From assembly GCF_017356245.1 (NCBI RefSeq), contig NZ_JAFMZZ010000001.1, positions 884,262-948,261 of the forward strand: DNA of 64,000 nucleotides. Reading direction: 5' to 3'. The DNA comes from Bordetella petrii (lineage in GTDB: Bacteria > Pseudomonadota > Gammaproteobacteria > Burkholderiales > Burkholderiaceae_B). How positions within the stretch are numbered: position 1 is the stretch's first letter; each line of letters starts with the position of its first letter. The position numbers and the translations under genes were made by a program. The notes under the pieces are model-generated. The model had not been told where the DNA came from. It did no database searches and saw only the letters and a program-made list of their open reading frames with translations. Shown piece by piece: positions 1-64,000 of this stretch.

Positions 1-386
1 CCAGTGACCTGACCAGCCACGAATGCCTGGAGTTCCGGGCCGACAACACCCGCGTCACGCGCTGGCCGCTGTCGCGCGGCGACGAACGCCTGGAAATCAC
101 GCCGGGAAACCGGTTTTCGGTCAACAGCGTGGCCATGGTGCGCAGCCTGGCCTCGCTGGGGGCCGGCATTGCCATCCTGGCGCCGGCCCAGAGCGTGCGC
201 CAGGACGTCGAGCAGCAGCGCCTGCAGCGAGTGCTGCCCGAATGGCAGGCGGGGCCGTTTCCGGTGTATGCCGTGACCGACACGCGGCTGCTGCCCGCCA
301 AGACCCGCATATTCATCGAGTTCTTGATGGAGCGGCTGCGCGAGGGCAAGCTGGCGCCACAGGATAACTCGCCCTTGCTCATCTGA
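1..386 (+). CDS. LysR-family regulator, C-terminal part (gene begins before the window)
   Basis: The frame is open from base 3 and gives 127 residues before a TGA stop. The sequence resembles the last third of a LysR effector-binding domain: a stretch ending SVAMVRSLASLGAGIAIL, then charged residues and a C-terminal helix (FIEFLMERLREG). In LysR proteins this part completes the second Rossmann-like subdomain that binds the inducer. The DNA-binding helix-turn-helix lies outside the window, so neither the target nor the inducer can be proposed. The next gene is convergent, with about 60 bases between the two ends. Confidence 0.75.
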   Translation, partial: SDLTSHECLEFRADNTRVTRWPLSRGDERLEITPGNRFSVNSVAMVRSLASLGAGIAILAPAQSVRQDVEQQRLQRVLPEWQAGPFPVYAVTDTRLLPAKTRIFIEFLMERLREGKLAPQDNSPLLI

Positions 387-447
387 GCCGGCGCCGGAAA
401 TGAACTGAAACAGCTAGTCGCCGCCGGCGCCTGCCGGGCGCGCGGGC

Positions 448-1179
448 CTAGAAACGTTCGTCGTCGCGCAAGTAGCGCCACTGGCCGGGCGGCAGGTCGC
501 CCAGCCTGACCTGGCCTATGCGCACCCGCTTGAGCCCCACCACCTTCAGGCCGACCAGCTCGCACATGCGGCGGATCTGCCGCTTCTTGCCTTCGCGCAG
601 CACAAAGCACAGCTGGTCGGCATTCTGCCAGCGCACCTGCGCGGGGCGCAGCGGCTTGCCGTCGAGCGACAGACCGTGGTTCAACAGGGCCAGGCCGGCC
701 GCGTCCAGCCGCCCCTGCACGCGCACCAGGTATTCTTTGTCGACGCCGGAATCTTCGCCGATCAGCTGGCGGGCGATGCGGCCGTCTTGTGTCAGCACCA
801 GCAGGCCCTGCGAATCGATGTCCAGCCGGCCGGCCACGGCCAGACCCTGCAGGTGCGCGCGCGTAAAGCGCAGCGGCGAGCGGTCGCGCGCATAGCGCGA
901 GCGCGCCTCGACCAGGGCGGCCGCCGGCGTATAGCCTTTTTCAGCCTGACCCGACACGTAGCCCACCGGCTTGTTGATCAGGATGGTGACCCGCGCGGTC
1001 TGGCGCGCCTGCGCGGCGCGTTCGAGCGTGATGACCTGGTCGGCAAAGGCGCGCGCGCCCAGCTCGGCCACCACCACGCCATCCACCTTGACCCAGCCGC
1101 GCTCGATGTAGCTGTCGGCCTCGCGGCGCGAACACAGGCCGCGCTCGGCCATCAGTTTCGAGATTCGTATTTTTTCCAT
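448..1179 (-). CDS. rluF: 23S rRNA pseudouridine synthase, RluF/RluB type
   Basis: This 243-residue protein isomerises uridine to pseudouridine in 23S rRNA; RluF acts on U2604 in E. coli. An S4-type RNA-binding domain covers about residues 1-60 (start [20 protein letters not shown]). The catalytic domain follows, with the GRLD motif carrying the catalytic aspartate and the late motif [13 protein letters not shown] at 1179 was chosen because the S4 domain starts there; an in-frame extension upstream looks non-coding. RluF and RluB share this architecture, so the exact target uridine is inferred. It is convergent with the LysR gene and divergent from ubiC. Confidence 0.85.
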
Positions 1180-1305
1180 ATGCCGTATCTGCCTGCCGCC
1201 CGGCGGCCATGATGCGGCCGGACGGCGATTCCGCATTTTAGGCCCAGGCGCGAGCCGCGCAGGCGCCGCACAGGTAAACGGCCGGCCTTGGCATAATAGG
1301 CACCC

Positions 1306-1872
1306 ATGAAAGTCCCTGCTCCCCTGGCGCCTGGCTGGCTGCCGGCTGTTCCCCCTTCATTGTCGTCCGCCCACAAATACTGGCTGATGCGCCCCGGCGC
1401 GCTGACCGCCGGCCTGCGCAAGCTGGGCGCCGTACAGTTGCGCGTGCTGCGCGAATATGCCCAGGGCGCCCCGGCCGACGAGGCCCGCGGCATGGGCCTG
1501 GCGCCAGCCAGCCCGGTATGGGTGCGCGAGATCCTGATGTCGGTAAATGGCGTGGACAGCGTGGTGGCGCGCAGCCTGACGCCGCTGGCGGCCTCGCACG
1601 GCACCTGGCAGGGCATGCGGCGGCTGCGCACGCGCCCGCTGGCCGACATGCTGTATCACGACCGCAGCATCGAACGCTCGGCATTTGCCTGCCGGCGCCT
1701 GGCCTGGCCGGTGCCGTTCCATGCCACGGCGCGCGCCGCGCAGGCCCGGCCCGATGCCGGAGCGCTATGGGCGCGCCGTTCGGCGTTCTGGCGCCAGGGC
1801 CAGCCGCTGCTGGTGGCCGAATGTTTCCTGCCGGCGTTCTGGGCCGGGATCGAGCGCCACCCGGCGCGCTAA
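1306..1872 (+). CDS. ubiC: chorismate pyruvate-lyase
   Basis: UbiC removes pyruvate from chorismate to give 4-hydroxybenzoate, the first committed step of ubiquinone synthesis, in the cytoplasm. The 188 residues show the family blocks in order: [11 protein letters not shown] near residue 67, VVARSLTP, the [11 protein letters not shown] segment, and [12 protein letters not shown] near the C-terminus, where the catalytic glutamate sits. The length is close to other proteobacterial UbiC proteins. It appears monocistronic: ubiA does not follow it, and yaeQ on the opposite strand is next. A CATAAT at 1292-1297 could be a -10 element, but no good -35 was seen. AroC, which supplies chorismate, is also encoded in this window. 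Confidence 0.88.
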
Positions 1873-1897
1873 GCCATCCGGGCGGCGCGGGGCCGGC

Positions 1898-2434
1898 TCA
1901 GCGCCAGACCTCGGGCTCTACCGTGACCTGCCCCTGGTCCGCCGACACAAAGGCGGCGCCGTCCTGCACATTCACGTGCAGGTCCATGGTGCGTTCGGCC
2001 AGCAGACCCAGCTCGCGGGTCTGGCCGGCCGGCAGGTTCACTACCCGCAGGTTGCGCGCCCGCGCCAGCTTGCCGCGCACGCCTTCCCACCAGATCGTGC
2101 TGGCGTGCCCGCCATAGCAGTACACCACCACCTGCGCGGCGCGGCCGCAGGCCTTCAGAATGCGGCGTTCGTCGGGCTGGCCGACCTCGATCCAGAGCTC
2201 GATGGCGCCGGTCAGGTCTTTCAGCCACAGGTCGGGCTCGTCGGTGTCGCTCAAACCCTTGGTGAACGCCAGGCCTTCCTGCGCATGCAGGGCATAGGCC
2301 AGCAGCCGCACCATCATGCGCTCGTCGGTTTCCGAGGGATGGCGCGCCACGGTCAGCCCGTGGCTGCCGTAGTAATGGCGATCGCCGTCGGCGACGTGCA
2401 GATCGGCTTTGTAAATGGTTGCGCGCAAGGCCAT
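1898..2434 (-). CDS. yaeQ: YaeQ family protein
   Basis: The 178-residue protein matches YaeQ over its whole length. It starts MALRATIYKADLHVAD, has the HPSETDERMMVRLLAYAL block near residue 32 and the DEPDLWLKDL and LWIEVGQPDE blocks in the middle, and ends with VEPEVWR. YaeQ proteins have a compact fold related to PD-(D/E)XK nucleases. A role as suppressor of RfaH loss was once proposed and later disputed, so the biological function is unsettled. ATG at 2434 is the only sensible start. It is convergent with ubiC and divergent from the LysE-type exporter. Confidence 0.85.
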   Translation of the reverse strand: MALRATIYKADLHVADGDRHYYGSHGLTVARHPSETDERMMVRLLAYALHAQEGLAFTKGLSDTDEPDLWLKDLTGAIELWIEVGQPDERRILKACGRAAQVVVYCYGGHASTIWWEGVRGKLARARNLRVVNLPAGQTRELGLLAERTMDLHVNVQDGAAFVSADQGQVTVEPEVWR

Positions 2435-2550
2435 GGAGACATCCGGCGGCGGCAGGCCGCAAAAAGCGGTAATGATACCCGCTGGATACCCGCCGCCCGC
2501 CGGCGCCGGCCGGGTGCGTTATGCTGGCGCCAGCCGCCCCGGAGACCGCC

Positions 2551-3210
2551 ATGACGCCCACCGCCGCTCTGCTTGCCTTCTGTATTGCCGCCGGCATCCT
2601 GACCCTGACCCCGGGCCTGGATACCGCGCTGGTGCTGCGCACCTCGGCCGTCGAAGGCGGCCGCCGCGCCCTGTTGGCCGGGCTGGGCATCTGCGCCGGC
2701 TGCCTGGTGTGGGGCGTGGTGGTGGCGCTGGGGCTGGGATCGCTGCTGGCGGCCTCGCAGATGGCGTACGACATCCTGCGCATCTGCGGCGCCGCCTATT
2801 TGTTCTACCTGGGCATCAGACTACTGTGGCGTACGCTGCGGGGCGGGCGGCCGGCCGCCCTCTTGCAGGAAAAGCACACGTCGCCTCATGAACAGGTTTT
2901 CACTTCGGGCACCGGCGCCCAGTGGTTCTGGCGCGGCTGCCTGACCAATGTCCTGAACCCCAAGGTGGGGGTGTTCTACGTGACCTTTCTGCCGCAATTC
3001 ATGCCCGCCGGCGTCAGCGTGCTGGGTTTCAGCCTGCTGCTGGCGGGGCTGCACGCCCTGATGGGCGTGCTGTGGTTCGCCGTGCTGGTGGCGGCCACCC
3101 GGCCGCTGGCGCGCTGGCTGCAGCATCCCGCGGTCATGCGCGGCCTCGACGGCCTGACCGGCACGGTGTTCCTGGCGTTCGGCTTGAAGCTCGCGCTGGA
3201 CCGGCGCTGA
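2551..3210 (+). CDS. LysE-family amino acid exporter
   Basis: A 219-residue integral membrane protein with about six hydrophobic segments. It starts MTPTAALLAFCIAAGILTLTPG, the typical RhtB/LysE opening with the conserved TPG motif near residue 20; the middle has NVLNPKVGVFYVTFLPQF, another family hallmark. These proteins export amino acids or their derivatives across the inner membrane, but the substrate cannot be read from sequence. ATG at 2551 was preferred over 2521 because GGAG precedes it at a proper distance and the TPG motif then falls in place. A hairpin at 3261-3291 lies between this gene and convergent leuB. Confidence 0.85.
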   Translation: MTPTAALLAFCIAAGILTLTPGLDTALVLRTSAVEGGRRALLAGLGICAGCLVWGVVVALGLGSLLAASQMAYDILRICGAAYLFYLGIRLLWRTLRGGRPAALLQEKHTSPHEQVFTSGTGAQWFWRGCLTNVLNPKVGVFYVTFLPQFMPAGVSVLGFSLLLAGLHALMGVLWFAVLVAATRPLARWLQHPAVMRGLDGLTGTVFLAFGLKLALDRR

Positions 3211-3260
3211 CGCGCCTTGCCAGGGCCTGGCCAGGTATCAACCAGGTGTGGCATCAACCA

Positions 3261-3291
3261 GGTGTCTGGCTCCCGCAGGGAGCCAGACACC
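3261..3291. repeat. GGTGTCTGGCTCCC hairpin between convergent genes
   Basis: A perfect 14-base inverted repeat (3261-3274 and 3278-3291) with a GCA loop lies between the LysE gene and leuB, which converge. Related hairpins occur at 21536-21569 and 45461-45489, also just after coding ends. It could act as a bidirectional terminator, although no T-run follows, or be a dispersed intergenic repeat. Confidence 0.75.
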
Positions 3292-3307
3292 AGATGAACC
3301 GCCCGCC

Positions 3308-4384
3308 TCAGCCCAGTGCCTTCAGCACGGCATCGCCCATCTGGCTGGTCGACACCTTGGTGGTGCCGGGCTCGTGGATGTCGGCGGTGCGCAGGCCCTC
3401 GGCCAGCACCGCGCGCACGGCGGCCTCGATGCGGTCGGCCTGCGGCGCCAGGTTCAGCGAATAGCGCAGCAGCATGGCGGCCGACAAGATGGTGGCCAAC
3501 GGGTTGGCGATGCCCTGGCCGGCGATGTCCGGCGCCGAGCCGTGGCTGGGCTCGTACAGCCCCTGCCCCGACGCGTTCAGCGATGCCGATGGCAGCATGC
3601 CGATAGAGCCGGTCAGCATGGCGGCCTCGTCGGACAGGATGTCGCCGAACAGGTTGCCGGTCACGATCACATCGAACTGGCGCGGATTGCGCACCAGCTG
3701 CATGGCGGCATTGTCCACATACATGTGCGACAGTTCCACGTCCGGATAGTCGCGCGCCACTTCGATGACGATGTCGCGCCAGAACTGCGAGGTTTCCAGC
3801 ACGTTGGCCTTGTCCACGCTGCACAGCTTCTTGCCGCGCTTGCGCGCCGATTCGAAGCCGATGCGCGCGATGCGGCGCACCTCGGAATCGGCATAGCGCA
3901 TGGTATCGAAGCCTTCGCGCTCGCCGCTGAAGGCGCCGTCGGCCGCATTGCGCACGCCGCGCGGGGTGCCGAAATAGATGTCGCCGGTCAGCTCGCGGAT
4001 GATCAGGATGTCCAGGCCCGACACGATCTCGGGCTTCAGCGACGAGGCGCTGGCCAATTCGGGATACAGAATGGCCGGACGCAGGTTCGCGAACAGGCCC
4101 AGGGCCTTGCGCAGCCCCAGGATGGCCTGCTCTGGGCGGAACTCGCGCGGCAGGCTGTCGTATTTCCAGTCGCCCACGGCGCCGAACAGCACGGCGTGCG
4201 AGTTGCGCGCCAGGTCCAGCGTGGCGGGCGGCAGCGGATGTTCGAACTGGTCGTAGGCGGCGCCGCCCACCGGCGCCTGCTGAACCTGCAGCGGCAGATC
4301 CAGCGCGCCCAGCACGCGCACGGCCTGTTCGACGATCTCGGGCCCGATGCCGTCGCCGGGCAGCACTGCGATGTTATGCGTCAT
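3308..4384 (-). CDS. leuB: 3-isopropylmalate dehydrogenase
   Basis: LeuB oxidises and decarboxylates (2R,3S)-3-isopropylmalate with NAD+ to 4-methyl-2-oxopentanoate in leucine synthesis. The 358 residues start [17 protein letters not shown], the nucleotide-side motif of the beta-decarboxylating dehydrogenases. The protein contains the [14 protein letters not shown] block, the metal/substrate stretch [20 protein letters not shown] and the [18 protein letters not shown] signature. It is the last gene of leuC-leuD-leuB on the minus strand. It is separated from leuD by 264 bases of repeat-rich DNA, so it may be expressed partly apart from leuCD. The paralogous dehydrogenase at 45571 is a different subfamily. 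Confidence 0.96.
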
Positions 4385-4477
4385 GAAAGAACCTATGAAT
4401 GAATATCGAAAATTTGGAATGGCGCATCCGCGGGAGCCTTATTCAGCAGTAGGCGCCATCCGTACCGCGTAAAACAG

Positions 4478-4660
4478 GTGTGGCCGGATCGGGGACGCCG
4501 CGGAGCCGGCTTTGCCGGTCCGCCAGCGTCGCCCCTTGAGGGGGATGAGCCCGGACATGGAACAGTCCTTGAGGACTGTTCCATGCCTGGCGAATCCGAG
4601 CGGCCTGCCAGCCGCGAGGTGGAACGCGCGCAGCGCTTCGGGGGTGGGTCATACCACAGG
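4478..4660. repeat. composite intergenic repeat with nested hairpins (leuD-leuB gap)
   Basis: The leuD-leuB gap contains no credible gene. It holds CCCC-TTGA-GGGG (4532-4543) and a perfect 13-base inverted repeat starting CATGGAACAGTCC (4556-4568 and 4573-4585), also with a TTGA loop. An imperfect stem lies near 4499-4522, and a GCGCAGCGCTTCGGGGGTGG segment at about 4627-4646 resembles the terminator-like DNA after the Rieske gene. This looks like a mosaic of dispersed intergenic elements that ends at or just inside the 3' end of leuD. Attenuation or mRNA processing within the operon is possible but unproven. Confidence 0.55.
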
Positions 4661-5299
4661 CCGGCTTTCCAGCCACGGGTGGCGGGCCAGCCGCTCGGCT
4701 TCGAAAGCGCGGATCTTGTCGGACTGGCGCAGGGTCAGGCCGATGTCGTCGAAGCCGTTCAGCAGGCAGTACTTGCGGAACGGTTCGATATCGAACGGCA
4801 TTTCGCGGCCGTCGGCGGCCACCACCACCTGCCGTTCCAGATCGATGCGCAGCTTGTAGCCGGGAAAGGCCTTGACCTCGTCGAACAGGCGCGCCACCTC
4901 GAGTTCGGACAGCACGATGGGCAGCAGGCCGTTCTTGAAACTGTTGTTGAAGAAAATGTCGGCATACGAGGGCGCGATGATGGCGCGAAAGCCGTACTGC
5001 GTCAGCGCCCAGGGCGCGTGCTCGCGGCTGGAGCCGCAGCCGAAGTTCTTGCGCGCCAGCAGCACCGACGCCCCCTGGTAGCGCGGCTGGTTCAGCACGA
5101 AGTCCGGGTTCAGCGGCCGCTTGCTGTTGTCCATGCCCGGCTCGCCGTGATCCAGGTAGCGCAGTTCGTCGAACAGGTTGGGGCCGAAGCCCGTGCGCTT
5201 GATGGACTTCAGAAACTGCTTCGGGATGATGAGGTCGGTGTCGACGTTCTCGCGGTCGAGCGGGGCCACCAGGCCTTCGTGAGTGGTAAATGCTTGCAT
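4649..5299 (-). CDS. leuD: 3-isopropylmalate dehydratase, small subunit
   Basis: LeuD is the swivel-domain subunit of isopropylmalate isomerase and works with LeuC to convert 2-isopropylmalate to 3-isopropylmalate. The 216 residues start [30 protein letters not shown]. They carry the family blocks [15 protein letters not shown] and [17 protein letters not shown], which bind the substrate side chain. Length and motifs are ordinary. The gene begins 12 bases after leuC ends, so the two are surely co-transcribed and probably translated in a coupled way. Its 3' end runs into the repeat element. Confidence 0.95.
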
Positions 5300-5311
5300 G
5301 ACGGGTGACCT

Positions 5312-6715
5312 TTAGCGGAAGTTGCGGACGTCGACGAAATGGCCGGCCACGGCGGCGGCGGCGGCCATGGCCGGGCTGACCAGGTGCGTGCGCCCGCCCT
5401 GCCCCTGGCGCCCCTCGAAGTTGCGGTTCGAGGTCGAGGCGCAGCGCTCTTCGGGCTCGAGGCGGTCGGCGTTCATGGCCAGGCACATCGAACAGCCGGG
5501 TTCGCGCCATTCGAAGCCGGCCTCGATGAAGATCTTGTCCAGCCCTTCACGCTCGGCCTGCTGCTTGACCAGGCCCGAACCGGGCACCACCATGGCCTGC
5601 CGCACATTGGAAGCCACGTGCTTGCCGCGCGCCACCGCGGCGGCGGCGCGCAGGTCTTCGATACGCGAGTTGGTGCACGAGCCGATGAACACCCGGTCGA
5701 CGCGGATATCGGTAAGAGGCGTGTTGGGCTTCAGGCCCATGTACTGCAGCGCACGCTCCATGCCGCTGCGGCGCACATCGTCTTTTTCGCGATCGGGATC
5801 GGGCACGCGCGAATCCACCGGCAGCACCATTTCGGGCGAAGTGCCCCACGTGACCTGCGGCTTGATGTCCTTGGCATTGACCTCGACCACGCGGTCGAAG
5901 CTGGCGCCGGCATCGCTGTGCAGCGTGCGCCAGTAGGCCACGGCCTGATCCCACAGCACGCCGTTGGGCGAAAACGGCCGGCCGCGGAAATATTCGATGG
6001 TCTTGTCGTCCACCGCCACCATGCCCGAGCGGGCGCCCGCTTCGATGGCCATATTGCACACCGTCATGCGGCCTTCGACCGACAGGTTGCGGATGGTGCT
6101 GCCGGCGAATTCGATGGCGTGGCCGGTGCCGCCGGCCGTGCCGATAATGCCGATGATATGCAGCACCACATCCTTGGCCGTACAGCCGAACGGCAGTTCG
6201 CCCTCGACCTTGATCAGCATGCTCTTGGCTTTTTTCATCAGCAGCGTTTGCGTGGCCAGCACATGCTCGACCTCTGACGTGCCGATGCCGAATGCCAGCG
6301 CGCCCAGCGCGCCGTGCGTGCTGGTATGCGAATCGCCGCACACCACCGTCATGCCGGGCAGCGTGGCGCCCTGCTCGGGTCCGATGACGTGGACAATGCC
6401 CTGGCGCAGGTCGGCCATGCGGAATTCGGTGATGCCGTACTTGTCGCAGTTCGAGTCCAGCGTGTCGACCTGCAGTTTCGAGATGGGATCGTCGATGCCG
6501 CGCGCACGGTTCAGCGTGGGCACGTTGTGGTCGGCCACGGCCAGGTTGGCGCTGGTGCGCCACGGTTTGCGGCCGGCCAGGGCCAGGCCTTCGAACGCCT
6601 GCGGGCTGGTGACTTCATGCAGCAGGTGGCGGTCGATATACAGCAGACAGGTGCCGTCGGATTCCTGGTGGACGACGTGTGCGTCCCAGAGTTTGTCGTA
6701 AAGAGTTTGGGCCAT
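5312..6715 (-). CDS. leuC: 3-isopropylmalate dehydratase, large subunit
   Basis: LeuC is the aconitase-like large subunit (467 residues) that holds a [4Fe-4S] cluster and, with LeuD, isomerises 2-isopropylmalate. Visible family motifs include [20 protein letters not shown] and the cluster cysteines in [12 protein letters not shown] and [16 protein letters not shown] at 6715 ([15 protein letters not shown]) was preferred to an upstream in-frame start because it matches the usual LeuC N-terminus. It is the first gene of the leu operon, with a good promoter about 60 bases upstream. Confidence 0.96.
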
Positions 6716-6774
6716 GAGTAGACTCGCGCAAGGTCCGGCCGGGCCGGACGGGGACATCGAAAATCGATGCCCCG

Positions 6775-6803
6775 ATTATGCCCACGCTCTCAACCTAGTA
6801 CAA
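6775..6803 (-). promoter_or_regulatory. sigma70-type promoter of leuC
   Basis: Read on the minus strand, TTGTAC (6803-6798) is followed by a 17-base spacer and CATAAT (6780-6775), a good match to sigma70 elements. Immediately downstream are two inverted repeats, one around 6750-6773 and one at 6733-6749. They could be an operator at the start site or structure in a short leader. No leucine-rich leader peptide was seen. Confidence 0.6.
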
Positions 6804-6866
6804 CGTCAGCAGTTATCCTAGTATTGAAAGCACTACCCTGCCCCGGCCGCGAGCGCGGCGCCCCGG

Positions 6867-7709
6867 CTATTTGGCCTTGCCGCCAGCCTGCTCGTACAGC
6901 GGCATGACCCGCTGCGAAGCCGCCTGCAGGTCGGAAATGCGGGTGGCGGCCGACGGGTGCGTGGACATGAATTCGGGCGGCGCGCTGCCATTGTCGGCCG
7001 CCCCCATTTTCTGCCACAGGGTCACGGCGGCGCGCGGATCGTAACCGGCCCGCGCGGCCAGTTCGACCCCCATCAGGTCGGCCTCGGTCTCGTGGGTGCG
7101 GCTGTTGGGCAGGGTGAACATGACATCGGTCAGCTTGCCGCCCAGATCGGCGGGCACGCCCGTGGCGATAGACAGCACCGACAGGCCCAGATTGGTGACC
7201 ATCTGCTGCGACACGCGCTCGCGCGCATGCTCGCGCAAGGCGTGCGAGATTTCATGCCCCAGCACAGCCGCCAGCTCGGCGTCGGTGGGCTTGATCTGGC
7301 TGAGCAGCCCGGTGTACACGGCGATCTTGCCGCCCGGCATGCACCAGGCGTTGACCTCGTTGAGCGACAGCACATGCACTTCCCATTGCCAGCTGGCCGC
7401 GTCCGGCCGGAACGTGCCGACCTGGGCGATCAGGCGCTTGGAAATGGCCTTCACGCGCGCCACCTGCTTGGCGTCGCGGTCCAGCGCGCCCTGCGCGCGC
7501 GCCTTCTGGATGATGTCGGAGTACTGCTGGCCGGCTTCCTGCTCCAGCGCCTGCTCGGGCACCATGCTGGACATGTACTGGGTGCGCTCGATGCCGATCG
7601 CGCCCGATTGCGTGGTGTTGACGCTCGAGCATCCTGCCAGCGCCACGCTGCCGGCCACCGCCGCCGCCTGCAGCGACTTCCGCAAAGCCGTTCGAATTCC
7701 AGCGTTCAT
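6867..7709 (-). CDS. M48-family metallopeptidase lipoprotein (LoiP/YcaL type)
   Basis: A 280-residue predicted lipoprotein. The start MNAGIRTALRK leads into a hydrophobic stretch and the lipobox LAGC (Cys27). The zinc protease core HEISHALREHARE carries HExxH, and the third ligand lies in the later HETEAD motif. Such periplasmic M48 proteases degrade misfolded outer-membrane proteins. ATG at 7709 was chosen over an upstream in-frame start because a strong GAGGAGG lies just before it and the lipobox then falls at a normal distance. It lies downstream of aroC on the same strand with a 59-base gap. The exact substrates are unknown. Confidence 0.88.
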   Translation of the reverse strand: MNAGIRTALRKSLQAAAVAGSVALAGCSSVNTTQSGAIGIERTQYMSSMVPEQALEQEAGQQYSDIIQKARAQGALDRDAKQVARVKAISKRLIAQVGTFRPDAASWQWEVHVLSLNEVNAWCMPGGKIAVYTGLLSQIKPTDAELAAVLGHEISHALREHARERVSQQMVTNLGLSVLSIATGVPADLGGKLTDVMFTLPNSRTHETEADLMGVELAARAGYDPRAAVTLWQKMGAADNGSAPPEFMSTHPSAATRISDLQAASQRVMPLYEQAGGKAK

Positions 7710-7768
7710 GAAGCCTCCTCGCATCGCAAACATTGTCGAACCGGCGCGGCGCGCCGCAAACCGGATAC

Positions 7769-8827
7769 TCAGCCGCACTGCCCCCGATGGCGCAGCGCAT
7801 GGTCGATGAGCACCAAAGCCAGCATGGCCTCGGCGATGGGCGTGGCGCGTATGCCCACGCAGGGGTCGTGGCGCCCCAGCGTCTGCACCATGACGGGCTC
7901 GCCCGCGCTGTTAACGGAACGGCGCTCGATGCGGATGCTGGAAGTGGGCTTGATGGCCAGCGATACCGTGACCGGCTGGCCGGTGGAAATTCCCCCCAGC
8001 ACGCCGCCCGCGTTGTTGCCGATGAAGCCGTCGGGCGTGATTTCGTCGCCGTGTTCCGAGCCGCGCTGCGCAATGCAGCCGAACCCGGCGCCGATGGACA
8101 CGCCCTTGACGGCGTTCAGGCCCATCATGACGTGGGCGATGTCGGCGTCGAGCCGGTCGTACAGGGGCTCGCCCCAGCCGGCCGGCAGGTTTTCGGCCAC
8201 CACCTCGATGCGGGCCCCGACCGAATCGCCGTCGCGGCGCAGCTGGTCCATATAGGCCTCGAGCTCGGGCACGATGGCGGCATTGGGCGCATAGAACGGA
8301 TTGGCGGGCACGTCGTCCCACGACACGAACGGGATGGCGATGGGGCCCAGCTGGCTCATGTAGCCGCGCACGCGCACCCCGTGCCGTTCGGCCAGCCACT
8401 TCTTGGCGATGGCGCCCGCGGCCACCGTGGGCGCGGTCAGGCGCGCCGACGAACGGCCGCCGCCGCGCGGGTCGCGCAGGCCGTACTTGTGCGTGTAGGT
8501 GAAGTCGGCGTGGCCGGGCCGGAAGGTATCGGCGATATTGGAATAGTCTTTGCTGCGCGCGTCGGTATTGCGGATCAGCAGCCCGATGGGCGTGCCGGTG
8601 GTCACGCCCTGGTAGACACCCGACAGGATCTCGACCTGGTCGGCCTCCTGGCGCTGCGTGACGTGGCGCGACGTGCCGGGGCGGCGACGGTCGAGCTCGG
8701 CCTGGATGTCGGCCGCGTCCAGCGCCAGCCCGGGCGGACAACCGTCGACCACACAGCCGATGGCCGGCCCGTGCGATTCACCGAAATTCGTAACGCAGAA
8801 AAGAGTACCTAGGGTATTGCCGGACAT
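7769..8827 (-). CDS. aroC: chorismate synthase
   Basis: AroC eliminates phosphate from 5-enolpyruvylshikimate 3-phosphate using reduced FMN, giving chorismate, the branch point to aromatic amino acids, folate and ubiquinone. The 352 residues start [20 protein letters not shown]. They contain the FMN/substrate motifs [14 protein letters not shown] and [13 protein letters not shown] blocks and [14 protein letters not shown] near residue 274. The length is normal for the bacterial enzyme. It stands alone with its own upstream gap and is followed by the M48 lipoprotein gene. Confidence 0.96.
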
Positions 8828-8923
8828 ATGGACGGGGCGGGAAAGGCGTTGGAAGCAGGCTCGATTATGACACCGACCGGGCCCCGATCCGCTACCAAAC
8901 GTAGACGGGGCGGCCCGGCGGCC

Positions 8924-10417
8924 TCAGGAAGAGCAGCTGACTTCGATGCCGCCGGCCCAGTCGGGCGGCAGCGCGGCATAGGCCTCGCGGCCCGGCTGCT
9001 CGACGCAGGGGTTGCGCAGCAGGGCCAGCAGGGTGTCGATTTCACCCGCATCGCCCGCCTTGGCGGCGCGGATGGCCTGCTCGGCCAGATGATTGCGCAG
9101 CACATACAGCGGGTTGACGGCGTCCATGCCGGCGGCGCGCGCCTGGGCATCGCCCGCCGCGCCGTCCTGGGCGTGGCGCGCGGCCAGGCGCTCGAACCAG
9201 GCCAGCGCGGCGTCGCGGTCGATGAACAGGTCCTGGAAGCCCTGCGGGCGGCCGCGCACCGCGTCGGCCAGCCGGCGGAACGCCAGGGTGAAATCGGCGC
9301 GCTGGTCGTGCATCAGGCGCAGCAGGTCGTCGAGCAGGGCTTCGTCGTCGGCGCGCCAGTCGCGCAGGCCCAGCTTGGCCGCCATGCGCCGGTGGAAAGC
9401 GCGGGTGAAGACGCTTTCGTAGCTGTCGAGCACGCCGCGCAGCGCCTCGACATCGGGCACCAGCGCGTGCAGGCTGCCCCCCAGGCGATACAGGTTCCAC
9501 AGCGCCACTGACGGCTGGCGGTTCCAGGCGTAGCGCCCTTCGCTGTCGGAATGGTTGCAGATGTGGTCCAGCCGGAAGGTGTCCATGAAGCCGTAGGGGC
9601 CGTAGTCCAGCGTCAGCCCCAGAATCGACATGTTGTCGGTATTCATGACGCCATGGCAGAACCCCACCGCCTGCCAGCCGGCCATCAGTTCGGCGGTGCG
9701 GCGGGTAACCTCGGCCAGCATGCGCAGCAGGGCGCCGTCGGCGCCCGGCGCGTCGCCGGGCCGCGGCTCGCGGCACTCGGGATAGAACTTGTCGATGACG
9801 TAGTCGGCCAGAATGCGCAGTTCGTCGGGCTGGCGGCGCGACGACCAGTGCTCGAACGACCCGAACCTCACGAAGCTGGGCGACATGCGGGTCACGATGG
9901 CTGCCGTTTCGACCGTTTCGCGCATGACCGGGTCGTCGGACACCACCAGCGCCAGAGCGCGCGTGGTGGGAATGCCCAGGCCGTGCATGGCCTCGCCGGC
10001 CAGGTATTCGCGCACCGACGAGCGCAGCACCGCCCGGCCGTCGCCCATGCGCGAATACGGGGTCATGCCCGCCCCTTTCAGCTGCAGTTCCCAGTTGCCC
10101 CGGGGCCCGGCCACTTCGCCCAGCAGGTGCGCGCGGCCGTCGCCCAGCTGGCCGGCCCAGACACCGAACTGGTGGCCGCTGTACACCGCCGCCAGGGTCT
10201 GGCCGCCGGGCAGCGGCTGCTGGCCCGAGAACACGCGCAGGAATTCGTCGGACTGCAACGCGTCGCTGGACAGGCCGATCAGGGCGGCCGCCTGCTCGTT
10301 GGCGTGCAGCAGGCGCGGCGCGGTCAGCGGCTGGGGCGCCAGGCGGGTGTAGAACGCCGCCGGCAGGGCCGCGAAGGAATTGTCGAGCCGCAGTTGGCTC
10401 AGGGTGGCGACGGTCAT
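8924..10417 (-). CDS. selO: protein adenylyltransferase SelO (YdiU/UPF0061)
   Basis: SelO is a pseudokinase-fold enzyme that binds ATP upside-down and transfers AMP to proteins, with a role in redox stress. The 497 residues show VYSGHQFGVWAGQLGDGRA near residue 70, GAGMTPYSRMGDGRAVLRSS in the ATP region and HGVMNTDNMSILGLTLDYGPYGFMD with the metal-binding Asn/Asp residues. The protein ends VSCSS; the cysteine there matches the selenocysteine position of eukaryotic SelO. ATG at 10417 overlaps the upstream gene's stop (ATGA), so the two are translationally coupled. A long upstream in-frame extension is the shadow of that neighbour. Confidence 0.93.
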   Translation of the reverse strand: MTVATLSQLRLDNSFAALPAAFYTRLAPQPLTAPRLLHANEQAAALIGLSSDALQSDEFLRVFSGQQPLPGGQTLAAVYSGHQFGVWAGQLGDGRAHLLGEVAGPRGNWELQLKGAGMTPYSRMGDGRAVLRSSVREYLAGEAMHGLGIPTTRALALVVSDDPVMRETVETAAIVTRMSPSFVRFGSFEHWSSRRQPDELRILADYVIDKFYPECREPRPGDAPGADGALLRMLAEVTRRTAELMAGWQAVGFCHGVMNTDNMSILGLTLDYGPYGFMDTFRLDHICNHSDSEGRYAWNRQPSVALWNLYRLGGSLHALVPDVEALRGVLDSYESVFTRAFHRRMAAKLGLRDWRADDEALLDDLLRLMHDQRADFTLAFRRLADAVRGRPQGFQDLFIDRDAALAWFERLAARHAQDGAAGDAQARAAGMDAVNPLYVLRNHLAEQAIRAAKAGDAGEIDTLLALLRNPCVEQPGREAYAALPPDWAGGIEVSCSS

Positions 10418-10797
10418 GGCGTGTCTCCGGCGCGGCGGGCGCGGGCGGCGCGCTTGGCCGGACGCACATACAGAATGGCGGACAGGAAAAACACCAGCGA
10501 CAAGGCGATTTCCACACCGGCCAGCGCCGCCGACAGCGGCGCCGGATCGGACATTGCTCGCACCACGCCCTCCATCAGGTACAGCAGCACCAGCATCGAA
10601 GCCCACTGGAAGGTGTACAGGCTGCCCCGCAGAATGCCGCGCAGCGGAAATGCCAGCGGCAGGGCCTTCAGGAACAGCCACGAGCCGCCCGGCCGGATCG
10701 GCGCCAGGAAGGTCTCCCAGGCGACGCACAGCGCAATGAGCGCCAGCAAGGAAACCACCGCCAGGCGCCGCAAATGGGGGTTGAGTTCAGGGTTCAT
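10414..10797 (-). CDS. DUF2069 small membrane protein
   Basis: A 127-residue inner-membrane protein with about four hydrophobic segments and a basic tail (VRPAKRAARARRAG). The pattern, including GSWLFLKALPLAFPLRGIL, is typical of the DUF2069 family, which has no known biochemical role. It overlaps selO by four bases and so forms a two-gene unit with it. Its ATG lies only 17 bases from the divergent YihY gene start, so its promoter must lie within or very near the neighbouring coding sequence. Confidence 0.8.
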   Translation of the reverse strand: MNPELNPHLRRLAVVSLLALIALCVAWETFLAPIRPGGSWLFLKALPLAFPLRGILRGSLYTFQWASMLVLLYLMEGVVRAMSDPAPLSAALAGVEIALSLVFFLSAILYVRPAKRAARARRAGDTP

Positions 10798-10814
10798 ACT
10801 GCTATTATCGCCTG

Positions 10815-12167
10815 ATGAGCCACCCTGCCGGGCCCGCTGCCGCTCAGCCGGCAACGGCCGCCGCCCCTCGCCAGCGCACGCCCTGGATCACCCGCGTGGG
10901 CAGGGTGTTCCGTTTCGCGGCGCAGCGCGCCGACGAAGAAAAGCTGCTGCAGGTCGCCTCCAGCCTCACGTTCACCACGGTGCTGGGCATCGTGCCCATG
11001 CTGGCGGTGGTGCTGTCGCTGTTCACGGCTTTCCCCGTCTTCCAGGACTTCCGCCTGGCGCTCGAAGACTTCCTGACGCACAGCCTGATGCCGCCGGCCG
11101 TGTCCGACAACATCATGGACTACCTCAACCAGTTCGCATACCAGGCCTCGCGCCTGACCGCCATCGGCGGCGCGTTCCTGGTGGTCACGTCGCTGCTGCT
11201 CATCATGACCATCGACAAGACCTTCAACGACATCTGGCACGTCACGCGCCAGCGCCCCCTGCCCCAGCGCGCGCTGGTGTACTGGGCGGTGGTCACGCTG
11301 GGGCCGGTGGTGGCCGGCGCCAGCCTGTGGGCCACCTCGTTCCTGGCGCGCGAATCGCTGGGCCTGGTGCGCGACGTGCCCGAAGTGGTCAGCCTGGCGA
11401 TCTCTTTCGTGCCGCTGATCCTTACCGGGCTGGGCTTCGCGGCATTGTTCGTGGTGGTGCCCAACCGCCATGTGTACTGGCGCGACGCGCTGGCCGGCGG
11501 CTTCGGCACGGCCATCGTGCTGGAACTGATGAAAGCGGCGTTCGCCTACTACCTGACGCGCTTCCCCACCTACACCGTCATTTACGGCACTTTCGCCACG
11601 CTGCCGATTTTCCTGTTGTGGATCTACCTGTCGTGGCTGGCGGTGCTGTTCGGCGCCACCGTGGCCGCCAGCGCGCCGCTGATCCGGCTGGGGCGCTGGG
11701 AAATCAACCGCAGCCCCGGCGCGCCCTTCATCGACGCCCTGGCGGTGTTGCGCTCGCTGCACGCGGCCCAGGGCATGCGGCCGGCCGGACGCAGCGCCAG
11801 CGCGCTGGCCAAGCGGCTGCACCTGCACCACGACGAGCTGAACGCGGTGCTCGAAACGCTGGAAAACCTGGGGCTGGTGGCGCGCACCGCCGAGCAGCGC
11901 TGGGTGCTGGCCTGCGATCCGCGCAAGACCACGCTCGAGCCGGTATTCGACAATTTCCTGCTCGACCGCCGCCAGCCCCGGCTGCGCGACGACCCCCAGG
12001 TCGTCCAGGTCGCCGCCGCCGTGCTGGGCCAGGGCCAGGCCCCCACGCTGGAAGAACTGGCCGGGCTGGCGCACAATATGCCCATGGGACTCGCGGCGAT
12101 CGTGCCGCTCGAGGCAGGAAAGAATAGTAGAAGGGGGCCGCATGCCCCGGGAGAATCATCATGCTGA
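10815..12167 (+). CDS. YihY/BrkB-family (UPF0761) inner-membrane protein
   Basis: A 450-residue protein. Residues about 35-300 carry six or more membrane segments with YihY hallmarks (LTFTTVLGIVPMLAVVLSLF near 50; FPTYTVIYGTFATLPIFLLW near 255). The C-terminal 130 residues are soluble and look like a winged helix (SALAKRLHLHHDELNAVLETL), a common extension in betaproteobacteria. The family was once labelled ribonuclease BN or BrkB; its function is not established. The stop overlaps the start of the CBS-domain gene by seven bases, suggesting coupling. Confidence 0.88.
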   Translation: MSHPAGPAAAQPATAAAPRQRTPWITRVGRVFRFAAQRADEEKLLQVASSLTFTTVLGIVPMLAVVLSLFTAFPVFQDFRLALEDFLTHSLMPPAVSDNIMDYLNQFAYQASRLTAIGGAFLVVTSLLLIMTIDKTFNDIWHVTRQRPLPQRALVYWAVVTLGPVVAGASLWATSFLARESLGLVRDVPEVVSLAISFVPLILTGLGFAALFVVVPNRHVYWRDALAGGFGTAIVLELMKAAFAYYLTRFPTYTVIYGTFATLPIFLLWIYLSWLAVLFGATVAASAPLIRLGRWEINRSPGAPFIDALAVLRSLHAAQGMRPAGRSASALAKRLHLHHDELNAVLETLENLGLVARTAEQRWVLACDPRKTTLEPVFDNFLLDRRQPRLRDDPQVVQVAAAVLGQGQAPTLEELAGLAHNMPMGLAAIVPLEAGKNSRRGPHAPGESSC

Positions 12168-12619
12168 AAGTCAGTGAAATCCTTCGCGTGAAGGGCGATA
12201 CGCTCTATACGGCCTCGCCCGACATGCCCGTGGCCATGGCGGTGCAAACCATGAGCGAGCAGGACATCGGCTCGCTGGTCATCATGGAATCTGGCATGCT
12301 GACCGGCATGCTGACTTTCCGCGAAATCATCCGCCACCTGCACGACCACGACGGCCAGCTGGGGCAAACCACCGTCCGCGCCATCATGGACGACGCCCCG
12401 GTCAGCGTATCGCCCAACACCAGCGCCGACGAAGTGCAGCGGCTGATGCTCGAAAAGCACGCGCGCTACATCCCGGTCATGGACGGCCCCACCCTGATGG
12501 GGGTGATTTCGTTCTACGACATGGCGCAGGCCATCGTGGCCGCCCAGCAATTCGAAAACAACATGCTCAAGGCGTATATCCGCGACTGGCCCATGGACGG
12601 CGACACCGCCAAATCCTGA
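12161..12619 (+). CDS. CBS-domain pair protein
   Basis: A 152-residue cytoplasmic protein made of two CBS motifs (about residues 8-65 and 73-130), with segments such as DIGSLVIMESGMLTGMLTFREI and HARYIPVMDGPTLMGVISFYDM. CBS pairs bind adenine nucleotides and act as energy or ligand sensors. No catalytic domain is attached, so any regulated partner is unknown. The overlap with the YihY gene suggests the membrane protein is a candidate. A short GC hairpin follows the stop. Confidence 0.88.
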   Translation: MLKVSEILRVKGDTLYTASPDMPVAMAVQTMSEQDIGSLVIMESGMLTGMLTFREIIRHLHDHDGQLGQTTVRAIMDDAPVSVSPNTSADEVQRLMLEKHARYIPVMDGPTLMGVISFYDMAQAIVAAQQFENNMLKAYIRDWPMDGDTAKS

Positions 12620-12624
12620 GCCCC

Positions 12625-12640
12625 GGGCGCCCTGGCGCCC
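12625..12640. terminator. short GC hairpin between convergent genes
   Basis: GGGCGC (12625-12630) and GCGCCC (12635-12640) form a stem with a CCTG loop in the 23-base gap between the CBS gene and dusA. No T-run follows, so it is at best a weak terminator. Confidence 0.35.
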
Positions 12641-12642
12641 GT

Positions 12643-13659
12643 TCAGCCGGCCTCGGGCAGGGCCTCGGCCGGCGCGTCTTCGCGCGGCGCGCCCTGCAGG
12701 CTGCGCCAGGCCTGGTAGATCAGGCCGGCATCATTGGCCGCCAGGTGGGCGGGATCCGACAGCATGCGCCGCCAGCGGCGCGCCCCCGATTGCCCGTTCA
12801 CCAGCCCCAGCAGCGGGCGCACGATCACCCGCAGCGGCACGCCCCGCGCAACCTGGCCCGCCGCGTAGCGCACCATGGCGTCCACCACCTGCGCATCGGT
12901 GGGCAGCCGCACCGACGGCCACAGCTGCAGCGAAACCTCGGACAGCACGCGCGGCGTGTGCCAGGCCGCCCGGCCCAGCATCACGCCGTCGAATGCGCCG
13001 GCGGCGCCCACGGCCTGGGCGGCATCGGCCAGGCCGCCATTGAGCACGATGACACTGTCGGGAAAATCGGCCTTCAACTGCCGCGCCACCTGGTAGCGCA
13101 GCGGCGGGATCTCGCGGTTGTCTTTGGGCGACAGCCCCTTGAGCACGGCATTGCGGGCATGCACGATGAACACGCGGCAGCCGGTATCGTGGATGGCCCC
13201 GACGAAATCTCGCACGAACCCGTATGACTCGTCATAGTCGAGCCCCAGCCGGTGCTTGATCGTCACCGGCAGGTCGACGGCGTCCTGCATGGCTTTCATG
13301 CAATCGGCCACCAGCGCGGGCTCGGCCATCAGGCAGGCGCCGAAGGCGCCGCGCTGCACCCGTTCGGACGGACACCCGCAATTCAGGTTGATTTCGTCGT
13401 AGCCCCATTGGCGGCCCAGGCGCGCCGCGTGCGCCAGCGCGTCGGGCTCGCTGCCGCCCAGCTGCAGCGCCACCGGATGCTCGGCGGCGTCGAAGTCCAG
13501 ATGGCGCTCCACGTTGCCATGCAGCAGCGCCCCGGTGGTGATCATCTCGGTGTACAGGCGCGCGCGCGGCGCCAGCAGCCGATGGAAATAACGGCAATGC
13601 CGGTCGGTCACGTCGATCATGGGGGCGACGCACAGCCGCCAGTCTGGAGAACTCAACAT
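12643..13659 (-). CDS. dusA: tRNA-dihydrouridine(20/20a) synthase
   Basis: DusA reduces uridines 20 and 20a in the tRNA D-loop with FMN and NADPH. The 338 residues start with the family block WRLCVAPMIDVTDRHCRYFHR. They contain NLNCGCPSERVQRGAFGACLM with the catalytic cysteine, and the DusA-specific SPKDNREIPPLRY, which separates it from DusB and DusC. The last 20 residues are an acidic/alanine-rich tail with no known role. It diverges from thrB across a GC-rich 158-base gap in which no clear promoter was recognised. Confidence 0.94.
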   Translation of the reverse strand: MLSSPDWRLCVAPMIDVTDRHCRYFHRLLAPRARLYTEMITTGALLHGNVERHLDFDAAEHPVALQLGGSEPDALAHAARLGRQWGYDEINLNCGCPSERVQRGAFGACLMAEPALVADCMKAMQDAVDLPVTIKHRLGLDYDESYGFVRDFVGAIHDTGCRVFIVHARNAVLKGLSPKDNREIPPLRYQVARQLKADFPDSVIVLNGGLADAAQAVGAAGAFDGVMLGRAAWHTPRVLSEVSLQLWPSVRLPTDAQVVDAMVRYAAGQVARGVPLRVIVRPLLGLVNGQSGARRWRRMLSDPAHLAANDAGLIYQAWRSLQGAPREDAPAEALPEAG

Positions 13660-13817
13660 GGCTTGGAAACGGTGGGGAATCGCCTATTTTACGGCCGCGG
13701 CGCCGCAGCCGCCCGCCCCGCGCCGGGTCCGCCCCGCTCGTAGACTAAAATTGCCAGCGCCGCCCGGGCCGCGCCGCCCGCGGCAACTGCCCGCCGTCCC
13801 ACCCTATTCGCTGATCC

Positions 13818-14786
13818 ATGGCCGTTTTCACCCCTGTTTCCGACGACGACGCCCGAACCCTGCTGGCGCATTTCGATCTGGGCGACCTGGTGTCGCTGCG
13901 CGGCATCACCGCCGGCATCGAAAATACCAATTACTTCCTGGCCACGACCCGCGGCGAGTACGTGCTGACGCTGTTCGAAGTGCTGACGCAGGCGCAACTG
14001 CCCTTCTATATCGAGCTGATGCACCACCTGGCCTCGCGCGGCGTGCCGGTGCCGCAGCCGCAGACCTTGCGCGACGGCACCCGCCTGACCACGCTGCACG
14101 GCAAGCCCTGCGCCATCGTGACGCGCCTGCCCGGGGGCTACGAGCCCGCGCCGGGCCCGGCCCACTGCGCGCTGGCCGGCGCCACGCTGGCGCGCACGCA
14201 CCTGGCCGCGCGCGACTTCCCCCTGCAGCAGCCGAACCTGCGCGGCCTGGCCTGGTGGACGGCTACGGCGCCCAAGGTGCTGCCGTTCCTGGACGCCGCC
14301 CAGGCGCAGCTGCTGACCCGTGAACTCGACGAACAGCAGCGCGTGGCGGCCACGCCGGCCTGGCAGGCGCTGCCGGCCGGCCCTGCCCACTGCGACCTGT
14401 TCCGCGACAACGTGCTGTTTGCCGGCACCTTCGAAGACCCCCTGATGGGCGGCATTATCGATTTCTATTTCGCGGGTTGCGATACCTGGCTGTTCGACGT
14501 GGCGGTCAGCGTCAACGACTGGTGCATCGAGCGCGACAGCGGCATCTTCGTGCCCGCGCTGGTGCAGGCCTGGCTGGAGGCCTACGCGGCCGTGCGCCCG
14601 TTCACCGACGGCGAGCGCCAGGCCTGGCCGGCCATGCTGCGCGCGGCGGCGCTGCGCTTCTGGCTGTCGCGCCTGTACGATTATTTCCTGCCGCGGCCGG
14701 CCCAGACACTCAAGCCCCATGATCCGCGCCACTTTGAAAGAGTGTTGCAAGCACGCCACCGCGCAGACCTGCCAGCCTTGCCCTAG
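13818..14786 (+). CDS. thrB: homoserine kinase (APH-type ThrB)
   Basis: Phosphorylates homoserine to O-phosphohomoserine in threonine synthesis. The 322 residues have an aminoglycoside-phosphotransferase fold, not the GHMP fold of enteric ThrB. Visible motifs are GITAGIENTNYFLATTRGEYVLT-type nucleotide-binding blocks near residue 29, the catalytic-loop motif GPAHCDLFRDNVLF near 193, and the metal motif GIIDFYFAGCDTWLFD. This form is usual in Betaproteobacteria and Pseudomonas. No other threonine gene is adjacent; the following gene is an unrelated membrane protein. Confidence 0.93.
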   Translation: MAVFTPVSDDDARTLLAHFDLGDLVSLRGITAGIENTNYFLATTRGEYVLTLFEVLTQAQLPFYIELMHHLASRGVPVPQPQTLRDGTRLTTLHGKPCAIVTRLPGGYEPAPGPAHCALAGATLARTHLAARDFPLQQPNLRGLAWWTATAPKVLPFLDAAQAQLLTRELDEQQRVAATPAWQALPAGPAHCDLFRDNVLFAGTFEDPLMGGIIDFYFAGCDTWLFDVAVSVNDWCIERDSGIFVPALVQAWLEAYAAVRPFTDGERQAWPAMLRAAALRFWLSRLYDYFLPRPAQTLKPHDPRHFERVLQARHRADLPALP

Positions 14787-14842
14787 GCGCGGCGGTCCGC
14801 ATAATTGAGTGTAGCCACCTCTTACGATCCTGACCGAGACCT

Positions 14843-15658
14843 ATGCAAGCAGCATCCCTACCCGCATCCTACGGCTGGCAATGGGTACGCGACGGCCTGC
14901 GGCTGTTCATGAAGCAGCCGCTGGCCGTGTTCACCTGGGCCCTGGCCATCAGCCTGCTGGTGCTGTTCGCCACGTTCACCCCGCCCGTGGGGCCGCTGCT
15001 GTTCGTGGCCCTGATGCCCGTGGTCACGCTGATGACGCTGTCGGCGTGCAAGCACATCGAAGCCGGCCGCATCATGCTGCCCTCGATGTGGCCCCAGCCG
15101 CTGATGCGGCCGGGCGTCTTCAAGAAAATGCTGATCATCGGCGTCATGTATGCCGCCTTGTGCATCGCGGCCGGGCTGGTGTCGTTCCTGCCGTTCTCCC
15201 ATGCGCTCACCGAAGGCATGCGGGCGGCATCGGTCGAACAGGATCTCACGCCTTTCATCAGCGCCATGCGCGTGCCCCTGGCACTGTTCGGGGCGCTGTA
15301 CGTCATCATCGCCGCCCTGTTCTGGCATGCCCCCGTGCTGGTCGCCTGGCACGGGCTGCGCATCGGCCAGGCGCTGTTTTTCTCGGGCATCGCATGCTGG
15401 CGCAACAAATGGCCATTCCTGGTCTACGGCACGGCCTGGATACTGGTGTTCCTGTTCATCGACCTGTGCGCCGGCCTGCTGGTCAGCGCCGGCGTCCCGT
15501 CGCAACTGGCCGGCACGCTGCAGATCCCGTTCAACATCGCCGCCGGCGGCGTGCTGTACTGCAGCTTCTACCCTGCCTACACATCGGTGTTCGGCATCGA
15601 AGACACGCACGCGCACCTCGACGGCGGCTCCAACGGCCAGCCGCAGTCGCAACCCTGA
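14843..15658 (+). CDS. BPSS1780-family membrane protein
   Basis: A 271-residue inner-membrane protein with about six hydrophobic helices, starting MQAASLPASYGWQWVRDGLRLFMKQ and with a short polar tail. The N-terminal GWxW-xxGxxLF pattern followed by PPVGPLLFVALMPVVTL matches the betaproteobacterial BPSS1780 family, which has no assigned function. It begins 56 bases after thrB on the same strand and could share its transcript. It is convergent with the LysR gene. Confidence 0.75.
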   Translation: MQAASLPASYGWQWVRDGLRLFMKQPLAVFTWALAISLLVLFATFTPPVGPLLFVALMPVVTLMTLSACKHIEAGRIMLPSMWPQPLMRPGVFKKMLIIGVMYAALCIAAGLVSFLPFSHALTEGMRAASVEQDLTPFISAMRVPLALFGALYVIIAALFWHAPVLVAWHGLRIGQALFFSGIACWRNKWPFLVYGTAWILVFLFIDLCAGLLVSAGVPSQLAGTLQIPFNIAAGGVLYCSFYPAYTSVFGIEDTHAHLDGGSNGQPQSQP

Positions 15659-15686
15659 AGTACGAAGCCGCATCGGGCATCAGCTG

Positions 15687-16565
15687 TCAGGCCTGATGGC
15701 TGCCCGACGGCACCTGCGGGTGCTGCAGGCCGGCCGCCACGGCGTGCAGGCCGTGGCGCACCTGCTCCATGACCTCGCTGCGCTGCTGCGTGGCGTACAG
15801 CGCATAGGCCGAATACGAGAATTCCGGCGCCCCCGCCACGCGCCGCAGGCGGCCGCTGTCCAGGAACGGCCGCGCCGCCCCCACCCGGAAATAGCCCGAT
15901 CCCCCGACTGACAGCAGATAGCCCAGCGCCAGCGGCCCCAGCGAGATCGACACCGGCGGGCTGCTCAACTCGGGAAACGCCGCCTGATGGTTGGCGGCGA
16001 ATGCCGGCCCCCAATCAACATACACATACTGCTCCGGCAGCAGCGCCCCGCCGGCGTCGCTGGTGACCAGAATCAGTTTTTCCTCGGCCAGCAGCTCGGC
16101 CACCAGGCCCGGCCGCTCGGCCGGGCTGTACAGCACGGCCAGGTCCAGCGAGCCATCCTGCACGCCCTGCAGCAGCCGCGCCGGGCTGTCCACGTCGGCG
16201 CGCAGCGCCACCTGGGGGCAATGCGCATGCATCCACACCATCCAGTCGGCCAGCAGCGGGTGCCACAGGCTGAGCTCGGCGCCGATGCTGATGCCGTCTT
16301 CGCGCCCGGGCGGCAGCCCGACCTGCTGGCAGGCCCTTTCCCATACCTGGACCAGGGTGCTGGCATGGCGTGCAAAGCGCTCGCCCGCGGCGGTCAGGCG
16401 CGCGCCGGCCTTGTTGCGCACGAACAGGCGCCGGCCCAGCTGCTCTTCCAGGGTGCGCACGCGTGCGCTGACCGCGGTCTGGGTGATGTCGAGCCGCTCG
16501 GCGGCCGCCATGAAACTGCCGCTGTCGGCAACCGCCAGGAATGTCTTGGCTAAATCGATATCCAT
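15687..16565 (-). CDS. LysR-family transcriptional regulator
   Basis: A 292-residue regulator. The winged helix-turn-helix (residues 1-60: MDIDLAKTFLAVADSGSFMAAAERLDITQTAVS) is followed by a linker helix and a two-lobed effector domain. Near residue 185 it has a distinctive YVYVDWGPAFAANHQAAF stretch seen in one LysR subgroup. It is divergent from cysJ across an AT-rich gap, the classic arrangement for a LysR protein that controls its neighbour. CysB-type proteins are different in sequence, so control of sulfite reduction is only a suggestion. Confidence 0.87.
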   Translation of the reverse strand: MDIDLAKTFLAVADSGSFMAAAERLDITQTAVSARVRTLEEQLGRRLFVRNKAGARLTAAGERFARHASTLVQVWERACQQVGLPPGREDGISIGAELSLWHPLLADWMVWMHAHCPQVALRADVDSPARLLQGVQDGSLDLAVLYSPAERPGLVAELLAEEKLILVTSDAGGALLPEQYVYVDWGPAFAANHQAAFPELSSPPVSISLGPLALGYLLSVGGSGYFRVGAARPFLDSGRLRRVAGAPEFSYSAYALYATQQRSEVMEQVRHGLHAVAAGLQHPQVPSGSHQA

Positions 16566-16735
16566 CTTTGTTTATATGAATAATTTTGGTTTTATATTAA
16601 ATAAAGTTAGTTTGATTGCATTAATTATGAAGACACAATCTAAGAGATGAACCGTTAACGCATTGCGAAAGCACATGCTCGGGTGCATAGCCGCACGGCC
16701 CCCGGCCCAGGATTGCTTTCAGAACTCCCTCGCTC
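16566..16735. promoter_or_regulatory. AT-rich divergent promoter region (LysR gene / cysJ)
   Basis: Bases 16566-16650 are far more AT-rich than anything nearby, with runs such as TTTATATTAAATAAAG. Several T-N11-A patterns fit LysR-type boxes, and -10-like hexamers can be placed in both directions. The cysJ-proximal half (16651-16735) returns to normal GC and would be its leader. Individual elements cannot be assigned with confidence. Confidence 0.5.
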
Positions 16736-18589
16736 ATGCTCATCTCTGAATTTCGCGGCCCCGGTTTCACCGAGGTCCAATGGCAGTACGTCAACTCGCT
16801 GGCCACCTCGCTGGATGCACGCCAGCTCATGTGGGCCAGCGGTTTCCTGGCAGGCGCCGAACTGCTGCGTTCGAACGGCTCCGCCGCCGAGCCCGGCCCG
16901 GCCCCGGCCCCGGCCCCGGCGCCCGCCGCACCCGCCGCCCAGCCGGCGCAGCGCCGCCTGACCGTACTCTACGCCAGCGAAACAGGCAACAGCACCGCGC
17001 TGGCCAATGCGCTGGCCGGCCAGGCCGCCGCGCAGGGCCTGCAGGCCGCCGCGCACGACCTGGCCGACTACAAGACCCGCAACCTGGCCGGCGAACAGGA
17101 CGTGCTCATCATCACCAGCACCTACGGCGAAGGCGACCCGCCCCAGCCGGCCGCCGGTTTTTTCGAATTCATCGAAGGCCGCAAGGCCCCCAAGCTGCCC
17201 GGCCTGCGCTTTGCCGTGCTGGCCCTGGGCGATTCCACCTACGAGCATTTCTGCGAAGCCGGCAAGCGCCTCGACCGGCGTTTTGAAGAACTGGGCGCGA
17301 CGCGCCTGCAGGCGCGCATCGACTGCGACGTCGACTACGACGGGCCGGCGCAGGCCTGGGCCGACCGCCTGCTGGCCTGCCTGGAACCCGCGCGCGGACA
17401 GGACGCGCCGCCCGCCGGGCCTTCGCCGGCCCAGGCCGCCGCCGCGCCCGCCGCAGCCCGCTACGACAAGCGCAATCCCTATACGGCGAACGTGGTCGAC
17501 AATCTCGTCCTGACGGGACGCGGCTCGTCGAAAGAAACCCGCCACATCGAGCTGTCGCTCGAGGGATCCGGGCTGGCGTACGAGCCGGGCGACGCGCTGG
17601 GCATCATGCCGGCCAACGATCCGGCGCTGGTGCGCGACATTGTGAGTGAACTAGGCCTGGCGGCCGAGGCGCCGGTCAGCGTGCAAGGCGACTTTCTGCC
17701 GCTGGGCCGCGCCCTGGAAGAACGCGTCGAGATCGCCGCGATCACGCCGCGCTTCCTGGAACAGTGGGGCAAACTGGCCCAGGCGCCCCGGCTGCAAGAA
17801 CTGGCGCAGCCCGGGCAGGCCGAAGCGCGCACCGACTTCGCGCGCCACCACCACATCATCGACGTGCTGCGCCAGTTCCCGGCCAGGGGCCTGGATCCGC
17901 AGGATGTGCTCGCCGCTCTGCGCCCCCTGCAGCCGCGCCTGTATTCCATCGCCTCGAGCCAGCTGGCCGCGCCCGATGAAGTGCACCTGACCGTTTCCGT
18001 CGTGCGCTATGGGCTGCAGGGCGCCGCCCGCACCGGCGTGGCTTCCGGCCACCTGGCCGAACGCGCCCTGCCGGACGCGACGCTGCCGGTCTACATCCAG
18101 TCCAACCCCCATTTCCGGCTGCCGGCCGACGATGTGCCGATCATCATGGTCGGCGCGGGCACCGGCGTGGCGCCCTACCGCGCGTTCCTGCAGGAACGCG
18201 AGGCCCGCGGCGCCGCGGGGCGCTCCTGGCTGTTCTTCGGCGAACGCAATTTCCGCAGCGACTTCCTGTACCAGGCCGAATGGCAGGGCTTGCTGAAAGA
18301 CGGGGTGCTGACGCGCATGGACGTGGCATTCTCGCGCGACCGGCATGCCGCGGGCGGCGCCAAGACCTACGTCCAGCACCGGCTGCAGGAACAGGCCCGC
18401 GACGTCTATGCCTGGCTGGAAGAAGGCGCCCATGTGTACCTGTGCGGCGACGCCAGCCGCCTGGCGCCCGACGTGCACCAGGCCCTGGCCAGCGTGGTCG
18501 CCTCCCAGGGCGGGCTGAACCCGGAAGCGGCGGAAGACTACCTGCGCCGCCTGCAGCGCGAAAACCGCTATCAGCGCGACGTCTATTGA
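16736..18589 (+). CDS. cysJ: sulfite reductase flavoprotein alpha subunit (CysJ type)
   Basis: The 617-residue flavoprotein passes electrons from NADPH through FAD and FMN to the sulfite reductase hemoprotein. Order: a short N-terminal segment (1-50), a Pro-Ala linker (about 51-70), a flavodoxin domain starting LTVLYASETGNSTALA, an FAD domain (RLYSIASS) and an NADPH domain (GAGTGVAPYRAFLQER) ending RDVY. Its length is near the E. coli subunit (599 residues). The linker is encoded by a GGCCCC-like hexamer repeat (about 16894-16920), which could change linker length but not frame. cysI follows 20 bases later. Confidence 0.92.
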   Translation: MLISEFRGPGFTEVQWQYVNSLATSLDARQLMWASGFLAGAELLRSNGSAAEPGPAPAPAPAPAAPAAQPAQRRLTVLYASETGNSTALANALAGQAAAQGLQAAAHDLADYKTRNLAGEQDVLIITSTYGEGDPPQPAAGFFEFIEGRKAPKLPGLRFAVLALGDSTYEHFCEAGKRLDRRFEELGATRLQARIDCDVDYDGPAQAWADRLLACLEPARGQDAPPAGPSPAQAAAAPAAARYDKRNPYTANVVDNLVLTGRGSSKETRHIELSLEGSGLAYEPGDALGIMPANDPALVRDIVSELGLAAEAPVSVQGDFLPLGRALEERVEIAAITPRFLEQWGKLAQAPRLQELAQPGQAEARTDFARHHHIIDVLRQFPARGLDPQDVLAALRPLQPRLYSIASSQLAAPDEVHLTVSVVRYGLQGAARTGVASGHLAERALPDATLPVYIQSNPHFRLPADDVPIIMVGAGTGVAPYRAFLQEREARGAAGRSWLFFGERNFRSDFLYQAEWQGLLKDGVLTRMDVAFSRDRHAAGGAKTYVQHRLQEQARDVYAWLEEGAHVYLCGDASRLAPDVHQALASVVASQGGLNPEAAEDYLRRLQRENRYQRDVY

Positions 18590-18609
18590 TCATCCCGCGA
18601 ATCGACCCC

Positions 18610-20379
18610 ATGCAATCCACCGACAACGACCTTTCCCAGCCGCCGCAAAAGCTCAGCGCCGACGAGCGCCTGAAAGCCTCCAGCGACCAATTGCGCGGCA
18701 CCATCCTGCGCAGCCTGGCCGACCCGCTCACGGGCGCGGTGTCGGACATCGACACCAAGCTGTTGAAATTCCACGGCATCTACCAGCAGGACGATCGCGA
18801 GCAGCGCGATGAGCGCCGCCGCCAGAAACTCGAGCCGGCCTATCAGTTCATGATCCGCGTACGCCTGCCGGGCGGCGTCTGCAGCGCGGCGCAATGGCTC
18901 AAGCTGGACGAACTGGCGCGCGCCTATGGCGGCGATTCGCTGCGGCTCACCACGCGCCAGACCTTCCAGTTCCATTGGGTGCTCAAGCACAACCTGCAGG
19001 CCACGCTGCAGGGGCTGCACGAAGTGCTGCTGGACAGCATCGCGGCCTGCGGCGACGATGCGCGCGGCGTGATGTGCTCGGTCAATCCGCAGCTGTCGGC
19101 GCTGCATGCCGCCGTGTACGACCTGGCGCGCCAGGCCAGCGACCACGCCATCCCGCGCATGCGCGCCTATCATGAGATCTGGTACGGCGAGCAGCGGATC
19201 GCCTCGTCCGCATCCGAACCCGAAGAGCCGTTCTACGGCCAGACCTACCTGCCGCGCAAATTCAAGGTCGGCTTCGCCATTCCTCCCGTCAACGATATAG
19301 ACGTCTACGCCCAGGACCTAGGCTTCATCGCCATCGCCGATGACCACGGCTCGCTGCAGGGCTTCAATGTGGCGATCGGCGGCGGCATGGGCCGTACCGA
19401 CCAGGCTCCCGCCACCTACCCGCGCCTGGCCGACGTGATCGGTTTCGTGCCGCCCGAAGCCGTCATTGCCACCTGCGATGCGGTAATGGGCGTGCAGCGC
19501 GACTACGGCAACCGCAAAGACCGCGCCCGCGCGCGCTTCAAGTACACCATCGACGATTACGGCCTGGATGCCGTCAAGGCCGAAATCGAGCGCCGCCTGG
19601 GCTTCGCGCTGCAGCCGGCGCGCCCCTTCCGGTTCGAATCGAACGGCGACACCCTGGGCTGGCAGACCGGCGAAGACGGCCGCCACCACGTGACCCTGTT
19701 CATCCAGAATGGCCGCCTGGTCAACCTGCCGGGCCAGCCGCTGCTCGACGGCCTGCGCGAGATCGCCCGCATCCATGCGGGCTCGTTCCGCGTCACGCCG
19801 AACCAGAACGTGGTCATTGCCGATATCGGCGACGCGCAGCGGCCGCGCATCGAACAGCTGCTGCGCCAATACCGTCTGGAAGCCGATCAATCCGCCAGCG
19901 CGCTGCGGCTGAATTCGATGGCCTGTGTGGCGCTGCCGACCTGCGGCCTGGCCATGGCGGAAAGCGAACGCTACCTGCCCGATCTGGTCGGCAAGATCGA
20001 GACGCTGCTGCGCGCGCACGGCCTGGAACGCGACCCCATCACGATACGCATGAGCGGCTGCCCCAATGGCTGTTCGCGTCCCTACATCGCCGAAATCGGA
20101 TTGACCGGCCGCGCCCCCGGCAAGTACAACTTGTACCTGGGCGGCGGTTTCCACGGACAGCGCCTGAACCGCATGGTGCTGGAGAACGCCGCCGAGGCGG
20201 CGATCCTGGCGACGCTCGACACCACGCTGGGCCACTACGCCCGCGATCGCCACAGCGGCGAGCATTTCGGCGATTTCGTGGTGCGCGCGGGCTATGTCGA
20301 AGCCGTGACCGCCGGACGAGACTTCAATCTGCGGCGCGCGCCTGCGCGGGATGCGGGCGCCGCCGCCCGACAGGCCTGA
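18610..20379 (+). CDS. cysI: sulfite reductase hemoprotein beta subunit (CysI type)
   Basis: Reduces sulfite to sulfide with siroheme coupled to a [4Fe-4S] cluster, taking electrons from CysJ. The 589-residue protein has two ferredoxin-nitrite/sulfite reductase repeats. The cluster and siroheme cysteines lie in CVALPTC (Cys439, Cys445) and GCPNGC (Cys484, Cys488), with RLTTRQTFQFHW near the substrate site. ATG at 18610 (MQSTDNDLSQPPQKLS) is the natural start; a longer in-frame extension only shadows cysJ. The gene is slightly longer than E. coli CysI owing to an alanine/arginine-rich tail. Confidence 0.94.
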   Translation: MQSTDNDLSQPPQKLSADERLKASSDQLRGTILRSLADPLTGAVSDIDTKLLKFHGIYQQDDREQRDERRRQKLEPAYQFMIRVRLPGGVCSAAQWLKLDELARAYGGDSLRLTTRQTFQFHWVLKHNLQATLQGLHEVLLDSIAACGDDARGVMCSVNPQLSALHAAVYDLARQASDHAIPRMRAYHEIWYGEQRIASSASEPEEPFYGQTYLPRKFKVGFAIPPVNDIDVYAQDLGFIAIADDHGSLQGFNVAIGGGMGRTDQAPATYPRLADVIGFVPPEAVIATCDAVMGVQRDYGNRKDRARARFKYTIDDYGLDAVKAEIERRLGFALQPARPFRFESNGDTLGWQTGEDGRHHVTLFIQNGRLVNLPGQPLLDGLREIARIHAGSFRVTPNQNVVIADIGDAQRPRIEQLLRQYRLEADQSASALRLNSMACVALPTCGLAMAESERYLPDLVGKIETLLRAHGLERDPITIRMSGCPNGCSRPYIAEIGLTGRAPGKYNLYLGGGFHGQRLNRMVLENAAEAAILATLDTTLGHYARDRHSGEHFGDFVVRAGYVEAVTAGRDFNLRRAPARDAGAAARQA

Positions 20380-20384
20380 ACACC

Positions 20385-20831
20385 ATGCCACCCGATTCCG
20401 CCCTGCCCGCGGCACAGCGCGACGCGCTGCTCGCCGAACTGAACGCCCTGCTCGAAGCCGAGCGCGCCGGCGCGCGCGTGGCGCTGGAAACCGGCCGCGC
20501 ACTTGACGAGCCGCGCATGGCGGAACTGGTGGAGCACATCCGCCTGGACGAAGTGCGCTGGTGCGGCATGCTGCTGCGCGCGATCCGCGCCCTGGGCGCC
20601 ACGCCGTCGGACCTGACGGGCGCGTTCCACGGCAAGGCCATGGCCATTGCCGATATCGAGCAGCGCCTGGTGCTCCTGAACCGCGGCCAGGGATGGGTGG
20701 TGCGCAAGCTGCAAGACCTGCTGCAGCGCCCCCTGCCCGATTTCCTGCGCGCCGATCTGGCCGACATGCTGGCGGCCCACGAGTCCAACATCGGGCTCGT
20801 CAAGGCCGCTCTGCCGCCGCAGGCTCCGTGA
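20385..20831 (+). CDS. ferritin-like small helical protein (DUF6306-like)
   Basis: A 148-residue, mostly helical cytoplasmic protein with no signal peptide. Residues in ferritin-like spacing are visible: a glutamate in LLEAERAGARVAL near 25, EHIRLDEVRWCGML near 51, a middle DIEQRLVLLNRGQGWVVRKL and MLAAHESNIGL near the end. I recall similar proteins described as DUF6306, but the assignment is tentative and no activity is known. It starts five bases after cysI, so it is almost certainly co-expressed with sulfite reductase, perhaps for metal or redox handling. Confidence 0.6.
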   Translation: MPPDSALPAAQRDALLAELNALLEAERAGARVALETGRALDEPRMAELVEHIRLDEVRWCGMLLRAIRALGATPSDLTGAFHGKAMAIADIEQRLVLLNRGQGWVVRKLQDLLQRPLPDFLRADLADMLAAHESNIGLVKAALPPQAP

Positions 20832-20880
20832 TTTCCCCTCCCGGCCCGCCCAGCGGGCACTCTTCAGAAGGTACACAACC

Positions 20881-21522
20881 ATGAGCAAAATCCATCTGGG
20901 CGACACCGTGCCCGATTTCGAACAAGACAGCTCTGTCGGCCCGATCCGGTTCCATGAATGGGCCGGCAATTCGTGGGTGGTGCTGTTCTCGCATCCGGCC
21001 GATTTCACGCCTGTCTGCACCACCGAGCTGGGCCTGACGGGCAAGCTGCAGGGCGAATTCGAAAAACGCAATGTCAAGGCGATCGCGCTGTCGGTGGACG
21101 ATGCCGATTCGCATCGCGCCTGGACCAAGGACATCGAAGACACGCAGAACACTGTCGTCAAATTCCCCATCATCGCCGACCGCGACAAGAAGGTGGCCAC
21201 GCTGTACGACATGATCCACCCGAACCAGTCGGGCACCGCCACGGTGCGCTCGGTGTTCATCATCGACCCGGACAAGAAGCTGCGCCTGACCCTGACCTAC
21301 CCGCTGAGCATCGGCCGCAACTTCGACGAGATCGTGCGCGTCATCGACGCTCTGCAGGTCAGCGACAAGTATGGCGTGGCCACCCCGGGCAACTGGAAAC
21401 ACGGCGACGACGTCATCATTCCGCCGGCCTTGCAGGACGAGGAACAGATCAAGGCGAAATTTCCGCAAGGCTACAAGGCGCCCCGCCCCTACCTGCGCTT
21501 TACGCCGCAGCCCGGCAAGTAA
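20881..21522 (+). CDS. 1-Cys peroxiredoxin (Prx6 type)
   Basis: A thiol peroxidase of 213 residues. The peroxidatic cysteine is Cys46 in HPADFTPVCTTELG, and the long C-terminal extension with PRPYLRFTPQ is typical of the Prx6 subfamily. Prx6 enzymes reduce hydrogen peroxide and organic peroxides with one catalytic cysteine, normally in the cytoplasm. AAGG precedes the ATG at a normal distance. It is the last gene of the cysJ-cysI run (49 bases after the ferritin-like gene), which fits protection of a sulfur or iron-sulfur process. A hairpin follows. Confidence 0.92.
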   Translation: MSKIHLGDTVPDFEQDSSVGPIRFHEWAGNSWVVLFSHPADFTPVCTTELGLTGKLQGEFEKRNVKAIALSVDDADSHRAWTKDIEDTQNTVVKFPIIADRDKKVATLYDMIHPNQSGTATVRSVFIIDPDKKLRLTLTYPLSIGRNFDEIVRVIDALQVSDKYGVATPGNWKHGDDVIIPPALQDEEQIKAKFPQGYKAPRPYLRFTPQPGK

Positions 21523-21535
21523 GAACTGGCGGCCC

Positions 21536-21569
21536 GGGTGTCTGACTCCCGTCAGGGTGTCGGACACCC
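21536..21569. repeat. GGGTGTCTGAC hairpin between convergent genes
   Basis: GGGTGTCTGAC (21536-21546) pairs with GTCGGACACCC (21559-21569), one G-T pair allowed. An inner CTGAC/GTCAG stem (21542-21546 and 21551-21555) competes with it. It resembles the hairpin at 3261-3291 in sequence and position, and fills the 53-base gap between the peroxiredoxin gene and dnaB. Confidence 0.65.
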
Positions 21570-21575
21570 CGGGGG

Positions 21576-22949
21576 TCAGTACTGCGGCGCCGCGGTGAAG
21601 TTCAAGAAGCGCGTGCTGGAACCCTGGAACGTCAGCCGCACCGTGCCGATCGGCCCGTTACGCTGCTTGCCCACGATGATCTCGGCCGTGCCCTTGTCGG
21701 GCGAATCGGGGTTGTAGACTTCGTCGCGGTAAATGAACAGGATCAAGTCGGCGTCCTGTTCGATGGCGCCCGATTCACGCAGGTCGCTCATCACCGGGCG
21801 TTTGTTGGGGCGCTGTTCCAGGCTGCGGTTGAGCTGCGACAGCGCGATCAGCGGGCAGTTCAGTTCTTTGGCCAGCCCTTTCATCGAGCGGCTGATTTCC
21901 GAGATTTCGGTGGCGCGGTTCTCGCCGCCGCCGTTGCCCGCCATCAGCTGCAGATAGTCGATGATGATCAGGCCCAGCTGGCCGCACTGGCGCGCCAGGC
22001 GGCGCGAGCGCGCGCGCACTTCCATGGCGCTGAGCGCGGGGGTTTCGTCGATGTACACCTGGGCATCCTGCATGAGCTGCACCGCGTGCGTCACGCGCGG
22101 CCAGTCGTCGGCCACCAGTTTGCCGGTACGCATGCGGTGCTGGTCCAGCATGCCTACCGAGCCCAGCATGCGCATCGCCAGCTGCACCGCGCCCATTTCC
22201 ATCGAGAACACCGCCACCGGCAGCCCCTGCTCGATCGCCACGTGTTCGCCGATGTTCATCGAGAACGAGGTCTTGCCCATCGAGGGACGTCCGGCCACGA
22301 TGACCAGGTCGCCGGGCTGCAGGCCCGACGTCATCTTGTCGAGGTCGGAAAAACCGGTAGGCACGCCGGTGACGTCGGAATCGCCCTCGCGGTGGTAAAG
22401 CTCGTCGATGCGCTCGACCACCTGCGTCAGCAGCGGCTGGATTTCCTGGAAGCCGGCCGAGCCCTTCTCGCCTTCCTGGGCGATCTTGAACACCTTGGAT
22501 TCGGCCTCGTCCAGCAGCTGGCGCGCTTCCTTGCCTTGCGGGTTGAGGGCGGCCGAGGAGATCTCGTCGGCAATCGTCACCAGCTTGCGCAGCATGGCCC
22601 GCTCGCGCACGATCTCGGCGTAGCGGCGGATGTTGGCGGCCGACGGCGTGTTGTGCGCCAGCGCGTTCAGGTAGGCCAGCCCGCCCGTGTCTTCGGCCTT
22701 GCCGGCGCTGATCAGCGACTCGTTGACGGTGATGACGTCGGCCGGCCGCGCCAGCCCGATCAGCCGGGCAATGTGATGCCAGATCAGGCGGTGGTCGTGG
22801 CGGTAGAAGTCTTCTTCGCCCAGCACGTCGGCGATGCGGTCCCAGGCGCCGTTGTCCAGCAGCAGCCCCCCCAGCACCGACTGCTCGGCCTCGATGGAAT
22901 GCGGCGGCACGCGCAGGTAATCTAGCTGGGAATCGGCGGGATTGTTCAT
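21576..22949 (-). CDS. dnaB: replicative DNA helicase DnaB
   Basis: Hexameric 5'-3' helicase of the replication fork. The 457 residues have the N-terminal helical domain (VPPHSIEAEQSVLGGLLLDN near 13) and the RecA-like motor. The motor carries Walker A AGRPSMGKTSFSMNI, Walker B LGLIIIDYLQLM, the H3 region and LSQLNRSLEQRPNKRP. ATG at 22949 (MNNPADSQLDYLRV) was chosen because the usual DnaB N-terminus starts there; codons upstream do not look coding. It lies downstream of rplI and a kinase-like gene, a common bacterial order. Confidence 0.96.
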   Translation of the reverse strand: MNNPADSQLDYLRVPPHSIEAEQSVLGGLLLDNGAWDRIADVLGEEDFYRHDHRLIWHHIARLIGLARPADVITVNESLISAGKAEDTGGLAYLNALAHNTPSAANIRRYAEIVRERAMLRKLVTIADEISSAALNPQGKEARQLLDEAESKVFKIAQEGEKGSAGFQEIQPLLTQVVERIDELYHREGDSDVTGVPTGFSDLDKMTSGLQPGDLVIVAGRPSMGKTSFSMNIGEHVAIEQGLPVAVFSMEMGAVQLAMRMLGSVGMLDQHRMRTGKLVADDWPRVTHAVQLMQDAQVYIDETPALSAMEVRARSRRLARQCGQLGLIIIDYLQLMAGNGGGENRATEISEISRSMKGLAKELNCPLIALSQLNRSLEQRPNKRPVMSDLRESGAIEQDADLILFIYRDEVYNPDSPDKGTAEIIVGKQRNGPIGTVRLTFQGSSTRFLNFTAAPQY

Positions 22950-22957
22950 CGAATGGA

Positions 22958-23827
22958 CTAGTAAAGAGTACGCAGGGTGTCGGCCACCCGGAAGAAACCT
23001 TGGATGTCGCGGCCGGGCAGCCGGCCGCCCACGGGGCGCAGCACGGCGGCGCAGCCGCATACTACGCGCGCCAGCCGCTGCAGGCGGGCGCGCACGGCGG
23101 GGGCTGGATGGGTTTCGAAATAAATGTCCAGCATCAGTTTACCCAGCCCTGGCAGATTGTCATCTTCCAGTTTGCGCAGTCCCAGCAGCGACGATACCAG
23201 CTGGAACAGATCGTAGGCCTGGGCCATGGGCAGCGACAAGGCGCCGCCGGTATTTTCTTCAAAATCAATGCGCCACAGCTCGCCGTTGTGCAGGGTGATG
23301 TTGCGCACCTGGGCGCCGCCGTGCCAGTGGCCTTGCGCGTGGAAGGCCGCCAGGTCGGCGGCCAGGGCACGCACCCACTGCACGCGCTGCGCCGGGTCGG
23401 CATGCCTGACCAGCCCGGCGAAATCTTCGCCCACGTGCTCCAGCACCAGCAGGCCGGGCGCTTCCCACCATACCTGGGGCACCCGGCAGCCGGCCTGCGA
23501 CAGCCGGCGCAGCCGCCCGGCCTCGTGCGCCAGGCCGTTGCGCAACAAGACGCTGGGGCGCGGGAATTCGCCCAGAAACAGCCGGCAGCCCACGGCCAGC
23601 GCCAGCGCCCGCACGTACCGCAGCGCGTAGCCCGCGCCTTGCAGCAGGCCCGAACGGCGCCGCTTCACCACGCAGGCGACCCCGTCGATGACGACTTCAC
23701 GCACGGAAGGCTCGCGCGCGGCGTCGACGCTATCGAGCCAGGCGCGCAGGCCGGCGGGCGCTTGCTGATGCTGGGGCGGCTGGCTCAAGAAGACATCCTT
23801 GTAGGCTTGGGCGTGAAAGGGCCGCAA
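22958..23827 (-). CDS. BUD32/LPS-kinase-like protein
   Basis: A 289-residue kinase-like protein, probably cytoplasmic. A VVKRRR lysine block lies near residue 53. The catalytic loop is degenerate: HGGAQVRNITLHN replaces the usual HGD...N, followed by IDFE in place of DFG/DFE. The closest resemblance is to BUD32 and Kdo/heptose kinases such as WaaP and KdkA. Kinase activity is uncertain because the catalytic Asp appears to be Gly or Gln. The 5' end is unclear: the longest frame begins with TTG at 23827, directly behind the rplI terminator and without a visible ribosome binding site. dnaB begins eight bases later. Confidence 0.65.
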   Translation of the reverse strand: MRPFHAQAYKDVFLSQPPQHQQAPAGLRAWLDSVDAAREPSVREVVIDGVACVVKRRRSGLLQGAGYALRYVRALALAVGCRLFLGEFPRPSVLLRNGLAHEAGRLRRLSQAGCRVPQVWWEAPGLLVLEHVGEDFAGLVRHADPAQRVQWVRALAADLAAFHAQGHWHGGAQVRNITLHNGELWRIDFEENTGGALSLPMAQAYDLFQLVSSLLGLRKLEDDNLPGLGKLMLDIYFETHPAPAVRARLQRLARVVCGCAAVLRPVGGRLPGRDIQGFFRVADTLRTLY

Positions 23828-23834
23828 TAAGCAA

Positions 23835-23860
23835 AAAAGCCGGCACGGCCGCCGGCTTTT
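23835..23860 (-). terminator. rho-independent terminator of the rpsF-rplI operon
   Basis: AAAAGCCGGC (23835-23844) and GCCGGCTTTT (23851-23860) form a perfect 10-base stem with a six-base loop. On the minus strand it is followed by a T-run and lies 25 bases after the rplI stop. It should end rpsF-priB-rpsR-rplI transcription before the kinase-like gene. Confidence 0.85.
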
Positions 23861-23884
23861 CTGCTTGGCGTAAACGCGACAGGC

Positions 23885-24340
23885 TTAGGCGATGTCGCCT
23901 TCGACCACGACGGTCACGTCCACGGTCACGTCGGCGTGCAGCGCGACCTGGATGGGGTACTCGCCCACGGCCTTCAGCGGGCCGTTGGGCAGGCGCACCT
24001 GAGCCTTTTCAACGGCCTCGAAGCCGGCCTTCTTCAGGCCTTCGGCCACGTCGGCGTTGGTAACGGAGCCGAACAGGCGGCCGTCGACGCCGGCCTTTTG
24101 CACGACCTTGAGCTGGTAGCCAGCCAGGCGGCCACCCAGCGCTTCGGCGGCGGCCAGCTTTTCAGCCTGGACTTTTTCCAGTTCGGCGCGGCGGGCTTCG
24201 AATTCCTTCAGGGCGGCGTCGGTAGCGCGACGGGCCATTTTCTGGGGAATCAGGAAGTTGCGGGCGTAACCATCGCGCACGCGGACGACTTCGCCCAGGT
24301 TGCCGAGGTTGACGACTTTTTCGAGCAGGATGACTTGCAT
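23885..24340 (-). CDS. rplI: 50S ribosomal protein L9
   Basis: L9 binds domain V of 23S rRNA with its N-terminal domain and holds a long connecting helix. The 151 residues show [32 protein letters not shown] start motifs (the L9 signature), the glycine-rich [16 protein letters not shown] region and a beta C-terminal domain. Length is standard. It is the last gene of rpsF-priB-rpsR-rplI, 15 bases after rpsR, and a strong terminator follows. Confidence 0.97.
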
Positions 24341-24355
24341 TTCAGTAACCCCGGA

Positions 24356-24628
24356 TCAGTTGTGGTTGTCGGTGTAAGGCAACAGGGCCAGGAAGCGCGC
24401 GCGCTTGATGGCGGTGTCCAGCTGGCGCTGGTAGTGTGCCTTGGTGCCGGTCAGGCGAGCCGGGATGATCTTGCCGTTTTCTTGCACGAAATCGCGCAGG
24501 GTGTCCAGATCTTTGTAGTCGATCTCTTCGACGCCGGCGGCGGTGAAGCGGCAGAACTTGCGGCGCTTGAACAGCGGGTTCTGCTGCGTGAATTTGCGTT
24601 TCTCTTTGCGTTTTCCGAAGAAAGCCAT
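24356..24628 (-). CDS. rpsR: 30S ribosomal protein S18
   Basis: S18 pairs with S6 on the platform of the 30S subunit. The 90 residues include [20 protein letters not shown] and the RNA-binding core [29 protein letters not shown]. The N-terminal extension is lysine-rich ([14 protein letters not shown]). It sits between priB and rplI in the conserved operon; S6 is encoded two genes upstream. Confidence 0.97.
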
Positions 24629-24703
24629 GATGTGCCTCTTAGTCTAGTCGGGCCGGGGTTTCATTCCGCGGACCCGGAATCTGTGTCTGGTTCCGGTTGC
24701 CTG

Positions 24704-25027
24704 TCATCCCACCAGCGGGTCGCGCCCTGCACTGCCGCCGACTTTGCGGGCCAGCTGCATGTGCAGCTTGACCTTCACCGAATCTTTGCGGGCAGCGGCC
24801 AGAAAGCCCTGCACCTGCAGTTCGGTCCCCAGAGGGGTGCCGGCCAGCAGTTGAGCCAGATCGCCGAGGGCCACGGCGGTAATCGTGAGTTCGACGCGGC
24901 GGGGATGGCCTGCTTCGACGATTTCCGATTCGTGGGCCAGCAGCATTTCCAGCGCTGGCACGCCGGCGGGAGTATGGCGCAAAGGCTCGCATTCGAGAAC
25001 GCGGGCGCTGAGTTCCAGGGTGTTCAT
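24704..25027 (-). CDS. priB: primosomal replication protein PriB
   Basis: PriB is a small OB-fold protein that binds single-stranded DNA and helps PriA restart stalled forks. The 107 residues start [22 protein letters not shown] and contain [16 protein letters not shown] and [19 protein letters not shown], which match PriB/SSB-type folds. Its place between rpsF and rpsR is the conserved one and supports the call strongly. ATG at 25027 was selected; a longer frame would overlap rpsF. Confidence 0.93.
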
Positions 25028-25065
25028 CCTGCCGGTGCGTGGTGGTAAAACTTGGCGCGGCCGGG

Positions 25066-25443
25066 TTACTGGGCCTGGGCCGGCGCCGTCGCTTCCGTGC
25101 TGGCCTTGCGGGCCTCTTCGCGCTCGACCGACTTCATCATGATCGAGGGCGTGGTCTGGGCCTTCTTGGTCTTGATGACCAGGTGGCGCAGCACGGCGTC
25201 GTTGTAGCGGAACGAATGCTCGAGCTCGTCGAGGGTGGCCTGGCCGCACTCGATGTTCATGCAGACGTAGTGGGCCTTGACGAGCTTCTGGATGGGATAG
25301 GCCAGCTGGCGGCGGCCCCAGTCTTCCAGGCGGTGCACCGTACCGCTCTGGCCGGTAACGAGCGCCTGGTAGCGCTCGACCATGGCGGGCACCTGCTCGC
25401 TTTGGTCCGGATGGACAATGAACACTACTTCGTAGTGACGCAT
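25066..25443 (-). CDS. rpsF: 30S ribosomal protein S6
   Basis: S6 binds S18 and 16S rRNA on the 30S platform. The 125 residues start [19 protein letters not shown]. They contain [19 protein letters not shown] and [10 protein letters not shown], all S6 hallmarks, and end with a charged, alanine-rich tail. It leads the operon rpsF-priB-rpsR-rplI. ATG at 25443 has an AAGGAG-like site upstream, and the longer frame has no family similarity. Confidence 0.97.
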
Positions 25444-25600
25444 GGGTAAAACTCCTTGAGGATGTCTTGCCTGGCCGGGCAGTTTGCCGGCCCGCAAGGG
25501 GCAGCCCGCCACCCCCAAAAAGGGGCGATCGAGCAAAGAAAGCCCACGATTATCGCCGATCCGGGCGCATCGTGCAAGCTACCGTAAACGCCGGCCCGCG

Positions 25601-26398
25601 TCAGCCTTCGACGACGGCGTAGGCGGAATGGTTATGGATGGATTCGAAATTCTCGGCTTCGACGCGGTAGCGCGCCACGCCGGGGTGCGCCGCCAGGCGC
25701 GCCGCCACGTCGCGCACCAGGTCTTCGACGAACTTGGGGTTGTCGTAGGCGCGTTCGGTCACGAATTTCTCGTCGGGGCGCTTGAGCAGGCCCCACAGCT
25801 CGCACGAGCCTTCGTCCTCGACCAGGCGAATCACGCGATCCATGGCAACGTCGCCATTGAACACGGCCGACACCGTGACGTGCGAACGCTGGTTGTGCGC
25901 GCCGTATTCGGAAATCGCCTTCGAGCACGGGCACAGGCTGGTCACCGGCACCTGCACCACCAGTTCGAACTCGACCTGGTCGCCGGCGGCGCGGGCGATC
26001 CATTGCACTTCGTAGTCGAGCAGGCTCTGCACGCCCGATACCGGCGCGGACTTGTTGATGAAGTACGGGAAAGCGGCCGTAATGTCGCCGCGCTCGGCGT
26101 GCAGCAGCGGCAGCATGTCGCGCGCCATGGCGGCGAACAATGCCGGCGTCATGGGCACGCTGCGGTATTTTTCGAGCAGCGCCACGAAACGCGACATGTG
26201 CGTGCCCTTCTCTTCGGCCGGCAGCGCCACCGTCAGGGTCCAGGTGGCCACGGTGGGCTGGGGCGCGCCATCGGCGCCCGCCACCAGCATGGGATGCCGC
26301 ACGCCGCGGATGCCTACGCGCTGAATCGGGATATGCCGCGTATCAGCCGAGCTTTGGACATCGGGCATGACCAGGGCGGGATCGATCGGAGAATTCAT
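25601..26398 (-). CDS. folE2: GTP cyclohydrolase FolE2 (type IB)
   Basis: Converts GTP to dihydroneopterin triphosphate, the first step of folate synthesis. The 265 residues show the type IB signature [20 protein letters not shown] near residue 150, including the metal-binding cysteine, and lack the zinc motif of FolE. FolE2 enzymes use several metals, and in many bacteria they are induced during zinc limitation by Zur. I could not recognise a convincing Zur box in the 138-base gap upstream. The gene follows dxs on the same strand. Confidence 0.93.
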
Positions 26399-26536
26399 AG
26401 GATTACCTGTCAGGGCGGGATGAAATGAGAATCGCTGTTGCCCTGAAATATGTTAGCGGAGCCATTATTACCGAAAAGCCGGGCCGGCTGCGCGGAAAAC
26501 CCTCCTACTAGTAGGTTGGTAGTCCGGCCTTGACCC

Positions 26537-28420
26537 CTATTGCGCCTGCGCGGCGGCCGGGCGGCCCGTTTTTTCGAAGCGGGCGCGGATCGAACGCTCG
26601 ATTCCGGCGGCATCCAGCCCCACCCCGGCCAGCAGCGCGGCCTGGTCGCCGTGGTCGATGAAGCGGTCGGGCAGGCCCAGTTGCAGCACCGGCACGCCCA
26701 CGCCTTCCTGGTGCAGCACCTCGGTCACGGCGCTGCCCGCCCCGCCCATGATGGCGGCCTCTTCGAGGGTGACGATGGCGTCGTGGCTGGCGGCCAGCTC
26801 CAGGATGAGCTCGCGGTCGACCGGCTTGACGAAGCGCATGTCGGCCACGGTGGCGTCCAGCGCCTCGGCCGCGCCCAGCGCCGCCTGCGCCAGGGTGCCG
26901 AACGCCAGGATGGCGATGCCGCGGCCCTGCCGGCGGATGACGCCCTTGCCCACCGGCACGGTGTCCAGGCCGGGCGAGACTTCGGCGCCGCGGCCGGCTC
27001 CGCGCGGATAGCGCACCGAGGCCGGGCCGGGATATTCATAACAGGTCGACAGCAGCAAGCGCGCCTCGTTTTCATCCGAGGGGGTGGCGACCACCATGTT
27101 CGGCACGCAACGCAGGTAGGCGATGTCGTAATTGCCCGCGTGCGTGGCGCCATCGGCCCCCACCAGGCCGGCACGGTCCAGGGCGAAGGTGACGTCCAGA
27201 TTCTGCAGGGCCACGTCGTGGATGAGCTGGTCGTAGCCGCGCTGCAGGAAGGTGGAATAAATGGCCACCACCGGCTTCTGGCCTTCGCAGGCCAGCCCGG
27301 CCGCGAATGTCACGGCATGCTGTTCCGCGATGCCCACGTCGAAATAGCGGCGCGGGAAGCGCTGCTCGAACTCGACCAGGCCGCTGCCTTCGCGCATGGC
27401 CGGCGTAATGCCCACCAGGCGTTCGTCGCGTTCGGCCATGTCGCACAGCCACTGGCCGAACACCTGGGTGAACGTTTTGCGCGCCGACGGTTTGCCCTGC
27501 TGGATGCCCACGGCGGGATCGAACTTGCCCGGCCCGTGATACAGCACCGGATCGGCCTCGGCGAGCTTGTAGCCCTGGCCCTTGCGCGTCACCACGTGCA
27601 GGAACTGCAGGCCTTGCAGCGCCTTCAGGTTCTGCAGCGTGGGCACCAAGGCATCGAGGTCGTGGCCGTCGATCGGGCCCACATAGTTGAAGCCGAACTC
27701 TTCGAACAGCGTGGCCGGCGTGACCATGCCCTTGGCGTGCTCTTCGAAGCGGCGCGCCAGCTCGAGCACCGGCGGCACGTGCTGCAGCATGGCGCGGCCG
27801 ACGTTCTTGGCGGCGGCGTAGAAGCGCCCGGACATCAGACGGGCCAGGTAGCGGTTCAGCGCGCCCACGGGCGGCGAGATCGACATGTCGTTGTCGTTCA
27901 GCACCACCAGCAGGTTGATATCGGGGGTGACGCCGGCGTTGTTCATGGCCTCGAAGGCCATGCCAGCCGACATGGCGCCGTCGCCGATGACCGCGATGTG
28001 CTGGCGCTGCACGCCGGCGTTGCGCGAAGCCACCGCCATGCCCAGCGCGGCCGAGATCGAGGTCGACGAATGAGCCGTGCCGAACGCGTCGTATTCGGAT
28101 TCGCTGCGCTTGGGAAAGCCCGAGATGCCGCCTTCCTGGCGCAGGCGCGCCATGCCGGCGCGGCGCCCGGTCAGGATCTTGTGCGGATACGACTGGTGCC
28201 CGACATCCCAGACAATGCGGTCGTGCGGCGTGTCGAACACGCGGTGCAGGGCCAGGGTAAGTTCGACGGTGCCCAGATTGGACGACAAGTGGCCGCCCGT
28301 CTTGGATACCGACTCCAGCACGAAGCCGCGCAGCTCTTCGGCCAGCGCCTTGAGCTCGCGGCGATCCAGTTGGCGCAGGTCGGCGGGCGTTTGGATGCGG
28401 TCCAGCAATTCTGTCGTCAT
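26537..28420 (-). CDS. dxs: 1-deoxy-D-xylulose-5-phosphate synthase
   Basis: DXS condenses pyruvate and glyceraldehyde 3-phosphate with thiamine diphosphate, starting the MEP isoprenoid pathway. The 627 residues contain [18 protein letters not shown], the TPP motif [18 protein letters not shown] ending NDNDMSIS, and the transketolase-type central domain ([16 protein letters not shown]) with a C-terminal domain. Length is normal. It lies eight bases after ispA in xseB-ispA-dxs, a conserved cluster supplying prenyl diphosphates for quinones. Confidence 0.97.
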
Positions 28421-28428
28421 GCTTGGTA

Positions 28429-29340
28429 TCAGCGGTCTCTGAGTACGATGTAGTCTGCCAGGCGGGCCAGCGTCGAGCCGGCATCGCCCAGCGGCGTCAG
28501 GGCCGAGTGCGCGGCGCCGCGCAACTCTTCGGCCAGCGCGCGGGCGTCGTCCAGCCCCAGCAGCGACACATAGGTGGGTTTGTTGCCAGCGGCGTCTTTG
28601 CCGGGCGTCTTGCCCAGGCTGACAGTATCGGCGGTAACGTCAAGAATGTCGTCCACGACCTGGAAGGCCAGGCCGACGGCCTGGGCGTAGTCGTCGAGCG
28701 CCTGCCGGGTGCTGGAACTGGCCCCCGACACAATGCCGCCCAGCGCCACGCTGCATGCCAGCATGGCGCCGGTTTTCATGCTGTGCATGGTTTGCAGTTC
28801 GTCGCGCGACAAAGCATGGCCGACGCTGTGCAGGTCGATGGCCTGCCCGCCCGCCATGCCCTGGCTGCCGGCCGCGCGGGCCAGCGCCTGCGTGGCCTGC
28901 ACCACCAGTGCCGGCGCGATGGGCATGTCGGCCAGCAGCTCGAAAGCCAGCGGCTGCAGCGCATCGCCGGCCAGCATCGCGGTGGCTTCGTCGAATTGCA
29001 CGTGCGTGGTGGGGCGGCCGCGGCGCAGCGTGTCGTCGTCCATGCAGGGCAGGTCGTCGTGAATCAGCGAATAGGCGTGGATCAGTTCCACCGCCGCGGC
29101 GGCGCGATCCATCGAGGCCTGGATGGCCACTGCGCTGCCGTTGACGGGGCAGGCCTGGCCGGCCGCATAGACCAGCGCGGCGCGGATGCGTTTGCCGCCG
29201 CCCAGCACCGCGTAGCGCATGGCCTCGTGCAGGCGCGCGGGCAGCGCGTCGGCAGCCGGCAGGCATTCGTCCAGGACCGCTTCGATATGCTGCGCGCGGC
29301 CCTGCAGCCAATCCGCGAACGCAAGGTGTTGTTGCTTCAT
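28429..29340 (-). CDS. ispA: farnesyl diphosphate synthase (IspA)
   Basis: A 303-residue short-chain prenyltransferase that elongates dimethylallyl diphosphate to geranyl and farnesyl diphosphate. The first Asp-rich motif is [11 protein letters not shown] and the second is [22 protein letters not shown] near residue 50 binds substrate phosphate. The spacing of the first motif fits bacterial FPP synthases. The gene starts four bases after xseB and is followed by dxs, so the three genes form an operon. Confidence 0.94.
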
Positions 29341-29344
29341 CCGG

Positions 29345-29611
29345 TTATTCGTCGTCGAGCGCGCGCGGATCCAGCGGCCGCAGCAGGCCGTCTTCCAGCA
29401 CCCTGACCTGCTGCTCGGCCTGCGCCAGGCGCTCTTGGCAGACGCGCGTCAGTTCGACGCCGCGCCGGTAGGCGGCCAGCGATTGCTCAAGAGGCAGGGA
29501 CCCGTCTTCCATGGCGGCCACCAGCGTTTCGAGCTCGGCCAGCGCGGTTTCGAAATCCTGGGGCAAGGGGCGGTCGTCGTGCTGCGGATCGGTTTGCGGG
29601 GAAGTGGCCAA
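29345..29611 (-). CDS. xseB: exodeoxyribonuclease VII small subunit
   Basis: XseB is the small helical subunit that binds XseA in exonuclease VII, which degrades single-stranded DNA. The 88 residues include DFETALAELETLVAAMEDG and LPLEQSLAAYRRGVELTRVCQ, the family pattern. The start is TTG at 29611, supported by GGAG about seven bases upstream. The longest open frame begins there. xseA is not in the window. It heads the xseB-ispA-dxs operon. Confidence 0.9.
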   Translation of the reverse strand: MATSPQTDPQHDDRPLPQDFETALAELETLVAAMEDGSLPLEQSLAAYRRGVELTRVCQERLAQAEQQVRVLEDGLLRPLDPRALDDE

Positions 29612-29645
29612 ACGGGGCTCCGTGCGCGGAAATGAGTGATTCGAT

Positions 29646-29658
29646 CCGTGAATTGTAC
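29646..29658 (-). promoter_or_regulatory. -10-type element upstream of xseB (GTACAATTCACGG)
   Basis: On the minus strand TACAAT lies 35-40 bases before the xseB start, inside the 13-mer GTACAATTCACGG. The identical 13-mer occurs on the plus strand at 32802-32814 ahead of the Rieske gene. No strong -35 was recognised. Confidence 0.45.
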
Positions 29659-29713
29659 GATGATGCGCGCGCTTTCCGCGCCCGGCCGCGGCGCCTTTCA
29701 GCGTAACCGGGCC

Positions 29714-30541
29714 CTAAGAAAGACTGCCCGACAGCTGCCGCACCGCCTCGCGCAAGGCCGGCGCGACACGTTCGCGCAGCGCCGCCGCGGGCAGCAGCGC
29801 GGCCGGCCCGCCGCAGCTCATGACGAACAGGCCTTCTCCGGTCACCGACTGAAACGGCACCGCCACGGCGTTGATGTCGGCCCGCCAGGCCCCCAGCGCG
29901 AAGCAGCAGCCATCAGCGGCCAGATCGGCGCGCGCCTGCGCCACCATGGCCGGGTCGGGCGCGGCCTGCCCCAGGCGCCCGAGCAGCGCCGTGCGCTGCG
30001 TGTCAGGCAAGGCCGCCAGATAGGCCCGCCCCATGGCGCTGTCCAGGCTGGCCCGGTAGCCCACGGGCAGGCGCAGATACAGTTCGGACGAACCGTGGAT
30101 GGCCTCGACATAGACCATGGCATCGCCGTCGAATGCGCCCAGCGCCACCGCGCCGCCGGTATCGCGCGCCAGTTGCACCATGGACGCCTTGGCCAGCTCG
30201 CGCACTTCCAGCCCGGCCAGCAATCCGAAGCCCAGCGCCAGCACGCCATAGCCCGGCGAGTATTTGCCGCTATCGGGGTGGTAGCGCAAATAGCCCAGCT
30301 CGGTCAGCGTGTAGGTGATGCGGCTGATGGTGGGCTTGGGCAGGCCGGTAAGGCCGGCCAGGTCCTGGTTGCCCAGCGTGACGGCGCCGGGCCCGAAGCA
30401 GCGCAGCACATCGAGCCCGCGGGCCAGCGCCACGATGAAATCGGGCGTGGCCCGGCCCTGGCTGTCGCCGCGCCGCCGCCGGGCGGGCCCGCTGCGTCCG
30501 GCGTCTGCGCCGGGCCCGGGAGGATCGGAAGGGGCTTGCAT
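29714..30541 (-). CDS. IclR-family transcriptional regulator
   Basis: A 275-residue regulator. A basic, disordered N-terminus (about 1-35) precedes the IclR winged helix (VLRCFGPGAVTLGNQDLAGLTG, PKPTISRITYTLTELGYL) and a GAF-like effector domain (about 110-265). ATG at 30541 was chosen; a TTG-initiated frame extends 13 codons upstream. It is divergent from a Bug solute-binding gene, a common pairing in which the regulator controls uptake or breakdown of an organic acid. The effector cannot be deduced. A candidate dyad operator lies between the two genes. Confidence 0.87.
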   Translation of the reverse strand: MQAPSDPPGPGADAGRSGPARRRRGDSQGRATPDFIVALARGLDVLRCFGPGAVTLGNQDLAGLTGLPKPTISRITYTLTELGYLRYHPDSGKYSPGYGVLALGFGLLAGLEVRELAKASMVQLARDTGGAVALGAFDGDAMVYVEAIHGSSELYLRLPVGYRASLDSAMGRAYLAALPDTQRTALLGRLGQAAPDPAMVAQARADLAADGCCFALGAWRADINAVAVPFQSVTGEGLFVMSCGGPAALLPAAALRERVAPALREAVRQLSGSLS

Positions 30542-30584
30542 CGTATGGGCTTCGTTCTTATAGTTTATTTCGTTAAACAAAATT

Positions 30585-30605
30585 AAATTCCATTCTACGG
30601 AATTT
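30585..30605. promoter_or_regulatory. candidate IclR operator dyad
   Basis: AAATTCC (30585-30591) and GGAATTT (30599-30605) are perfect inverted half-sites around a seven-base spacer, in an AT-rich gap between iclR and the Bug gene. Size and symmetry fit an IclR-type dimer site, but this rests on pattern only. Confidence 0.45.
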
Positions 30606-30649
30606 TATAGAACCCAACCACCACTTTCTGCCATTACCAAGGGGAAAAC

Positions 30650-31615
30650 ATGTTCAAGCGCGTCTCTCTCTTCGCGGCCGCCGCGGCCCTGTCGGCCTGC
30701 GCCGGGCTGGCCCAGGCCGCCTATCCTGAACGGCCCATCACCATCATCTCGCCCTTTCCCGCCGGCGGCGCCACCGACGCGCTGACGCGGATCCTGGCCG
30801 AACGCATGAGCAAGGCCCTGGACCAGAGCATCATCGTCGAGAACAAAGCCGGCGCCGGCACCACCATCGGCGCGGCCTATGTCGCGCGCGCCCAGCCCGA
30901 CGGCTACACCCTGCTGATGGCCACCAACTCCACGCTGGTCACCAACCGGTTCCTGTACAAATCGCTGCCGTACGACCCGGACGGCTATGCGCCGGTCGGC
31001 ATGGTGGGCATCGGCCCGCTCATCCTGCTGTCGAACGACAAGCATGGCTTTAAAAGCACTGCCGACGTGGTCGCGCAGGCCAAGCAGCGGCCCGGCAGCC
31101 TGACCTTCGCCACCTTCGGGCCGGGCACCTCGTCGCACCTGGCCGGCGAGCTGTTCAAGCAGGAAGCCGGCATCGATCTGCTGCACGTGCCGTTCAAGGG
31201 CGCCACGCAGGCCCTGCCGGCCCTGATCAACGGCGACGTCGATGTGTTTTTCGACATGGTGGCCACGGGCATGCCGCAAGTCGCCGCGGGCAAGCTCAAG
31301 GTGTTCGGCATTACCAGCAAGACGCGCCTGCCCACCCTGCCCGAGGTGCCCACGCTGGCGGAACAAGGCTATCCCGCCTTCGACCTGACGGCCTGGTTCA
31401 GCTTCGTAGCCCCCAAAGGCACGCCTGCCGATACGCTGGCGACCCTGCAGCAGGCCCTGGCCGCCACGCTGCAAGACCCCCAGATCCGCGACAAGATGCT
31501 GACCATGGGCATCGAGCCGCGCTCGGGCACGGCGCAGGAACTGACCCAGCAGATCCGCAACGAACAGCCGGTCATCAAGAAACTGGTGCAGCAGGCGGGC
31601 CTCAAGCCGCAATAA
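30650..31615 (+). CDS. Bug-family solute-binding protein
   Basis: A 321-residue periplasmic protein of the tripartite tricarboxylate transporter receptor (Bug/TctC) family. The signal peptide runs to about AQA (residues 1-23). The mature start is YPERPITIISPFPAGGATD, the family hallmark, with GAGTTIGAAYVARAQPDGYTLL near residue 66 contributing to carboxylate binding. Bug proteins capture organic acids or amides; the ligand is unknown here. No TctA/TctB membrane genes are adjacent, which is usual for orphan Bug genes. AAGGGG gives a good ribosome binding site, and a terminator follows. Confidence 0.93.
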   Translation: MFKRVSLFAAAAALSACAGLAQAAYPERPITIISPFPAGGATDALTRILAERMSKALDQSIIVENKAGAGTTIGAAYVARAQPDGYTLLMATNSTLVTNRFLYKSLPYDPDGYAPVGMVGIGPLILLSNDKHGFKSTADVVAQAKQRPGSLTFATFGPGTSSHLAGELFKQEAGIDLLHVPFKGATQALPALINGDVDVFFDMVATGMPQVAAGKLKVFGITSKTRLPTLPEVPTLAEQGYPAFDLTAWFSFVAPKGTPADTLATLQQALAATLQDPQIRDKMLTMGIEPRSGTAQELTQQIRNEQPVIKKLVQQAGLKPQ

Positions 31616-31637
31616 AGCCCGCTCCAGTTGCAACAAA

Positions 31638-31668
31638 ATGCCCCCCGGCCGCGCGCGCGGCGGGGCAT
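31638..31668 (+). terminator. terminator-like hairpin after the Bug gene
   Basis: ATGCCCC (31638-31644) pairs with GGGGCAT (31662-31668), and the GC-rich sequence between them also folds. A T-containing tail (GTTTGCGTTTG) follows. It lies 23 bases after the stop. Confidence 0.65.
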
Positions 31669-31737
31669 GTTTGCGTTTGCAAGCCGCGACTAACGGTTCG
31701 AAACATCGGCCCGGGCGGGCGCTGCTAAGGTGAAAGC

Positions 31738-32745
31738 ATGCCTCATTCCGCAGATCGCCTGGACCGACTCGACGCCGCGCGCTGGCTGGCCGCGCTGGCA
31801 GTGGTATTGCTGCATAGCGCCGCACAGGCCGTTTCCGATGCCGGCGCCTACGGCAGCGGCGACTGGCTGGCGGCCAACCTGTACGACTCGGCGGTGCGCT
31901 GGTGCGTGCCCGTGTTCGTCATGGTCAGCGGCGCCCTGCTGCTCGACGCCGACCGGCCGCAGGATGCGCGCAGCTTCTATCTGCGCCGGGCCGCGCGCAT
32001 ATGCGCGCCGCTGGTATTCTGGACCCTGTTCTACCTGAGCTGGCGCAGCCTGCTGGACTGGTGGGACGACGGGCGCGTCGACCTGTCGTTCTGGCCCCGC
32101 AAGGTGGCCGAAGGCGCGCCTTATTACCACCTGTGGTACCTGTACATGATCGTGGGCCTGTACCTGTTCGCCCCGCTGGTGCGGGCGCTGTACCAGCGCA
32201 GCCTGCCGGCCGCGCGCCGGCTGTGGGTAGTGGGCATCCTGGGCATCGCCATCCTCGACGCGCTGTATCGCCAGGCGCTGGGCGCGGGCCAGGGCTTCTT
32301 CCTGACCTGGTTCCTGCCGTACCTGGGCTACTTCGTGGCCGGGCGCATGATTTTCGACGGCGAACTGCGCGTGCCGCGCCCCGCCCTGCTGCTGGCCCTG
32401 AGCGTGGCGGCGACTGCCTGGGGCGTGTACTCCTTGTCCGAGGCCGGCAAGCTGAACCTGTATTTTTACGATTACTTCAGCATCACGGTGCCGTTCATGT
32501 CGCTGGCGGCGTTCCAGTGGATCATGAACACCTCGCGCGTGCCGCCGCTGTCGACACTGGCTCCGTTGACGTTCGGGGTGTACCTGATCCACCCCCTGTT
32601 CCTCGACCTGGCCGATCGCGCCGGGGCCCACGCCGGGCCCGGCGCGGCCTGGCACGTGCCGCTGCTGGCGACCGCGGTGTTCGGCCTGTCGGCCGCCAGC
32701 AGCTGGCTGCTGCGCCGCCACCCCGTGACGCGGCGGCTGGTGTAA
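31738..32745 (+). CDS. membrane acyltransferase, family 3
   Basis: A 335-residue integral membrane protein with about ten hydrophobic segments. It opens DRLDRLDAARWLAALAVVLLHS, the family-3 signature with a histidine near residue 26; later FGVYLIHPLF near residue 280 is also typical. Family-3 acyltransferases add acetyl or succinyl groups to surface sugars, lipids or small molecules. The isolated gene, with no polysaccharide cluster nearby, does not reveal the acceptor. The start follows a weak GGTGAAAG site. It is the last gene of the likely inserted block between xseB and the Rieske gene. Confidence 0.85.
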   Translation: MPHSADRLDRLDAARWLAALAVVLLHSAAQAVSDAGAYGSGDWLAANLYDSAVRWCVPVFVMVSGALLLDADRPQDARSFYLRRAARICAPLVFWTLFYLSWRSLLDWWDDGRVDLSFWPRKVAEGAPYYHLWYLYMIVGLYLFAPLVRALYQRSLPAARRLWVVGILGIAILDALYRQALGAGQGFFLTWFLPYLGYFVAGRMIFDGELRVPRPALLLALSVAATAWGVYSLSEAGKLNLYFYDYFSITVPFMSLAAFQWIMNTSRVPPLSTLAPLTFGVYLIHPLFLDLADRAGAHAGPGAAWHVPLLATAVFGLSAASSWLLRRHPVTRRLV

Positions 32746-32801
32746 GAAACGCGTCATGCGCGGCCGGTATGGCGCAAGGGTGCCCCGCAGCAAGGGATAG
32801 G

Positions 32802-32877
32802 GTACAATTCACGGTTTGATCGGCCAGCCCGATTTTTCTTCGCGCCAGAACGGAAACTCTGCCGTCCTGGCTTTTTT
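32802..32877 (+). promoter_or_regulatory. promoter and attenuator-like leader of the Rieske gene
   Basis: TACAAT (32803-32808) could be a -10 element. Directly downstream are two terminator-like hairpins. The first pairs ATCGG (32819-32823) with CCGAT (32829-32833) and is followed by TTTT. The second pairs GCCAG-ACGG (32844-32853) with CCGT-CTGGC (32862-32871), has one mismatch, and is followed by TTTTTT (32872-32877). Only 18 bases separate this run from the start codon, so transcription must pass both stems. Confidence 0.55.
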
Positions 32878-32895
32878 ATCCGAGCGGAGGGAATC

Positions 32896-34038
32896 ATGAC
32901 CGACGTTGGTCGGATGGCGCATGTCGTGCCGGCTCGCACCCAGCTTCCCGTCAGTGCGTATTTTGACGAAGCCCGCTTCAAGCGCGAGCAAGAACTCATC
33001 TTCAAGCAATCCTCGCTGTATGTCGGCCACCAGAAACTGGTGCCTGAAATCGGCGATTGGCGCACCCTGCCCCAGGAAGACGGCGGGCGCGTACTGGTGC
33101 GCAACGCCCAGGGCGTCGAACTGATCTCGAACGTCTGCCGCCACCGTCAGGCCCTGATGCTGGGCGGCCAGGCGGGCAATGTCAGCGGCCCCGCGCCCGG
33201 GCAGGGCAACCTGAAAGAAACCGGCGGCAACATCGTCTGCCCCCTGCACCGCTGGACATACAACAACCGCGGCGAGCTGCTGGGCGCCCCGCAGTTCGAC
33301 TCCACGCCCTGCATGAACCTGCAGCGCTTCCGCCTGCGCGACTGCCACGGCCTGCTGTTCGAAGGCCCGCGCGATCCGCAGGCCGACCTGGCGCCGCTGT
33401 TCGCGCGGCCCGAGTTCGATTTCGGCGACTACGTGCTGGACCACGTCGAAGTGCACCAGTGCAACTACAACTGGAAGACCTTCATCGAGGTCTACCTCGA
33501 GGACTACCACGTCGGGCCGTTCCACCCGGGCCTGGGCCGCTTCGTCACCTGCGACGACCTCAGCTGGGAATTCGCCGACTGGTACAGCCTGCAGCGCGTG
33601 GGCGTGCACAAGGCGCTGGCCCAGCCCGGCTCCGACGTCTACAAGCAGTGGCACGATCGCGTGCTCGATTACCGGGCCGGCGACGCCCCCGATTTCGGCG
33701 CGGTGTGGGTGACATACTTCCCCACCCACATGATCGAGCTCTACCCGCACGTGCTGGTGCTGTCCACGCTGTACCCCAAGAGCCCGCAGGAAACCGTCAA
33801 CGTGGTCGAGTTCTACTACCCCGAAGAAATCGTCGCCTTCGAGCGCGAGTTCGTCGAGGCGCAGCGCGCGGCCTACATGGAAACCGCCGTCGAAGACGAC
33901 GAGATCGCCGAACGCATGGACGCGGGCCGCAAGGCCCTGATGCTGCGCGGCACCAACGAAGCCGGCCCGTACCAGTCGCCCATGGAAGACGGCATGCAGC
34001 ACTTCCACGAATGGTATCGCCGCATTATGCAAGAGTAG
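32896..34038 (+). CDS. Rieske-type ring-hydroxylating oxygenase, alpha subunit-like
   Basis: A 380-residue non-heme iron oxygenase. The [2Fe-2S] ligands are Cys81/His83 (CRHR) and Cys115/His118 (CPLH), separated by a longer-than-usual 31-residue loop. The mononuclear iron motif is EDYHVGPFH near residue 205. Such enzymes hydroxylate or demethylate small molecules and need a reductase that is not encoded here. No small subunit follows, so it is probably of the alpha-only class. GGAGG supports the ATG. The substrate is unknown; neighbours (HD oxygenase, sulfurtransferase) give only hints. Confidence 0.9.
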   Translation: MTDVGRMAHVVPARTQLPVSAYFDEARFKREQELIFKQSSLYVGHQKLVPEIGDWRTLPQEDGGRVLVRNAQGVELISNVCRHRQALMLGGQAGNVSGPAPGQGNLKETGGNIVCPLHRWTYNNRGELLGAPQFDSTPCMNLQRFRLRDCHGLLFEGPRDPQADLAPLFARPEFDFGDYVLDHVEVHQCNYNWKTFIEVYLEDYHVGPFHPGLGRFVTCDDLSWEFADWYSLQRVGVHKALAQPGSDVYKQWHDRVLDYRAGDAPDFGAVWVTYFPTHMIELYPHVLVLSTLYPKSPQETVNVVEFYYPEEIVAFEREFVEAQRAAYMETAVEDDEIAERMDAGRKALMLRGTNEAGPYQSPMEDGMQHFHEWYRRIMQE

Positions 34039-34047
34039 GCCTCTGCT

Positions 34048-34074
34048 CCCCCGACGCGCTGCGCGCTTCGGGGG
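34048..34074 (+). terminator. terminator after the Rieske gene
   Basis: CCCCCGA (34048-34054) pairs with TTCGGGGG (34067-34074), one end unpaired, with an inner GCG/CGC stem and a TGC-rich loop, and is followed by CTTT. It lies ten bases after the stop and separates the Rieske gene from the HD gene. Confidence 0.7.
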
Positions 34075-34214
34075 CTTTCACTTCACGCTCCGCAGGGTGC
34101 CTGATACCTCCGGACGCGTCATCAAACTGTCAAACGCCTGCGGTCTACTGACCCTCCGGCCCCGCAATGGCGCGCCCGCGCGGCGCCGCACTGGAACAAC
34201 CCCAGGGGCTCATC

Positions 34215-34787
34215 ATGGCTTTTACCCTGCAAGATATCGAACAGCTGTTCGTGGAGCGCGGGCACCGCGCCTACGACGGCGAACCCGTCACCCAGCTGCA
34301 GCATGCGCTGCAAACGGCCGCCCTGGCCGAGCAGGCCGGCGCGGCGCCGGCGCTGATCACCGCCTGCCTGCTGCACGACCTGGGCCACCTGATCGCCGAC
34401 CGGCCCGGCACGCCCTCGCTGGACGGCCTGGACGACAAGCACCAGTATTTCGTGCTGCCCTTCCTGCGCGGTCTGTTCGGCGCCGCCGTGCTCGACCCGA
34501 TCCGGCTGCACGTCGAGGCCAAGCGCTACCTGTGCTTCGTGGAGCCCGATTACGACGCCGTGCTGTCGGCGGATTCGCGCCGCAGCCTGGTGCTGCAGGG
34601 CGGCAGCTTCGATGCCGGCCAGGCGGTCGATTTCGCCAGCATGCCAGGCGCGCCGGACGCCATCCGGCTGCGCCGCTGGGACGACATGGCCAAGACGCCC
34701 GGCCTGGCCACGGAATCGCTGGATTACTACCTGCACATCGCCGAAGGCGTGGCGAGCCCCAGCCGGCAGCCCGCCGCCATCTGGTAG
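34215..34787 (+). CDS. HD-domain diiron oxygenase-like protein (PhnZ family)
   Basis: A 190-residue protein of the phosphonate-degradation HD family. The residues that hold the mixed-valence diiron site of PhnZ are present in matching spacing: His30, His54-Asp55, His58, His76, His99 and an Asp at about 156. Tyr20 and Glu23 match the substrate-lid pair. PhnZ oxidatively cleaves the C-P bond of 2-amino-1-hydroxyethylphosphonate. No phosphonate gene is adjacent, so the true substrate may differ. ATG at 34215 follows an AGGGG site. It converges with sseA, seven bases away. Confidence 0.8.
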   Translation: MAFTLQDIEQLFVERGHRAYDGEPVTQLQHALQTAALAEQAGAAPALITACLLHDLGHLIADRPGTPSLDGLDDKHQYFVLPFLRGLFGAAVLDPIRLHVEAKRYLCFVEPDYDAVLSADSRRSLVLQGGSFDAGQAVDFASMPGAPDAIRLRRWDDMAKTPGLATESLDYYLHIAEGVASPSRQPAAIW

Positions 34788-34794
34788 GCCCCGC

Positions 34795-35646
34795 TCAGGC
34801 GCCGCGCGCCACCGGGCGGGCCGGGTCGCTGCACCATTCGCTCCAGGACCCGGGATACAGGCGCGAGCCCGCCAATCCGGCGATCTCCATGGCCAGCAGG
34901 TTGTGGCAGGCGGTAATGCCCGAACCGCACTGGTGCACCACCGCGCGCGGATCGCGATCGCCCAGCAGGCTCGCGAATTCGGCGCGCAACTGCCCGGGCG
35001 GCTTGAAGCGGCCGTCGGCCTGCAGGTTTTCGCCATTGGGGCGGTTCAGCGCGCCGGGAATGTGCCCGGCCACCGGGTCCATGGGTTCGACCTCGCCCCG
35101 GTAGCGGTTCGCCGCGCGTGCGTCGAGCACGGTGAAGGCCGGCTGCGCCAGATTGGCCAGCACCGCGTCGGCATCCACGGTTTCGGCCAGCGACGGGCCG
35201 GCCGGCGCCGCCCCGGAGCCCGACTCGGCCGCGACGGCATCGGTGCCGACCGGCAGCCCGGCCGCGACCCAGCCCTGCCAGCCGCCGTCCAGCACCGCCA
35301 CGCGCTCGTGGCCCAGCCAGCGCAACATCCACCACAGATGCGCGGCGAACATGCCGCCGCTGGCATCGTACGCCACCACCAGGGTATCGGGCTGCACGCC
35401 GTGGGCGGCCATCAGCGCCGCCAGGTCGGCGCGCGACGGCAGCGGATGCCGGCCATTGCTGCCGGTGCGCGGCGCGGCCAGCTCGGTTTCGTGGTCCAGG
35501 TAGCGCGCGCCGGGAATATGGCCCTGCTCGTAGGCGCGCCGGCCGGCCGCGTGATCGGCCAGATCGTGGCGCACGTCGAAAATGCGCACGTCGGGCGACT
35601 GCAGGCGACCGGCCAGGTCGGCGGCGGAAATCAGCGTCATGGTCAT
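34795..35646 (-). CDS. sseA: 3-mercaptopyruvate/thiosulfate sulfurtransferase
   Basis: A 283-residue protein with two rhodanese domains. The N-terminal domain (about 1-145) is inactive; the C-terminal one has the active loop CGSGITACHN, whose CGSG-T form fits mercaptopyruvate sulfurtransferase better than thiosulfate sulfurtransferase (CRKG-T). It transfers sulfane sulfur from 3-mercaptopyruvate to thiols or cyanide. ATG at 35646 is preferred because AAGGAG precedes it; another in-frame ATG lies two codons downstream. An EamA transporter gene lies 26 bases upstream on the same strand and may be co-transcribed. Confidence 0.92.
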   Translation of the reverse strand: MTMTLISAADLAGRLQSPDVRIFDVRHDLADHAAGRRAYEQGHIPGARYLDHETELAAPRTGSNGRHPLPSRADLAALMAAHGVQPDTLVVAYDASGGMFAAHLWWMLRWLGHERVAVLDGGWQGWVAAGLPVGTDAVAAESGSGAAPAGPSLAETVDADAVLANLAQPAFTVLDARAANRYRGEVEPMDPVAGHIPGALNRPNGENLQADGRFKPPGQLRAEFASLLGDRDPRAVVHQCGSGITACHNLLAMEIAGLAGSRLYPGSWSEWCSDPARPVARGA

Positions 35647-35672
35647 GCAAGCTCCTTGGAAGCAGGTTCGGG

Positions 35673-36527
35673 TCAGGACTCGGGCGGCATGCGCATGGTG
35701 CGCCATACCGACAGCAGGCCCGCCATGATGATCAGGCCCATGCCTGCCCAGGCCAGGGTGTCGGGCCGGTCGCCCCAGAAACCCATGCCCAGCAGCGCGG
35801 CAAATATGATCGTGGAATACTGCAGCGCGGCCGTCAACAGGGCCGAACCGACTCCGAACGCCCGCGTCATGGCCAATTGCCCGAACAGCCCGGCCACCCC
35901 CACTCCCACCAGCGCGGCATAGCCCAGCAGGTCGGCGTAGCCCCAGCCCTCGACGGCCAGGCCGGCCATGCTGCTCAGGCACACCCCCAGCGAAAAGAAC
36001 AGCACGGTGCGCCATTCGGGCTCGCCGATGCGGCCCAGCTGGCGGATCTGCAGCATGGCCACCGCCGACATGGCGCCGGCGCCCAGGCCGAACAGCGCGG
36101 CCAGCCACTGGTCATGGTTGATGCTGGGGCGCAAGACGGCAATCACGCCGGCAAACCCCAGGGCCACGGCGGCGATGCGCACGGGGTCGCGCTGCGCCCC
36201 GCCCCAGCCCAGCATCCAGCAGGCGATGAACAGCGGCGCCGTGTAATTCAGGCTGGTGGCGGTGGCCAGGGGCAGGTGCGAAATGGCGAAAAAACCCAGC
36301 CACATCGAAGTGACGCCCGCCACATTGCGCCACAGATGCAGCCGCCAACTGGTGGGCACGATCGACTGCCGCCCGGCGCGCGCCCACAGCAGCAGCAGGA
36401 TGACAGACGGAAAACCGCGGAAAAGCACGATCTGGGGCAATGAAGCGCCGTGCTCGGTGGCCAGCTTCACGAACGACCCCATCATGGCGAACATGGCGGA
36501 CGCCACCAACATCCAAAGAGCCTGCAT
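35673..36527 (-). CDS. EamA/DMT-family transporter
   Basis: A predicted 284-residue inner-membrane protein with ten hydrophobic helices in two EamA repeats (about 1-135 and 150-280). Substrates of these permeases are usually amino acids, nucleobases or other small metabolites and cannot be predicted here. The start is uncertain. ATG at 36527 (MQALWMLVASAMFAMMG) matches the usual family start and was chosen, but ATG at 36608 and TTG at 36638 are in frame. It diverges from htpX and precedes sseA on the minus strand. Two more EamA genes lie within 4 kb; they are not close copies. Confidence 0.8.
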   Translation of the reverse strand: MQALWMLVASAMFAMMGSFVKLATEHGASLPQIVLFRGFPSVILLLLWARAGRQSIVPTSWRLHLWRNVAGVTSMWLGFFAISHLPLATATSLNYTAPLFIACWMLGWGGAQRDPVRIAAVALGFAGVIAVLRPSINHDQWLAALFGLGAGAMSAVAMLQIRQLGRIGEPEWRTVLFFSLGVCLSSMAGLAVEGWGYADLLGYAALVGVGVAGLFGQLAMTRAFGVGSALLTAALQYSTIIFAALLGMGFWGDRPDTLAWAGMGLIIMAGLLSVWRTMRMPPES

Positions 36528-36675
36528 GGGGTCCAGATGATGAAAAAAAGAAGGGAAATAGGGGAAAGCGATACTATACTCCGGGTCCGGAAAGCCTATC
36601 GCGGCCATAGGGGAACCGCCCTGCCCCGGCCCGGTCAAAACAGGCGCTCATTGCTCGCAGAGGATCACAACAAGC

Positions 36676-37557
36676 ATGAAACGCATCTTCCTGTTCATCG
36701 TCACCAACCTGGCCGTCATGGTCGTGTTGTCGGCCACGCTGCGCGTCCTGGGCGTCGACCGCTACATCACCGCGCAGGGCATCAATTTCCAGTCGCTGCT
36801 GATCCTGTCGGTGGTCATCGGCTTCACGGGCTCCTTCATCTCGCTGCTGATCAGCAAGCCCATGGCCAAATGGAGCACCGGCGCCCAGGTTATCGACCCC
36901 GCCGCGCCGCGCGGCGCGCGCGAGGCCTGGCTGGTCGAAACCGTGCACCAGCTGGCCGACCGCGCCGGCATCGGCCATCCCGAAGTCGCCATCTACGAAG
37001 GCCCGCCCAATGCATTCGCCACCGGCGCATTCAAGAACGACTCGCTGGTGGCCGTGTCCACCGGGCTGCTCGACAGCATGACCGAAGAAGAAGTCGCCGC
37101 CGTGCTGGGCCATGAAGTCGCGCACATCGCCAACGGCGACATGGTCACGCTTACGCTCATCCAGGGCGTGGTCAACACCTTCGTGGTGTTTCTGGCCCGC
37201 GTGGTGGGGTACTTCATCGACCGCACCGTGTTCCGCAACGAGCGCGGCGTGGGCGCCGGCTATTTCATTACCGTGCTGGTCTGTGAAATCGTCTTCGGCC
37301 TGCTGGCCTCGATCATCGTTGCCTGGTTCTCGCGCCAGCGCGAATACCGCGCCGACGCCGGCTCGGCCCAGCTGATGGGTTCGCGCGAACCCATGATGCG
37401 CGCCCTGGCGCGCCTGGGCGGCCTGGAACCGGGCGAACTGCCCAAGTCGTTCGAGGCCTCGGGCATTGCCGGCAAGGGCGGGCTGGGGGCCATTTTCGCC
37501 TCGCACCCGCCCATCCAGGCCCGCATCGCCGCCCTGCAGCAAATGCGCGTGGCGTAA
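36676..37557 (+). CDS. htpX: protease HtpX
   Basis: HtpX is a zinc metalloprotease of the inner membrane that degrades misfolded membrane proteins. The 293 residues show two N-terminal membrane helices, the zinc motif [13 protein letters not shown] near residue 140, a second helical pair, and [10 protein letters not shown] with the third ligand near residue 222. Length is standard (E. coli 293). A TATACT at 36575-36580 could be a -10 element, but no heat-shock consensus was identified. A strong terminator follows. Confidence 0.96.
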
Positions 37558-37577
37558 GGCCGCCGCGGCGGGCAACG

Positions 37578-37605
37578 GGGCGGCCTTACGGCCGCCCTTG
37601 CTTTT
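37578..37605. terminator. bidirectional terminator between htpX and qor
   Basis: GGGCGGCC (37578-37585) and GGCCGCCC (37590-37597) form an eight-base stem with a TTAC loop, followed by TTGCTTTT on the plus strand. It lies between two convergent genes. Confidence 0.8.
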
Positions 37606-37611
37606 CCCCGG

Positions 37612-38601
37612 TCAGTCCAGCGTCAGCACGGTGGCGCCGGTGGTCTTGCGGGCGGCCAGCGCAGTCTGCGCCTGGCCGGCTTGCTCCAGGCTGTAGCGCT
37701 GGTCGATGCGCACCTTGATCTTCTTCTTCAACACCAGATCGAACATCTCGGCAGCGGCGGCGTTCAGCTTGGCCTGCGTGTTCACGTGCAGCCCCAGCGA
37801 CGGACGCGTCACGTACAGGCAGCCCTTCTGATTCAGCGTGGCCAGGTTCACGCCCGACACCGGCCCCGACGCATTGCCGAAACTGACCATCAGCCCGCGC
37901 GGCTCGATGCAGTCCAGCGAGGTTTCCCAGGTGTCTTTGCCCACGCCGTCGTACACCACCGGCACCTTCTTGCCGCCGGTCAGTTCCAGCACGCGCTCGA
38001 CTACGTTCTCGCGCGAATAATCGATGGTCTGCCAGGCGCCGTTGGCGCGCGCCAGCTCGGCCTTCTCGGGGCTGGAAACGGTGCCGATCAGCTTCACGCC
38101 CAGCGCCTTGGCCCATTGGCAGGCAATCAGCCCCACGCCGCCGGCGGCCGCATGGAACAGAATGGTTTCATTGCCCTGCAGGCGGTATGTCTGGCGAAAC
38201 AGGTACTGCACGGTCAGGCCCTTGAGCATCAGCGCCGCGGCCTCGTCGAAATCCACCCCCTTGGGCAGCTTGACGACCTGGGCGGCCGGCACGTTGCGGG
38301 CCTGGGCGTAGGCGCCGATAGGGCTCTGCCCGTAGGCCACGCGGTCGCCTTTCTTCAGGTGGGCCACGTCGGCCCCCACCGCTTCGACCACGCCGGCGGC
38401 CTCGAAACCCAGGCCGTGCGGCAGCGGGTGGGGATACAGGCCGGTGCGGTAATAGATGTCGATAAAGTTCAGGCCCGCCACATGCTGGCGGATGGTGACC
38501 TCGTTGGGGGCCGGCGGCGGGACTTCGACGTCGACGACTTTCAGGACTTCGGGCCCGCCATGTTGTTCGATACGGACTGCCTTGACGAGATTGCTGGCCA
38601 T
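37612..38601 (-). CDS. qor: NADPH:quinone oxidoreductase (zinc-free MDR family)
   Basis: A 329-residue cytoplasmic enzyme that reduces quinones with NADPH. The catalytic domain has FIDIYYRTGLYPHPLPHGLGFEAAGVV; the nucleotide domain has FHAAAGGVGLIACQWAKALG. The zinc-binding cysteines of alcohol dehydrogenases are missing, as expected for QOR. ATG at 38601 has AAAGGAGG nearby and fixes the start. It is convergent with htpX and shares its terminator. The EamA gene upstream is on the same strand, 73 bases away. Confidence 0.92.
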   Translation of the reverse strand: MASNLVKAVRIEQHGGPEVLKVVDVEVPPPAPNEVTIRQHVAGLNFIDIYYRTGLYPHPLPHGLGFEAAGVVEAVGADVAHLKKGDRVAYGQSPIGAYAQARNVPAAQVVKLPKGVDFDEAAALMLKGLTVQYLFRQTYRLQGNETILFHAAAGGVGLIACQWAKALGVKLIGTVSSPEKAELARANGAWQTIDYSRENVVERVLELTGGKKVPVVYDGVGKDTWETSLDCIEPRGLMVSFGNASGPVSGVNLATLNQKGCLYVTRPSLGLHVNTQAKLNAAAAEMFDLVLKKKIKVRIDQRYSLEQAGQAQTALAARKTTGATVLTLD

Positions 38602-38674
38602 GCCGGCCTCCTTTGCGTGTTGAATTCTCAGACTGCCATGCGGCGCCATGCCGCGCTAAACCCGTGCCCGGGCG

Positions 38675-39628
38675 TCATCCGCCCGCCCCCGCCCGGCTGC
38701 GCCCGCCCATCAGCACGAACACGCCGACCAGCACCAGGGCCGTGCCCGCCAGCTGCCAGGCGGTAATGGGCTCGCCCAGCAGCCATGCCGCCAGGAACAG
38801 CACCGACACCGGCCCCACCATGCCCAGCAGCGACGCGGTAGGTGCGCCCACCAGGGCCACGGCCCACATCAGCATGAACACGGGCACCACGGTATTCAGC
38901 GTGGCGTGAACGAACGAATAGCCATAGACGCCGGCCGGCTGGGCCAGCATCGATGGCGGATGCACCAGGAAGAACTGGACGATGCAGGCCAGGCAGGACA
39001 CCAGCATGGCATAGGCCACCAGGCGGGTCGCGCCCACCCGCTTGACCAGCTCGCCCGAACAGATCAAGTACACAGCATAGCTGAGCGCCGACCCGAAAAT
39101 GAACAAGGCCCCGAGCGCCACGTGGGAACCCGCGCCATGCCTCAGGTCTTGCGCGAACACCAGGATCACGCCCAGGTACGACGCCACCATGGCCACCCAC
39201 TGGCGCGGCGCCACCGGGCGCTTCAGCCACCACGCCGACAGCAGCACCACCAGCGTGGGCGACAGGAACAGGATCAGCCGCTCGAGGCTGGCCGATACAT
39301 AGCGCAGCCCCAGGAAGTCGAGAAAACTGGAAAAGTAATAGCCCAGCAGGCCCAGCAGGCAGACCTGCACGCGCTCGCGCCGGCTCAGCACCGGCAACTC
39401 GCCGCGCGCCGCCCGCCGCGATTCGCGCCAGGCCACCGCCGCGAAGAACGGCATGGCGAACAGCATGCGGAACGCGATCAGGGTGACGGCGTCGATGCCA
39501 TACCGGTAGGTGAGTTTCACCACGATGGCCTTGGCCGCGAACAGCACGGCGCCCAGCGTGGCCAGGAAGAAACCGAGGGCGCGGGAAGAGGCGAAGGTCG
39601 GCGACCAAGACCTGGCTGGGCGATTCAT
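38675..39628 (-). CDS. EamA/DMT-family transporter
   Basis: A 317-residue protein with ten predicted membrane helices and two EamA repeats. The second repeat ends LLGMVGPVSVLFLAAWLLGEPIT, the family pattern. A short polar N-terminus (MNRPARSWSPTFASSRA) precedes the first helix. Substrate unknown. It diverges from another EamA gene at 39693 across 64 bases; the two have little visible similarity beyond the fold, so they are not a recent duplication. Confidence 0.87.
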   Translation of the reverse strand: MNRPARSWSPTFASSRALGFFLATLGAVLFAAKAIVVKLTYRYGIDAVTLIAFRMLFAMPFFAAVAWRESRRAARGELPVLSRRERVQVCLLGLLGYYFSSFLDFLGLRYVSASLERLILFLSPTLVVLLSAWWLKRPVAPRQWVAMVASYLGVILVFAQDLRHGAGSHVALGALFIFGSALSYAVYLICSGELVKRVGATRLVAYAMLVSCLACIVQFFLVHPPSMLAQPAGVYGYSFVHATLNTVVPVFMLMWAVALVGAPTASLLGMVGPVSVLFLAAWLLGEPITAWQLAGTALVLVGVFVLMGGRSRAGAGG

Positions 39629-39692
39629 GCGATGATTTTATATTTTCCGGCGCCGCCGCGGTGCCGGCCGCCACCGCCAGCCGCCTTTTCGC

Positions 39693-40550
39693 ATGACTCG
39701 CCAACGCGCCCTCGTCTATATCCATTTTGCCGCCGTGCTGTTCGGCCTGACCGGCGTGTTCGGCGAACTGATCCAGGCCGGCGCCACGGTCATCACCCTG
39801 GGGCGGGCCGCCTTCGCCGTGCTGGCGCTGGCGGGGTTCGCGCGGGCCCAGCGCCGGCCATTGTTCAGCACCCTGTCGCCCGCGCAATTGTTCATCCTGA
39901 TCGTGGCCGGCTGCCTGCTGGCCGCGCACTGGGTCACCTTTTTCATCTCGGTCAAGACCGGCGGCATCGCCATTGCGACGCTGGGTTTCGCCAGTTTTCC
40001 CGCCTTTATCACCCTGCTAGAGGGCGTGCTGTTCCGCGAACGCGTGCGGCTGGCCGAATGGTCGCTGCTGGGCCTGGTCACGGCCGGCCTGGTGCTGGTG
40101 ACCCCGTCGTTCGATTTCGCCGACCAGGGCACCATCGGCCTGGCGTGGGGCATTCTGTCGGGCCTGTCGTTCGCCCTGCTGGCCCTGACCAACCGTCGTT
40201 CCGCCGCAGGCCTGGATCCGATGCAGGTCGCCTGCTGGCAGAACATCGTGGTGGTGCTGGCCATGCTGCCCTTCGCCACCAGCCAGCTGCCGGCGCTGGC
40301 CGCGCTCGACTGGCTCTGGCTGGGGCTGCTGGGCATATTCTGCACAGGCCTGTCGCACTACTTGTTCGTCTCCAGCCTGACCCGGCTCAACGCGCGCAGC
40401 GCGGGGCTGGTCATCGCGCTGGAACCGGTCTATGCCATCGCGTTCGCCTGGCTGCTGTTCGCCCAGCAGCCCACGCTGCGCATGGCGGCCGGCGCCGCCC
40501 TGATCGTGGCCGCCATCGTCTGGTCGGGCTTGCGCAAGGCCCCGCACTAG
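39693..40550 (+). CDS. EamA/DMT-family transporter
   Basis: A 285-residue inner-membrane protein with ten predicted helices. Repeats carry AAHWVTFFISVKTGGIAIATLGFASFP-like and EPVYAIAFAWLLFAQQPTLRMAAGAALI-like segments. It looks closer to the RhaT/YdcZ-type exporters than the other EamA genes in this window. The substrate is unknown. Upstream it shares a short gap with a divergent EamA gene; 61 bases downstream starts the marR gene with its own promoter. Confidence 0.87.
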   Translation: MTRQRALVYIHFAAVLFGLTGVFGELIQAGATVITLGRAAFAVLALAGFARAQRRPLFSTLSPAQLFILIVAGCLLAAHWVTFFISVKTGGIAIATLGFASFPAFITLLEGVLFRERVRLAEWSLLGLVTAGLVLVTPSFDFADQGTIGLAWGILSGLSFALLALTNRRSAAGLDPMQVACWQNIVVVLAMLPFATSQLPALAALDWLWLGLLGIFCTGLSHYLFVSSLTRLNARSAGLVIALEPVYAIAFAWLLFAQQPTLRMAAGAALIVAAIVWSGLRKAPH

Positions 40551-40576
40551 CTCGCCTGCGGCAGCGCAAGTGCGCC

Positions 40577-40604
40577 TTGACAATATCTGACTAGGCAATA
40601 AAAT
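40577..40604 (+). promoter_or_regulatory. marR promoter with embedded operator
   Basis: TTGACA (40577-40582), a 16-base spacer and TAAAAT (40599-40604) form one of the best sigma70 matches in the window. TGACTAGGCA (40588-40597), one base from the palindrome TGCCTAGGCA found ahead of the efflux operon, lies in the spacer, where a repressor would block polymerase. The ATG is only seven bases after the -10. Confidence 0.65.
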
Positions 40605-40611
40605 ACGCGGC

Positions 40612-41112
40612 ATGAGCTCTACCCGCCCGCCCGCTTCGTCCGACACCCCGGTGCATTACCGGGGCACTGCGCGCTGCACCGACGACAACATCGGCTTCAT
40701 GGTCAAGCTGGTGTACAACTCGCTCAACCGCATGCTCGATCTCGAAATGGCGCCGCTGGGCCTCACGGCCATGCAGTGGCGGCCCATCGCCATGGTGGCG
40801 CGCGGCAGCGCTGACACGCCGGCCGAAATGGCGCGCCTGCACGGCGTCGATACCGGCGCCATGACCCGCACCCTCGACCGCCTCGAGGCCAAGGGCCTGC
40901 TGCGCCGCGCCCGCAGCCATGAAGACCGCCGGGTGGTCAAGATCGAACTCACCGAGCTGGGGCAGGAAAAGGCCAAGGCCATTCCCGCCAACATCGCCCG
41001 GGTACTCAACCACCACCTGCGCGGGTTTTCCACCGACGAAGTCGCCCAGCTGCAGCACCTGCTGGGTCGCATGCTGGCCAACGGCACGCCCGCGGGCACC
41101 CCGGAACCCTGA
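40612..41112 (+). CDS. MarR-family transcriptional regulator
   Basis: A 166-residue winged-helix regulator. After a 25-residue polar leader it has the MarR core: AMQWRPIAMVARGSADTPAEMARLHGVDTGAMTRTLDRLEAKGL-type recognition region and the wing RSHEDRRVVKIELTELG (a conserved DxR motif). It is encoded directly upstream of an outer-membrane factor/EmrA/EmrB operon on the same strand and most likely represses it and itself. If the promoter at 40577-40604 is used, the mRNA would start at or next to this ATG, so translation may be leaderless; a later internal start is not obvious. Confidence 0.9.
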   Translation: MSSTRPPASSDTPVHYRGTARCTDDNIGFMVKLVYNSLNRMLDLEMAPLGLTAMQWRPIAMVARGSADTPAEMARLHGVDTGAMTRTLDRLEAKGLLRRARSHEDRRVVKIELTELGQEKAKAIPANIARVLNHHLRGFSTDEVAQLQHLLGRMLANGTPAGTPEP

Positions 41113-41182
41113 CCGGCGCCCTCCCGCCGGGCCGACCACCAACCGAAAGATCATGCTGCGCCCCTCATTGCCCCACACTAAC

Positions 41183-41192
41183 TGCCTAGGCA
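41183..41192. promoter_or_regulatory. candidate MarR operator (TGCCTAGGCA)
   Basis: A perfect ten-base palindrome 39 bases upstream of the efflux operon start. Its near copy lies in the marR promoter. Shared sites support a single repressor for regulator and pump. Confidence 0.55.
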
Positions 41193-41230
41193 AATACGGT
41201 TTGATCAACAATTTTCAGCAAAACGTCAGG

Positions 41231-42652
41231 ATGAAATCCCTAGTTCCCATGGTTCTGCTGCTGGCCCTGGGCGGCTGCGCCTGGATGGCCCCCACCAGCG
41301 AGCCCGTGGCCCAGCTCGACGCGGCCCGGCTCGGGCTGCAGGGCACGTCTGTCACCTGGCCCGACACCCAGTGGTGGCGCCGCTACGGCGACGCCCAGCT
41401 CGACACGCTGGTGGGCGAGGCCCTGGCCAACAACCCGTCAATGACGGCGGCCCAGGCCCGCCTGGCCCAGGCCAACGCCGCCGTGCGCGGCGCCCGCGCG
41501 CCGCTGTTTCCGCAGGTGGACGCCAATTACAGCCTGACCCGCCAGCACCTGCCCGAGAACTACATCTACCAGCCGCCGCTGGCCGGCGGCGTCAGTTCCG
41601 ACAACCGCCTGGCGCTCGACTTCAGCTACGAGCTGGACTTCTGGGGCAAGAACCGTTCCCTGCTCGACGCTGCCGTTTCGCAACAGGCCGCGGCCCAGGC
41701 CGATGCCCAGGCGGCGCGCAACCTGCTGGCGCGCGCCGTGGTGCGCAGCTACCTGAACCTGCAGAACGCCTTTGCCCAGCACGAAGTGCTGCAGCGCATC
41801 CTGGCCCAGCGCGCGGATGTCCTCAAGCTGACGCAGGACCGCCGGAACGCCGGGCTGGACACGCTGGTCGAGGTCAAGCAGGCTGAATCGTCATTGGCAA
41901 CCGCCAAGGTCGAACTGACCCAGGTCGACACCACCATCGCGCAGCTGCGCAACCAGGCCGCGGCGCTGGCGGGCGCCGGGCCAGCGCGCGGCCAGCAGCT
42001 GCGGCCCGTGACGCTGGCCGCGCCGGCCGGCGTGGTGCCCGACAGCGTGCCGCTGGATCTGCTGGGCCATCGCGCCGACATCACGGCGGCCCGCTGGCGC
42101 GCCGAGGCGGCCCGCCACAACGTCGACGCGGCGCGCGCCGAGTTCTACCCCAACATCAACCTGGTGGCATTCGCCGGCTTCCAGGCCATCGGCACCGGCA
42201 ACCTGCTCGAGGCCGGCAGCCGCACCCTGGGCATCGGTCCCGCCATCACCCTGCCCATCTTCCATGGCGGCGCGCTCAACGCCAACCTCGCCGGCCGGCG
42301 CGCCGATGCCGACCTGGCGGTGTCCGACTACAACCAGAACGTGCTCGACGCGGTGCATCAGGTGGCCGACGCGCTGGATGCGCTGCGCCTGCTCGGCCGC
42401 GAGACCACCCAGCAGCGCCAGGCCCGCACGGCGATCGACGCCGCCTATGACCTGGCCGTGCAGCGGTATCGCGCCGGCATGGGCAACTACCTGACCGTGC
42501 TGGTGGCCCAGACCGGCGTGCTGGCCCAGGCCCGCCTGGACACCGACCTGCGCTTCCGCGCCTACCAGCTCGATGCCGACCTCGCCTATGCGCTGGGCGG
42601 CGGCTACACGCCGCCCGCCGCCGATGGCCAGGCCTCGTCTTCTTCTCATTGA
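41231..42652 (+). CDS. outer-membrane efflux lipoprotein (NodT/OprM type)
   Basis: A 473-residue outer-membrane factor. The signal sequence ends in the lipobox LGGC (Cys16), so it is lipid-anchored. Two OEP repeats follow (about 50-245 and 260-460), with SYELDFWGKNRSLLDAA and long coiled-coil stretches that form the periplasmic barrel. It forms the exit duct for the pump encoded next. ATG at 41231 was chosen because it starts the signal peptide; the frame is open much further upstream only by chance. Confidence 0.92.
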   Translation: MKSLVPMVLLLALGGCAWMAPTSEPVAQLDAARLGLQGTSVTWPDTQWWRRYGDAQLDTLVGEALANNPSMTAAQARLAQANAAVRGARAPLFPQVDANYSLTRQHLPENYIYQPPLAGGVSSDNRLALDFSYELDFWGKNRSLLDAAVSQQAAAQADAQAARNLLARAVVRSYLNLQNAFAQHEVLQRILAQRADVLKLTQDRRNAGLDTLVEVKQAESSLATAKVELTQVDTTIAQLRNQAAALAGAGPARGQQLRPVTLAAPAGVVPDSVPLDLLGHRADITAARWRAEAARHNVDAARAEFYPNINLVAFAGFQAIGTGNLLEAGSRTLGIGPAITLPIFHGGALNANLAGRRADADLAVSDYNQNVLDAVHQVADALDALRLLGRETTQQRQARTAIDAAYDLAVQRYRAGMGNYLTVLVAQTGVLAQARLDTDLRFRAYQLDADLAYALGGGYTPPAADGQASSSSH

Positions 42653-42672
42653 CCGACCCGGATCCCGAAGTC

Positions 42673-43863
42673 ATGACCGCAACTCCCGTAGCCAACCCCG
42701 CCCGCAAACGCCTGCTGCTGATCGCCGCCGGCGTGTTCATTCTGCTGGCGATCCTGTACGCCATCTGGTGGGCATTGTTCGGTTCCCGCGTGGAAAGCAC
42801 GGACGACGCCTACGTGCACGGCAACCTGGTGCAGATCACGCCGCAAGTGCCCGGCACCGTCATCGCCATCGAGGCCGGCGATACCGAGCACGTGCGCGCC
42901 GGCCAGCCGCTGGTGCGGCTGGACCCGTCCGACGCCGACGTGGCGCTGCAGCAGGCCGAAGCCCAGCTGGCGCAAACCGTGCGCCAGGTGCGCACGCTGT
43001 ATGCGCAGAACGATTCCCTGGCGGCCGACGTCAATGTCCGGCAGGCCGATATCGAACGCGCCCAGGCCGATCTGAGCCGCGCCCAGGCCGACTTGAAGCG
43101 CCGCCAGGCGCTGGCCAAGTCCGGCGGCGTCAGCGGCGAAGAATTGCTGCACGCCCAGACCGCCCTGAAATCCGCCCAGTCGGGGCTGGCCCAGGCCAAG
43201 GCAGCGCTGGCCGCTGCGCAGGCCCGGCTGGCCACCAACCAGGCCCTGACCGACAACACCACGGTGGCCGACCATCCCGACGTGCGGCAGGCCGCGGCCA
43301 GGCTGCGCGATGCATGGCTGGGCCGCTCGCGCACGGTGCTGCCCGCGCCGGTGGACGGCCTGATCGCGCGCCGCAGTGTGCAAGTCGGCCAGCGCGTGGC
43401 GCCGGGCGCAGCGCTCATGAACGTGGTGCCGCTGGACCAGGTGTGGGTCGAGGCCAACTTCAAGGAAGGCCAGCTGCGCCGCATGCATCCCGGGCAATCC
43501 GCCACCCTGGTCGCCGACATGTACGGCAGCTCGGTCACGTACCACGGTACGGTGGTGGGTCTGGACGCCGGCACGGGCAGCGCCTTCGCGCTGCTGCCGG
43601 CGCAGAATGCCACCGGCAACTGGATCAAGGTCGTGCAACGCGTGCCGGTGCGCATCGAGCTCGATCCCGAAGAGCTGAAGACGCATCCGCTGCGGGTCGG
43701 CCTGTCGATGGACGTCGAAGTCGACGTCAGCCAGGGCGGCGACGAGCTCGCCCCGCTGCCGCAGCGCCATGAGCCGGCCTGGTCCACCAAGGCCTTCGCC
43801 GATCCGCAGGCCGAGGCCGACGCCCTGATCGCCAAAATCATCAAGGCCAACCTGGCATCATGA
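42673..43863 (+). CDS. emrA: EmrA-type membrane fusion protein
   Basis: A 396-residue periplasmic adaptor anchored by one N-terminal helix (residues about 15-37). HlyD/EmrA hallmarks are ESTDDAYVHGNLVQITPQVPGTV near 45, a long coiled-coil hairpin (about 100-210), and the barrel segment LDQVWVEANFKEGQL. It joins the EmrB pump to the outer-membrane factor. ATG at 42673 is preferred; a TTG further upstream overlaps the preceding gene. Its stop overlaps emrB by four bases. Confidence 0.92.
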   Translation: MTATPVANPARKRLLLIAAGVFILLAILYAIWWALFGSRVESTDDAYVHGNLVQITPQVPGTVIAIEAGDTEHVRAGQPLVRLDPSDADVALQQAEAQLAQTVRQVRTLYAQNDSLAADVNVRQADIERAQADLSRAQADLKRRQALAKSGGVSGEELLHAQTALKSAQSGLAQAKAALAAAQARLATNQALTDNTTVADHPDVRQAAARLRDAWLGRSRTVLPAPVDGLIARRSVQVGQRVAPGAALMNVVPLDQVWVEANFKEGQLRRMHPGQSATLVADMYGSSVTYHGTVVGLDAGTGSAFALLPAQNATGNWIKVVQRVPVRIELDPEELKTHPLRVGLSMDVEVDVSQGGDELAPLPQRHEPAWSTKAFADPQAEADALIAKIIKANLAS

Positions 43864-45449
43864 GCACCAAGTCCCGTCCGTCTTCGGCGGCCGCCGCGCC
43901 GCCTCCGCTCGAAGGCGCGACCCGCATCATCGGCTCGATCGCCCTGTCGACCGCGGTGTTCATGAACGTGCTGGACACCTCGATCGCCAACGTGTCGCTG
44001 CCCACGATTTCGGGCGACCTGGGCGTGAGCACCAGCCAGGGTACGTGGGTCATCACTTCGTTCGCGGTGGCCAATGCCATCACCGTGCCGCTGACGGGCT
44101 GGCTGACCCAGCGTTTCGGCCAGGTGCGCCTGTTCCTGACCTCGACGCTGCTGTTCGTGCTGGCCTCGTGGCTGTGCGGCTTTTCGCCGTCGCTCGAGGC
44201 GCTGCTGGCGTTCCGCGTGCTGCAGGGCGCCGTGGCCGGCCCCATGATCCCGTTGTCGCAGGCGCTCATGCTGGCCAGCTTCCCCAAGTCGAAGGCGGGC
44301 ATGGCGCTGGCCGTCTGGTCCATGACCACGCTGGTGGCGCCCGTGGCCGGGCCGCTATTGGGCGGCTGGATATCCGACAACTATTCCTGGCCGTGGATCT
44401 TCTACATCAACGTGCCGGTGGGGCTGCTGGCGGCATGGATCAGCTGGCGCGTCTACCGAGACCGCGAATCGGCCACGCGCAAGCTGCCCATCGACAAGGT
44501 CGGGCTGGCCCTGTTGGTGGTGTGGGTGGGCTCGCTGCAGATCATGCTCGACAAGGGCAAAGAGCTGGACTGGTTCGCCAGCCCGGTGATCCTGGTGCTG
44601 GCCCTGGTGGCGTTTGTGGCCTTCGTGTTCTTCCTGATCTGGGAACTCACCGACGCGCATCCGGTGGTCGATCTGCGCCTGTTCAAAGAGCGCAATTTCA
44701 CAGTGGGCGCGCTGACGCTGGCCGTGGCCTATGGCGTGTTTTTCGGCAACGTGGTGCTGCTGCCGCTCTGGCTGCAAAGCAACATGGGTTACACCGCCAC
44801 CTATGCCGGCCTGGTAACCGCGCCGGTGGGGCTGCTGGCCATTCTGCTGACGCCCATCGTCGGCAAGGCGCTGGCCACGCAGGATGCGCGCATGCTGGTA
44901 ACGGGCGCGTTCCTGATCTTCGCGCTGGTGTGCTTCATGCGCGCCGACTTCAACCCGCAGGTCGACATCCGCACGCTGATGATCCCCACCATCATCCAGG
45001 GCGCCGCCATGGCCGCATTCTTCGTGCCGCTGACATCGATCACGCTGTCGGGGCTGGAACCCTGGCGCATTCCGGCCGCGTCGGGCCTGTCGAACTTCGC
45101 CCGGCTGACCGCCGGCGCGTTCGGCACCTCGATCGCCACCACGCTGTGGGACAACCGGGCGGCGCAGCACCACGCCCGCCTGACCGAAGTCGCCTCGCCC
45201 GGGCACCAGCCGTTCGACCAGGCGATCGCCACCCTGCAGAACGGCCTGGGCGTGTCGCACCAGGAAGCCATCACGCGCCTGAACGGCATGATCAACACGC
45301 AGGCCTTCACCATGTCGGCACTGGATGTGTTCTATGCGTCGGGAGTGATCTTCATCCTGCTGACCGGGCTGGTGTGGTTCGCCCACGGGCGCGACAAGAC
45401 GGCCGCGGGCGGTGGCGGCGCGGCCGAGGCTGCCGCCGGCGCGCACTGA
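43860..45449 (+). CDS. emrB: DHA2-family MFS efflux pump (EmrB type)
   Basis: A 529-residue proton antiporter with 14 predicted membrane helices. The DHA2 motif LDTSIANVSLPTISGDLG is near residue 38 and the antiporter motif C region follows in GPLLGGWISDNYSWPWIFYINVP. Such pumps expel hydrophobic drugs, fatty acids or uncouplers. The ATGA overlap with emrA implies coupled translation. A repeat hairpin follows the stop. The specificity is unknown. Confidence 0.93.
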   Translation: MSTKSRPSSAAAAPPPLEGATRIIGSIALSTAVFMNVLDTSIANVSLPTISGDLGVSTSQGTWVITSFAVANAITVPLTGWLTQRFGQVRLFLTSTLLFVLASWLCGFSPSLEALLAFRVLQGAVAGPMIPLSQALMLASFPKSKAGMALAVWSMTTLVAPVAGPLLGGWISDNYSWPWIFYINVPVGLLAAWISWRVYRDRESATRKLPIDKVGLALLVVWVGSLQIMLDKGKELDWFASPVILVLALVAFVAFVFFLIWELTDAHPVVDLRLFKERNFTVGALTLAVAYGVFFGNVVLLPLWLQSNMGYTATYAGLVTAPVGLLAILLTPIVGKALATQDARMLVTGAFLIFALVCFMRADFNPQVDIRTLMIPTIIQGAAMAAFFVPLTSITLSGLEPWRIPAASGLSNFARLTAGAFGTSIATTLWDNRAAQHHARLTEVASPGHQPFDQAIATLQNGLGVSHQEAITRLNGMINTQAFTMSALDVFYASGVIFILLTGLVWFAHGRDKTAAGGGGAAEAAAGAH

Positions 45450-45460
45450 TCACTGCCGAA

Positions 45461-45551
45461 GGTGCCTGGCTCCGCAGGTGCCAGGCACCGAAGCGGTGCA
45501 GCGGCGCTCTCAATCGCACGGCGCCCGGCCCCCGGACGGGAGCCAGGCGCC
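45461..45551. repeat. GGTGCCTGGCTCC repeat unit after emrB
   Basis: GGTGCCTGGC (45461-45470) pairs with GCCAGGCACC (45480-45489). A third copy in opposite sense, GGAGCCAGGCGCC (45539-45551), can pair with the same left arm, giving two alternative folds. The sequence resembles the hairpin at 3261-3291. It fills the gap between convergent emrB and the dehydrogenase gene. Confidence 0.65.
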
Positions 45552-45570
45552 TGCCGGGCACTGCCGGCGC

Positions 45571-46641
45571 TCAGCCCGCCGACACCAGTTCGGCAATGGC
45601 CTTGCCCACGTCCTGCGTGGACGCCGTGCCCTTCATGTCGCGCGTGCGCGGGCCTTCGGCCAGCACTGTTTCAATGGCCCCGACCACCGCCTGCGAAGCC
45701 TGCGGATAGCCCAGGAAATCCAGCATCAGCGCGCCGCTCCAGATTTGCCCGATCGGGTTGGCGATGCCCTTGCCGTAGATGTCGGGCGCCGAGCCGTGCA
45801 CCGGCTCGAACAGCGACGGGAACTTGCGCTCGGGGTTCAGGTTGGCCGACGGCGCAATGCCGATCGTGCCGGTGCACGCCGGGCCCAGGTCGGACAGAAT
45901 GTCGCCGAACAGGTTGGACGCCACCACCACGTCGAACCAATCCGGGTGCTGCACAAAATGCGCGCACAGGATGTCGATGTGGTACTTGTCCCAGCGCACG
46001 TCCGGATACTGGCTGGCCACGTCGGCCACGCGCTCGTCCCACCAGGGCATGGAAATGGAAATGCCGTTGGACTTGGTGGCGGCGGTCAGGTGCTTGCCGC
46101 GCTTTTGCGCCAGGTCGAAGGCGAACTTCAGCACCCGGTCGGCTCCCACGCGGGTGAACACGCTTTCCTGGATCACCACCTCGCGCTCGGTGCCCGCGAA
46201 TAGCCGGCCGCCGCTGTTGGAATACTCGCCTTCGGTGTTTTCGCGCACGATGAAGAAATCGATGTCGCCCGGCTTGCGGTCGGCCAGCGGCGACGGCACG
46301 CCCGGCATCAGGCGCACCGGGCGCAGGTTGATGTACTGGTCGAAATCGCGGCGAAAGCGGAACAGCGACCCCCACAGCGCTTCATGGTCGGGCACGGTGG
46401 CCGGCCAGCCGATGGAGCCGAAGAAGATGGCTTCGTGGCCGCCGATCTGCTGCGCCCAGTCGTCGGGCATCATCTGGCCGTGCTTGGCGTAGTAGTCGCA
46501 GCTCCAGTCGAAATGGTCCCACTGGAAGTCGATGCCGAAGCGCGTGGCCGCGGCGTCCAGCACGCGCAACCCCTCGGGCACCACCTCTTTGCCGATGCCG
46601 TCACCGGGAATGACTGCGATCTTGTGTTTGTTTCCTGCCAC
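45571..46641 (-). CDS. tartrate/D-malate dehydrogenase
   Basis: A 356-residue beta-decarboxylating dehydrogenase. The start motif KHKIAVIPGDGIGKEVVPEG, FDWSCDYYAKHGQMMPDDW near residue 55 and FEPVHGSAPDIYGKGIANPIGQIWS identify the tartrate dehydrogenase/D-malate dehydrogenase branch (TtuC/DmlA), distinct from LeuB. It converts D-malate or tartrate with NAD+ to pyruvate or related products. GTG at 46641 with GGAG upstream is the best start. It lies 65 bases downstream of the MocR gene; a small GC hairpin (46692-46706) in between could reduce read-through. Confidence 0.88.
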   Translation of the reverse strand: MAGNKHKIAVIPGDGIGKEVVPEGLRVLDAAATRFGIDFQWDHFDWSCDYYAKHGQMMPDDWAQQIGGHEAIFFGSIGWPATVPDHEALWGSLFRFRRDFDQYINLRPVRLMPGVPSPLADRKPGDIDFFIVRENTEGEYSNSGGRLFAGTEREVVIQESVFTRVGADRVLKFAFDLAQKRGKHLTAATKSNGISISMPWWDERVADVASQYPDVRWDKYHIDILCAHFVQHPDWFDVVVASNLFGDILSDLGPACTGTIGIAPSANLNPERKFPSLFEPVHGSAPDIYGKGIANPIGQIWSGALMLDFLGYPQASQAVVGAIETVLAEGPRTRDMKGTASTQDVGKAIAELVSAG

Positions 46642-46706
46642 CGATGTTCTCCAATTGAGGTTCAAGCCTGTATCCGGCACGGCCGGCGGCACGGCACCGG
46701 GTGCCG

Positions 46707-48257
46707 CTAGGCGCCGCTCCACGCCTCCGCGTTCAGTTTATCGCTGTATACCGGCCGGCGCTGCGACCGCTGCACGTGGTCCAGCGCGGGCGTGATCACC
46801 TGCACCAGCCGGTCGAAAGACGGACGGATTTCCGCCTCGGGCACGCAAGCGTACCCGAGCAGCACCCCGGGCCGGGCATCGTGTTCGTTGGCATAGTAGC
46901 GGGACAGCGGCCGCGCGTGCAGGTCCAGCGTGCGGGCCGCGATGGAAATCCCCAGGTCGTCCGTGCCGTCGGGCAGGTGCATCACCAGGTGCAGGCCCGC
47001 CTCGTGGGTAGAAATGGGCCAGTCGGCGCCGAACCGCGCGGTGATGGCCTCGCGCAGCAGCGCCTGGCGCGCCGAATAGCGCTGCCTCATGCGACGGATA
47101 TGGCTGGCGTAGTGCCCGCCCTCGATAAAGTCGGCCAGCACCGCCTGGTCCATCAGGCGCCCTTCGCGATACAGCTCCGACAGGCCGGTGGCCATGTGGC
47201 TGGCCAGCGGCTTGGGCAGCACCATGTAGCCCAGCCGGAATCCCGGGAACAGCGTCTTGGAGAACGTGCCCAGGTACAGTACCCGGTCGTGCTGGTCCAG
47301 GCCCTGCAGCGAGGCGATGGGCCGGCCGTCGAAGCGGAATTCGCTGTCGTAGTCGTCCTCGACCAGCCATGCGCCGCGGCTGTGGGCGTATTCCAGCAGC
47401 ATGCGCCGGCGCGCCAGGCTCATCACCATGCCCAGCGGATACTGGTGCGACGGGGTCACGAAAATGAAGCGCGGCGGATCGCGCAGCTGCTGGGCGCTGG
47501 GCGCCATGCCCTCGCTGTCGACCGCCACCGGCACGGGCGTAATGCCGCAGGCCGCCAGGGTCGAGCGGGCGCCCCAGTAGCCGGGGTTCTCCATCCAGGC
47601 CGTGTTGCCATGGTCGCCCAGCAGCCGCGCCAGCAGGCTCAGCGACTGATGGATGCCGCTGGTCAGCACGATCTGGTCGGCTTCGCATTTCACCGAGCGC
47701 GACAGCCGCAGGTGCTCGGCCAGCGCCCGGCGCAGCGGCATGTAGCCGGCGCCGTGCGCATAGGTCAGCAGCTCGGGCTGCGATTGCCGCCAGCGCCGGC
47801 CCTGCAGGCGCGCCCACACCGCGCGCGGAAACAGCGACACGTCGGGCACGCCCGGCACAAACGCGCCCCACTGCCGGTCCGAGGCCGAGGCCTCGTGCAC
47901 CAGTTGCGACCCGCGCCGCGACAGGGCGAACTGCGGCGGCAGCGCCGCGCCCGGCGCGTGGTCGGCCACGGGCGGCTGCTGCACGGCAGGCACGGTGTCC
48001 GAAACGAAGGTACCACTTCCGAACGCCGAGACCAGGTACCCTTCGGCCAGCAACTGATCGTAAGCATGCAGGACCGTATTGCGGGATAACCCTGTATCGG
48101 CCGCCAGTGCCCGGGTGGCCGGCAGCTTGGTCCCGGCCGGCACGTCACCGTCCAGGATCAGCCCGCGCAGAATGTCGTAGATCTGCCGGGATAGCGGAAT
48201 GGCCGTATGGCGTTCCAATCGCTGCAGCAGGCACTCGGACAGAATCAGTTCTTTCAA
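46707..48257 (-). CDS. MocR/PdxR-type GntR regulator with aminotransferase domain
   Basis: About 516 residues: an N-terminal GntR winged helix (PLSRQIYDILRGLILDGDVPAGTKLPATRALA, SRNTVLHAYDQLLAEGYL) fused to a type I aminotransferase-like domain (about 120-500). The lysine in LGTFSKTLFPGFRLGY would hold PLP. MocR proteins sense PLP or amine/amino acid ligands and switch neighbouring genes. The start is uncertain: TTG at 48257 was chosen because the family N-terminus begins there, while the frame is open further upstream. It is divergent from the ABC/acetylamine operon and is its likely regulator. Confidence 0.88.
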   Translation of the reverse strand: MKELILSECLLQRLERHTAIPLSRQIYDILRGLILDGDVPAGTKLPATRALAADTGLSRNTVLHAYDQLLAEGYLVSAFGSGTFVSDTVPAVQQPPVADHAPGAALPPQFALSRRGSQLVHEASASDRQWGAFVPGVPDVSLFPRAVWARLQGRRWRQSQPELLTYAHGAGYMPLRRALAEHLRLSRSVKCEADQIVLTSGIHQSLSLLARLLGDHGNTAWMENPGYWGARSTLAACGITPVPVAVDSEGMAPSAQQLRDPPRFIFVTPSHQYPLGMVMSLARRRMLLEYAHSRGAWLVEDDYDSEFRFDGRPIASLQGLDQHDRVLYLGTFSKTLFPGFRLGYMVLPKPLASHMATGLSELYREGRLMDQAVLADFIEGGHYASHIRRMRQRYSARQALLREAITARFGADWPISTHEAGLHLVMHLPDGTDDLGISIAARTLDLHARPLSRYYANEHDARPGVLLGYACVPEAEIRPSFDRLVQVITPALDHVQRSQRRPVYSDKLNAEAWSGA

Positions 48258-48366
48258 AGTGGCACCAGAAACAAAAAACGATTTGGACCTATTGAGAGTA
48301 CCAAATATCCGATACGCTGCCTCAGCGCAAGCAGAAAACGTCCACATAAATGCCAAGGGGAAAACC
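48258..48366. promoter_or_regulatory. divergent control region with candidate MocR site
   Basis: TTTGG (48282-48286) and CCAAA (48301-48305) are inverted half-sites. TTGGAC (48283-48288) with a 17-base spacer to TATCCG (48306-48311) is a plausible but weak plus-strand promoter. CCAAGGGGAAAAC (48353-48365) is a strong ribosome-binding segment identical to that of the Bug gene (30637-30649). Confidence 0.45.
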
Positions 48367-48417
48367 ATGCAGCCGGACTCACCGCAACTTGCCGCCTTCG
48401 CGCCCTGGCCCGCCTGA
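48367..48417 (+). CDS. possible 16-residue leader peptide (MQPDSPQLAAFAPWPA)
   Basis: An ATG placed after an excellent AAGGGG site opens a 16-codon frame rich in Pro and Ala that stops at 48417, 125 bases before the ABC solute-binding gene. The ribosome binding site matches that of a real gene in this window over 13 bases, which argues that ribosomes start here. No homologue is known to me. It could be a leader peptide, a degenerate gene start or chance. The 125 bases after it hold no further credible gene. Confidence 0.35.
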   Translation: MQPDSPQLAAFAPWPA

Positions 48418-48542
48418 GGCGGCGCCGCGCAACGTGCTTTACCTGTTCCACCCGTAGCACCCGAGTTGCGGGATGGCACGGCTGCCTGCACAGGAGTCCG
48501 GCGCCGTCCTCCCGCGTTTCCTTCAATGCCCGGAGGTTCACA

Positions 48543-50117
48543 GTGAAACTGACAACACGCCTCAAACTGTCCCTAGGCGCGCTCGCCCTGATAGCCGCCG
48601 TACCCATGGCCGCGGTACAGGCCCAGACACGCGGCGGCACGCTGCGCATGATCGTCCAGCCCGAGCCGCCCATCCTGATTCCCGCGCTGAACCAGCAGGC
48701 GCCCACGCAGTTCGTGGCCGGCAAGATCTACGAAAGCCTGTTGACCTACTCCTTCGACCTCAAGCCGCAGCCCGGCCTGGCGAAATCGTGGGAAGTCTCG
48801 CCCGACGGCCTGGCCTACACCTTCCATCTGCAAGAAGGGGTGAAATGGCATGACGGCAAGCCGTTCACCGCCGACGACGTGGTGTTCTCGCTGTCCGAGC
48901 TGCTGCCCAAGACCCATGCCCGCGCCCGCGTCATCCTGGGCCGCTACCTGGACAAGGTCGAGAAGGTCGACGACCACACCGTCACCATCCGGTTGAAGAC
49001 CCCCTTCCCCGCCTTCATGCTGATGTTCGAGCCGGGCTTCGCCCCGATGATGCCCAAGCACATCTATGCCGGCACCGACTACATGAAGAATCCGGCCAAC
49101 CAGAAACCGGTAGGCACCGGCCCGTTCATGTTCCAGGAATGGAAGCGCGGCGAATACATCAAGCTGGTGCGCAACCCCAACTACTGGAAAAAGGGCCAGC
49201 CCTACCTGGACGAGCTGGTTTTCAACGTCATTCCCGATTCGGCCTCGCGCGCCGTGGCCTTCGAGCGCGGCAGCGTGGACGTGCTGCGCGGCGGCGACGT
49301 CGACAACGTCGATGTCAAGCGCCTGCGCTCGCTGCCCAATGTCGAGTACACCACCAAAGGCTGGGAAATGTTCTCGCCCCAGGCCTACCTGATGTTCAAC
49401 ATGCGCACCCCGCCGCTGGACAACGTCAAGGTGCGGCAGGCGGTCATGGCCGCGCTGAACCGCAAGCTCATCGTCAACAACATCTTCTTCGGCCTGGGCA
49501 AGGTGGCCACCAGCCCGTTCGTGACCACCGAGATGTTCTATGACAAGAACATGCCGCCGCTGGACTTCAACATGAAGAAGGCGCGCGCGCTGATCAAGGA
49601 ATCCGGCATCGACCCCAGCGCCTATACCCTGCGCTTCCTGGGCTTTCCGTACGGCTCCACCTGGGACCGGCTGGGCGAATACATCAAGCAGTCGATGGAG
49701 CAGCTCGGCTTCAACATCAACATGGAAGCCACCGACGCGGGCGGCTGGGCCAGCCGCACCGGCAACTGGGACTTCGACCTGACGCTGAACTACACCTACC
49801 AGTACGGCGACCCGGCGCTGGGCGTGCAGCGCCTGTATGCCGCGGCCAACATGGTCAAGGGCTCGCCCTTCGCCAATGTGCAGGGCTACAACAATCCCGA
49901 AGCCGACAAGCTCTGGACGGCGGCCGCTTCGGAAGTGGACCCGGCCAAGCGCCAGGAGCTCTACAGCAAGATCCAGACCATGCTGGTCAACGATGTGGCC
50001 AACGGGTTCCTGGTCGACATGGAGTTCCCCACCATTTATCGCAGCAACATCAAGAACCTGGTGCAGACGGCCATCGGCCTGAACGAATCGTTCGCCGACG
50101 TCTATATCCAGAAATAG
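48543..50117 (+). CDS. ABC transporter solute-binding protein (OppA/DppA type)
   Basis: A 524-residue periplasmic protein of the SBP family 5. The signal peptide (about 1-27) ends AVQA, with no lipobox. Typical segments are SWEVSPDGLAYTFHLQEGVKWHDGKPFTADDV near residue 80, GTGPFMFQEWKRGEYI and a two-lobe core. These proteins bind peptides, nickel or other amines. GTG at 48543 is preferred because GGAGG lies six to seven bases upstream. Downstream genes suggest an acetylated amine or small peptide ligand. Three GC hairpins separate it from the permeases. Confidence 0.92.
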   Translation: MKLTTRLKLSLGALALIAAVPMAAVQAQTRGGTLRMIVQPEPPILIPALNQQAPTQFVAGKIYESLLTYSFDLKPQPGLAKSWEVSPDGLAYTFHLQEGVKWHDGKPFTADDVVFSLSELLPKTHARARVILGRYLDKVEKVDDHTVTIRLKTPFPAFMLMFEPGFAPMMPKHIYAGTDYMKNPANQKPVGTGPFMFQEWKRGEYIKLVRNPNYWKKGQPYLDELVFNVIPDSASRAVAFERGSVDVLRGGDVDNVDVKRLRSLPNVEYTTKGWEMFSPQAYLMFNMRTPPLDNVKVRQAVMAALNRKLIVNNIFFGLGKVATSPFVTTEMFYDKNMPPLDFNMKKARALIKESGIDPSAYTLRFLGFPYGSTWDRLGEYIKQSMEQLGFNINMEATDAGGWASRTGNWDFDLTLNYTYQYGDPALGVQRLYAAANMVKGSPFANVQGYNNPEADKLWTAAASEVDPAKRQELYSKIQTMLVNDVANGFLVDMEFPTIYRSNIKNLVQTAIGLNESFADVYIQK

Positions 50118-50121
50118 AGGC

Positions 50122-50198
50122 GGGCGCGCCTGGCGCGCCCGGCCTGCCGCGGCACGGCCCGGCAGGCCGCCGCAACCCGCGGCCCTGCCGGGCCGCGG
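50122..50198 (+). promoter_or_regulatory. three tandem GC hairpins after the solute-binding gene
   Basis: Stem 1: GGGCGCGCC/GGCGCGCCC (50122-50140). Stem 2: GGCCTGCCG/CGGCAGGCC (50141-50149 and 50160-50168). Stem 3: CCGCGGCCC/GGGCCGCGG (50177-50185 and 50190-50198). They occupy the whole gap before the permease gene. They may protect the upstream mRNA or partly stop transcription, giving more binding protein than permease. Confidence 0.6.
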
Positions 50199-50220
50199 TG
50201 TTCCGACGGAGATGCACGGC

Positions 50221-51225
50221 ATGAAATTCCTGTCCTTTTTCATCTCGCGCCTGGGCAAGGCCCTGGTGGTGGTGCTGGGCGTGGTCATCATCAATTTCTT
50301 CATGATCCGCATGGCGCCCGGCGACCCGGCCGCCGTGCTGGCCGGCCAGGCCGGCGCGGGCGACCCCACCTACCTGGCCAGCCTGCGCGCCGAGTTCGGC
50401 CTGGACCAGCCGCTGCTCACGCAGCTGTGGCTGTACTTGAAAGGCGTGTTCCAGCTCGACCTGGGATTCTCGTACCGCAACCACGTGCCGGTGCTCGACC
50501 TGATACTCGAACGCCTGCCGGCCACCTTCCTGCTGATGTCCTGCGCCTTCCTGTTCTCGATCGTGTTCGGCGTGCTGCTGGGCGTGATCGCCGCGCGGGC
50601 CCGCTACAACAACAAGCGCCGCTGGATCGACAGCAGCGTCATGACCGGCGCGCTGCTGCTGTACGCCACGCCGCTGTTCTGGCTGTCGCTGATGGGCATT
50701 CTGCTGTTCTCGGTGCTGCTGGGCTGGCTGCCGGCCTTCGGCATGGAAACCGTGGGCGCCAACCTGGCCGGCTGGGCGCGCGTGCAGGATATCGCCACCC
50801 ACCTGATCCTGCCCACCGTTACCCTGGGCTGCTTCTTCATGGCCGTCTACGTGCGCCTGACGCGCGCCTCGATGCTGGAGGTGATCGGCATGGATTTCGT
50901 CAAGACCGCCCGCGCCAAGGGCGTCAGCCCCAATCGCGTGATCCGCACCCACGTGCTGCGCAACGCCCTGCTGCCGGTGGTCACCTTTGCCGGCATCCAG
51001 CTCGGGCAGATGGCCGGCGGCGCCGTGCTGACCGAAACAGTATTCGCCTGGCCCGGCATCGGCAGGCTGATGTTCGACGCGCTGCTGCAGCGCGACTACC
51101 AGCTGCTGCTGGGCATCTTCCTGGTCACATCGGTCATGGTGGTGGTTTTCAACCTGCTTACCGACCTGCTGTACCGGCTGATCGACCCGCGCATCGCGGC
51201 GGGCTCCCAGGAGGCCTCGGCATGA
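50221..51225 (+). CDS. ABC transporter permease (DppB/OppB type)
   Basis: A 334-residue inner-membrane permease with six predicted helices. Hallmarks are NFFMIRMAPGDPA near residue 25, AEFGLDQPLLTQLWLYLKGVFQLDLGFSY, and the EAA loop AKGVSPNRVIRTHVLRNALLPV that docks on the ATPase. ATG at 50221 is preferred over 50212 because GGAG is then nine bases upstream. The stop overlaps the next permease gene by four bases. Confidence 0.93.
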   Translation: MKFLSFFISRLGKALVVVLGVVIINFFMIRMAPGDPAAVLAGQAGAGDPTYLASLRAEFGLDQPLLTQLWLYLKGVFQLDLGFSYRNHVPVLDLILERLPATFLLMSCAFLFSIVFGVLLGVIAARARYNNKRRWIDSSVMTGALLLYATPLFWLSLMGILLFSVLLGWLPAFGMETVGANLAGWARVQDIATHLILPTVTLGCFFMAVYVRLTRASMLEVIGMDFVKTARAKGVSPNRVIRTHVLRNALLPVVTFAGIQLGQMAGGAVLTETVFAWPGIGRLMFDALLQRDYQLLLGIFLVTSVMVVVFNLLTDLLYRLIDPRIAAGSQEASA

Positions 51226-52061
51226 AGCCATTCCTGAAGCGCTACATGCGCAACTACGGCGCCGTGGCCGGCCTGGCCGTCATGCTGGTGGTAGTGGCCA
51301 TTGCTCTGGCGGCGCCCCTGCTCTACCCCGAATCGCCCTGGATGATGGTGGCCGATCCCCTGATCAAGCCGTTTGCCGATCCGGCCTACCCGTTCGGCAC
51401 CGACATGCTGGGCCGCGACATTACCGCCGGGCTGGTATGGGGTGCGCGCGTGTCGTTGCTGGTGGGCCTGCTGTCGACCGGCGTCGCGCTGGTGTTCGGC
51501 ATTCTGGTGGGCGCCGTGGCGGGCTATTGCGGCGGCCGCATCGACGACGCCCTGATGCGGTTCACCGAATTCTTCCAGACCATTCCCCAGCTGGCCATGG
51601 CGGTCGTGCTGGTGGCGGTGCTGAGCCCGTCGGTGTATTCCATCATGGGCGCCATCGCCCTGGTGTCGTGGCCCCCGGCGGCGCGGCTGGTCCGTTCCGA
51701 ATTCATGACGCTCAAGCAGCGCGAATTCGTGCAGGCCGCCATCGTCATCGGCCAGACACCGTCGCGCATCGTCTGCACGCAGATCCTGCCCAATGCCATG
51801 TCGCCCATCATCGTATCGGCCTCGTTCATGGTGGCCACCGCCATCCTCACCGAATCCTCGCTGTCGTTCCTGGGGCTGGGCGACCGCAACCTGATGAGCT
51901 GGGGCTTCATGATCGGCGCGGCCCGCACCATGATCCGCGAAGCCTGGTGGATGAGCGTCTGGCCCGGGGTCGCCATCCTGCTGACCGTGCTGGCCATCAA
52001 CCTCATCGGCGAAGGCCTCAACGATGCCCTCAACCCCCAACTGCGCAAGCGCGGCGAATAG
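51222..52061 (+). CDS. ABC transporter permease (DppC/OppC type)
   Basis: A 279-residue inner-membrane permease, partner of the preceding gene. It contains YPFGTDMLGRDITAGLVWGARVSLLVG, a family signature, and the coupling loop IGQTPSRIVCTQILPNAMSPI; it ends ALNPQLRKRGE. ATGA overlap couples its translation to the first permease. The ATPase gene starts nine bases later. Confidence 0.94.
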   Translation: MKPFLKRYMRNYGAVAGLAVMLVVVAIALAAPLLYPESPWMMVADPLIKPFADPAYPFGTDMLGRDITAGLVWGARVSLLVGLLSTGVALVFGILVGAVAGYCGGRIDDALMRFTEFFQTIPQLAMAVVLVAVLSPSVYSIMGAIALVSWPPAARLVRSEFMTLKQREFVQAAIVIGQTPSRIVCTQILPNAMSPIIVSASFMVATAILTESSLSFLGLGDRNLMSWGFMIGAARTMIREAWWMSVWPGVAILLTVLAINLIGEGLNDALNPQLRKRGE

Positions 52062-52070
52062 GAGGCCGTC

Positions 52071-53714
52071 ATGGATGACAACACGCCCCTGCTGTCGGTG
52101 CGCAACCTGACCATCGCCCTGCCCGCCGGCGGCGACCGCCGCTATGCGGTGCGCGACATTTCCTACGATGTGCGCGCCGGCGAGATCCTGTGCATCGTGG
52201 GCGAATCGGGCTCCGGCAAATCGATGAGCGCCAACGCCATCATGGGCCTGCTGCCCGACTACCTGGCTCCGCAGGGCGGCCAGATCCTGCTGCGCGGCAC
52301 CGACCTGCTGCGGCAGGACGAAGCCCGCCTGCAGGCCATGCGCGGCAAGGACATGGCCATGATCTTCCAGGAGCCGCTGTCGGCGCTCAACCCGCTGATG
52401 ACGGTGGGCGAGCAGATCGCCGAAGTCATGCGCGTGCACAACGCCTATCCCGGCGAGGCGCGCACCCGGCGCGTGCTGGAGCTGCTCGAGTTCGTCGGCC
52501 TGCCCGATCCGGCCACGCTGTACCACGTGTATCCGTTCCGCCTGTCCGGGGGCCAGCGCCAGCGCGTCATGATCGCCATGGCGCTGGCCCTGGAGCCGTC
52601 GCTGCTGATCGCCGACGAGCCCACCACCGCCCTGGATGTCACCACCCAGGCGCAGATACTGGCGCTGATCGCCCGCATACAGAAAGAAAAAGGCATGGGT
52701 GTCATGTTCGTCACCCACGACTTCGGCGTGGTGGCCGAGATCGCGCATCGCGTGGCGGTCATGGAGCGCGGCGAACTGGTCGAGCAAGGCCCGGCCGAAC
52801 AGATACTGAATGCTCCCCGGCATCCGTATACCCGCCGGCTGATCGCGGCGGTGCCCCGGCGCCGCGCCGACGCGGACAGCACGGCCGACACCGCGCCGCC
52901 GGTGCTCGACGTGCGCAATCTCAGCAAGACGTACGTGACCGGCCGCGGCTGGCTCGGCCACAAGCGCATCGTGCGCGCGGTCGATGATGTCAGCTTCACC
53001 GTGCGGCGCGGCCAGACGCTGGGCATCGTCGGCGAGTCCGGCTCGGGCAAGTCCACCATAGGCAAGTGCCTGCTCAAACTCATCGGCATCAACGGCGGCC
53101 AGCTGATCTTCGACGGCCAGGACATCGCCGGCCTCAGCGAAAGCCAGTTCCGGCCGCTGCGCAAAGACATTCAGATGATCTTCCAGGACCCCTTTGCCTC
53201 GCTCAACCCGCGCCACACGGTGGGCCGCATCATCAGCGACGGCCCGGTCGCCAGCGGACAGACGCGCGCGCAAGCCGAGGCGCGTACCCGCGAACTGCTG
53301 GGCCTGGTCGGCCTGGACGCCTCGGCTTTCGACCGCTATCCCAACCAGTTCTCGGGCGGGCAGCGCCAGCGCATCGGCATCGCGCGCGCCCTGGCGCTCG
53401 AACCCAAGATACTGGTGGCCGACGAATCCGTTTCGGCGCTGGACGTTTCGGTGCAGGCCCAGGTGCTGCAGCTGTTGCACCAGTTGCAGCAGCAGTTGCA
53501 GATCGCCCTGATCTTCATCACCCACGACCTGCGGGTGGCCGCCCAGATCTGCCATGCGGTGCTGGTGATGCATCAGGGCAAGGTGGTCGAATACGGCAGC
53601 CCCGGCCAGATCTTCGACCAGCCCCGCCACGCCTATACGCAGAAATTGATAGCGGCCGTTCCCGGCCAGCACTGGGACCCGCCGGCCGAACCACCGCCGG
53701 AGCCTGCCTTATGA
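52071..53714 (+). CDS. ABC transporter ATPase with two fused nucleotide-binding domains (DppD-DppF type)
   Basis: A 547-residue protein that fuses the two ATPases that are usually separate. Domain 1 (about 5-260) has GESGSGKS, the signature LSGGQRQR and LLIADEPTTALD. Domain 2 (about 280-540) has GESGSGKST, FSGGQRQR and ILVADESVSALD. Both look catalytically complete. It powers import by the two permeases. Its stop overlaps the aminotransferase start by four bases, tying transport to catabolism. Confidence 0.95.
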   Translation: MDDNTPLLSVRNLTIALPAGGDRRYAVRDISYDVRAGEILCIVGESGSGKSMSANAIMGLLPDYLAPQGGQILLRGTDLLRQDEARLQAMRGKDMAMIFQEPLSALNPLMTVGEQIAEVMRVHNAYPGEARTRRVLELLEFVGLPDPATLYHVYPFRLSGGQRQRVMIAMALALEPSLLIADEPTTALDVTTQAQILALIARIQKEKGMGVMFVTHDFGVVAEIAHRVAVMERGELVEQGPAEQILNAPRHPYTRRLIAAVPRRRADADSTADTAPPVLDVRNLSKTYVTGRGWLGHKRIVRAVDDVSFTVRRGQTLGIVGESGSGKSTIGKCLLKLIGINGGQLIFDGQDIAGLSESQFRPLRKDIQMIFQDPFASLNPRHTVGRIISDGPVASGQTRAQAEARTRELLGLVGLDASAFDRYPNQFSGGQRQRIGIARALALEPKILVADESVSALDVSVQAQVLQLLHQLQQQLQIALIFITHDLRVAAQICHAVLVMHQGKVVEYGSPGQIFDQPRHAYTQKLIAAVPGQHWDPPAEPPPEPAL

Positions 53715-54976
53715 ACAACGCCGACCTGACGCGCCGCAAGGACGCCGCCACGCCGCGGGGCGTGGGAGTGATGTGCAACTTCTACGCCGACCACGCCGAC
53801 AACGCCGAACTTTGGGACATCGAGGGCCGCCGCTATATCGACTTTGCCAGCGGAATCGCGGTGCTCAACACCGGCCACCGCCATCCGCGCCTGGTCGGCG
53901 CCATCGAGGCGCAGATCCGGCGCTTCACCCACACGGCCTACCAGATCGTGCCGTATGCCAGCTATATCGAACTGGCCGAGCAGATCAATCAGCTGGTGCC
54001 GGGCGATTTTCCCAAGAAGACCGCACTGTTCACCACCGGCGCCGAGGCGGTCGAAAATGCCGTCAAGATCGCCCGCAGCGCCACCGGACGCTCGGCGCTG
54101 ATCGCGTTCAGCGCCGCCTTCCACGGCCGCACCCTGCTGGGCATGGCGCTGACGGGCAAGGTCGTGCCCTACAAGGCAGGCTTCGGCCCATTTCCCGCCG
54201 ACGTCTATCACGCGCCATATCCCGACCCGACACATGGCGTGTCAGTGGCCGACGCCCTGGCCGGCCTGCGGGCGCTGTTCAAGACCGATGTCGACCCGCG
54301 GCGCGTGGCCGCCATCGTCATCGAGCCGGTGCAGGGCGAAGGCGGCTTCAACATCTGTCCTCCCGAATTCATGCAGGGCCTGCGCGCCCTGTGCAACGAG
54401 CACGGCATCCTGCTGATCGCCGATGAAGTCCAGACCGGTTTCGGACGCACCGGCAAAATGTTCGCCATGGAGCACTATGGCGTCGCGGCCGACCTCACCG
54501 CCATGGCCAAGGGCCTGGCCGGCGGCATGCCGCTGTCGGCCGTGTGCGGGCGCGCCGAAATCATGGACGCGCCGCCCCCGGGCGGCTTGGGCGGCACCTA
54601 TGCCGGCAACCCGCTCGCCGTCGCGGCGGCCCTGGAAGTCGTGCAGCTGATGCAGGCCGACGGCCTGCCGGCGCGCGGCGCGGCGCAGGGTGAACGCCTG
54701 CGCCGCCACCTGGAAGCTCTGCGCCCGCGCGTGCCCGAACTGGCCGATGTGCGCGCGCTGGGCGCCATGGTGGCAGCCGAATTCCGCCATCCCGGCGACC
54801 ACTCCCCGCATCCCGATTTCACGCGGCAGCTGCAGGCGCGCGCGCTCGAAAAGAACCTGCTGCTGCTGAGCTGCGGCGTCGACGGCAATGTCATCCGATT
54901 CCTGTTTCCATTGACCATTCCCGACGACATCATGAGCGAAGCCATGGATATTCTGGCTCAGGTCCTGATCGCATGA
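53711..54976 (+). CDS. class III aminotransferase (4-aminobutyrate/diamine type)
   Basis: A 421-residue PLP enzyme resembling GabT and putrescine aminotransferases. Key blocks are FTTGAEAVENAVKIARSATGR near residue 102, the Asp motif GILLIADEVQTGFGRTG, the PLP lysine in MAKGLAGGMPLSAV, and GGTYAGNPLAVAAALEVV. It moves an omega-amino group to a keto acid. Coupled by ATGA to the transporter ATPase. A substrate such as putrescine or 4-aminobutyrate freed by the downstream deacetylase would fit, but other omega-amino acids are possible. Confidence 0.9.
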   Translation: MNNADLTRRKDAATPRGVGVMCNFYADHADNAELWDIEGRRYIDFASGIAVLNTGHRHPRLVGAIEAQIRRFTHTAYQIVPYASYIELAEQINQLVPGDFPKKTALFTTGAEAVENAVKIARSATGRSALIAFSAAFHGRTLLGMALTGKVVPYKAGFGPFPADVYHAPYPDPTHGVSVADALAGLRALFKTDVDPRRVAAIVIEPVQGEGGFNICPPEFMQGLRALCNEHGILLIADEVQTGFGRTGKMFAMEHYGVAADLTAMAKGLAGGMPLSAVCGRAEIMDAPPPGGLGGTYAGNPLAVAAALEVVQLMQADGLPARGAAQGERLRRHLEALRPRVPELADVRALGAMVAAEFRHPGDHSPHPDFTRQLQARALEKNLLLLSCGVDGNVIRFLFPLTIPDDIMSEAMDILAQVLIA

Positions 54977-55004
54977 TCCTGCCACACGACAAGGAGACAA
55001 CCCG

Positions 55005-55295
55005 ATGAACCGCCCCGGCGCAGTGCCCACGGTGCAGATCGACAACGAACACGTCAGGGTGACCGAATGGCGCTTCCCGCCGGGCGGCGAAACCGGCTGG
55101 CACCGCCACGGCATGCCTTATGTGGTGGTGCCCCAGACCACCGGGCCGCTGCTGCTCGAAACGCCCGACGGACAAGTGTCCAGCGATCTGCGCACCGGCA
55201 TCTCGTATTACCGGCCGCTGGGCGTCGAACACAACGTGGTCAATCCGAACGACACCGAATTCGTCTTCGTGGAAATCGAGCTCAAGCAGGCTTAG
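55005..55295 (+). CDS. small cupin protein
   Basis: A 96-residue single-domain cupin. FPPGGETGWHRHGMPYVVVP contains the first metal motif (two His) and PLGVEHNVVNPNDTEFVFVE the second, with one His visible. AAGGAG precedes the ATG. Single cupins bind small ligands or act as simple enzymes; no specific activity is evident. It lies between the aminotransferase and the deacetylase genes, suggesting it handles or senses a metabolite of the pathway. Confidence 0.82.
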   Translation: MNRPGAVPTVQIDNEHVRVTEWRFPPGGETGWHRHGMPYVVVPQTTGPLLLETPDGQVSSDLRTGISYYRPLGVEHNVVNPNDTEFVFVEIELKQA

Positions 55296-55349
55296 GGCTG
55301 GCCGGTACACGGCTCCTTGTAGTGTGGACAGACACTGACGGGAATACTC

Positions 55350-56417
55350 ATGAAGGCGTTTTTTTGCGAAGAGCAGATGCTGCACCAGCCGCGGCAATTC
55401 ATGCGCCTGGGCCGCCTGTGCGCGCCCACCGACACGCCCGCGCGCGCCCAGACCCTGCAGGCGGCGCTGGCCGCCCGCGGCGTGCCGCTGCAGGCGCCGC
55501 CCGACTACGGGCGCGGCCCGCTGCATGGCGTGCACAGCCCCGACTACCTGGACTTCCTGGAACACGCCTATGCACGCTGGCTGGCGCTGCGCGCCAACGG
55601 CATGGATCCGGGCGACGAGGTGCTGCCCAACCTGGGGCCCTACTACAGCGGCCGCCTCGAACAGGCCGAACGCGGCCCGTGCCCGTCCGGCTCGGTGGTG
55701 GCGCAAGCAGGCTACTACCTGGGCGACCTGTCGTGCCCGATCGGCCCGCACACCTGGCGCTCGGCGCTGCGCTCCACCCACAGCGCGGTGGCCGCCGCCG
55801 ACTGGGTGGCGCAGAACCAGGGCGTAGCCTACGCACTTTGCCGGCCATCGGGCCACCATGCGCACCGCGATCGCGCGGGAGGCTTCTGCTACCTGAACAG
55901 CAGCGCCGCCGCGGCCCAGCGCCTGCTGCAGGCCTACGGCAAGATCGCCATCCTGGACGTCGACGCCCATCATGGCGACGGCACGCAGCAGATCTTCTAC
56001 CAGCGCGCCGACGTCATGACGCTGTCGCTGCACGCCGATCCCGCCGGGTATTACCCGTTCTATACCGGCCATGCCCACGAGCGCGGCTATGGCAGCGGCC
56101 ACGGCTACAACCTGAACTTCCCCCTGGCGCACGGCTCTGGCGACGAGGCTTTCCTCGACGCGCTGGACAACGCCCTGGTGGCGCTGCGCGACTACCGTCC
56201 GCGCGCACTGGTCTTGCCGCTGGGCTTCGACACCTACAAAGACGACCCCATCAGCGTGCTGACGCTGGACATCGACGCCTACCGGCATATCGGCGAGCGC
56301 GTCAACGGGCTGGGCCTGCCCACCGTGATCGTGCAGGAAGGCGGCTACCTGGTCGACGCCATCGGCCCGGCGCTGGACGCATTCCTGCAGGGCATGGCGC
56401 AGACGGTAGCCCACTAG
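55350..56417 (+). CDS. histone-deacetylase-family acetylpolyamine amidohydrolase-like enzyme
   Basis: A 355-residue zinc hydrolase of the arginase/deacetylase fold. The charge-relay histidines are in RPSGHHAHRD, the zinc ligands in ILDVDAHHGDGTQQIFY and LGFDTYKDDP, and the substrate region in GGYLVDAIG. The GFCYLNSSAAAAQRL block favours the acetylpolyamine amidohydrolase branch over acetoin-utilisation proteins. It would release acetate from N-acetylated amines in the cytoplasm. It follows a transporter and an aminotransferase in one operon, which supports a catabolic role. No start ambiguity. Confidence 0.88.
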   Translation: MKAFFCEEQMLHQPRQFMRLGRLCAPTDTPARAQTLQAALAARGVPLQAPPDYGRGPLHGVHSPDYLDFLEHAYARWLALRANGMDPGDEVLPNLGPYYSGRLEQAERGPCPSGSVVAQAGYYLGDLSCPIGPHTWRSALRSTHSAVAAADWVAQNQGVAYALCRPSGHHAHRDRAGGFCYLNSSAAAAQRLLQAYGKIAILDVDAHHGDGTQQIFYQRADVMTLSLHADPAGYYPFYTGHAHERGYGSGHGYNLNFPLAHGSGDEAFLDALDNALVALRDYRPRALVLPLGFDTYKDDPISVLTLDIDAYRHIGERVNGLGLPTVIVQEGGYLVDAIGPALDAFLQGMAQTVAH

Positions 56418-56436
56418 CGGCAGGCACAGGCCTCCC

Positions 56437-57348
56437 ATGCCCCGGCCCCATGCCGCCGATCTGTCCGGCCCGCCGCCGTCGCCCGGCTCCGGTATCGCGC
56501 TGTATCTGGCGGCGCTGGTGCTGTTCGCCAGCTTCGACGCCGCGATCAAGCACCTGCTGACGCTTTATCCGGCGCCCTTCCTGAACGTAATGCGCTACCT
56601 GTCGGTGGCCACCATCGCCGCGGGTCTGGTGCTGCGCCACGGGTTGCCGCGCCTGTCGGCCACGCCCGACAAGGGGCTGCTGCTGTTGCGCGGGCTCATG
56701 CTTGGCACCGTGGGCACCTGCTTCATGACAGCCCTGATCTGGATGCCCCTGTCAGAGGCCACCGCCATCTATTTCACTTCGCCGCTCATCGTGGTGGCCC
56801 TGTCGCCCTGGCTGCTGCGCGAGCGCGTCGGCGCCCGGCAATGGGCGGCGGTCGCGCTGGGCTGCGCCGGCATGCTGCTGATCGTGCGGCCGGGCGGCAG
56901 CCTGCCATGGCTGGGCACCGCGCTGATGGCGGTCTCGGCAGTCAGCTATGCGCTGTTCCAGGTCTTGACCCGCAAACTCTCGGGCCGCGTGCCCGGCCAT
57001 GTGCAGTACGGATACACCGCCTTCGTATGCCTGGCCGTCACCGCGCTGCCGGCGCCGTTCTTCCTGCCCGACCCATGGCCGGCGCTGCGCGACTGGGCGG
57101 CAATCGTGCTGCTGGGCGTCACCAATGGATTGGGCCAGATATTGCTGATCGCCGCCTTCCGGCGAGTGCCCGCCTCGACACTGGCGCCGTTCAATTACTG
57201 CCACCTGCTGATGGCCGTGGCTTTCAGCACCTTCGTATTCGGCCGCCCGCCCGATGTGCTGGCCATGGCGGGCATGGCGCTCATCGTGGCGGCCGGCCTG
57301 TCGCTGGCTGCTGCCCGCGGGCCGGCCTTGCCGGGCGGCGGGCGCTAG
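56437..57348 (+). CDS. EamA/DMT-family transporter
   Basis: A 303-residue inner-membrane protein with ten predicted helices, starting with a polar 25-residue leader. It contains LIWMPLSEATAIYFTSPLIVVALSPWLL, the EamA pattern. It begins 19 bases after the deacetylase gene and so belongs to that operon, perhaps exporting a pathway product. Its stop shares the CTAG with the hemN stop on the other strand (overlap 57345-57348). Confidence 0.87.
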   Translation: MPRPHAADLSGPPPSPGSGIALYLAALVLFASFDAAIKHLLTLYPAPFLNVMRYLSVATIAAGLVLRHGLPRLSATPDKGLLLLRGLMLGTVGTCFMTALIWMPLSEATAIYFTSPLIVVALSPWLLRERVGARQWAAVALGCAGMLLIVRPGGSLPWLGTALMAVSAVSYALFQVLTRKLSGRVPGHVQYGYTAFVCLAVTALPAPFFLPDPWPALRDWAAIVLLGVTNGLGQILLIAAFRRVPASTLAPFNYCHLLMAVAFSTFVFGRPPDVLAMAGMALIVAAGLSLAAARGPALPGGGR

Positions 57349-58730
57349 ACGATGCGCGAATATTGCGCCTGGGTGCGGCGTTCGCGCAGATGCCGGTCAA
57401 ATACCATGGCCACCGCGCGCACGAAATACCAACCCAGGTCGCTGACGTGCAGCCCGTCGGGCCGGCACTGCACCAGCCCCATGCCGGCCAGGTTTTGCAG
57501 CGCCTGCAGCTCATCGGCGAAATAAGATTCGAACACGATGCCGTGCGCCTGTTCGACGGCGCGGAAATCCAGCCCGCCCTGGCACATGATGGCCATGATG
57601 ACGTCGCGGCGCAGCAGGTCGTCGGCGCTCATGGCCAGGCCCCGCTCGACCGCGAACTCGCCCTGGTCGATGCGCGCGTAATAGCCGTCCAGGGTCTTGG
57701 CGTTCTGGCTGTAGGTGGCGCCCACGCGCCCGATGGCCGATACGCCCAGGGCGATCAGGTCGCGGTCGGGCTGGGTGCTGTAGCCCTGGAAATTGCGGTG
57801 CAGGCGCCCCGCCCGCTTGGCCTGGGCCAGTGCGTCATCGTGCAGGGCGAAGTGGTCCATGCCGATGTAGTCGTAGCCGGCATCCAGGAAGCGCGTGATG
57901 GCTGAACCCAGCAGGGCGATGCGCGTCTCGCCGTCGGGCAGCTCGGCCGGCAGGATGCGGCGCTGCGCCTTGAAGCGTTCCGGCAGATGCGCGTACCCAT
58001 ACAGCGCGATGCGGTCGGGCCTCAAGCCGCAGACCTGTTCCAGCGTGCGCGCGAATGATTCGGCGGTCTGCAGAGGCAGGCCGTAGATCAGGTCCATGTT
58101 CACCGACGCATAGCCCAGCTGCCGGGCGCTGTGCATCAGGTCGCGCACGCTTTCGTACGGCTGCATGCGGTGCACGGCGCGCTGCACCGCGGGGTCGAAG
58201 TCCTGCACGCCCAGGCTCAGGCGGTTGAACCCCAGGCCGGCCAGGTACGCCAGGCGCTCGGCCGTGGCGGTGCGCGGATCGACTTCGACAGAGATTTCGG
58301 CGTCGGGCAGCAACTGAAAGTGGCTGCGCAGCGCCGCCATCAGGCCGTCGAGTTCGGCGTCGGACAGGAAAGTGGGCGTGCCCCCGCCGAAATGCAGCTG
58401 CGATACCGGTACGCCGCGGCCGACCAGGCTGCTGTGCAAGGCCATTTCACGCCGCAAGGCATCCAGGTAGCGCGCCGCGCGCTCATGGTGGCGCGTGATC
58501 ACCTTGTTGCAGGCGCAGTAGTAGCAAAGCGACTCGCAGAAAGGAATGTGCACGTACAGCGATAGCGGGCCGCGCGCCCTATCCTGCGCGCGACAGGACA
58601 GCGCCTGGCGGTACTGTGCAGGCCCGAAGCTGGCGTCGTAGCGGTCGGCGGTGGGATAAGAGGTGTAGCGCGGGCCGTTCTTGTCGAGCCGGGCCAGGAT
58701 GTCGCGCGAGAATGAAGGCGGGGATTGCAT
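57345..58730 (-). CDS. hemN: oxygen-independent coproporphyrinogen III oxidase
   Basis: HemN decarboxylates coproporphyrinogen III to protoporphyrinogen IX without oxygen, by radical SAM chemistry. The 461 residues contain the cluster motif CESLCYYC (Cys65, Cys69, Cys72) preceded by YVHIPF, and the GGGTPTFL block; length and spacing match E. coli HemN (457). ATG at 58730 (MQSPPSFSRDILARL) matches the family start. It diverges from nrdD, and a FNR-type box lies about 35 bases upstream. Confidence 0.95.
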   Translation of the reverse strand: MQSPPSFSRDILARLDKNGPRYTSYPTADRYDASFGPAQYRQALSCRAQDRARGPLSLYVHIPFCESLCYYCACNKVITRHHERAARYLDALRREMALHSSLVGRGVPVSQLHFGGGTPTFLSDAELDGLMAALRSHFQLLPDAEISVEVDPRTATAERLAYLAGLGFNRLSLGVQDFDPAVQRAVHRMQPYESVRDLMHSARQLGYASVNMDLIYGLPLQTAESFARTLEQVCGLRPDRIALYGYAHLPERFKAQRRILPAELPDGETRIALLGSAITRFLDAGYDYIGMDHFALHDDALAQAKRAGRLHRNFQGYSTQPDRDLIALGVSAIGRVGATYSQNAKTLDGYYARIDQGEFAVERGLAMSADDLLRRDVIMAIMCQGGLDFRAVEQAHGIVFESYFADELQALQNLAGMGLVQCRPDGLHVSDLGWYFVRAVAMVFDRHLRERRTQAQYSRIV

Positions 58731-58764
58731 GAATCGATTATGCAAAGCGGCACTGCCGGGCATG

Positions 58765-58778
58765 TTGATTCTTCGCAA
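58765..58778 (-). promoter_or_regulatory. FNR/ANR-like box near hemN (TTGAT-N4-CGCAA)
   Basis: TTGAT (58765-58769) and CGCAA (58774-58778) around four bases match eight of ten positions of the FNR consensus TTGAT-N4-ATCAA. Its centre is about 41 bases from the hemN start codon. This supports anaerobic control, though the start site is unknown. Confidence 0.55.
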
Positions 58779-58802
58779 ACAAACCGCAGATGAGCGCAGC
58801 AA

Positions 58803-58816
58803 TTGCGTTGCATCAA
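58803..58816 (+). promoter_or_regulatory. FNR/ANR-like box near nrdD (TTGCG-N4-ATCAA)
   Basis: TTGCG (58803-58807) and ATCAA (58812-58816) are the same half-site pair as the hemN box, read on the other strand. It lies about 81 bases before the nrdD start. A weak TTTCTA -10 candidate lies at 58845-58850. Confidence 0.58.
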
Positions 58817-58890
58817 GCAGCCAGCCATCGCCCAGCCCGCAGGGTTTCTAACCACATGATGTAGTAGTAGTCTACCCAGACCAACACTAC

Positions 58891-60897
58891 ATGAAGTATC
58901 CGCCCATGATGCCCCAAGAAATCCTCAAGCGCGACGGCCGCATCGTCAGCTTCGACGGCGCCAAGATCGTCCATGCCATCGCCGCCGCCGGCCAGGCCAC
59001 CGGCGAAATCGACGCCGCCGCCGCTGAAATACTGGGCGCACGCGTGGCCGCTCGCCTGGCCGGCCACCTCCGCCCCGGCATCGAAACCATCCAGAACCTG
59101 GTCGAAGAAGCACTGGTCGAAGCAGGCTGCTGGCACACGGCGCGCGCCTATATCGTCCACCGCGAACGCCACGCCCGCCTGCGCTCGCTGCAGCACACGC
59201 TGGTCGACGTCGAAAGCGCCATGGAAGAATACCTGGACCAGCGCGACTGGCGCGTCAACGCCAACGCAAATCAGGGCTACAGCCTGGGCGGCCTGATCCT
59301 GAACGTGGCCGGCAAGGTCACCGCCAACTACTGGCTGTCCCATGTATACAGCCCGGCCGCGGGCCAGGCCCACCGCGAGGGCGACATCCACATCCACGAT
59401 CTCGACATGCTCAGCGGCTACTGCGCCGGCTGGTCGTTGCGGCAACTGCTCACCGAAGGCTTCAACGGCATCCCCGGCAAGGTCGAGGCCACGCCGCCGC
59501 GCCACATGTCCGCCGCCATCGGCCAGATCGTCAACTTCCTGGGCACCCTGCAAAACGAATGGGCCGGCGCCCAGGCGTTCAGCTCGTTCGATACCTACAT
59601 GGCACCGTTCGTACGCCGCGACAACATGTCGTACGCCGAGGTCAAGCAGGCCATGCAAGAGCTCATCTACAACCTCAACGTGCCCAGCCGCTGGGGCACC
59701 CAGACGCCGTTCACCAACCTCACGTTCGACCTCACCTGCCCGGCCGACCTGCGCGAGCAGGTTCCCTACATCGGCGGCCAGGAAATGCCGTTCAGCTACG
59801 GCGATCTGCAGGTCGAAATGGACATGATCAACCGCGCCTACATCGAAGTCATGATGGCCGGCGACGCCAAGGGCCGGGTGTTCACGTTCCCCATCCCCAC
59901 CTACAACATCACTGCCGATTTCGACTGGGACCACCCCAATACCGAACTCCTGTTCGACATGACCGCCAAGTACGGCCTGCCGTACTTCCAGAATTTCCTC
60001 AATTCCGATCTCGAACCCCACATGGTGCGCTCGATGTGCTGCCGGCTGCAGCTCGACCTGCGCGAACTGCTCAAGCGCGGCAACGGGCTGTTCGGCTCGG
60101 CCGAGCAAACCGGCTCGCTGGGCGTGGTCACGGTCAACTGCGCGCGGCTGGGCTATCTGCATGCCGGCAACGAGCCCGCCCTGTTCCAGCGCCTGGACAC
60201 CCTGCTGGAACTGGGCCGCGACGTCCTCGAAGTCAAGCGCAAGGTGGTGCAGCGCTATATCGACCAGGGCCTGTATCCCTACACCCGTCGCTATCTGGGC
60301 ACGCTGCGCAACCACTTCAGCACGCTGGGCGTGAACGGCATCAACGAAATGGTGCGGAACTTCAGCGGCGATGCGTACGACCTCACCGCGCCCCAGGGGC
60401 ACGCGCTGGCCGTGCGCCTGCTCGACCACGTACGAGCCCGCATGACCGAATTCCAGGAAGCTACCGGGCATCTGTACAACCTCGAAGCCACACCGGCCGA
60501 GGGCACCACCTACCGCTTCGCCCGCGAAGACCGCAAGCGCTGGCCCGGCATCCTGCAGGCAGGCACCGATGCCCAGCCCTACTACACCAATTCCAGCCAG
60601 TTGCCGGTGGGCCACACCGACGACCCCTTCCACGCGCTGGCCATGCAGGAAACCCTGCAAAGCAAGTACACCGGCGGCACGGTGCTGCACCTGTACATGA
60701 ACGAAGCCGTATCCTCGGCCAGCGCCTGCCGCCAGCTGGTGCGGCGCGCGCTCGAAAACTTCCGCCTGCCCTATATCACCATCACCCCTACGTTCTCGAT
60801 CTGCCCCACCCACGGATACTTGTCCGGCCGGCACGAATTCTGCCCCAAATGCGATGCCGAACTGCTCTCCCGGCAGCAGGCATGCAGCCACGGCTAG
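58891..60897 (+). CDS. nrdD: anaerobic ribonucleoside-triphosphate reductase, catalytic chain lacking the glycyl-radical segment
   Basis: Class III ribonucleotide reductase that makes deoxynucleotides without oxygen. An ATP-cone covers about residues 9-98 (ILKRDGRIVSFDGAKIV). Active-site cysteines fall at Cys178 (SGYCAGW) and Cys383/Cys384 (RSMCCRLQL), matching Cys175 and Cys384 of E. coli. A zinc site is visible at the C-terminus (Cys638, His641, Cys651, Cys654). The chain ends eleven residues after CPKCD (ELLSRQQACSHG region) and has no RVxGY motif; the glycine that carries the radical is missing from this chain. It is encoded in the next small gene. No good ribosome binding site precedes ATG 58891; ATGs at 58906 and 58909 are alternatives. 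Confidence 0.93.
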   Translation: MKYPPMMPQEILKRDGRIVSFDGAKIVHAIAAAGQATGEIDAAAAEILGARVAARLAGHLRPGIETIQNLVEEALVEAGCWHTARAYIVHRERHARLRSLQHTLVDVESAMEEYLDQRDWRVNANANQGYSLGGLILNVAGKVTANYWLSHVYSPAAGQAHREGDIHIHDLDMLSGYCAGWSLRQLLTEGFNGIPGKVEATPPRHMSAAIGQIVNFLGTLQNEWAGAQAFSSFDTYMAPFVRRDNMSYAEVKQAMQELIYNLNVPSRWGTQTPFTNLTFDLTCPADLREQVPYIGGQEMPFSYGDLQVEMDMINRAYIEVMMAGDAKGRVFTFPIPTYNITADFDWDHPNTELLFDMTAKYGLPYFQNFLNSDLEPHMVRSMCCRLQLDLRELLKRGNGLFGSAEQTGSLGVVTVNCARLGYLHAGNEPALFQRLDTLLELGRDVLEVKRKVVQRYIDQGLYPYTRRYLGTLRNHFSTLGVNGINEMVRNFSGDAYDLTAPQGHALAVRLLDHVRARMTEFQEATGHLYNLEATPAEGTTYRFAREDRKRWPGILQAGTDAQPYYTNSSQLPVGHTDDPFHALAMQETLQSKYTGGTVLHLYMNEAVSSASACRQLVRRALENFRLPYITITPTFSICPTHGYLSGRHEFCPKCDAELLSRQQACSHG

Positions 60898-60965
60898 GCG
60901 CCCGCGCGCCCGGCATCGCGGGCCCCGGCATCGCCCGGCCCGCTTCTTTTCCCACAGGAGCTCTC

Positions 60966-61136
60966 ATGCAAACCGTAACCTCTGCCCCCACCCTGCCCCT
61001 CGACGACAGCCAACGCGTGCGCTGCGAAATCTGGACGCGCGTCATGGGCTATCACCGCCCGGTCACCTCGTTCAATACCGGCAAGCAGGGCGAATTCAAT
61101 GAACGCCGCTTCTTCTCCGAACAACGCGCTGCCTGA
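60966..61136 (+). CDS. separate glycyl-radical domain of NrdD (56 residues)
   Basis: A small protein containing CEIWTRVMGYHRPVTSF followed by NTGKQGEFNERRFF. This matches the C-terminal glycyl-radical segment of class III reductases (RVCGY and NAGKQEE in E. coli). Gly28 would hold the radical. It has its own strong site (ACAGGAGCTCTC before ATG) and lies in a different frame from nrdD, 68 bases downstream, so it looks like an independent gene. Together with NrdD it gives 724 residues, close to the 712 of E. coli NrdD. nrdG starts inside it. GrcA is a known parallel: a separate glycyl-radical subunit that rescues pyruvate formate-lyase. Confidence 0.88.
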   Translation: MQTVTSAPTLPLDDSQRVRCEIWTRVMGYHRPVTSFNTGKQGEFNERRFFSEQRAA

Positions 61137-61860
61137 CGCCGGCGGCGCCGTCCCCCGATGGGCCGCGGCGCCGCCAGCCATGCTGGCGGTGCCGCGCGGC
61201 GAACCCTCCATCGGCGGCATCGTGCCCTATTCCAGCGTCGACTGGCCCGGCATGCTGGCCTGCGTGGTGTTCATCGCCGGATGCCCCTGGCGCTGCAGTT
61301 ACTGTCACAACCCGCACCTGCAAGTGCGCGGCGGCCACTACGACTGGAACGCCGTGCTCGAATTCCTGCGTAGCCGGCAGGGCCTGCTCGACGCGGTGGT
61401 CTTCTCGGGCGGCGAACCGCTCAGCGAACCCCGCCTGCCGCAAATGGTGCGCGCGGTCAGGACACTGGGGTTCCGCGTGGCACTGCATACGGCGGGCATC
61501 TACCCGTCGCGTCTGCGCGAACTGCTGCCCAGCCTCGACTGGGTGGGTTTCGACGTCAAGGCCGATGCCGCGGGCCACGATGCCCTCACCGGCCGCACAG
61601 GCACTTACCCGGCCGCCCAGGCCTGCCTCGATTCGCTGCTGGCCAGCCGCGCCAATTTCGAATGCCGTACCACCTGGCACCCCGACTGGTTGACCGAGCC
61701 CGCCCTGCTCGACCTGGCGCGCGATCTCGCCCGGCGCGGTGTGCGCCATTACACGGTGCAAAACCATCGCCCCTCGCCCGGCTCCGCGCCCTCCGCCGCG
61801 CTCAGCGCCGCCGCGCTCGACGAACTCCAGGCGCTCTTTCCGCAATTCCTCTATCGCTAA
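61099..61860 (+). CDS. nrdG: NrdG-type radical SAM activase
   Basis: A 253-residue radical SAM protein that generates the glycyl radical on NrdD. The cluster motif is CPWRCSYC (Cys62, Cys66, Cys69), preceded by GIVPYSSVDWPG; FSGGEPL is the SAM-binding motif. ATG at 61099 overlaps the glycyl-radical gene by 38 bases in another frame. A later ATG at 61180 would remove the overlap but lacks a ribosome binding site; both retain the cluster. The length is longer than E. coli NrdG (154) and closer to the larger NrdG-like activases. Confidence 0.9.
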   Translation: MNAASSPNNALPDAGGAVPRWAAAPPAMLAVPRGEPSIGGIVPYSSVDWPGMLACVVFIAGCPWRCSYCHNPHLQVRGGHYDWNAVLEFLRSRQGLLDAVVFSGGEPLSEPRLPQMVRAVRTLGFRVALHTAGIYPSRLRELLPSLDWVGFDVKADAAGHDALTGRTGTYPAAQACLDSLLASRANFECRTTWHPDWLTEPALLDLARDLARRGVRHYTVQNHRPSPGSAPSAALSAAALDELQALFPQFLYR

Positions 61861-61864
61861 TACC

Positions 61865-61913
61865 TTGACATAGCGCAATACACAGCTGGGGCTCATCGCC
61901 TACCGTTGCGCTA
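61865..61913. promoter_or_regulatory. FNR-like box and dyad upstream of the flavoprotein gene
   Basis: TTGAC-ATAG-CGCAA (61865-61878) resembles the two boxes near hemN/nrdD. TAGCGCAA (61871-61878) and TTGCGCTA (61906-61913) also form an inverted repeat with a 27-base spacer. Either reading suggests a regulatory site for the gene at 61940; the FNR match is weaker here. Confidence 0.4.
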
Positions 61914-61939
61914 TTGCCCAAATTAGGGATTCTGTATCC

Positions 61940-63133
61940 ATGTGGTTCAAAACACTGACTCTCGCCGGCCGTGAGCTGCTACCCATCGTCCAAGGCGGCA
62001 TGGGGGTGGGCATCTCGGCGCATCGCCTGGCCGGCGCGGTCGCAAGCGAAAACGCCATCGGCACCATCGCCAGCGTCGACCTGCGCCATCACCACCCCGA
62101 CCTGCTCGAAAAAACCATCAAGTGCCGCGACCGGGATGCCATCGACCAGGCCAACCGCACGGCGCTCGACCGCGAAATCCAGGCCGCGCGCCAGCTGTCC
62201 AGGGGCCGCGGCCTGATTGCCGTCAATGTCATGAAAGCGGTGCGCGATCACGCGGCCCTGGTGAAACAGGCCTGCGAAAGCGGCGCCGATGCCATCGTCA
62301 TGGGCGCCGGCCTGCCGCTCGATCTCCCCGAAATGACGGCGGGCCACGACAAGGTCGCCCTCATTCCCATTCTTTCAGAAGCGCGCGGTGTCGCCGTCGT
62401 GCTTAAAAAATGGCTTAAAAAGGGCCGGCTGGCCTCCGCCGTGGTCATCGAGCACCCCGCCCACGCCGGCGGCCACCTGGGCGCCAGCAAGCTGTCCGAA
62501 CTGCGCGACGAGCGCTTCAGTTTCGGCAAGGTGCTGGCCGAATGCCGGGCGCTGTTCGACGAGCTCGGCCTCAGCCGCGATGCGCCCAAGCTCATCGTGG
62601 CCGGCGGGGTGGGCAGCCACGACAAGGTCAGGCATTGGCTCTCCCATGGGGCCGATGCGGTGCAGGTGGGCACGGCCTTTGCCGTTACCGAAGAAGGCGA
62701 CGCGCACCAGAACTTCAAGCAGGTGCTCATCGACGCCGACCCTTCCCAGCTCAAAGAATTCATCAGCGTGGCCGGCCTGCCGGCCCGCGCCGTGGCCACG
62801 CCCTGGCTGGTGCGCTACCTGCGCCAGGAAAAGCGCCTGCAGGAAAACGCCAGGCCCGATCCGCGCCGCTGCACCCAGCGCATGGATTGCCTGACCCAAT
62901 GCGGATTGCGCGACGGCCTGGCCCGTTTCGGCCAGTTCTGCATCGACCTGAAGCTGGCTGCCGCGGTGCGCGGAGAAGTCGACAAGGGGCTGTTCTTCCG
63001 TGGCGGTTCGAAACTGCCCTTCGGCGATGCCATACGCCCTGTGCGCGAACTCATCGACTACCTGCTTCATGGTGTCATGCCAGCCAACGCGCCAATAGCG
63101 CCTGCCGGCAATACCGCCGCCGCGCTGGCCTGA
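61940..63133 (+). CDS. nitronate monooxygenase-like flavoprotein (NPD family)
   Basis: A 397-residue TIM-barrel flavoprotein. The N-terminus LPIVQGGMGVGISAHRLAGAV binds FMN phosphate; VIEHPAHAGGHLG near 170 contains the family His; VAGGVGSHDKVRHWLSHGADAVQVGTAF is another FMN block. The C-terminus has a cysteine pair (CTQRMDCLTQCG), uncommon in nitronate monooxygenases and perhaps a metal site. The role is uncertain, but its place after nrdG and before ubiT suggests a function under anaerobic conditions. A perfect ten-base hairpin follows the gene. Confidence 0.82.
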   Translation: MWFKTLTLAGRELLPIVQGGMGVGISAHRLAGAVASENAIGTIASVDLRHHHPDLLEKTIKCRDRDAIDQANRTALDREIQAARQLSRGRGLIAVNVMKAVRDHAALVKQACESGADAIVMGAGLPLDLPEMTAGHDKVALIPILSEARGVAVVLKKWLKKGRLASAVVIEHPAHAGGHLGASKLSELRDERFSFGKVLAECRALFDELGLSRDAPKLIVAGGVGSHDKVRHWLSHGADAVQVGTAFAVTEEGDAHQNFKQVLIDADPSQLKEFISVAGLPARAVATPWLVRYLRQEKRLQENARPDPRRCTQRMDCLTQCGLRDGLARFGQFCIDLKLAAAVRGEVDKGLFFRGGSKLPFGDAIRPVRELIDYLLHGVMPANAPIAPAGNTAAALA

Positions 63134-63146
63134 ATCCGCCCCGATC

Positions 63147-63169
63147 GCCGCTGCCCTGAGGGCAGCGGC
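63147..63169. terminator. hairpin between convergent genes
   Basis: GCCGCTGCCC (63147-63156) and GGGCAGCGGC (63160-63169) form a perfect ten-base stem with a TGA loop, 14 bases after the flavoprotein stop. It lacks a T-run but can serve both converging genes. Confidence 0.6.
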
Positions 63170-63184
63170 CAAACAACACTATCG

Positions 63185-63577
63185 CTAGGTATCTGCGTCA
63201 GCGTCGGCAGCCAGTTGCCGTGCCACGATAGACACAACCTCCCAGGCCGCCGCCCGCTCGGCTTCGGTGCTGTCTTCGTGGTACCGCTTGGTGGCGCCGT
63301 ACTGGTTCAACACCATGTGGCGCGTGGGCTCCACACCCACGCGGGCCAGGCAAGCCCTGGTGCACGCCAGCACGCAGCCATCCAATGCCAGAATGGGCCG
63401 CCCGCTGCGCGCCCGCTTCACCAGCATGGGCACGCCTCCACCCACGCCGCTGATGCACGACATTTCCGCCGCGTCCTCGTGATCCAGCCGCACGGCCAGG
63501 TAATTGGCCAGCTGCGCCACACTGGAACAGCCCGAACACGAATAGACCAGGGGCAGGGTCGGGTCAGGTGCGTTCAT
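63185..63577 (-). CDS. DGC-domain putative metal-binding protein
   Basis: A 130-residue cytoplasmic protein with a cysteine pattern: CSGC (Cys14, Cys17), MSCISGVGGG (Cys41), the DGC motif at Asp66-Gly67-Cys68, and Cys72 and Cys76. This fits the DGC family described as putative zinc-binding; activity is unknown. Such genes are often found with anaerobic respiration genes, which fits here. It begins four bases after the UbiT-like gene and is probably cotranscribed with it. Confidence 0.78.
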   Translation of the reverse strand: MNAPDPTLPLVYSCSGCSSVAQLANYLAVRLDHEDAAEMSCISGVGGGVPMLVKRARSGRPILALDGCVLACTRACLARVGVEPTRHMVLNQYGATKRYHEDSTEAERAAAWEVVSIVARQLAADADADT

Positions 63578-63581
63578 GGTG

Positions 63582-63998
63582 TCAGGCCTCCCCGCCTACG
63601 CGTCGCAGCCAGCCGGGCCGTTCGGTGGCGTCCAGCCAGTTTTTCACGATCAGCCCCAGCTCGGTATCGCCGGCGATGCGCAGGCGGCGCTGGAAAAACA
63701 AGGTGTCGGCATCCGAAGTGCCCCGCAGCAATGCCGCGAAATCACTCAGCGAGGCCCCCAGCTCGAGATCGACATCGGCAGCCCACAACGGCCGGAAGCG
63801 ACCCTGCCGGCAGGTGAAGCAGCTGCGCAGCCCCAGGTCTTCGACCTTGATGGCAAAGCGCTTGCCTTCGATTTCCGTGGGTGGCTGCAACCACTTGAAG
63901 TGGCGGGCGATTTCCAGGCCCAGCGCGAAATGCGCCGAGACCAGGGGGGCTGGCAGCAGGCGGTCAAGGCGCGACAACATGGCGGTAATGCGGTTCAT
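63582..63998 (-). CDS. ubiT: SCP2-domain protein, UbiT-like
   Basis: A 138-residue protein with an SCP2 lipid-binding domain (about 25-125: LGLRSCFTCRQGRFRPLWAADVDLELGASLSDFAALL, ADTLFFQRRL). UbiT is an accessory factor of oxygen-independent ubiquinone synthesis that binds isoprenoid intermediates. UbiU and UbiV genes would be expected just outside the window. ATG at 63998 lies at the window edge; an upstream start beyond base 64000 cannot be excluded, since E. coli UbiT is longer. Confidence 0.75.
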   Translation of the reverse strand: MNRITAMLSRLDRLLPAPLVSAHFALGLEIARHFKWLQPPTEIEGKRFAIKVEDLGLRSCFTCRQGRFRPLWAADVDLELGASLSDFAALLRGTSDADTLFFQRRLRIAGDTELGLIVKNWLDATERPGWLRRVGGEA

Positions 63999-64000
63999 GG

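Follow-up and report, generated by a model that had tools for sequence, protein, structure and literature searches.

A 64,000-nucleotide stretch of the Bordetella petrii genome (hereafter the window) most probably encodes, at a rough probability of 0.88, an obligately two-chain class III ribonucleotide reductase (RNR) with a replaceable radical subunit, copies of which are carried by phages. As class III RNRs are described, their catalytic chain itself bears the radical glycine. Comparison of genomes and viral contigs documents the two genes, their conservation, mutual independence and mobility, and the existence of viral copies standing apart from nrdD; the complex, its radical and the role of the peptide in phages are what we infer. 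The locus comprises the following features (positions are those of the window):

57345-58802, minus strand: HemN-like gene, divergent from nrdD (assigned by eye)
58765..58778, plus strand: FNR/Anr-like box TTGATTCTTCGCAA, with two mismatches against TTGATNNNNATCAA, 5' of nrdD; a weak element
58891..60897, plus strand: nrdD, large chain, 668 codons plus stop (open reading frame list, Pfam)
60802..60852, plus strand: presumed zinc site C638, H641, C651 and C654, the final element ahead of the break (from the motif alone)
60956..60960, plus strand: AGGAG ribosome-binding site of the small gene, five bases 5' of its ATG
60966..61136, plus strand: small radical-peptide open reading frame (ORF), 56 codons plus stop, Gly28 codon at 61047-61049 (Pfam, PHROG 4132)
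61099..61860, plus strand: nrdG, NrdG2-type radical SAM activase of 253 amino acids (TIGR02495, 186 bits against a cut-off of 131)
61940-63133, plus strand: nitronate-monooxygenase-like gene after nrdG (assigned by eye)

The small ORF lies 68 bases downstream of nrdD (gap at 60898-60965) and in a different frame. A dedicated radical SAM activase, as is usual for class III enzymes, is present in nrdG, which overlaps the small gene by 38 bases; this overlap is absent from a preliminary description of the locus made from the letters and ORFs of the window. In another genome (G432, locus L187), nrdD and the small gene are separated by genes similar to the HemN-like and nitronate-monooxygenase-like genes, as if these came from a single anaerobic cluster.

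Both Pfam and a predicted model, which has the class III RNR fold, place the large chain in the NRDD family. It matches the ATP-cone (PF03477, E 1.2e-16), covers positions 2-529 of the 562 of the NRDD model PF13597 and scores 1118 bits against NF006126. C178, C383 and C384 are present, and C178 and C383/384 are invariant across 28 aligned rows; we take their roles to be those assigned in known NrdDs. Neither inspection of residues nor Pfam found a radical-motif glycine in this chain, which stops ahead of the radical motif; in contrast to the class III pattern of a radical glycine in the same chain, that glycine sits in the separate small ORF. The preliminary description of a 668-residue nrdD with an ATP-cone, Cys178 and Cys383/384 and no RVxGY was borne out by the ORFs, Pfam and residues, and the four-ligand zinc site that it reported is present as a motif in which one of the four presumed ligands is a His (H641).

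The small ORF matches positions 532-562 of PF13597 (E 1.6e-7), the end that the large chain lacks, and carries RVMGY with G28 as the radical-motif glycine. PF13597 was its sole Pfam match at E<=10; PF01228, the family of GrcA/YfiD, was not matched. It also matches PHROG 4132 (E 3e-8, residues 14-53 on positions 117-155 of the 179-position profile). Coordinates, the AGGAG and Pfam confirm what had been noted of this gene, namely 56 codons, 68 bases on, in another frame, with its own GGAG site and RVMGY. A protein search restricted to matches of 0.55-1.75 times the query length returned 1254 proteins at E<=1, 120 of them listed. In a 40-codon core, about 9 codons of which overlap nrdG as well, pN/pS was 0.155 (253 pairs from 23 relatives); variation concentrated at codon position 3, and 0 of 10000 permutations gave a bias as strong. 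This shows that the small gene is under purifying selection.

The split arrangement extends far beyond the window. In a single scan of named genomes, a separate RVMGY ORF was present in 79 of the 80 named relatives kept (best segments 72-94% identical); in the 80th (L011), the contig ends 137 bases after the nrdD match. NrdD was found at E<=1e-100 in 82 of 300 genomes of the order. Seventy-nine of these were searched for the small chain, which was detected in 78, and the other three (G000, G003 and G045) carry the small gene too. Within the 79, the two genes are adjacent in 69, distant in 2 and on different contigs in 2, giving a split arrangement in 73; the two parts are fused in 5, all within one genus, and one contig is cut. 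Further genomes from the order, class and phylum gave a small-chain match in 38 of 39 and a fused form in 5 (G498, G727, G147, G234 and G829). The contigs of L011 and G1036 end early, G838 is 75% complete, and in G1001 a contig end falls between the two genes. The preliminary description had supposed that split forms may occur in related genomes and had proposed a search for truncated NrdDs beside a short RVMGY gene; that search, run here, proved the supposition right, both for the named loci (79/80) and for the order (73/79). Surveys based on nrdD and nrdG alone overlook what is probably an essential subunit.

Relative to nrdD, the motif occurs in all three frames (73, 42 and 30 of 145 split loci, near-duplicates included), and the spacing between the two genes ranges from -38 to +431 bases in 144 loci, with starts chosen by us. 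In G432, nrdG comes directly after the small gene, and about 9 kb with opposite-strand genes separate this pair from nrdD. A second genome of that genus, G909, has the small gene together with an nrdG-like radical SAM gene on a different contig, and its nrdD is followed by other genes; in G917 a gap of 2.4 kb separates nrdD from the small gene. In all 75 named loci that allowed the test, nrdG lies no more than 1 kb from the small gene. Gene order in these genomes shows that the small gene is independent of nrdD and keeps company with the activase.

Homologues also exist in which the same parts follow each other in the same order within one chain. Among the best 120 matches (588-740 residues) to a fused Acidiphilium protein, 117 bear the radical motif within the chain itself, and in the 107 chains readable by pattern the linker that follows the final Cys of the zinc motif measures 3-17 residues. 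The rows of the 28-row alignment share 63-75% identity with the large chain of the window. A tree of 85 representatives intersperses fused with split forms, with 13 changes, 7 of them forced by starred branches, and a single fused clade with one fused/split boundary was rejected for the same representatives (p-AU 6e-68). This tree leaves out eleven long or deep rows; with them restored, there were 16 changes among 96, 8 of them forced. Both are quick trees, the input of which omits five rows with a zinc motif missed by the pattern, short-core rows, rows below 40% identity and duplicate or truncated loci, and L119, L124 and L151 received their labels by hand. The interleaving and the rejection of a single clade indicate that the radical module was detached or re-attached repeatedly. 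Function does not require the split, as fused forms occur in 5 of the 79 order genomes, in 5 of the 39 others and in many proteins.

Within the Bordetella genome itself, the small chain had one match only, and one class I/II RNR catalytic gene was found. A search for PF01228 proteins (PFL/GrcA-type) in this genome found none, which rules out PFL or GrcA as the partner of the peptide. The earlier proposal that the two chains form one active enzyme is thus supported by comparative data of several kinds: the conserved separate gene, its occurrence in all frames, its relocation, the fused homologues and a genome without PF01228.

These data also bear on simpler explanations of the locus. As the two ORFs jointly cover one Pfam family and fused forms exist, a sequencing error, pseudogene or recent frameshift might have broken nrdD and left the small ORF as debris. 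However, 79 of 80 named loci and 73 of 79 order genomes have two separate genes, and the small gene has its own start and a pN/pS of 0.155; conservation and purifying selection refute a sequencing error or broken gene, and we give this explanation practically no chance. Programmed frameshifting or read-through across the gap, yielding one full-length enzyme, would agree with the adjacency of the genes in most genomes (69/79), but it conflicts with three relative frames, with spacings of -38 to +431 bases (from chosen starts), with the distance of about 9 kb between the genes in G432 and with their location on different contigs in G909. The three frames and the relocation exclude it as a general route, and for the window it appears extremely improbable. 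A third explanation holds that the peptide is a GrcA-style spare part only and that NrdD works without it. It would follow the same logic as YfiD with cleaved PFL, as set out in the accessible text of PMC8683613, and extra copies of the peptide do exist in other genomes; against this, the large chain has no radical motif, its PF13597 match ending at 529 of 562, and there is a single copy in this genome, which makes such a dispensable role very unlikely.

In the two-chain enzyme that we favour, the 75-kDa chain comprises ATP-cone, barrel, active-site cysteines and zinc site, and the 6.5-kDa peptide would supply the radical loop. The docking, radical and repair steps of this scheme are modelled on the biochemistry of class III RNRs and YfiD. 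The peptide would dock at the site that the C-terminal loop occupies in an ordinary NrdD, the hydrogen of its Gly28 would be abstracted by NrdG, and the glycyl radical would move to a finger-loop cysteine, with which NTP reduction would start. Cleavage by oxygen at the glycyl radical would cost the enzyme no more than the small peptide, which could then be replaced. As the radical subunit would act in trans, phages may carry the peptide alone to charge or maintain the host enzyme.

Copies of the small gene are also found away from nrdD. Seven such extra copies occur in six bacterial genomes, each of which also encodes NrdD with a small gene next to it, and three of the seven lie among clear phage genes (L220, L221 and L222). 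The surroundings of the seven copies are as follows:

L220: holin, endolysin, radical peptide, spanin
L221: tail-fibre assembly, endolysin, radical peptide, spanin
L222: tail-completion gene adjoining
L224: RecT in the fetched stretch
L219: DUF3363 protein adjoining
L223: PHROG of unknown function
L218: copy at 2239-2424, minus strand, beside a B12-binding radical SAM gene and a methyltransferase gene

The L218 copy has no recognised phage genes around it.

A scan of viral contigs revealed a relative of the radical peptide in 124 contigs, 80 of which were kept. RVMGY is conserved in all 80, which fall into 57 groups when a core identity of 90% is taken as the limit. With tblastn (E 1e-5), neither NrdD nor NrdG was found in the fetched stretch of any of the 80 loci, and NrdD was not found in the 50 longest whole viral records, which may be fragments (a search with no positive control of its own, made with the query that found NrdD elsewhere). 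Going by fetched stretches and possibly fragmentary records, these viral copies seem to be orphans. All 46 viral peptides tested of the 80 match both PHROG 4132 and PF13597, and PHROG 4132 was matched by 47 of 47 alignment rows, the window's small ORF included. In three of the 80 (L238, L301 and L304), the motif lies in a frame of more than 200 codons; these may therefore be longer proteins. The neighbours of the viral copies include head closure, portal, terminase, head-tail adaptor, endolysin, replication initiation and thymidylate synthase families, with at least one or two of each among the matches listed; at L310, the copy adjoins the thymidylate synthase gene. No single conserved neighbour was found among the ORFs scanned (53 of 66 upstream, 37 of 64 downstream).

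A second scan detected the large chain in 60 viral contigs. By pattern, 35 of these are fused, and in 17 the locus also contains the radical ORF as a separate frame; in 7 no radical ORF was found, some being cut short, and one (L330) was set aside. In the phage L316, NrdD and a 77-residue radical gene overlap by 7 bases and are followed by a dUTPase gene. The orphan peptide was not found in 50,697 named phage records, in which the matches were fused NrdDs or records annotated as NrdD. Viral contigs that appear to bear the small chain alone are new in this analysis.

We consider it rather probable, if less so than the two-chain enzyme itself, that in a large group of class III RNRs the peptide is an exchangeable plug-in radical module that was often detached and re-attached, and that phages widely carry it alone, as PHROG 4132, to charge or repair the host RNR while infecting at low oxygen. 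The phage copies might instead act as decoys or inhibit the host enzyme or NrdG. Some copies reside in lysis cassettes, an unexpected place for a metabolic helper, which would suit an inhibitor; yet all 80 retain RVMGY, the glycine of which a blocker could do without. The full two-chain pair ahead of dUTPase in L316 and the copy beside thymidylate synthase in L310 likewise speak against inhibition, which we regard as unlikely. A helper function of the phage peptides would suggest a role for a phage family listed as of unknown function (PHROG 4132), and it predicts that phages act on the anaerobic dNTP supply of the host through one short peptide.

The two-chain arrangement shares the ATP-cone, barrel, cysteines, zinc site, radical loop, NrdG and fold with the class III NrdDs of T. 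maritima, P. copri, T4 and E. coli. It differs from them in that the radical glycine is in a separate gene product, not in the catalytic chain, and in the His at one presumed zinc ligand position. GrcA/YfiD and T4 Y06I, the spare parts of PFL, are likewise small separate proteins with a glycyl radical loop for a large glycyl radical enzyme, and T4 Y06I is phage-borne like the viral peptides described here (accessible text of PMC8683613). However, GrcA/YfiD is of the PFL type (PF01228), whereas the small ORF belongs to the NrdD family (PF13597). The partner of GrcA/YfiD has its own radical glycine, whereas the large chain in the window ends before the radical motif; the peptide would thus be obligate, unlike GrcA/YfiD. 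In the accessible text of the same source, activation of YfiD was not detected without cleaved PFL (PMC8683613), and a similar activation safeguard would be expected in a two-chain RNR. Validated spare parts are there limited to PFL, others being speculated (PMC8683613); if our reading is true, a spare-part system would exist for ribonucleotide reductase. A natural 6-kDa radical subunit would also allow radical installation, docking and oxygen repair to be studied without engineering, as with YfiD and PFL.

Other split reductases are of different kinds. The class II RNR NrdJa/NrdJb of P. aeruginosa also consists of two chains, which arose by gene fission (accessible text of PMC9669993; cf. PMC4520616), but its class, cofactor and division are different, NrdJb comprising C-terminal domains without a radical glycine. 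Phage nrdD genes in pieces (accessible text of PMC3653736) owe their breaks to introns, inteins or unexplained causes; here, in contrast, a conserved break isolates the radical loop in many bacterial families. PHROG 4132 is the closest existing entry for the peptide; its profile has 179 positions, of which the matches here span about 114-162. In the open-access literature searched, we found neither a two-chain class III RNR nor phage radical peptides for it described, and exact phrases for split or two-chain NrdD retrieved no papers. A separate NrdD radical chain is not mentioned in the accessible text of PMC9531940, PMC9669993, PMC5645315, PMC4390871, PMC4493059, PMC3019208, PMC11226230 and PMC3653736.

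The split arrangement is also present in Cupriavidus necator H16, on pHG1, where the small ORF is H16_RS32675 and the large chain has a computed mass of 76.2 kDa. The NrdD mass in the 1999 work of Siedow on a split-type enzyme reportedly equals this value. RefSeq lists a 'ribonucleoside triphosphate reductase' and an nrdD 'anaerobic ribonucleoside-triphosphate reductase' for H16, which are not called subunits. According to the accessible text of PMC2864759, nrdDG is essential for complete denitrification in this strain, and the genes of CH34 are given as Rmet_5137 and Rmet_5139, skipping the intervening number. With regard to regulation, an FNR-like box with two mismatches at most was found in 53 of 79 named relatives as compared to 7 of 79 shuffled regions (one shuffle each; region boundaries approximate).

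Several minor observations concern the chains themselves. Cys20 of the small peptide, eight residues N-terminal to the radical glycine, is invariant across 21 aligned rows and kept in 77 of the 80 viral peptides, and Thr takes its place in some fused relatives (L125, L173). On a plasmid of Bradyrhizobium japonicum (L153), the small gene and nrdG are annotated, the large chain matches residues 301-659 only and an IS3-type transposase lies upstream; nrdD is probably broken there. Fused-type NrdDs of gut and rumen phages (L151 at 3001-5391 and, by pattern, L327-L338 and others) are prolonged at the C-terminus by about 90-190 residues. The added part of the L151 protein is a glutaredoxin/thioredoxin domain, suggestive of a reductant built into the enzyme.
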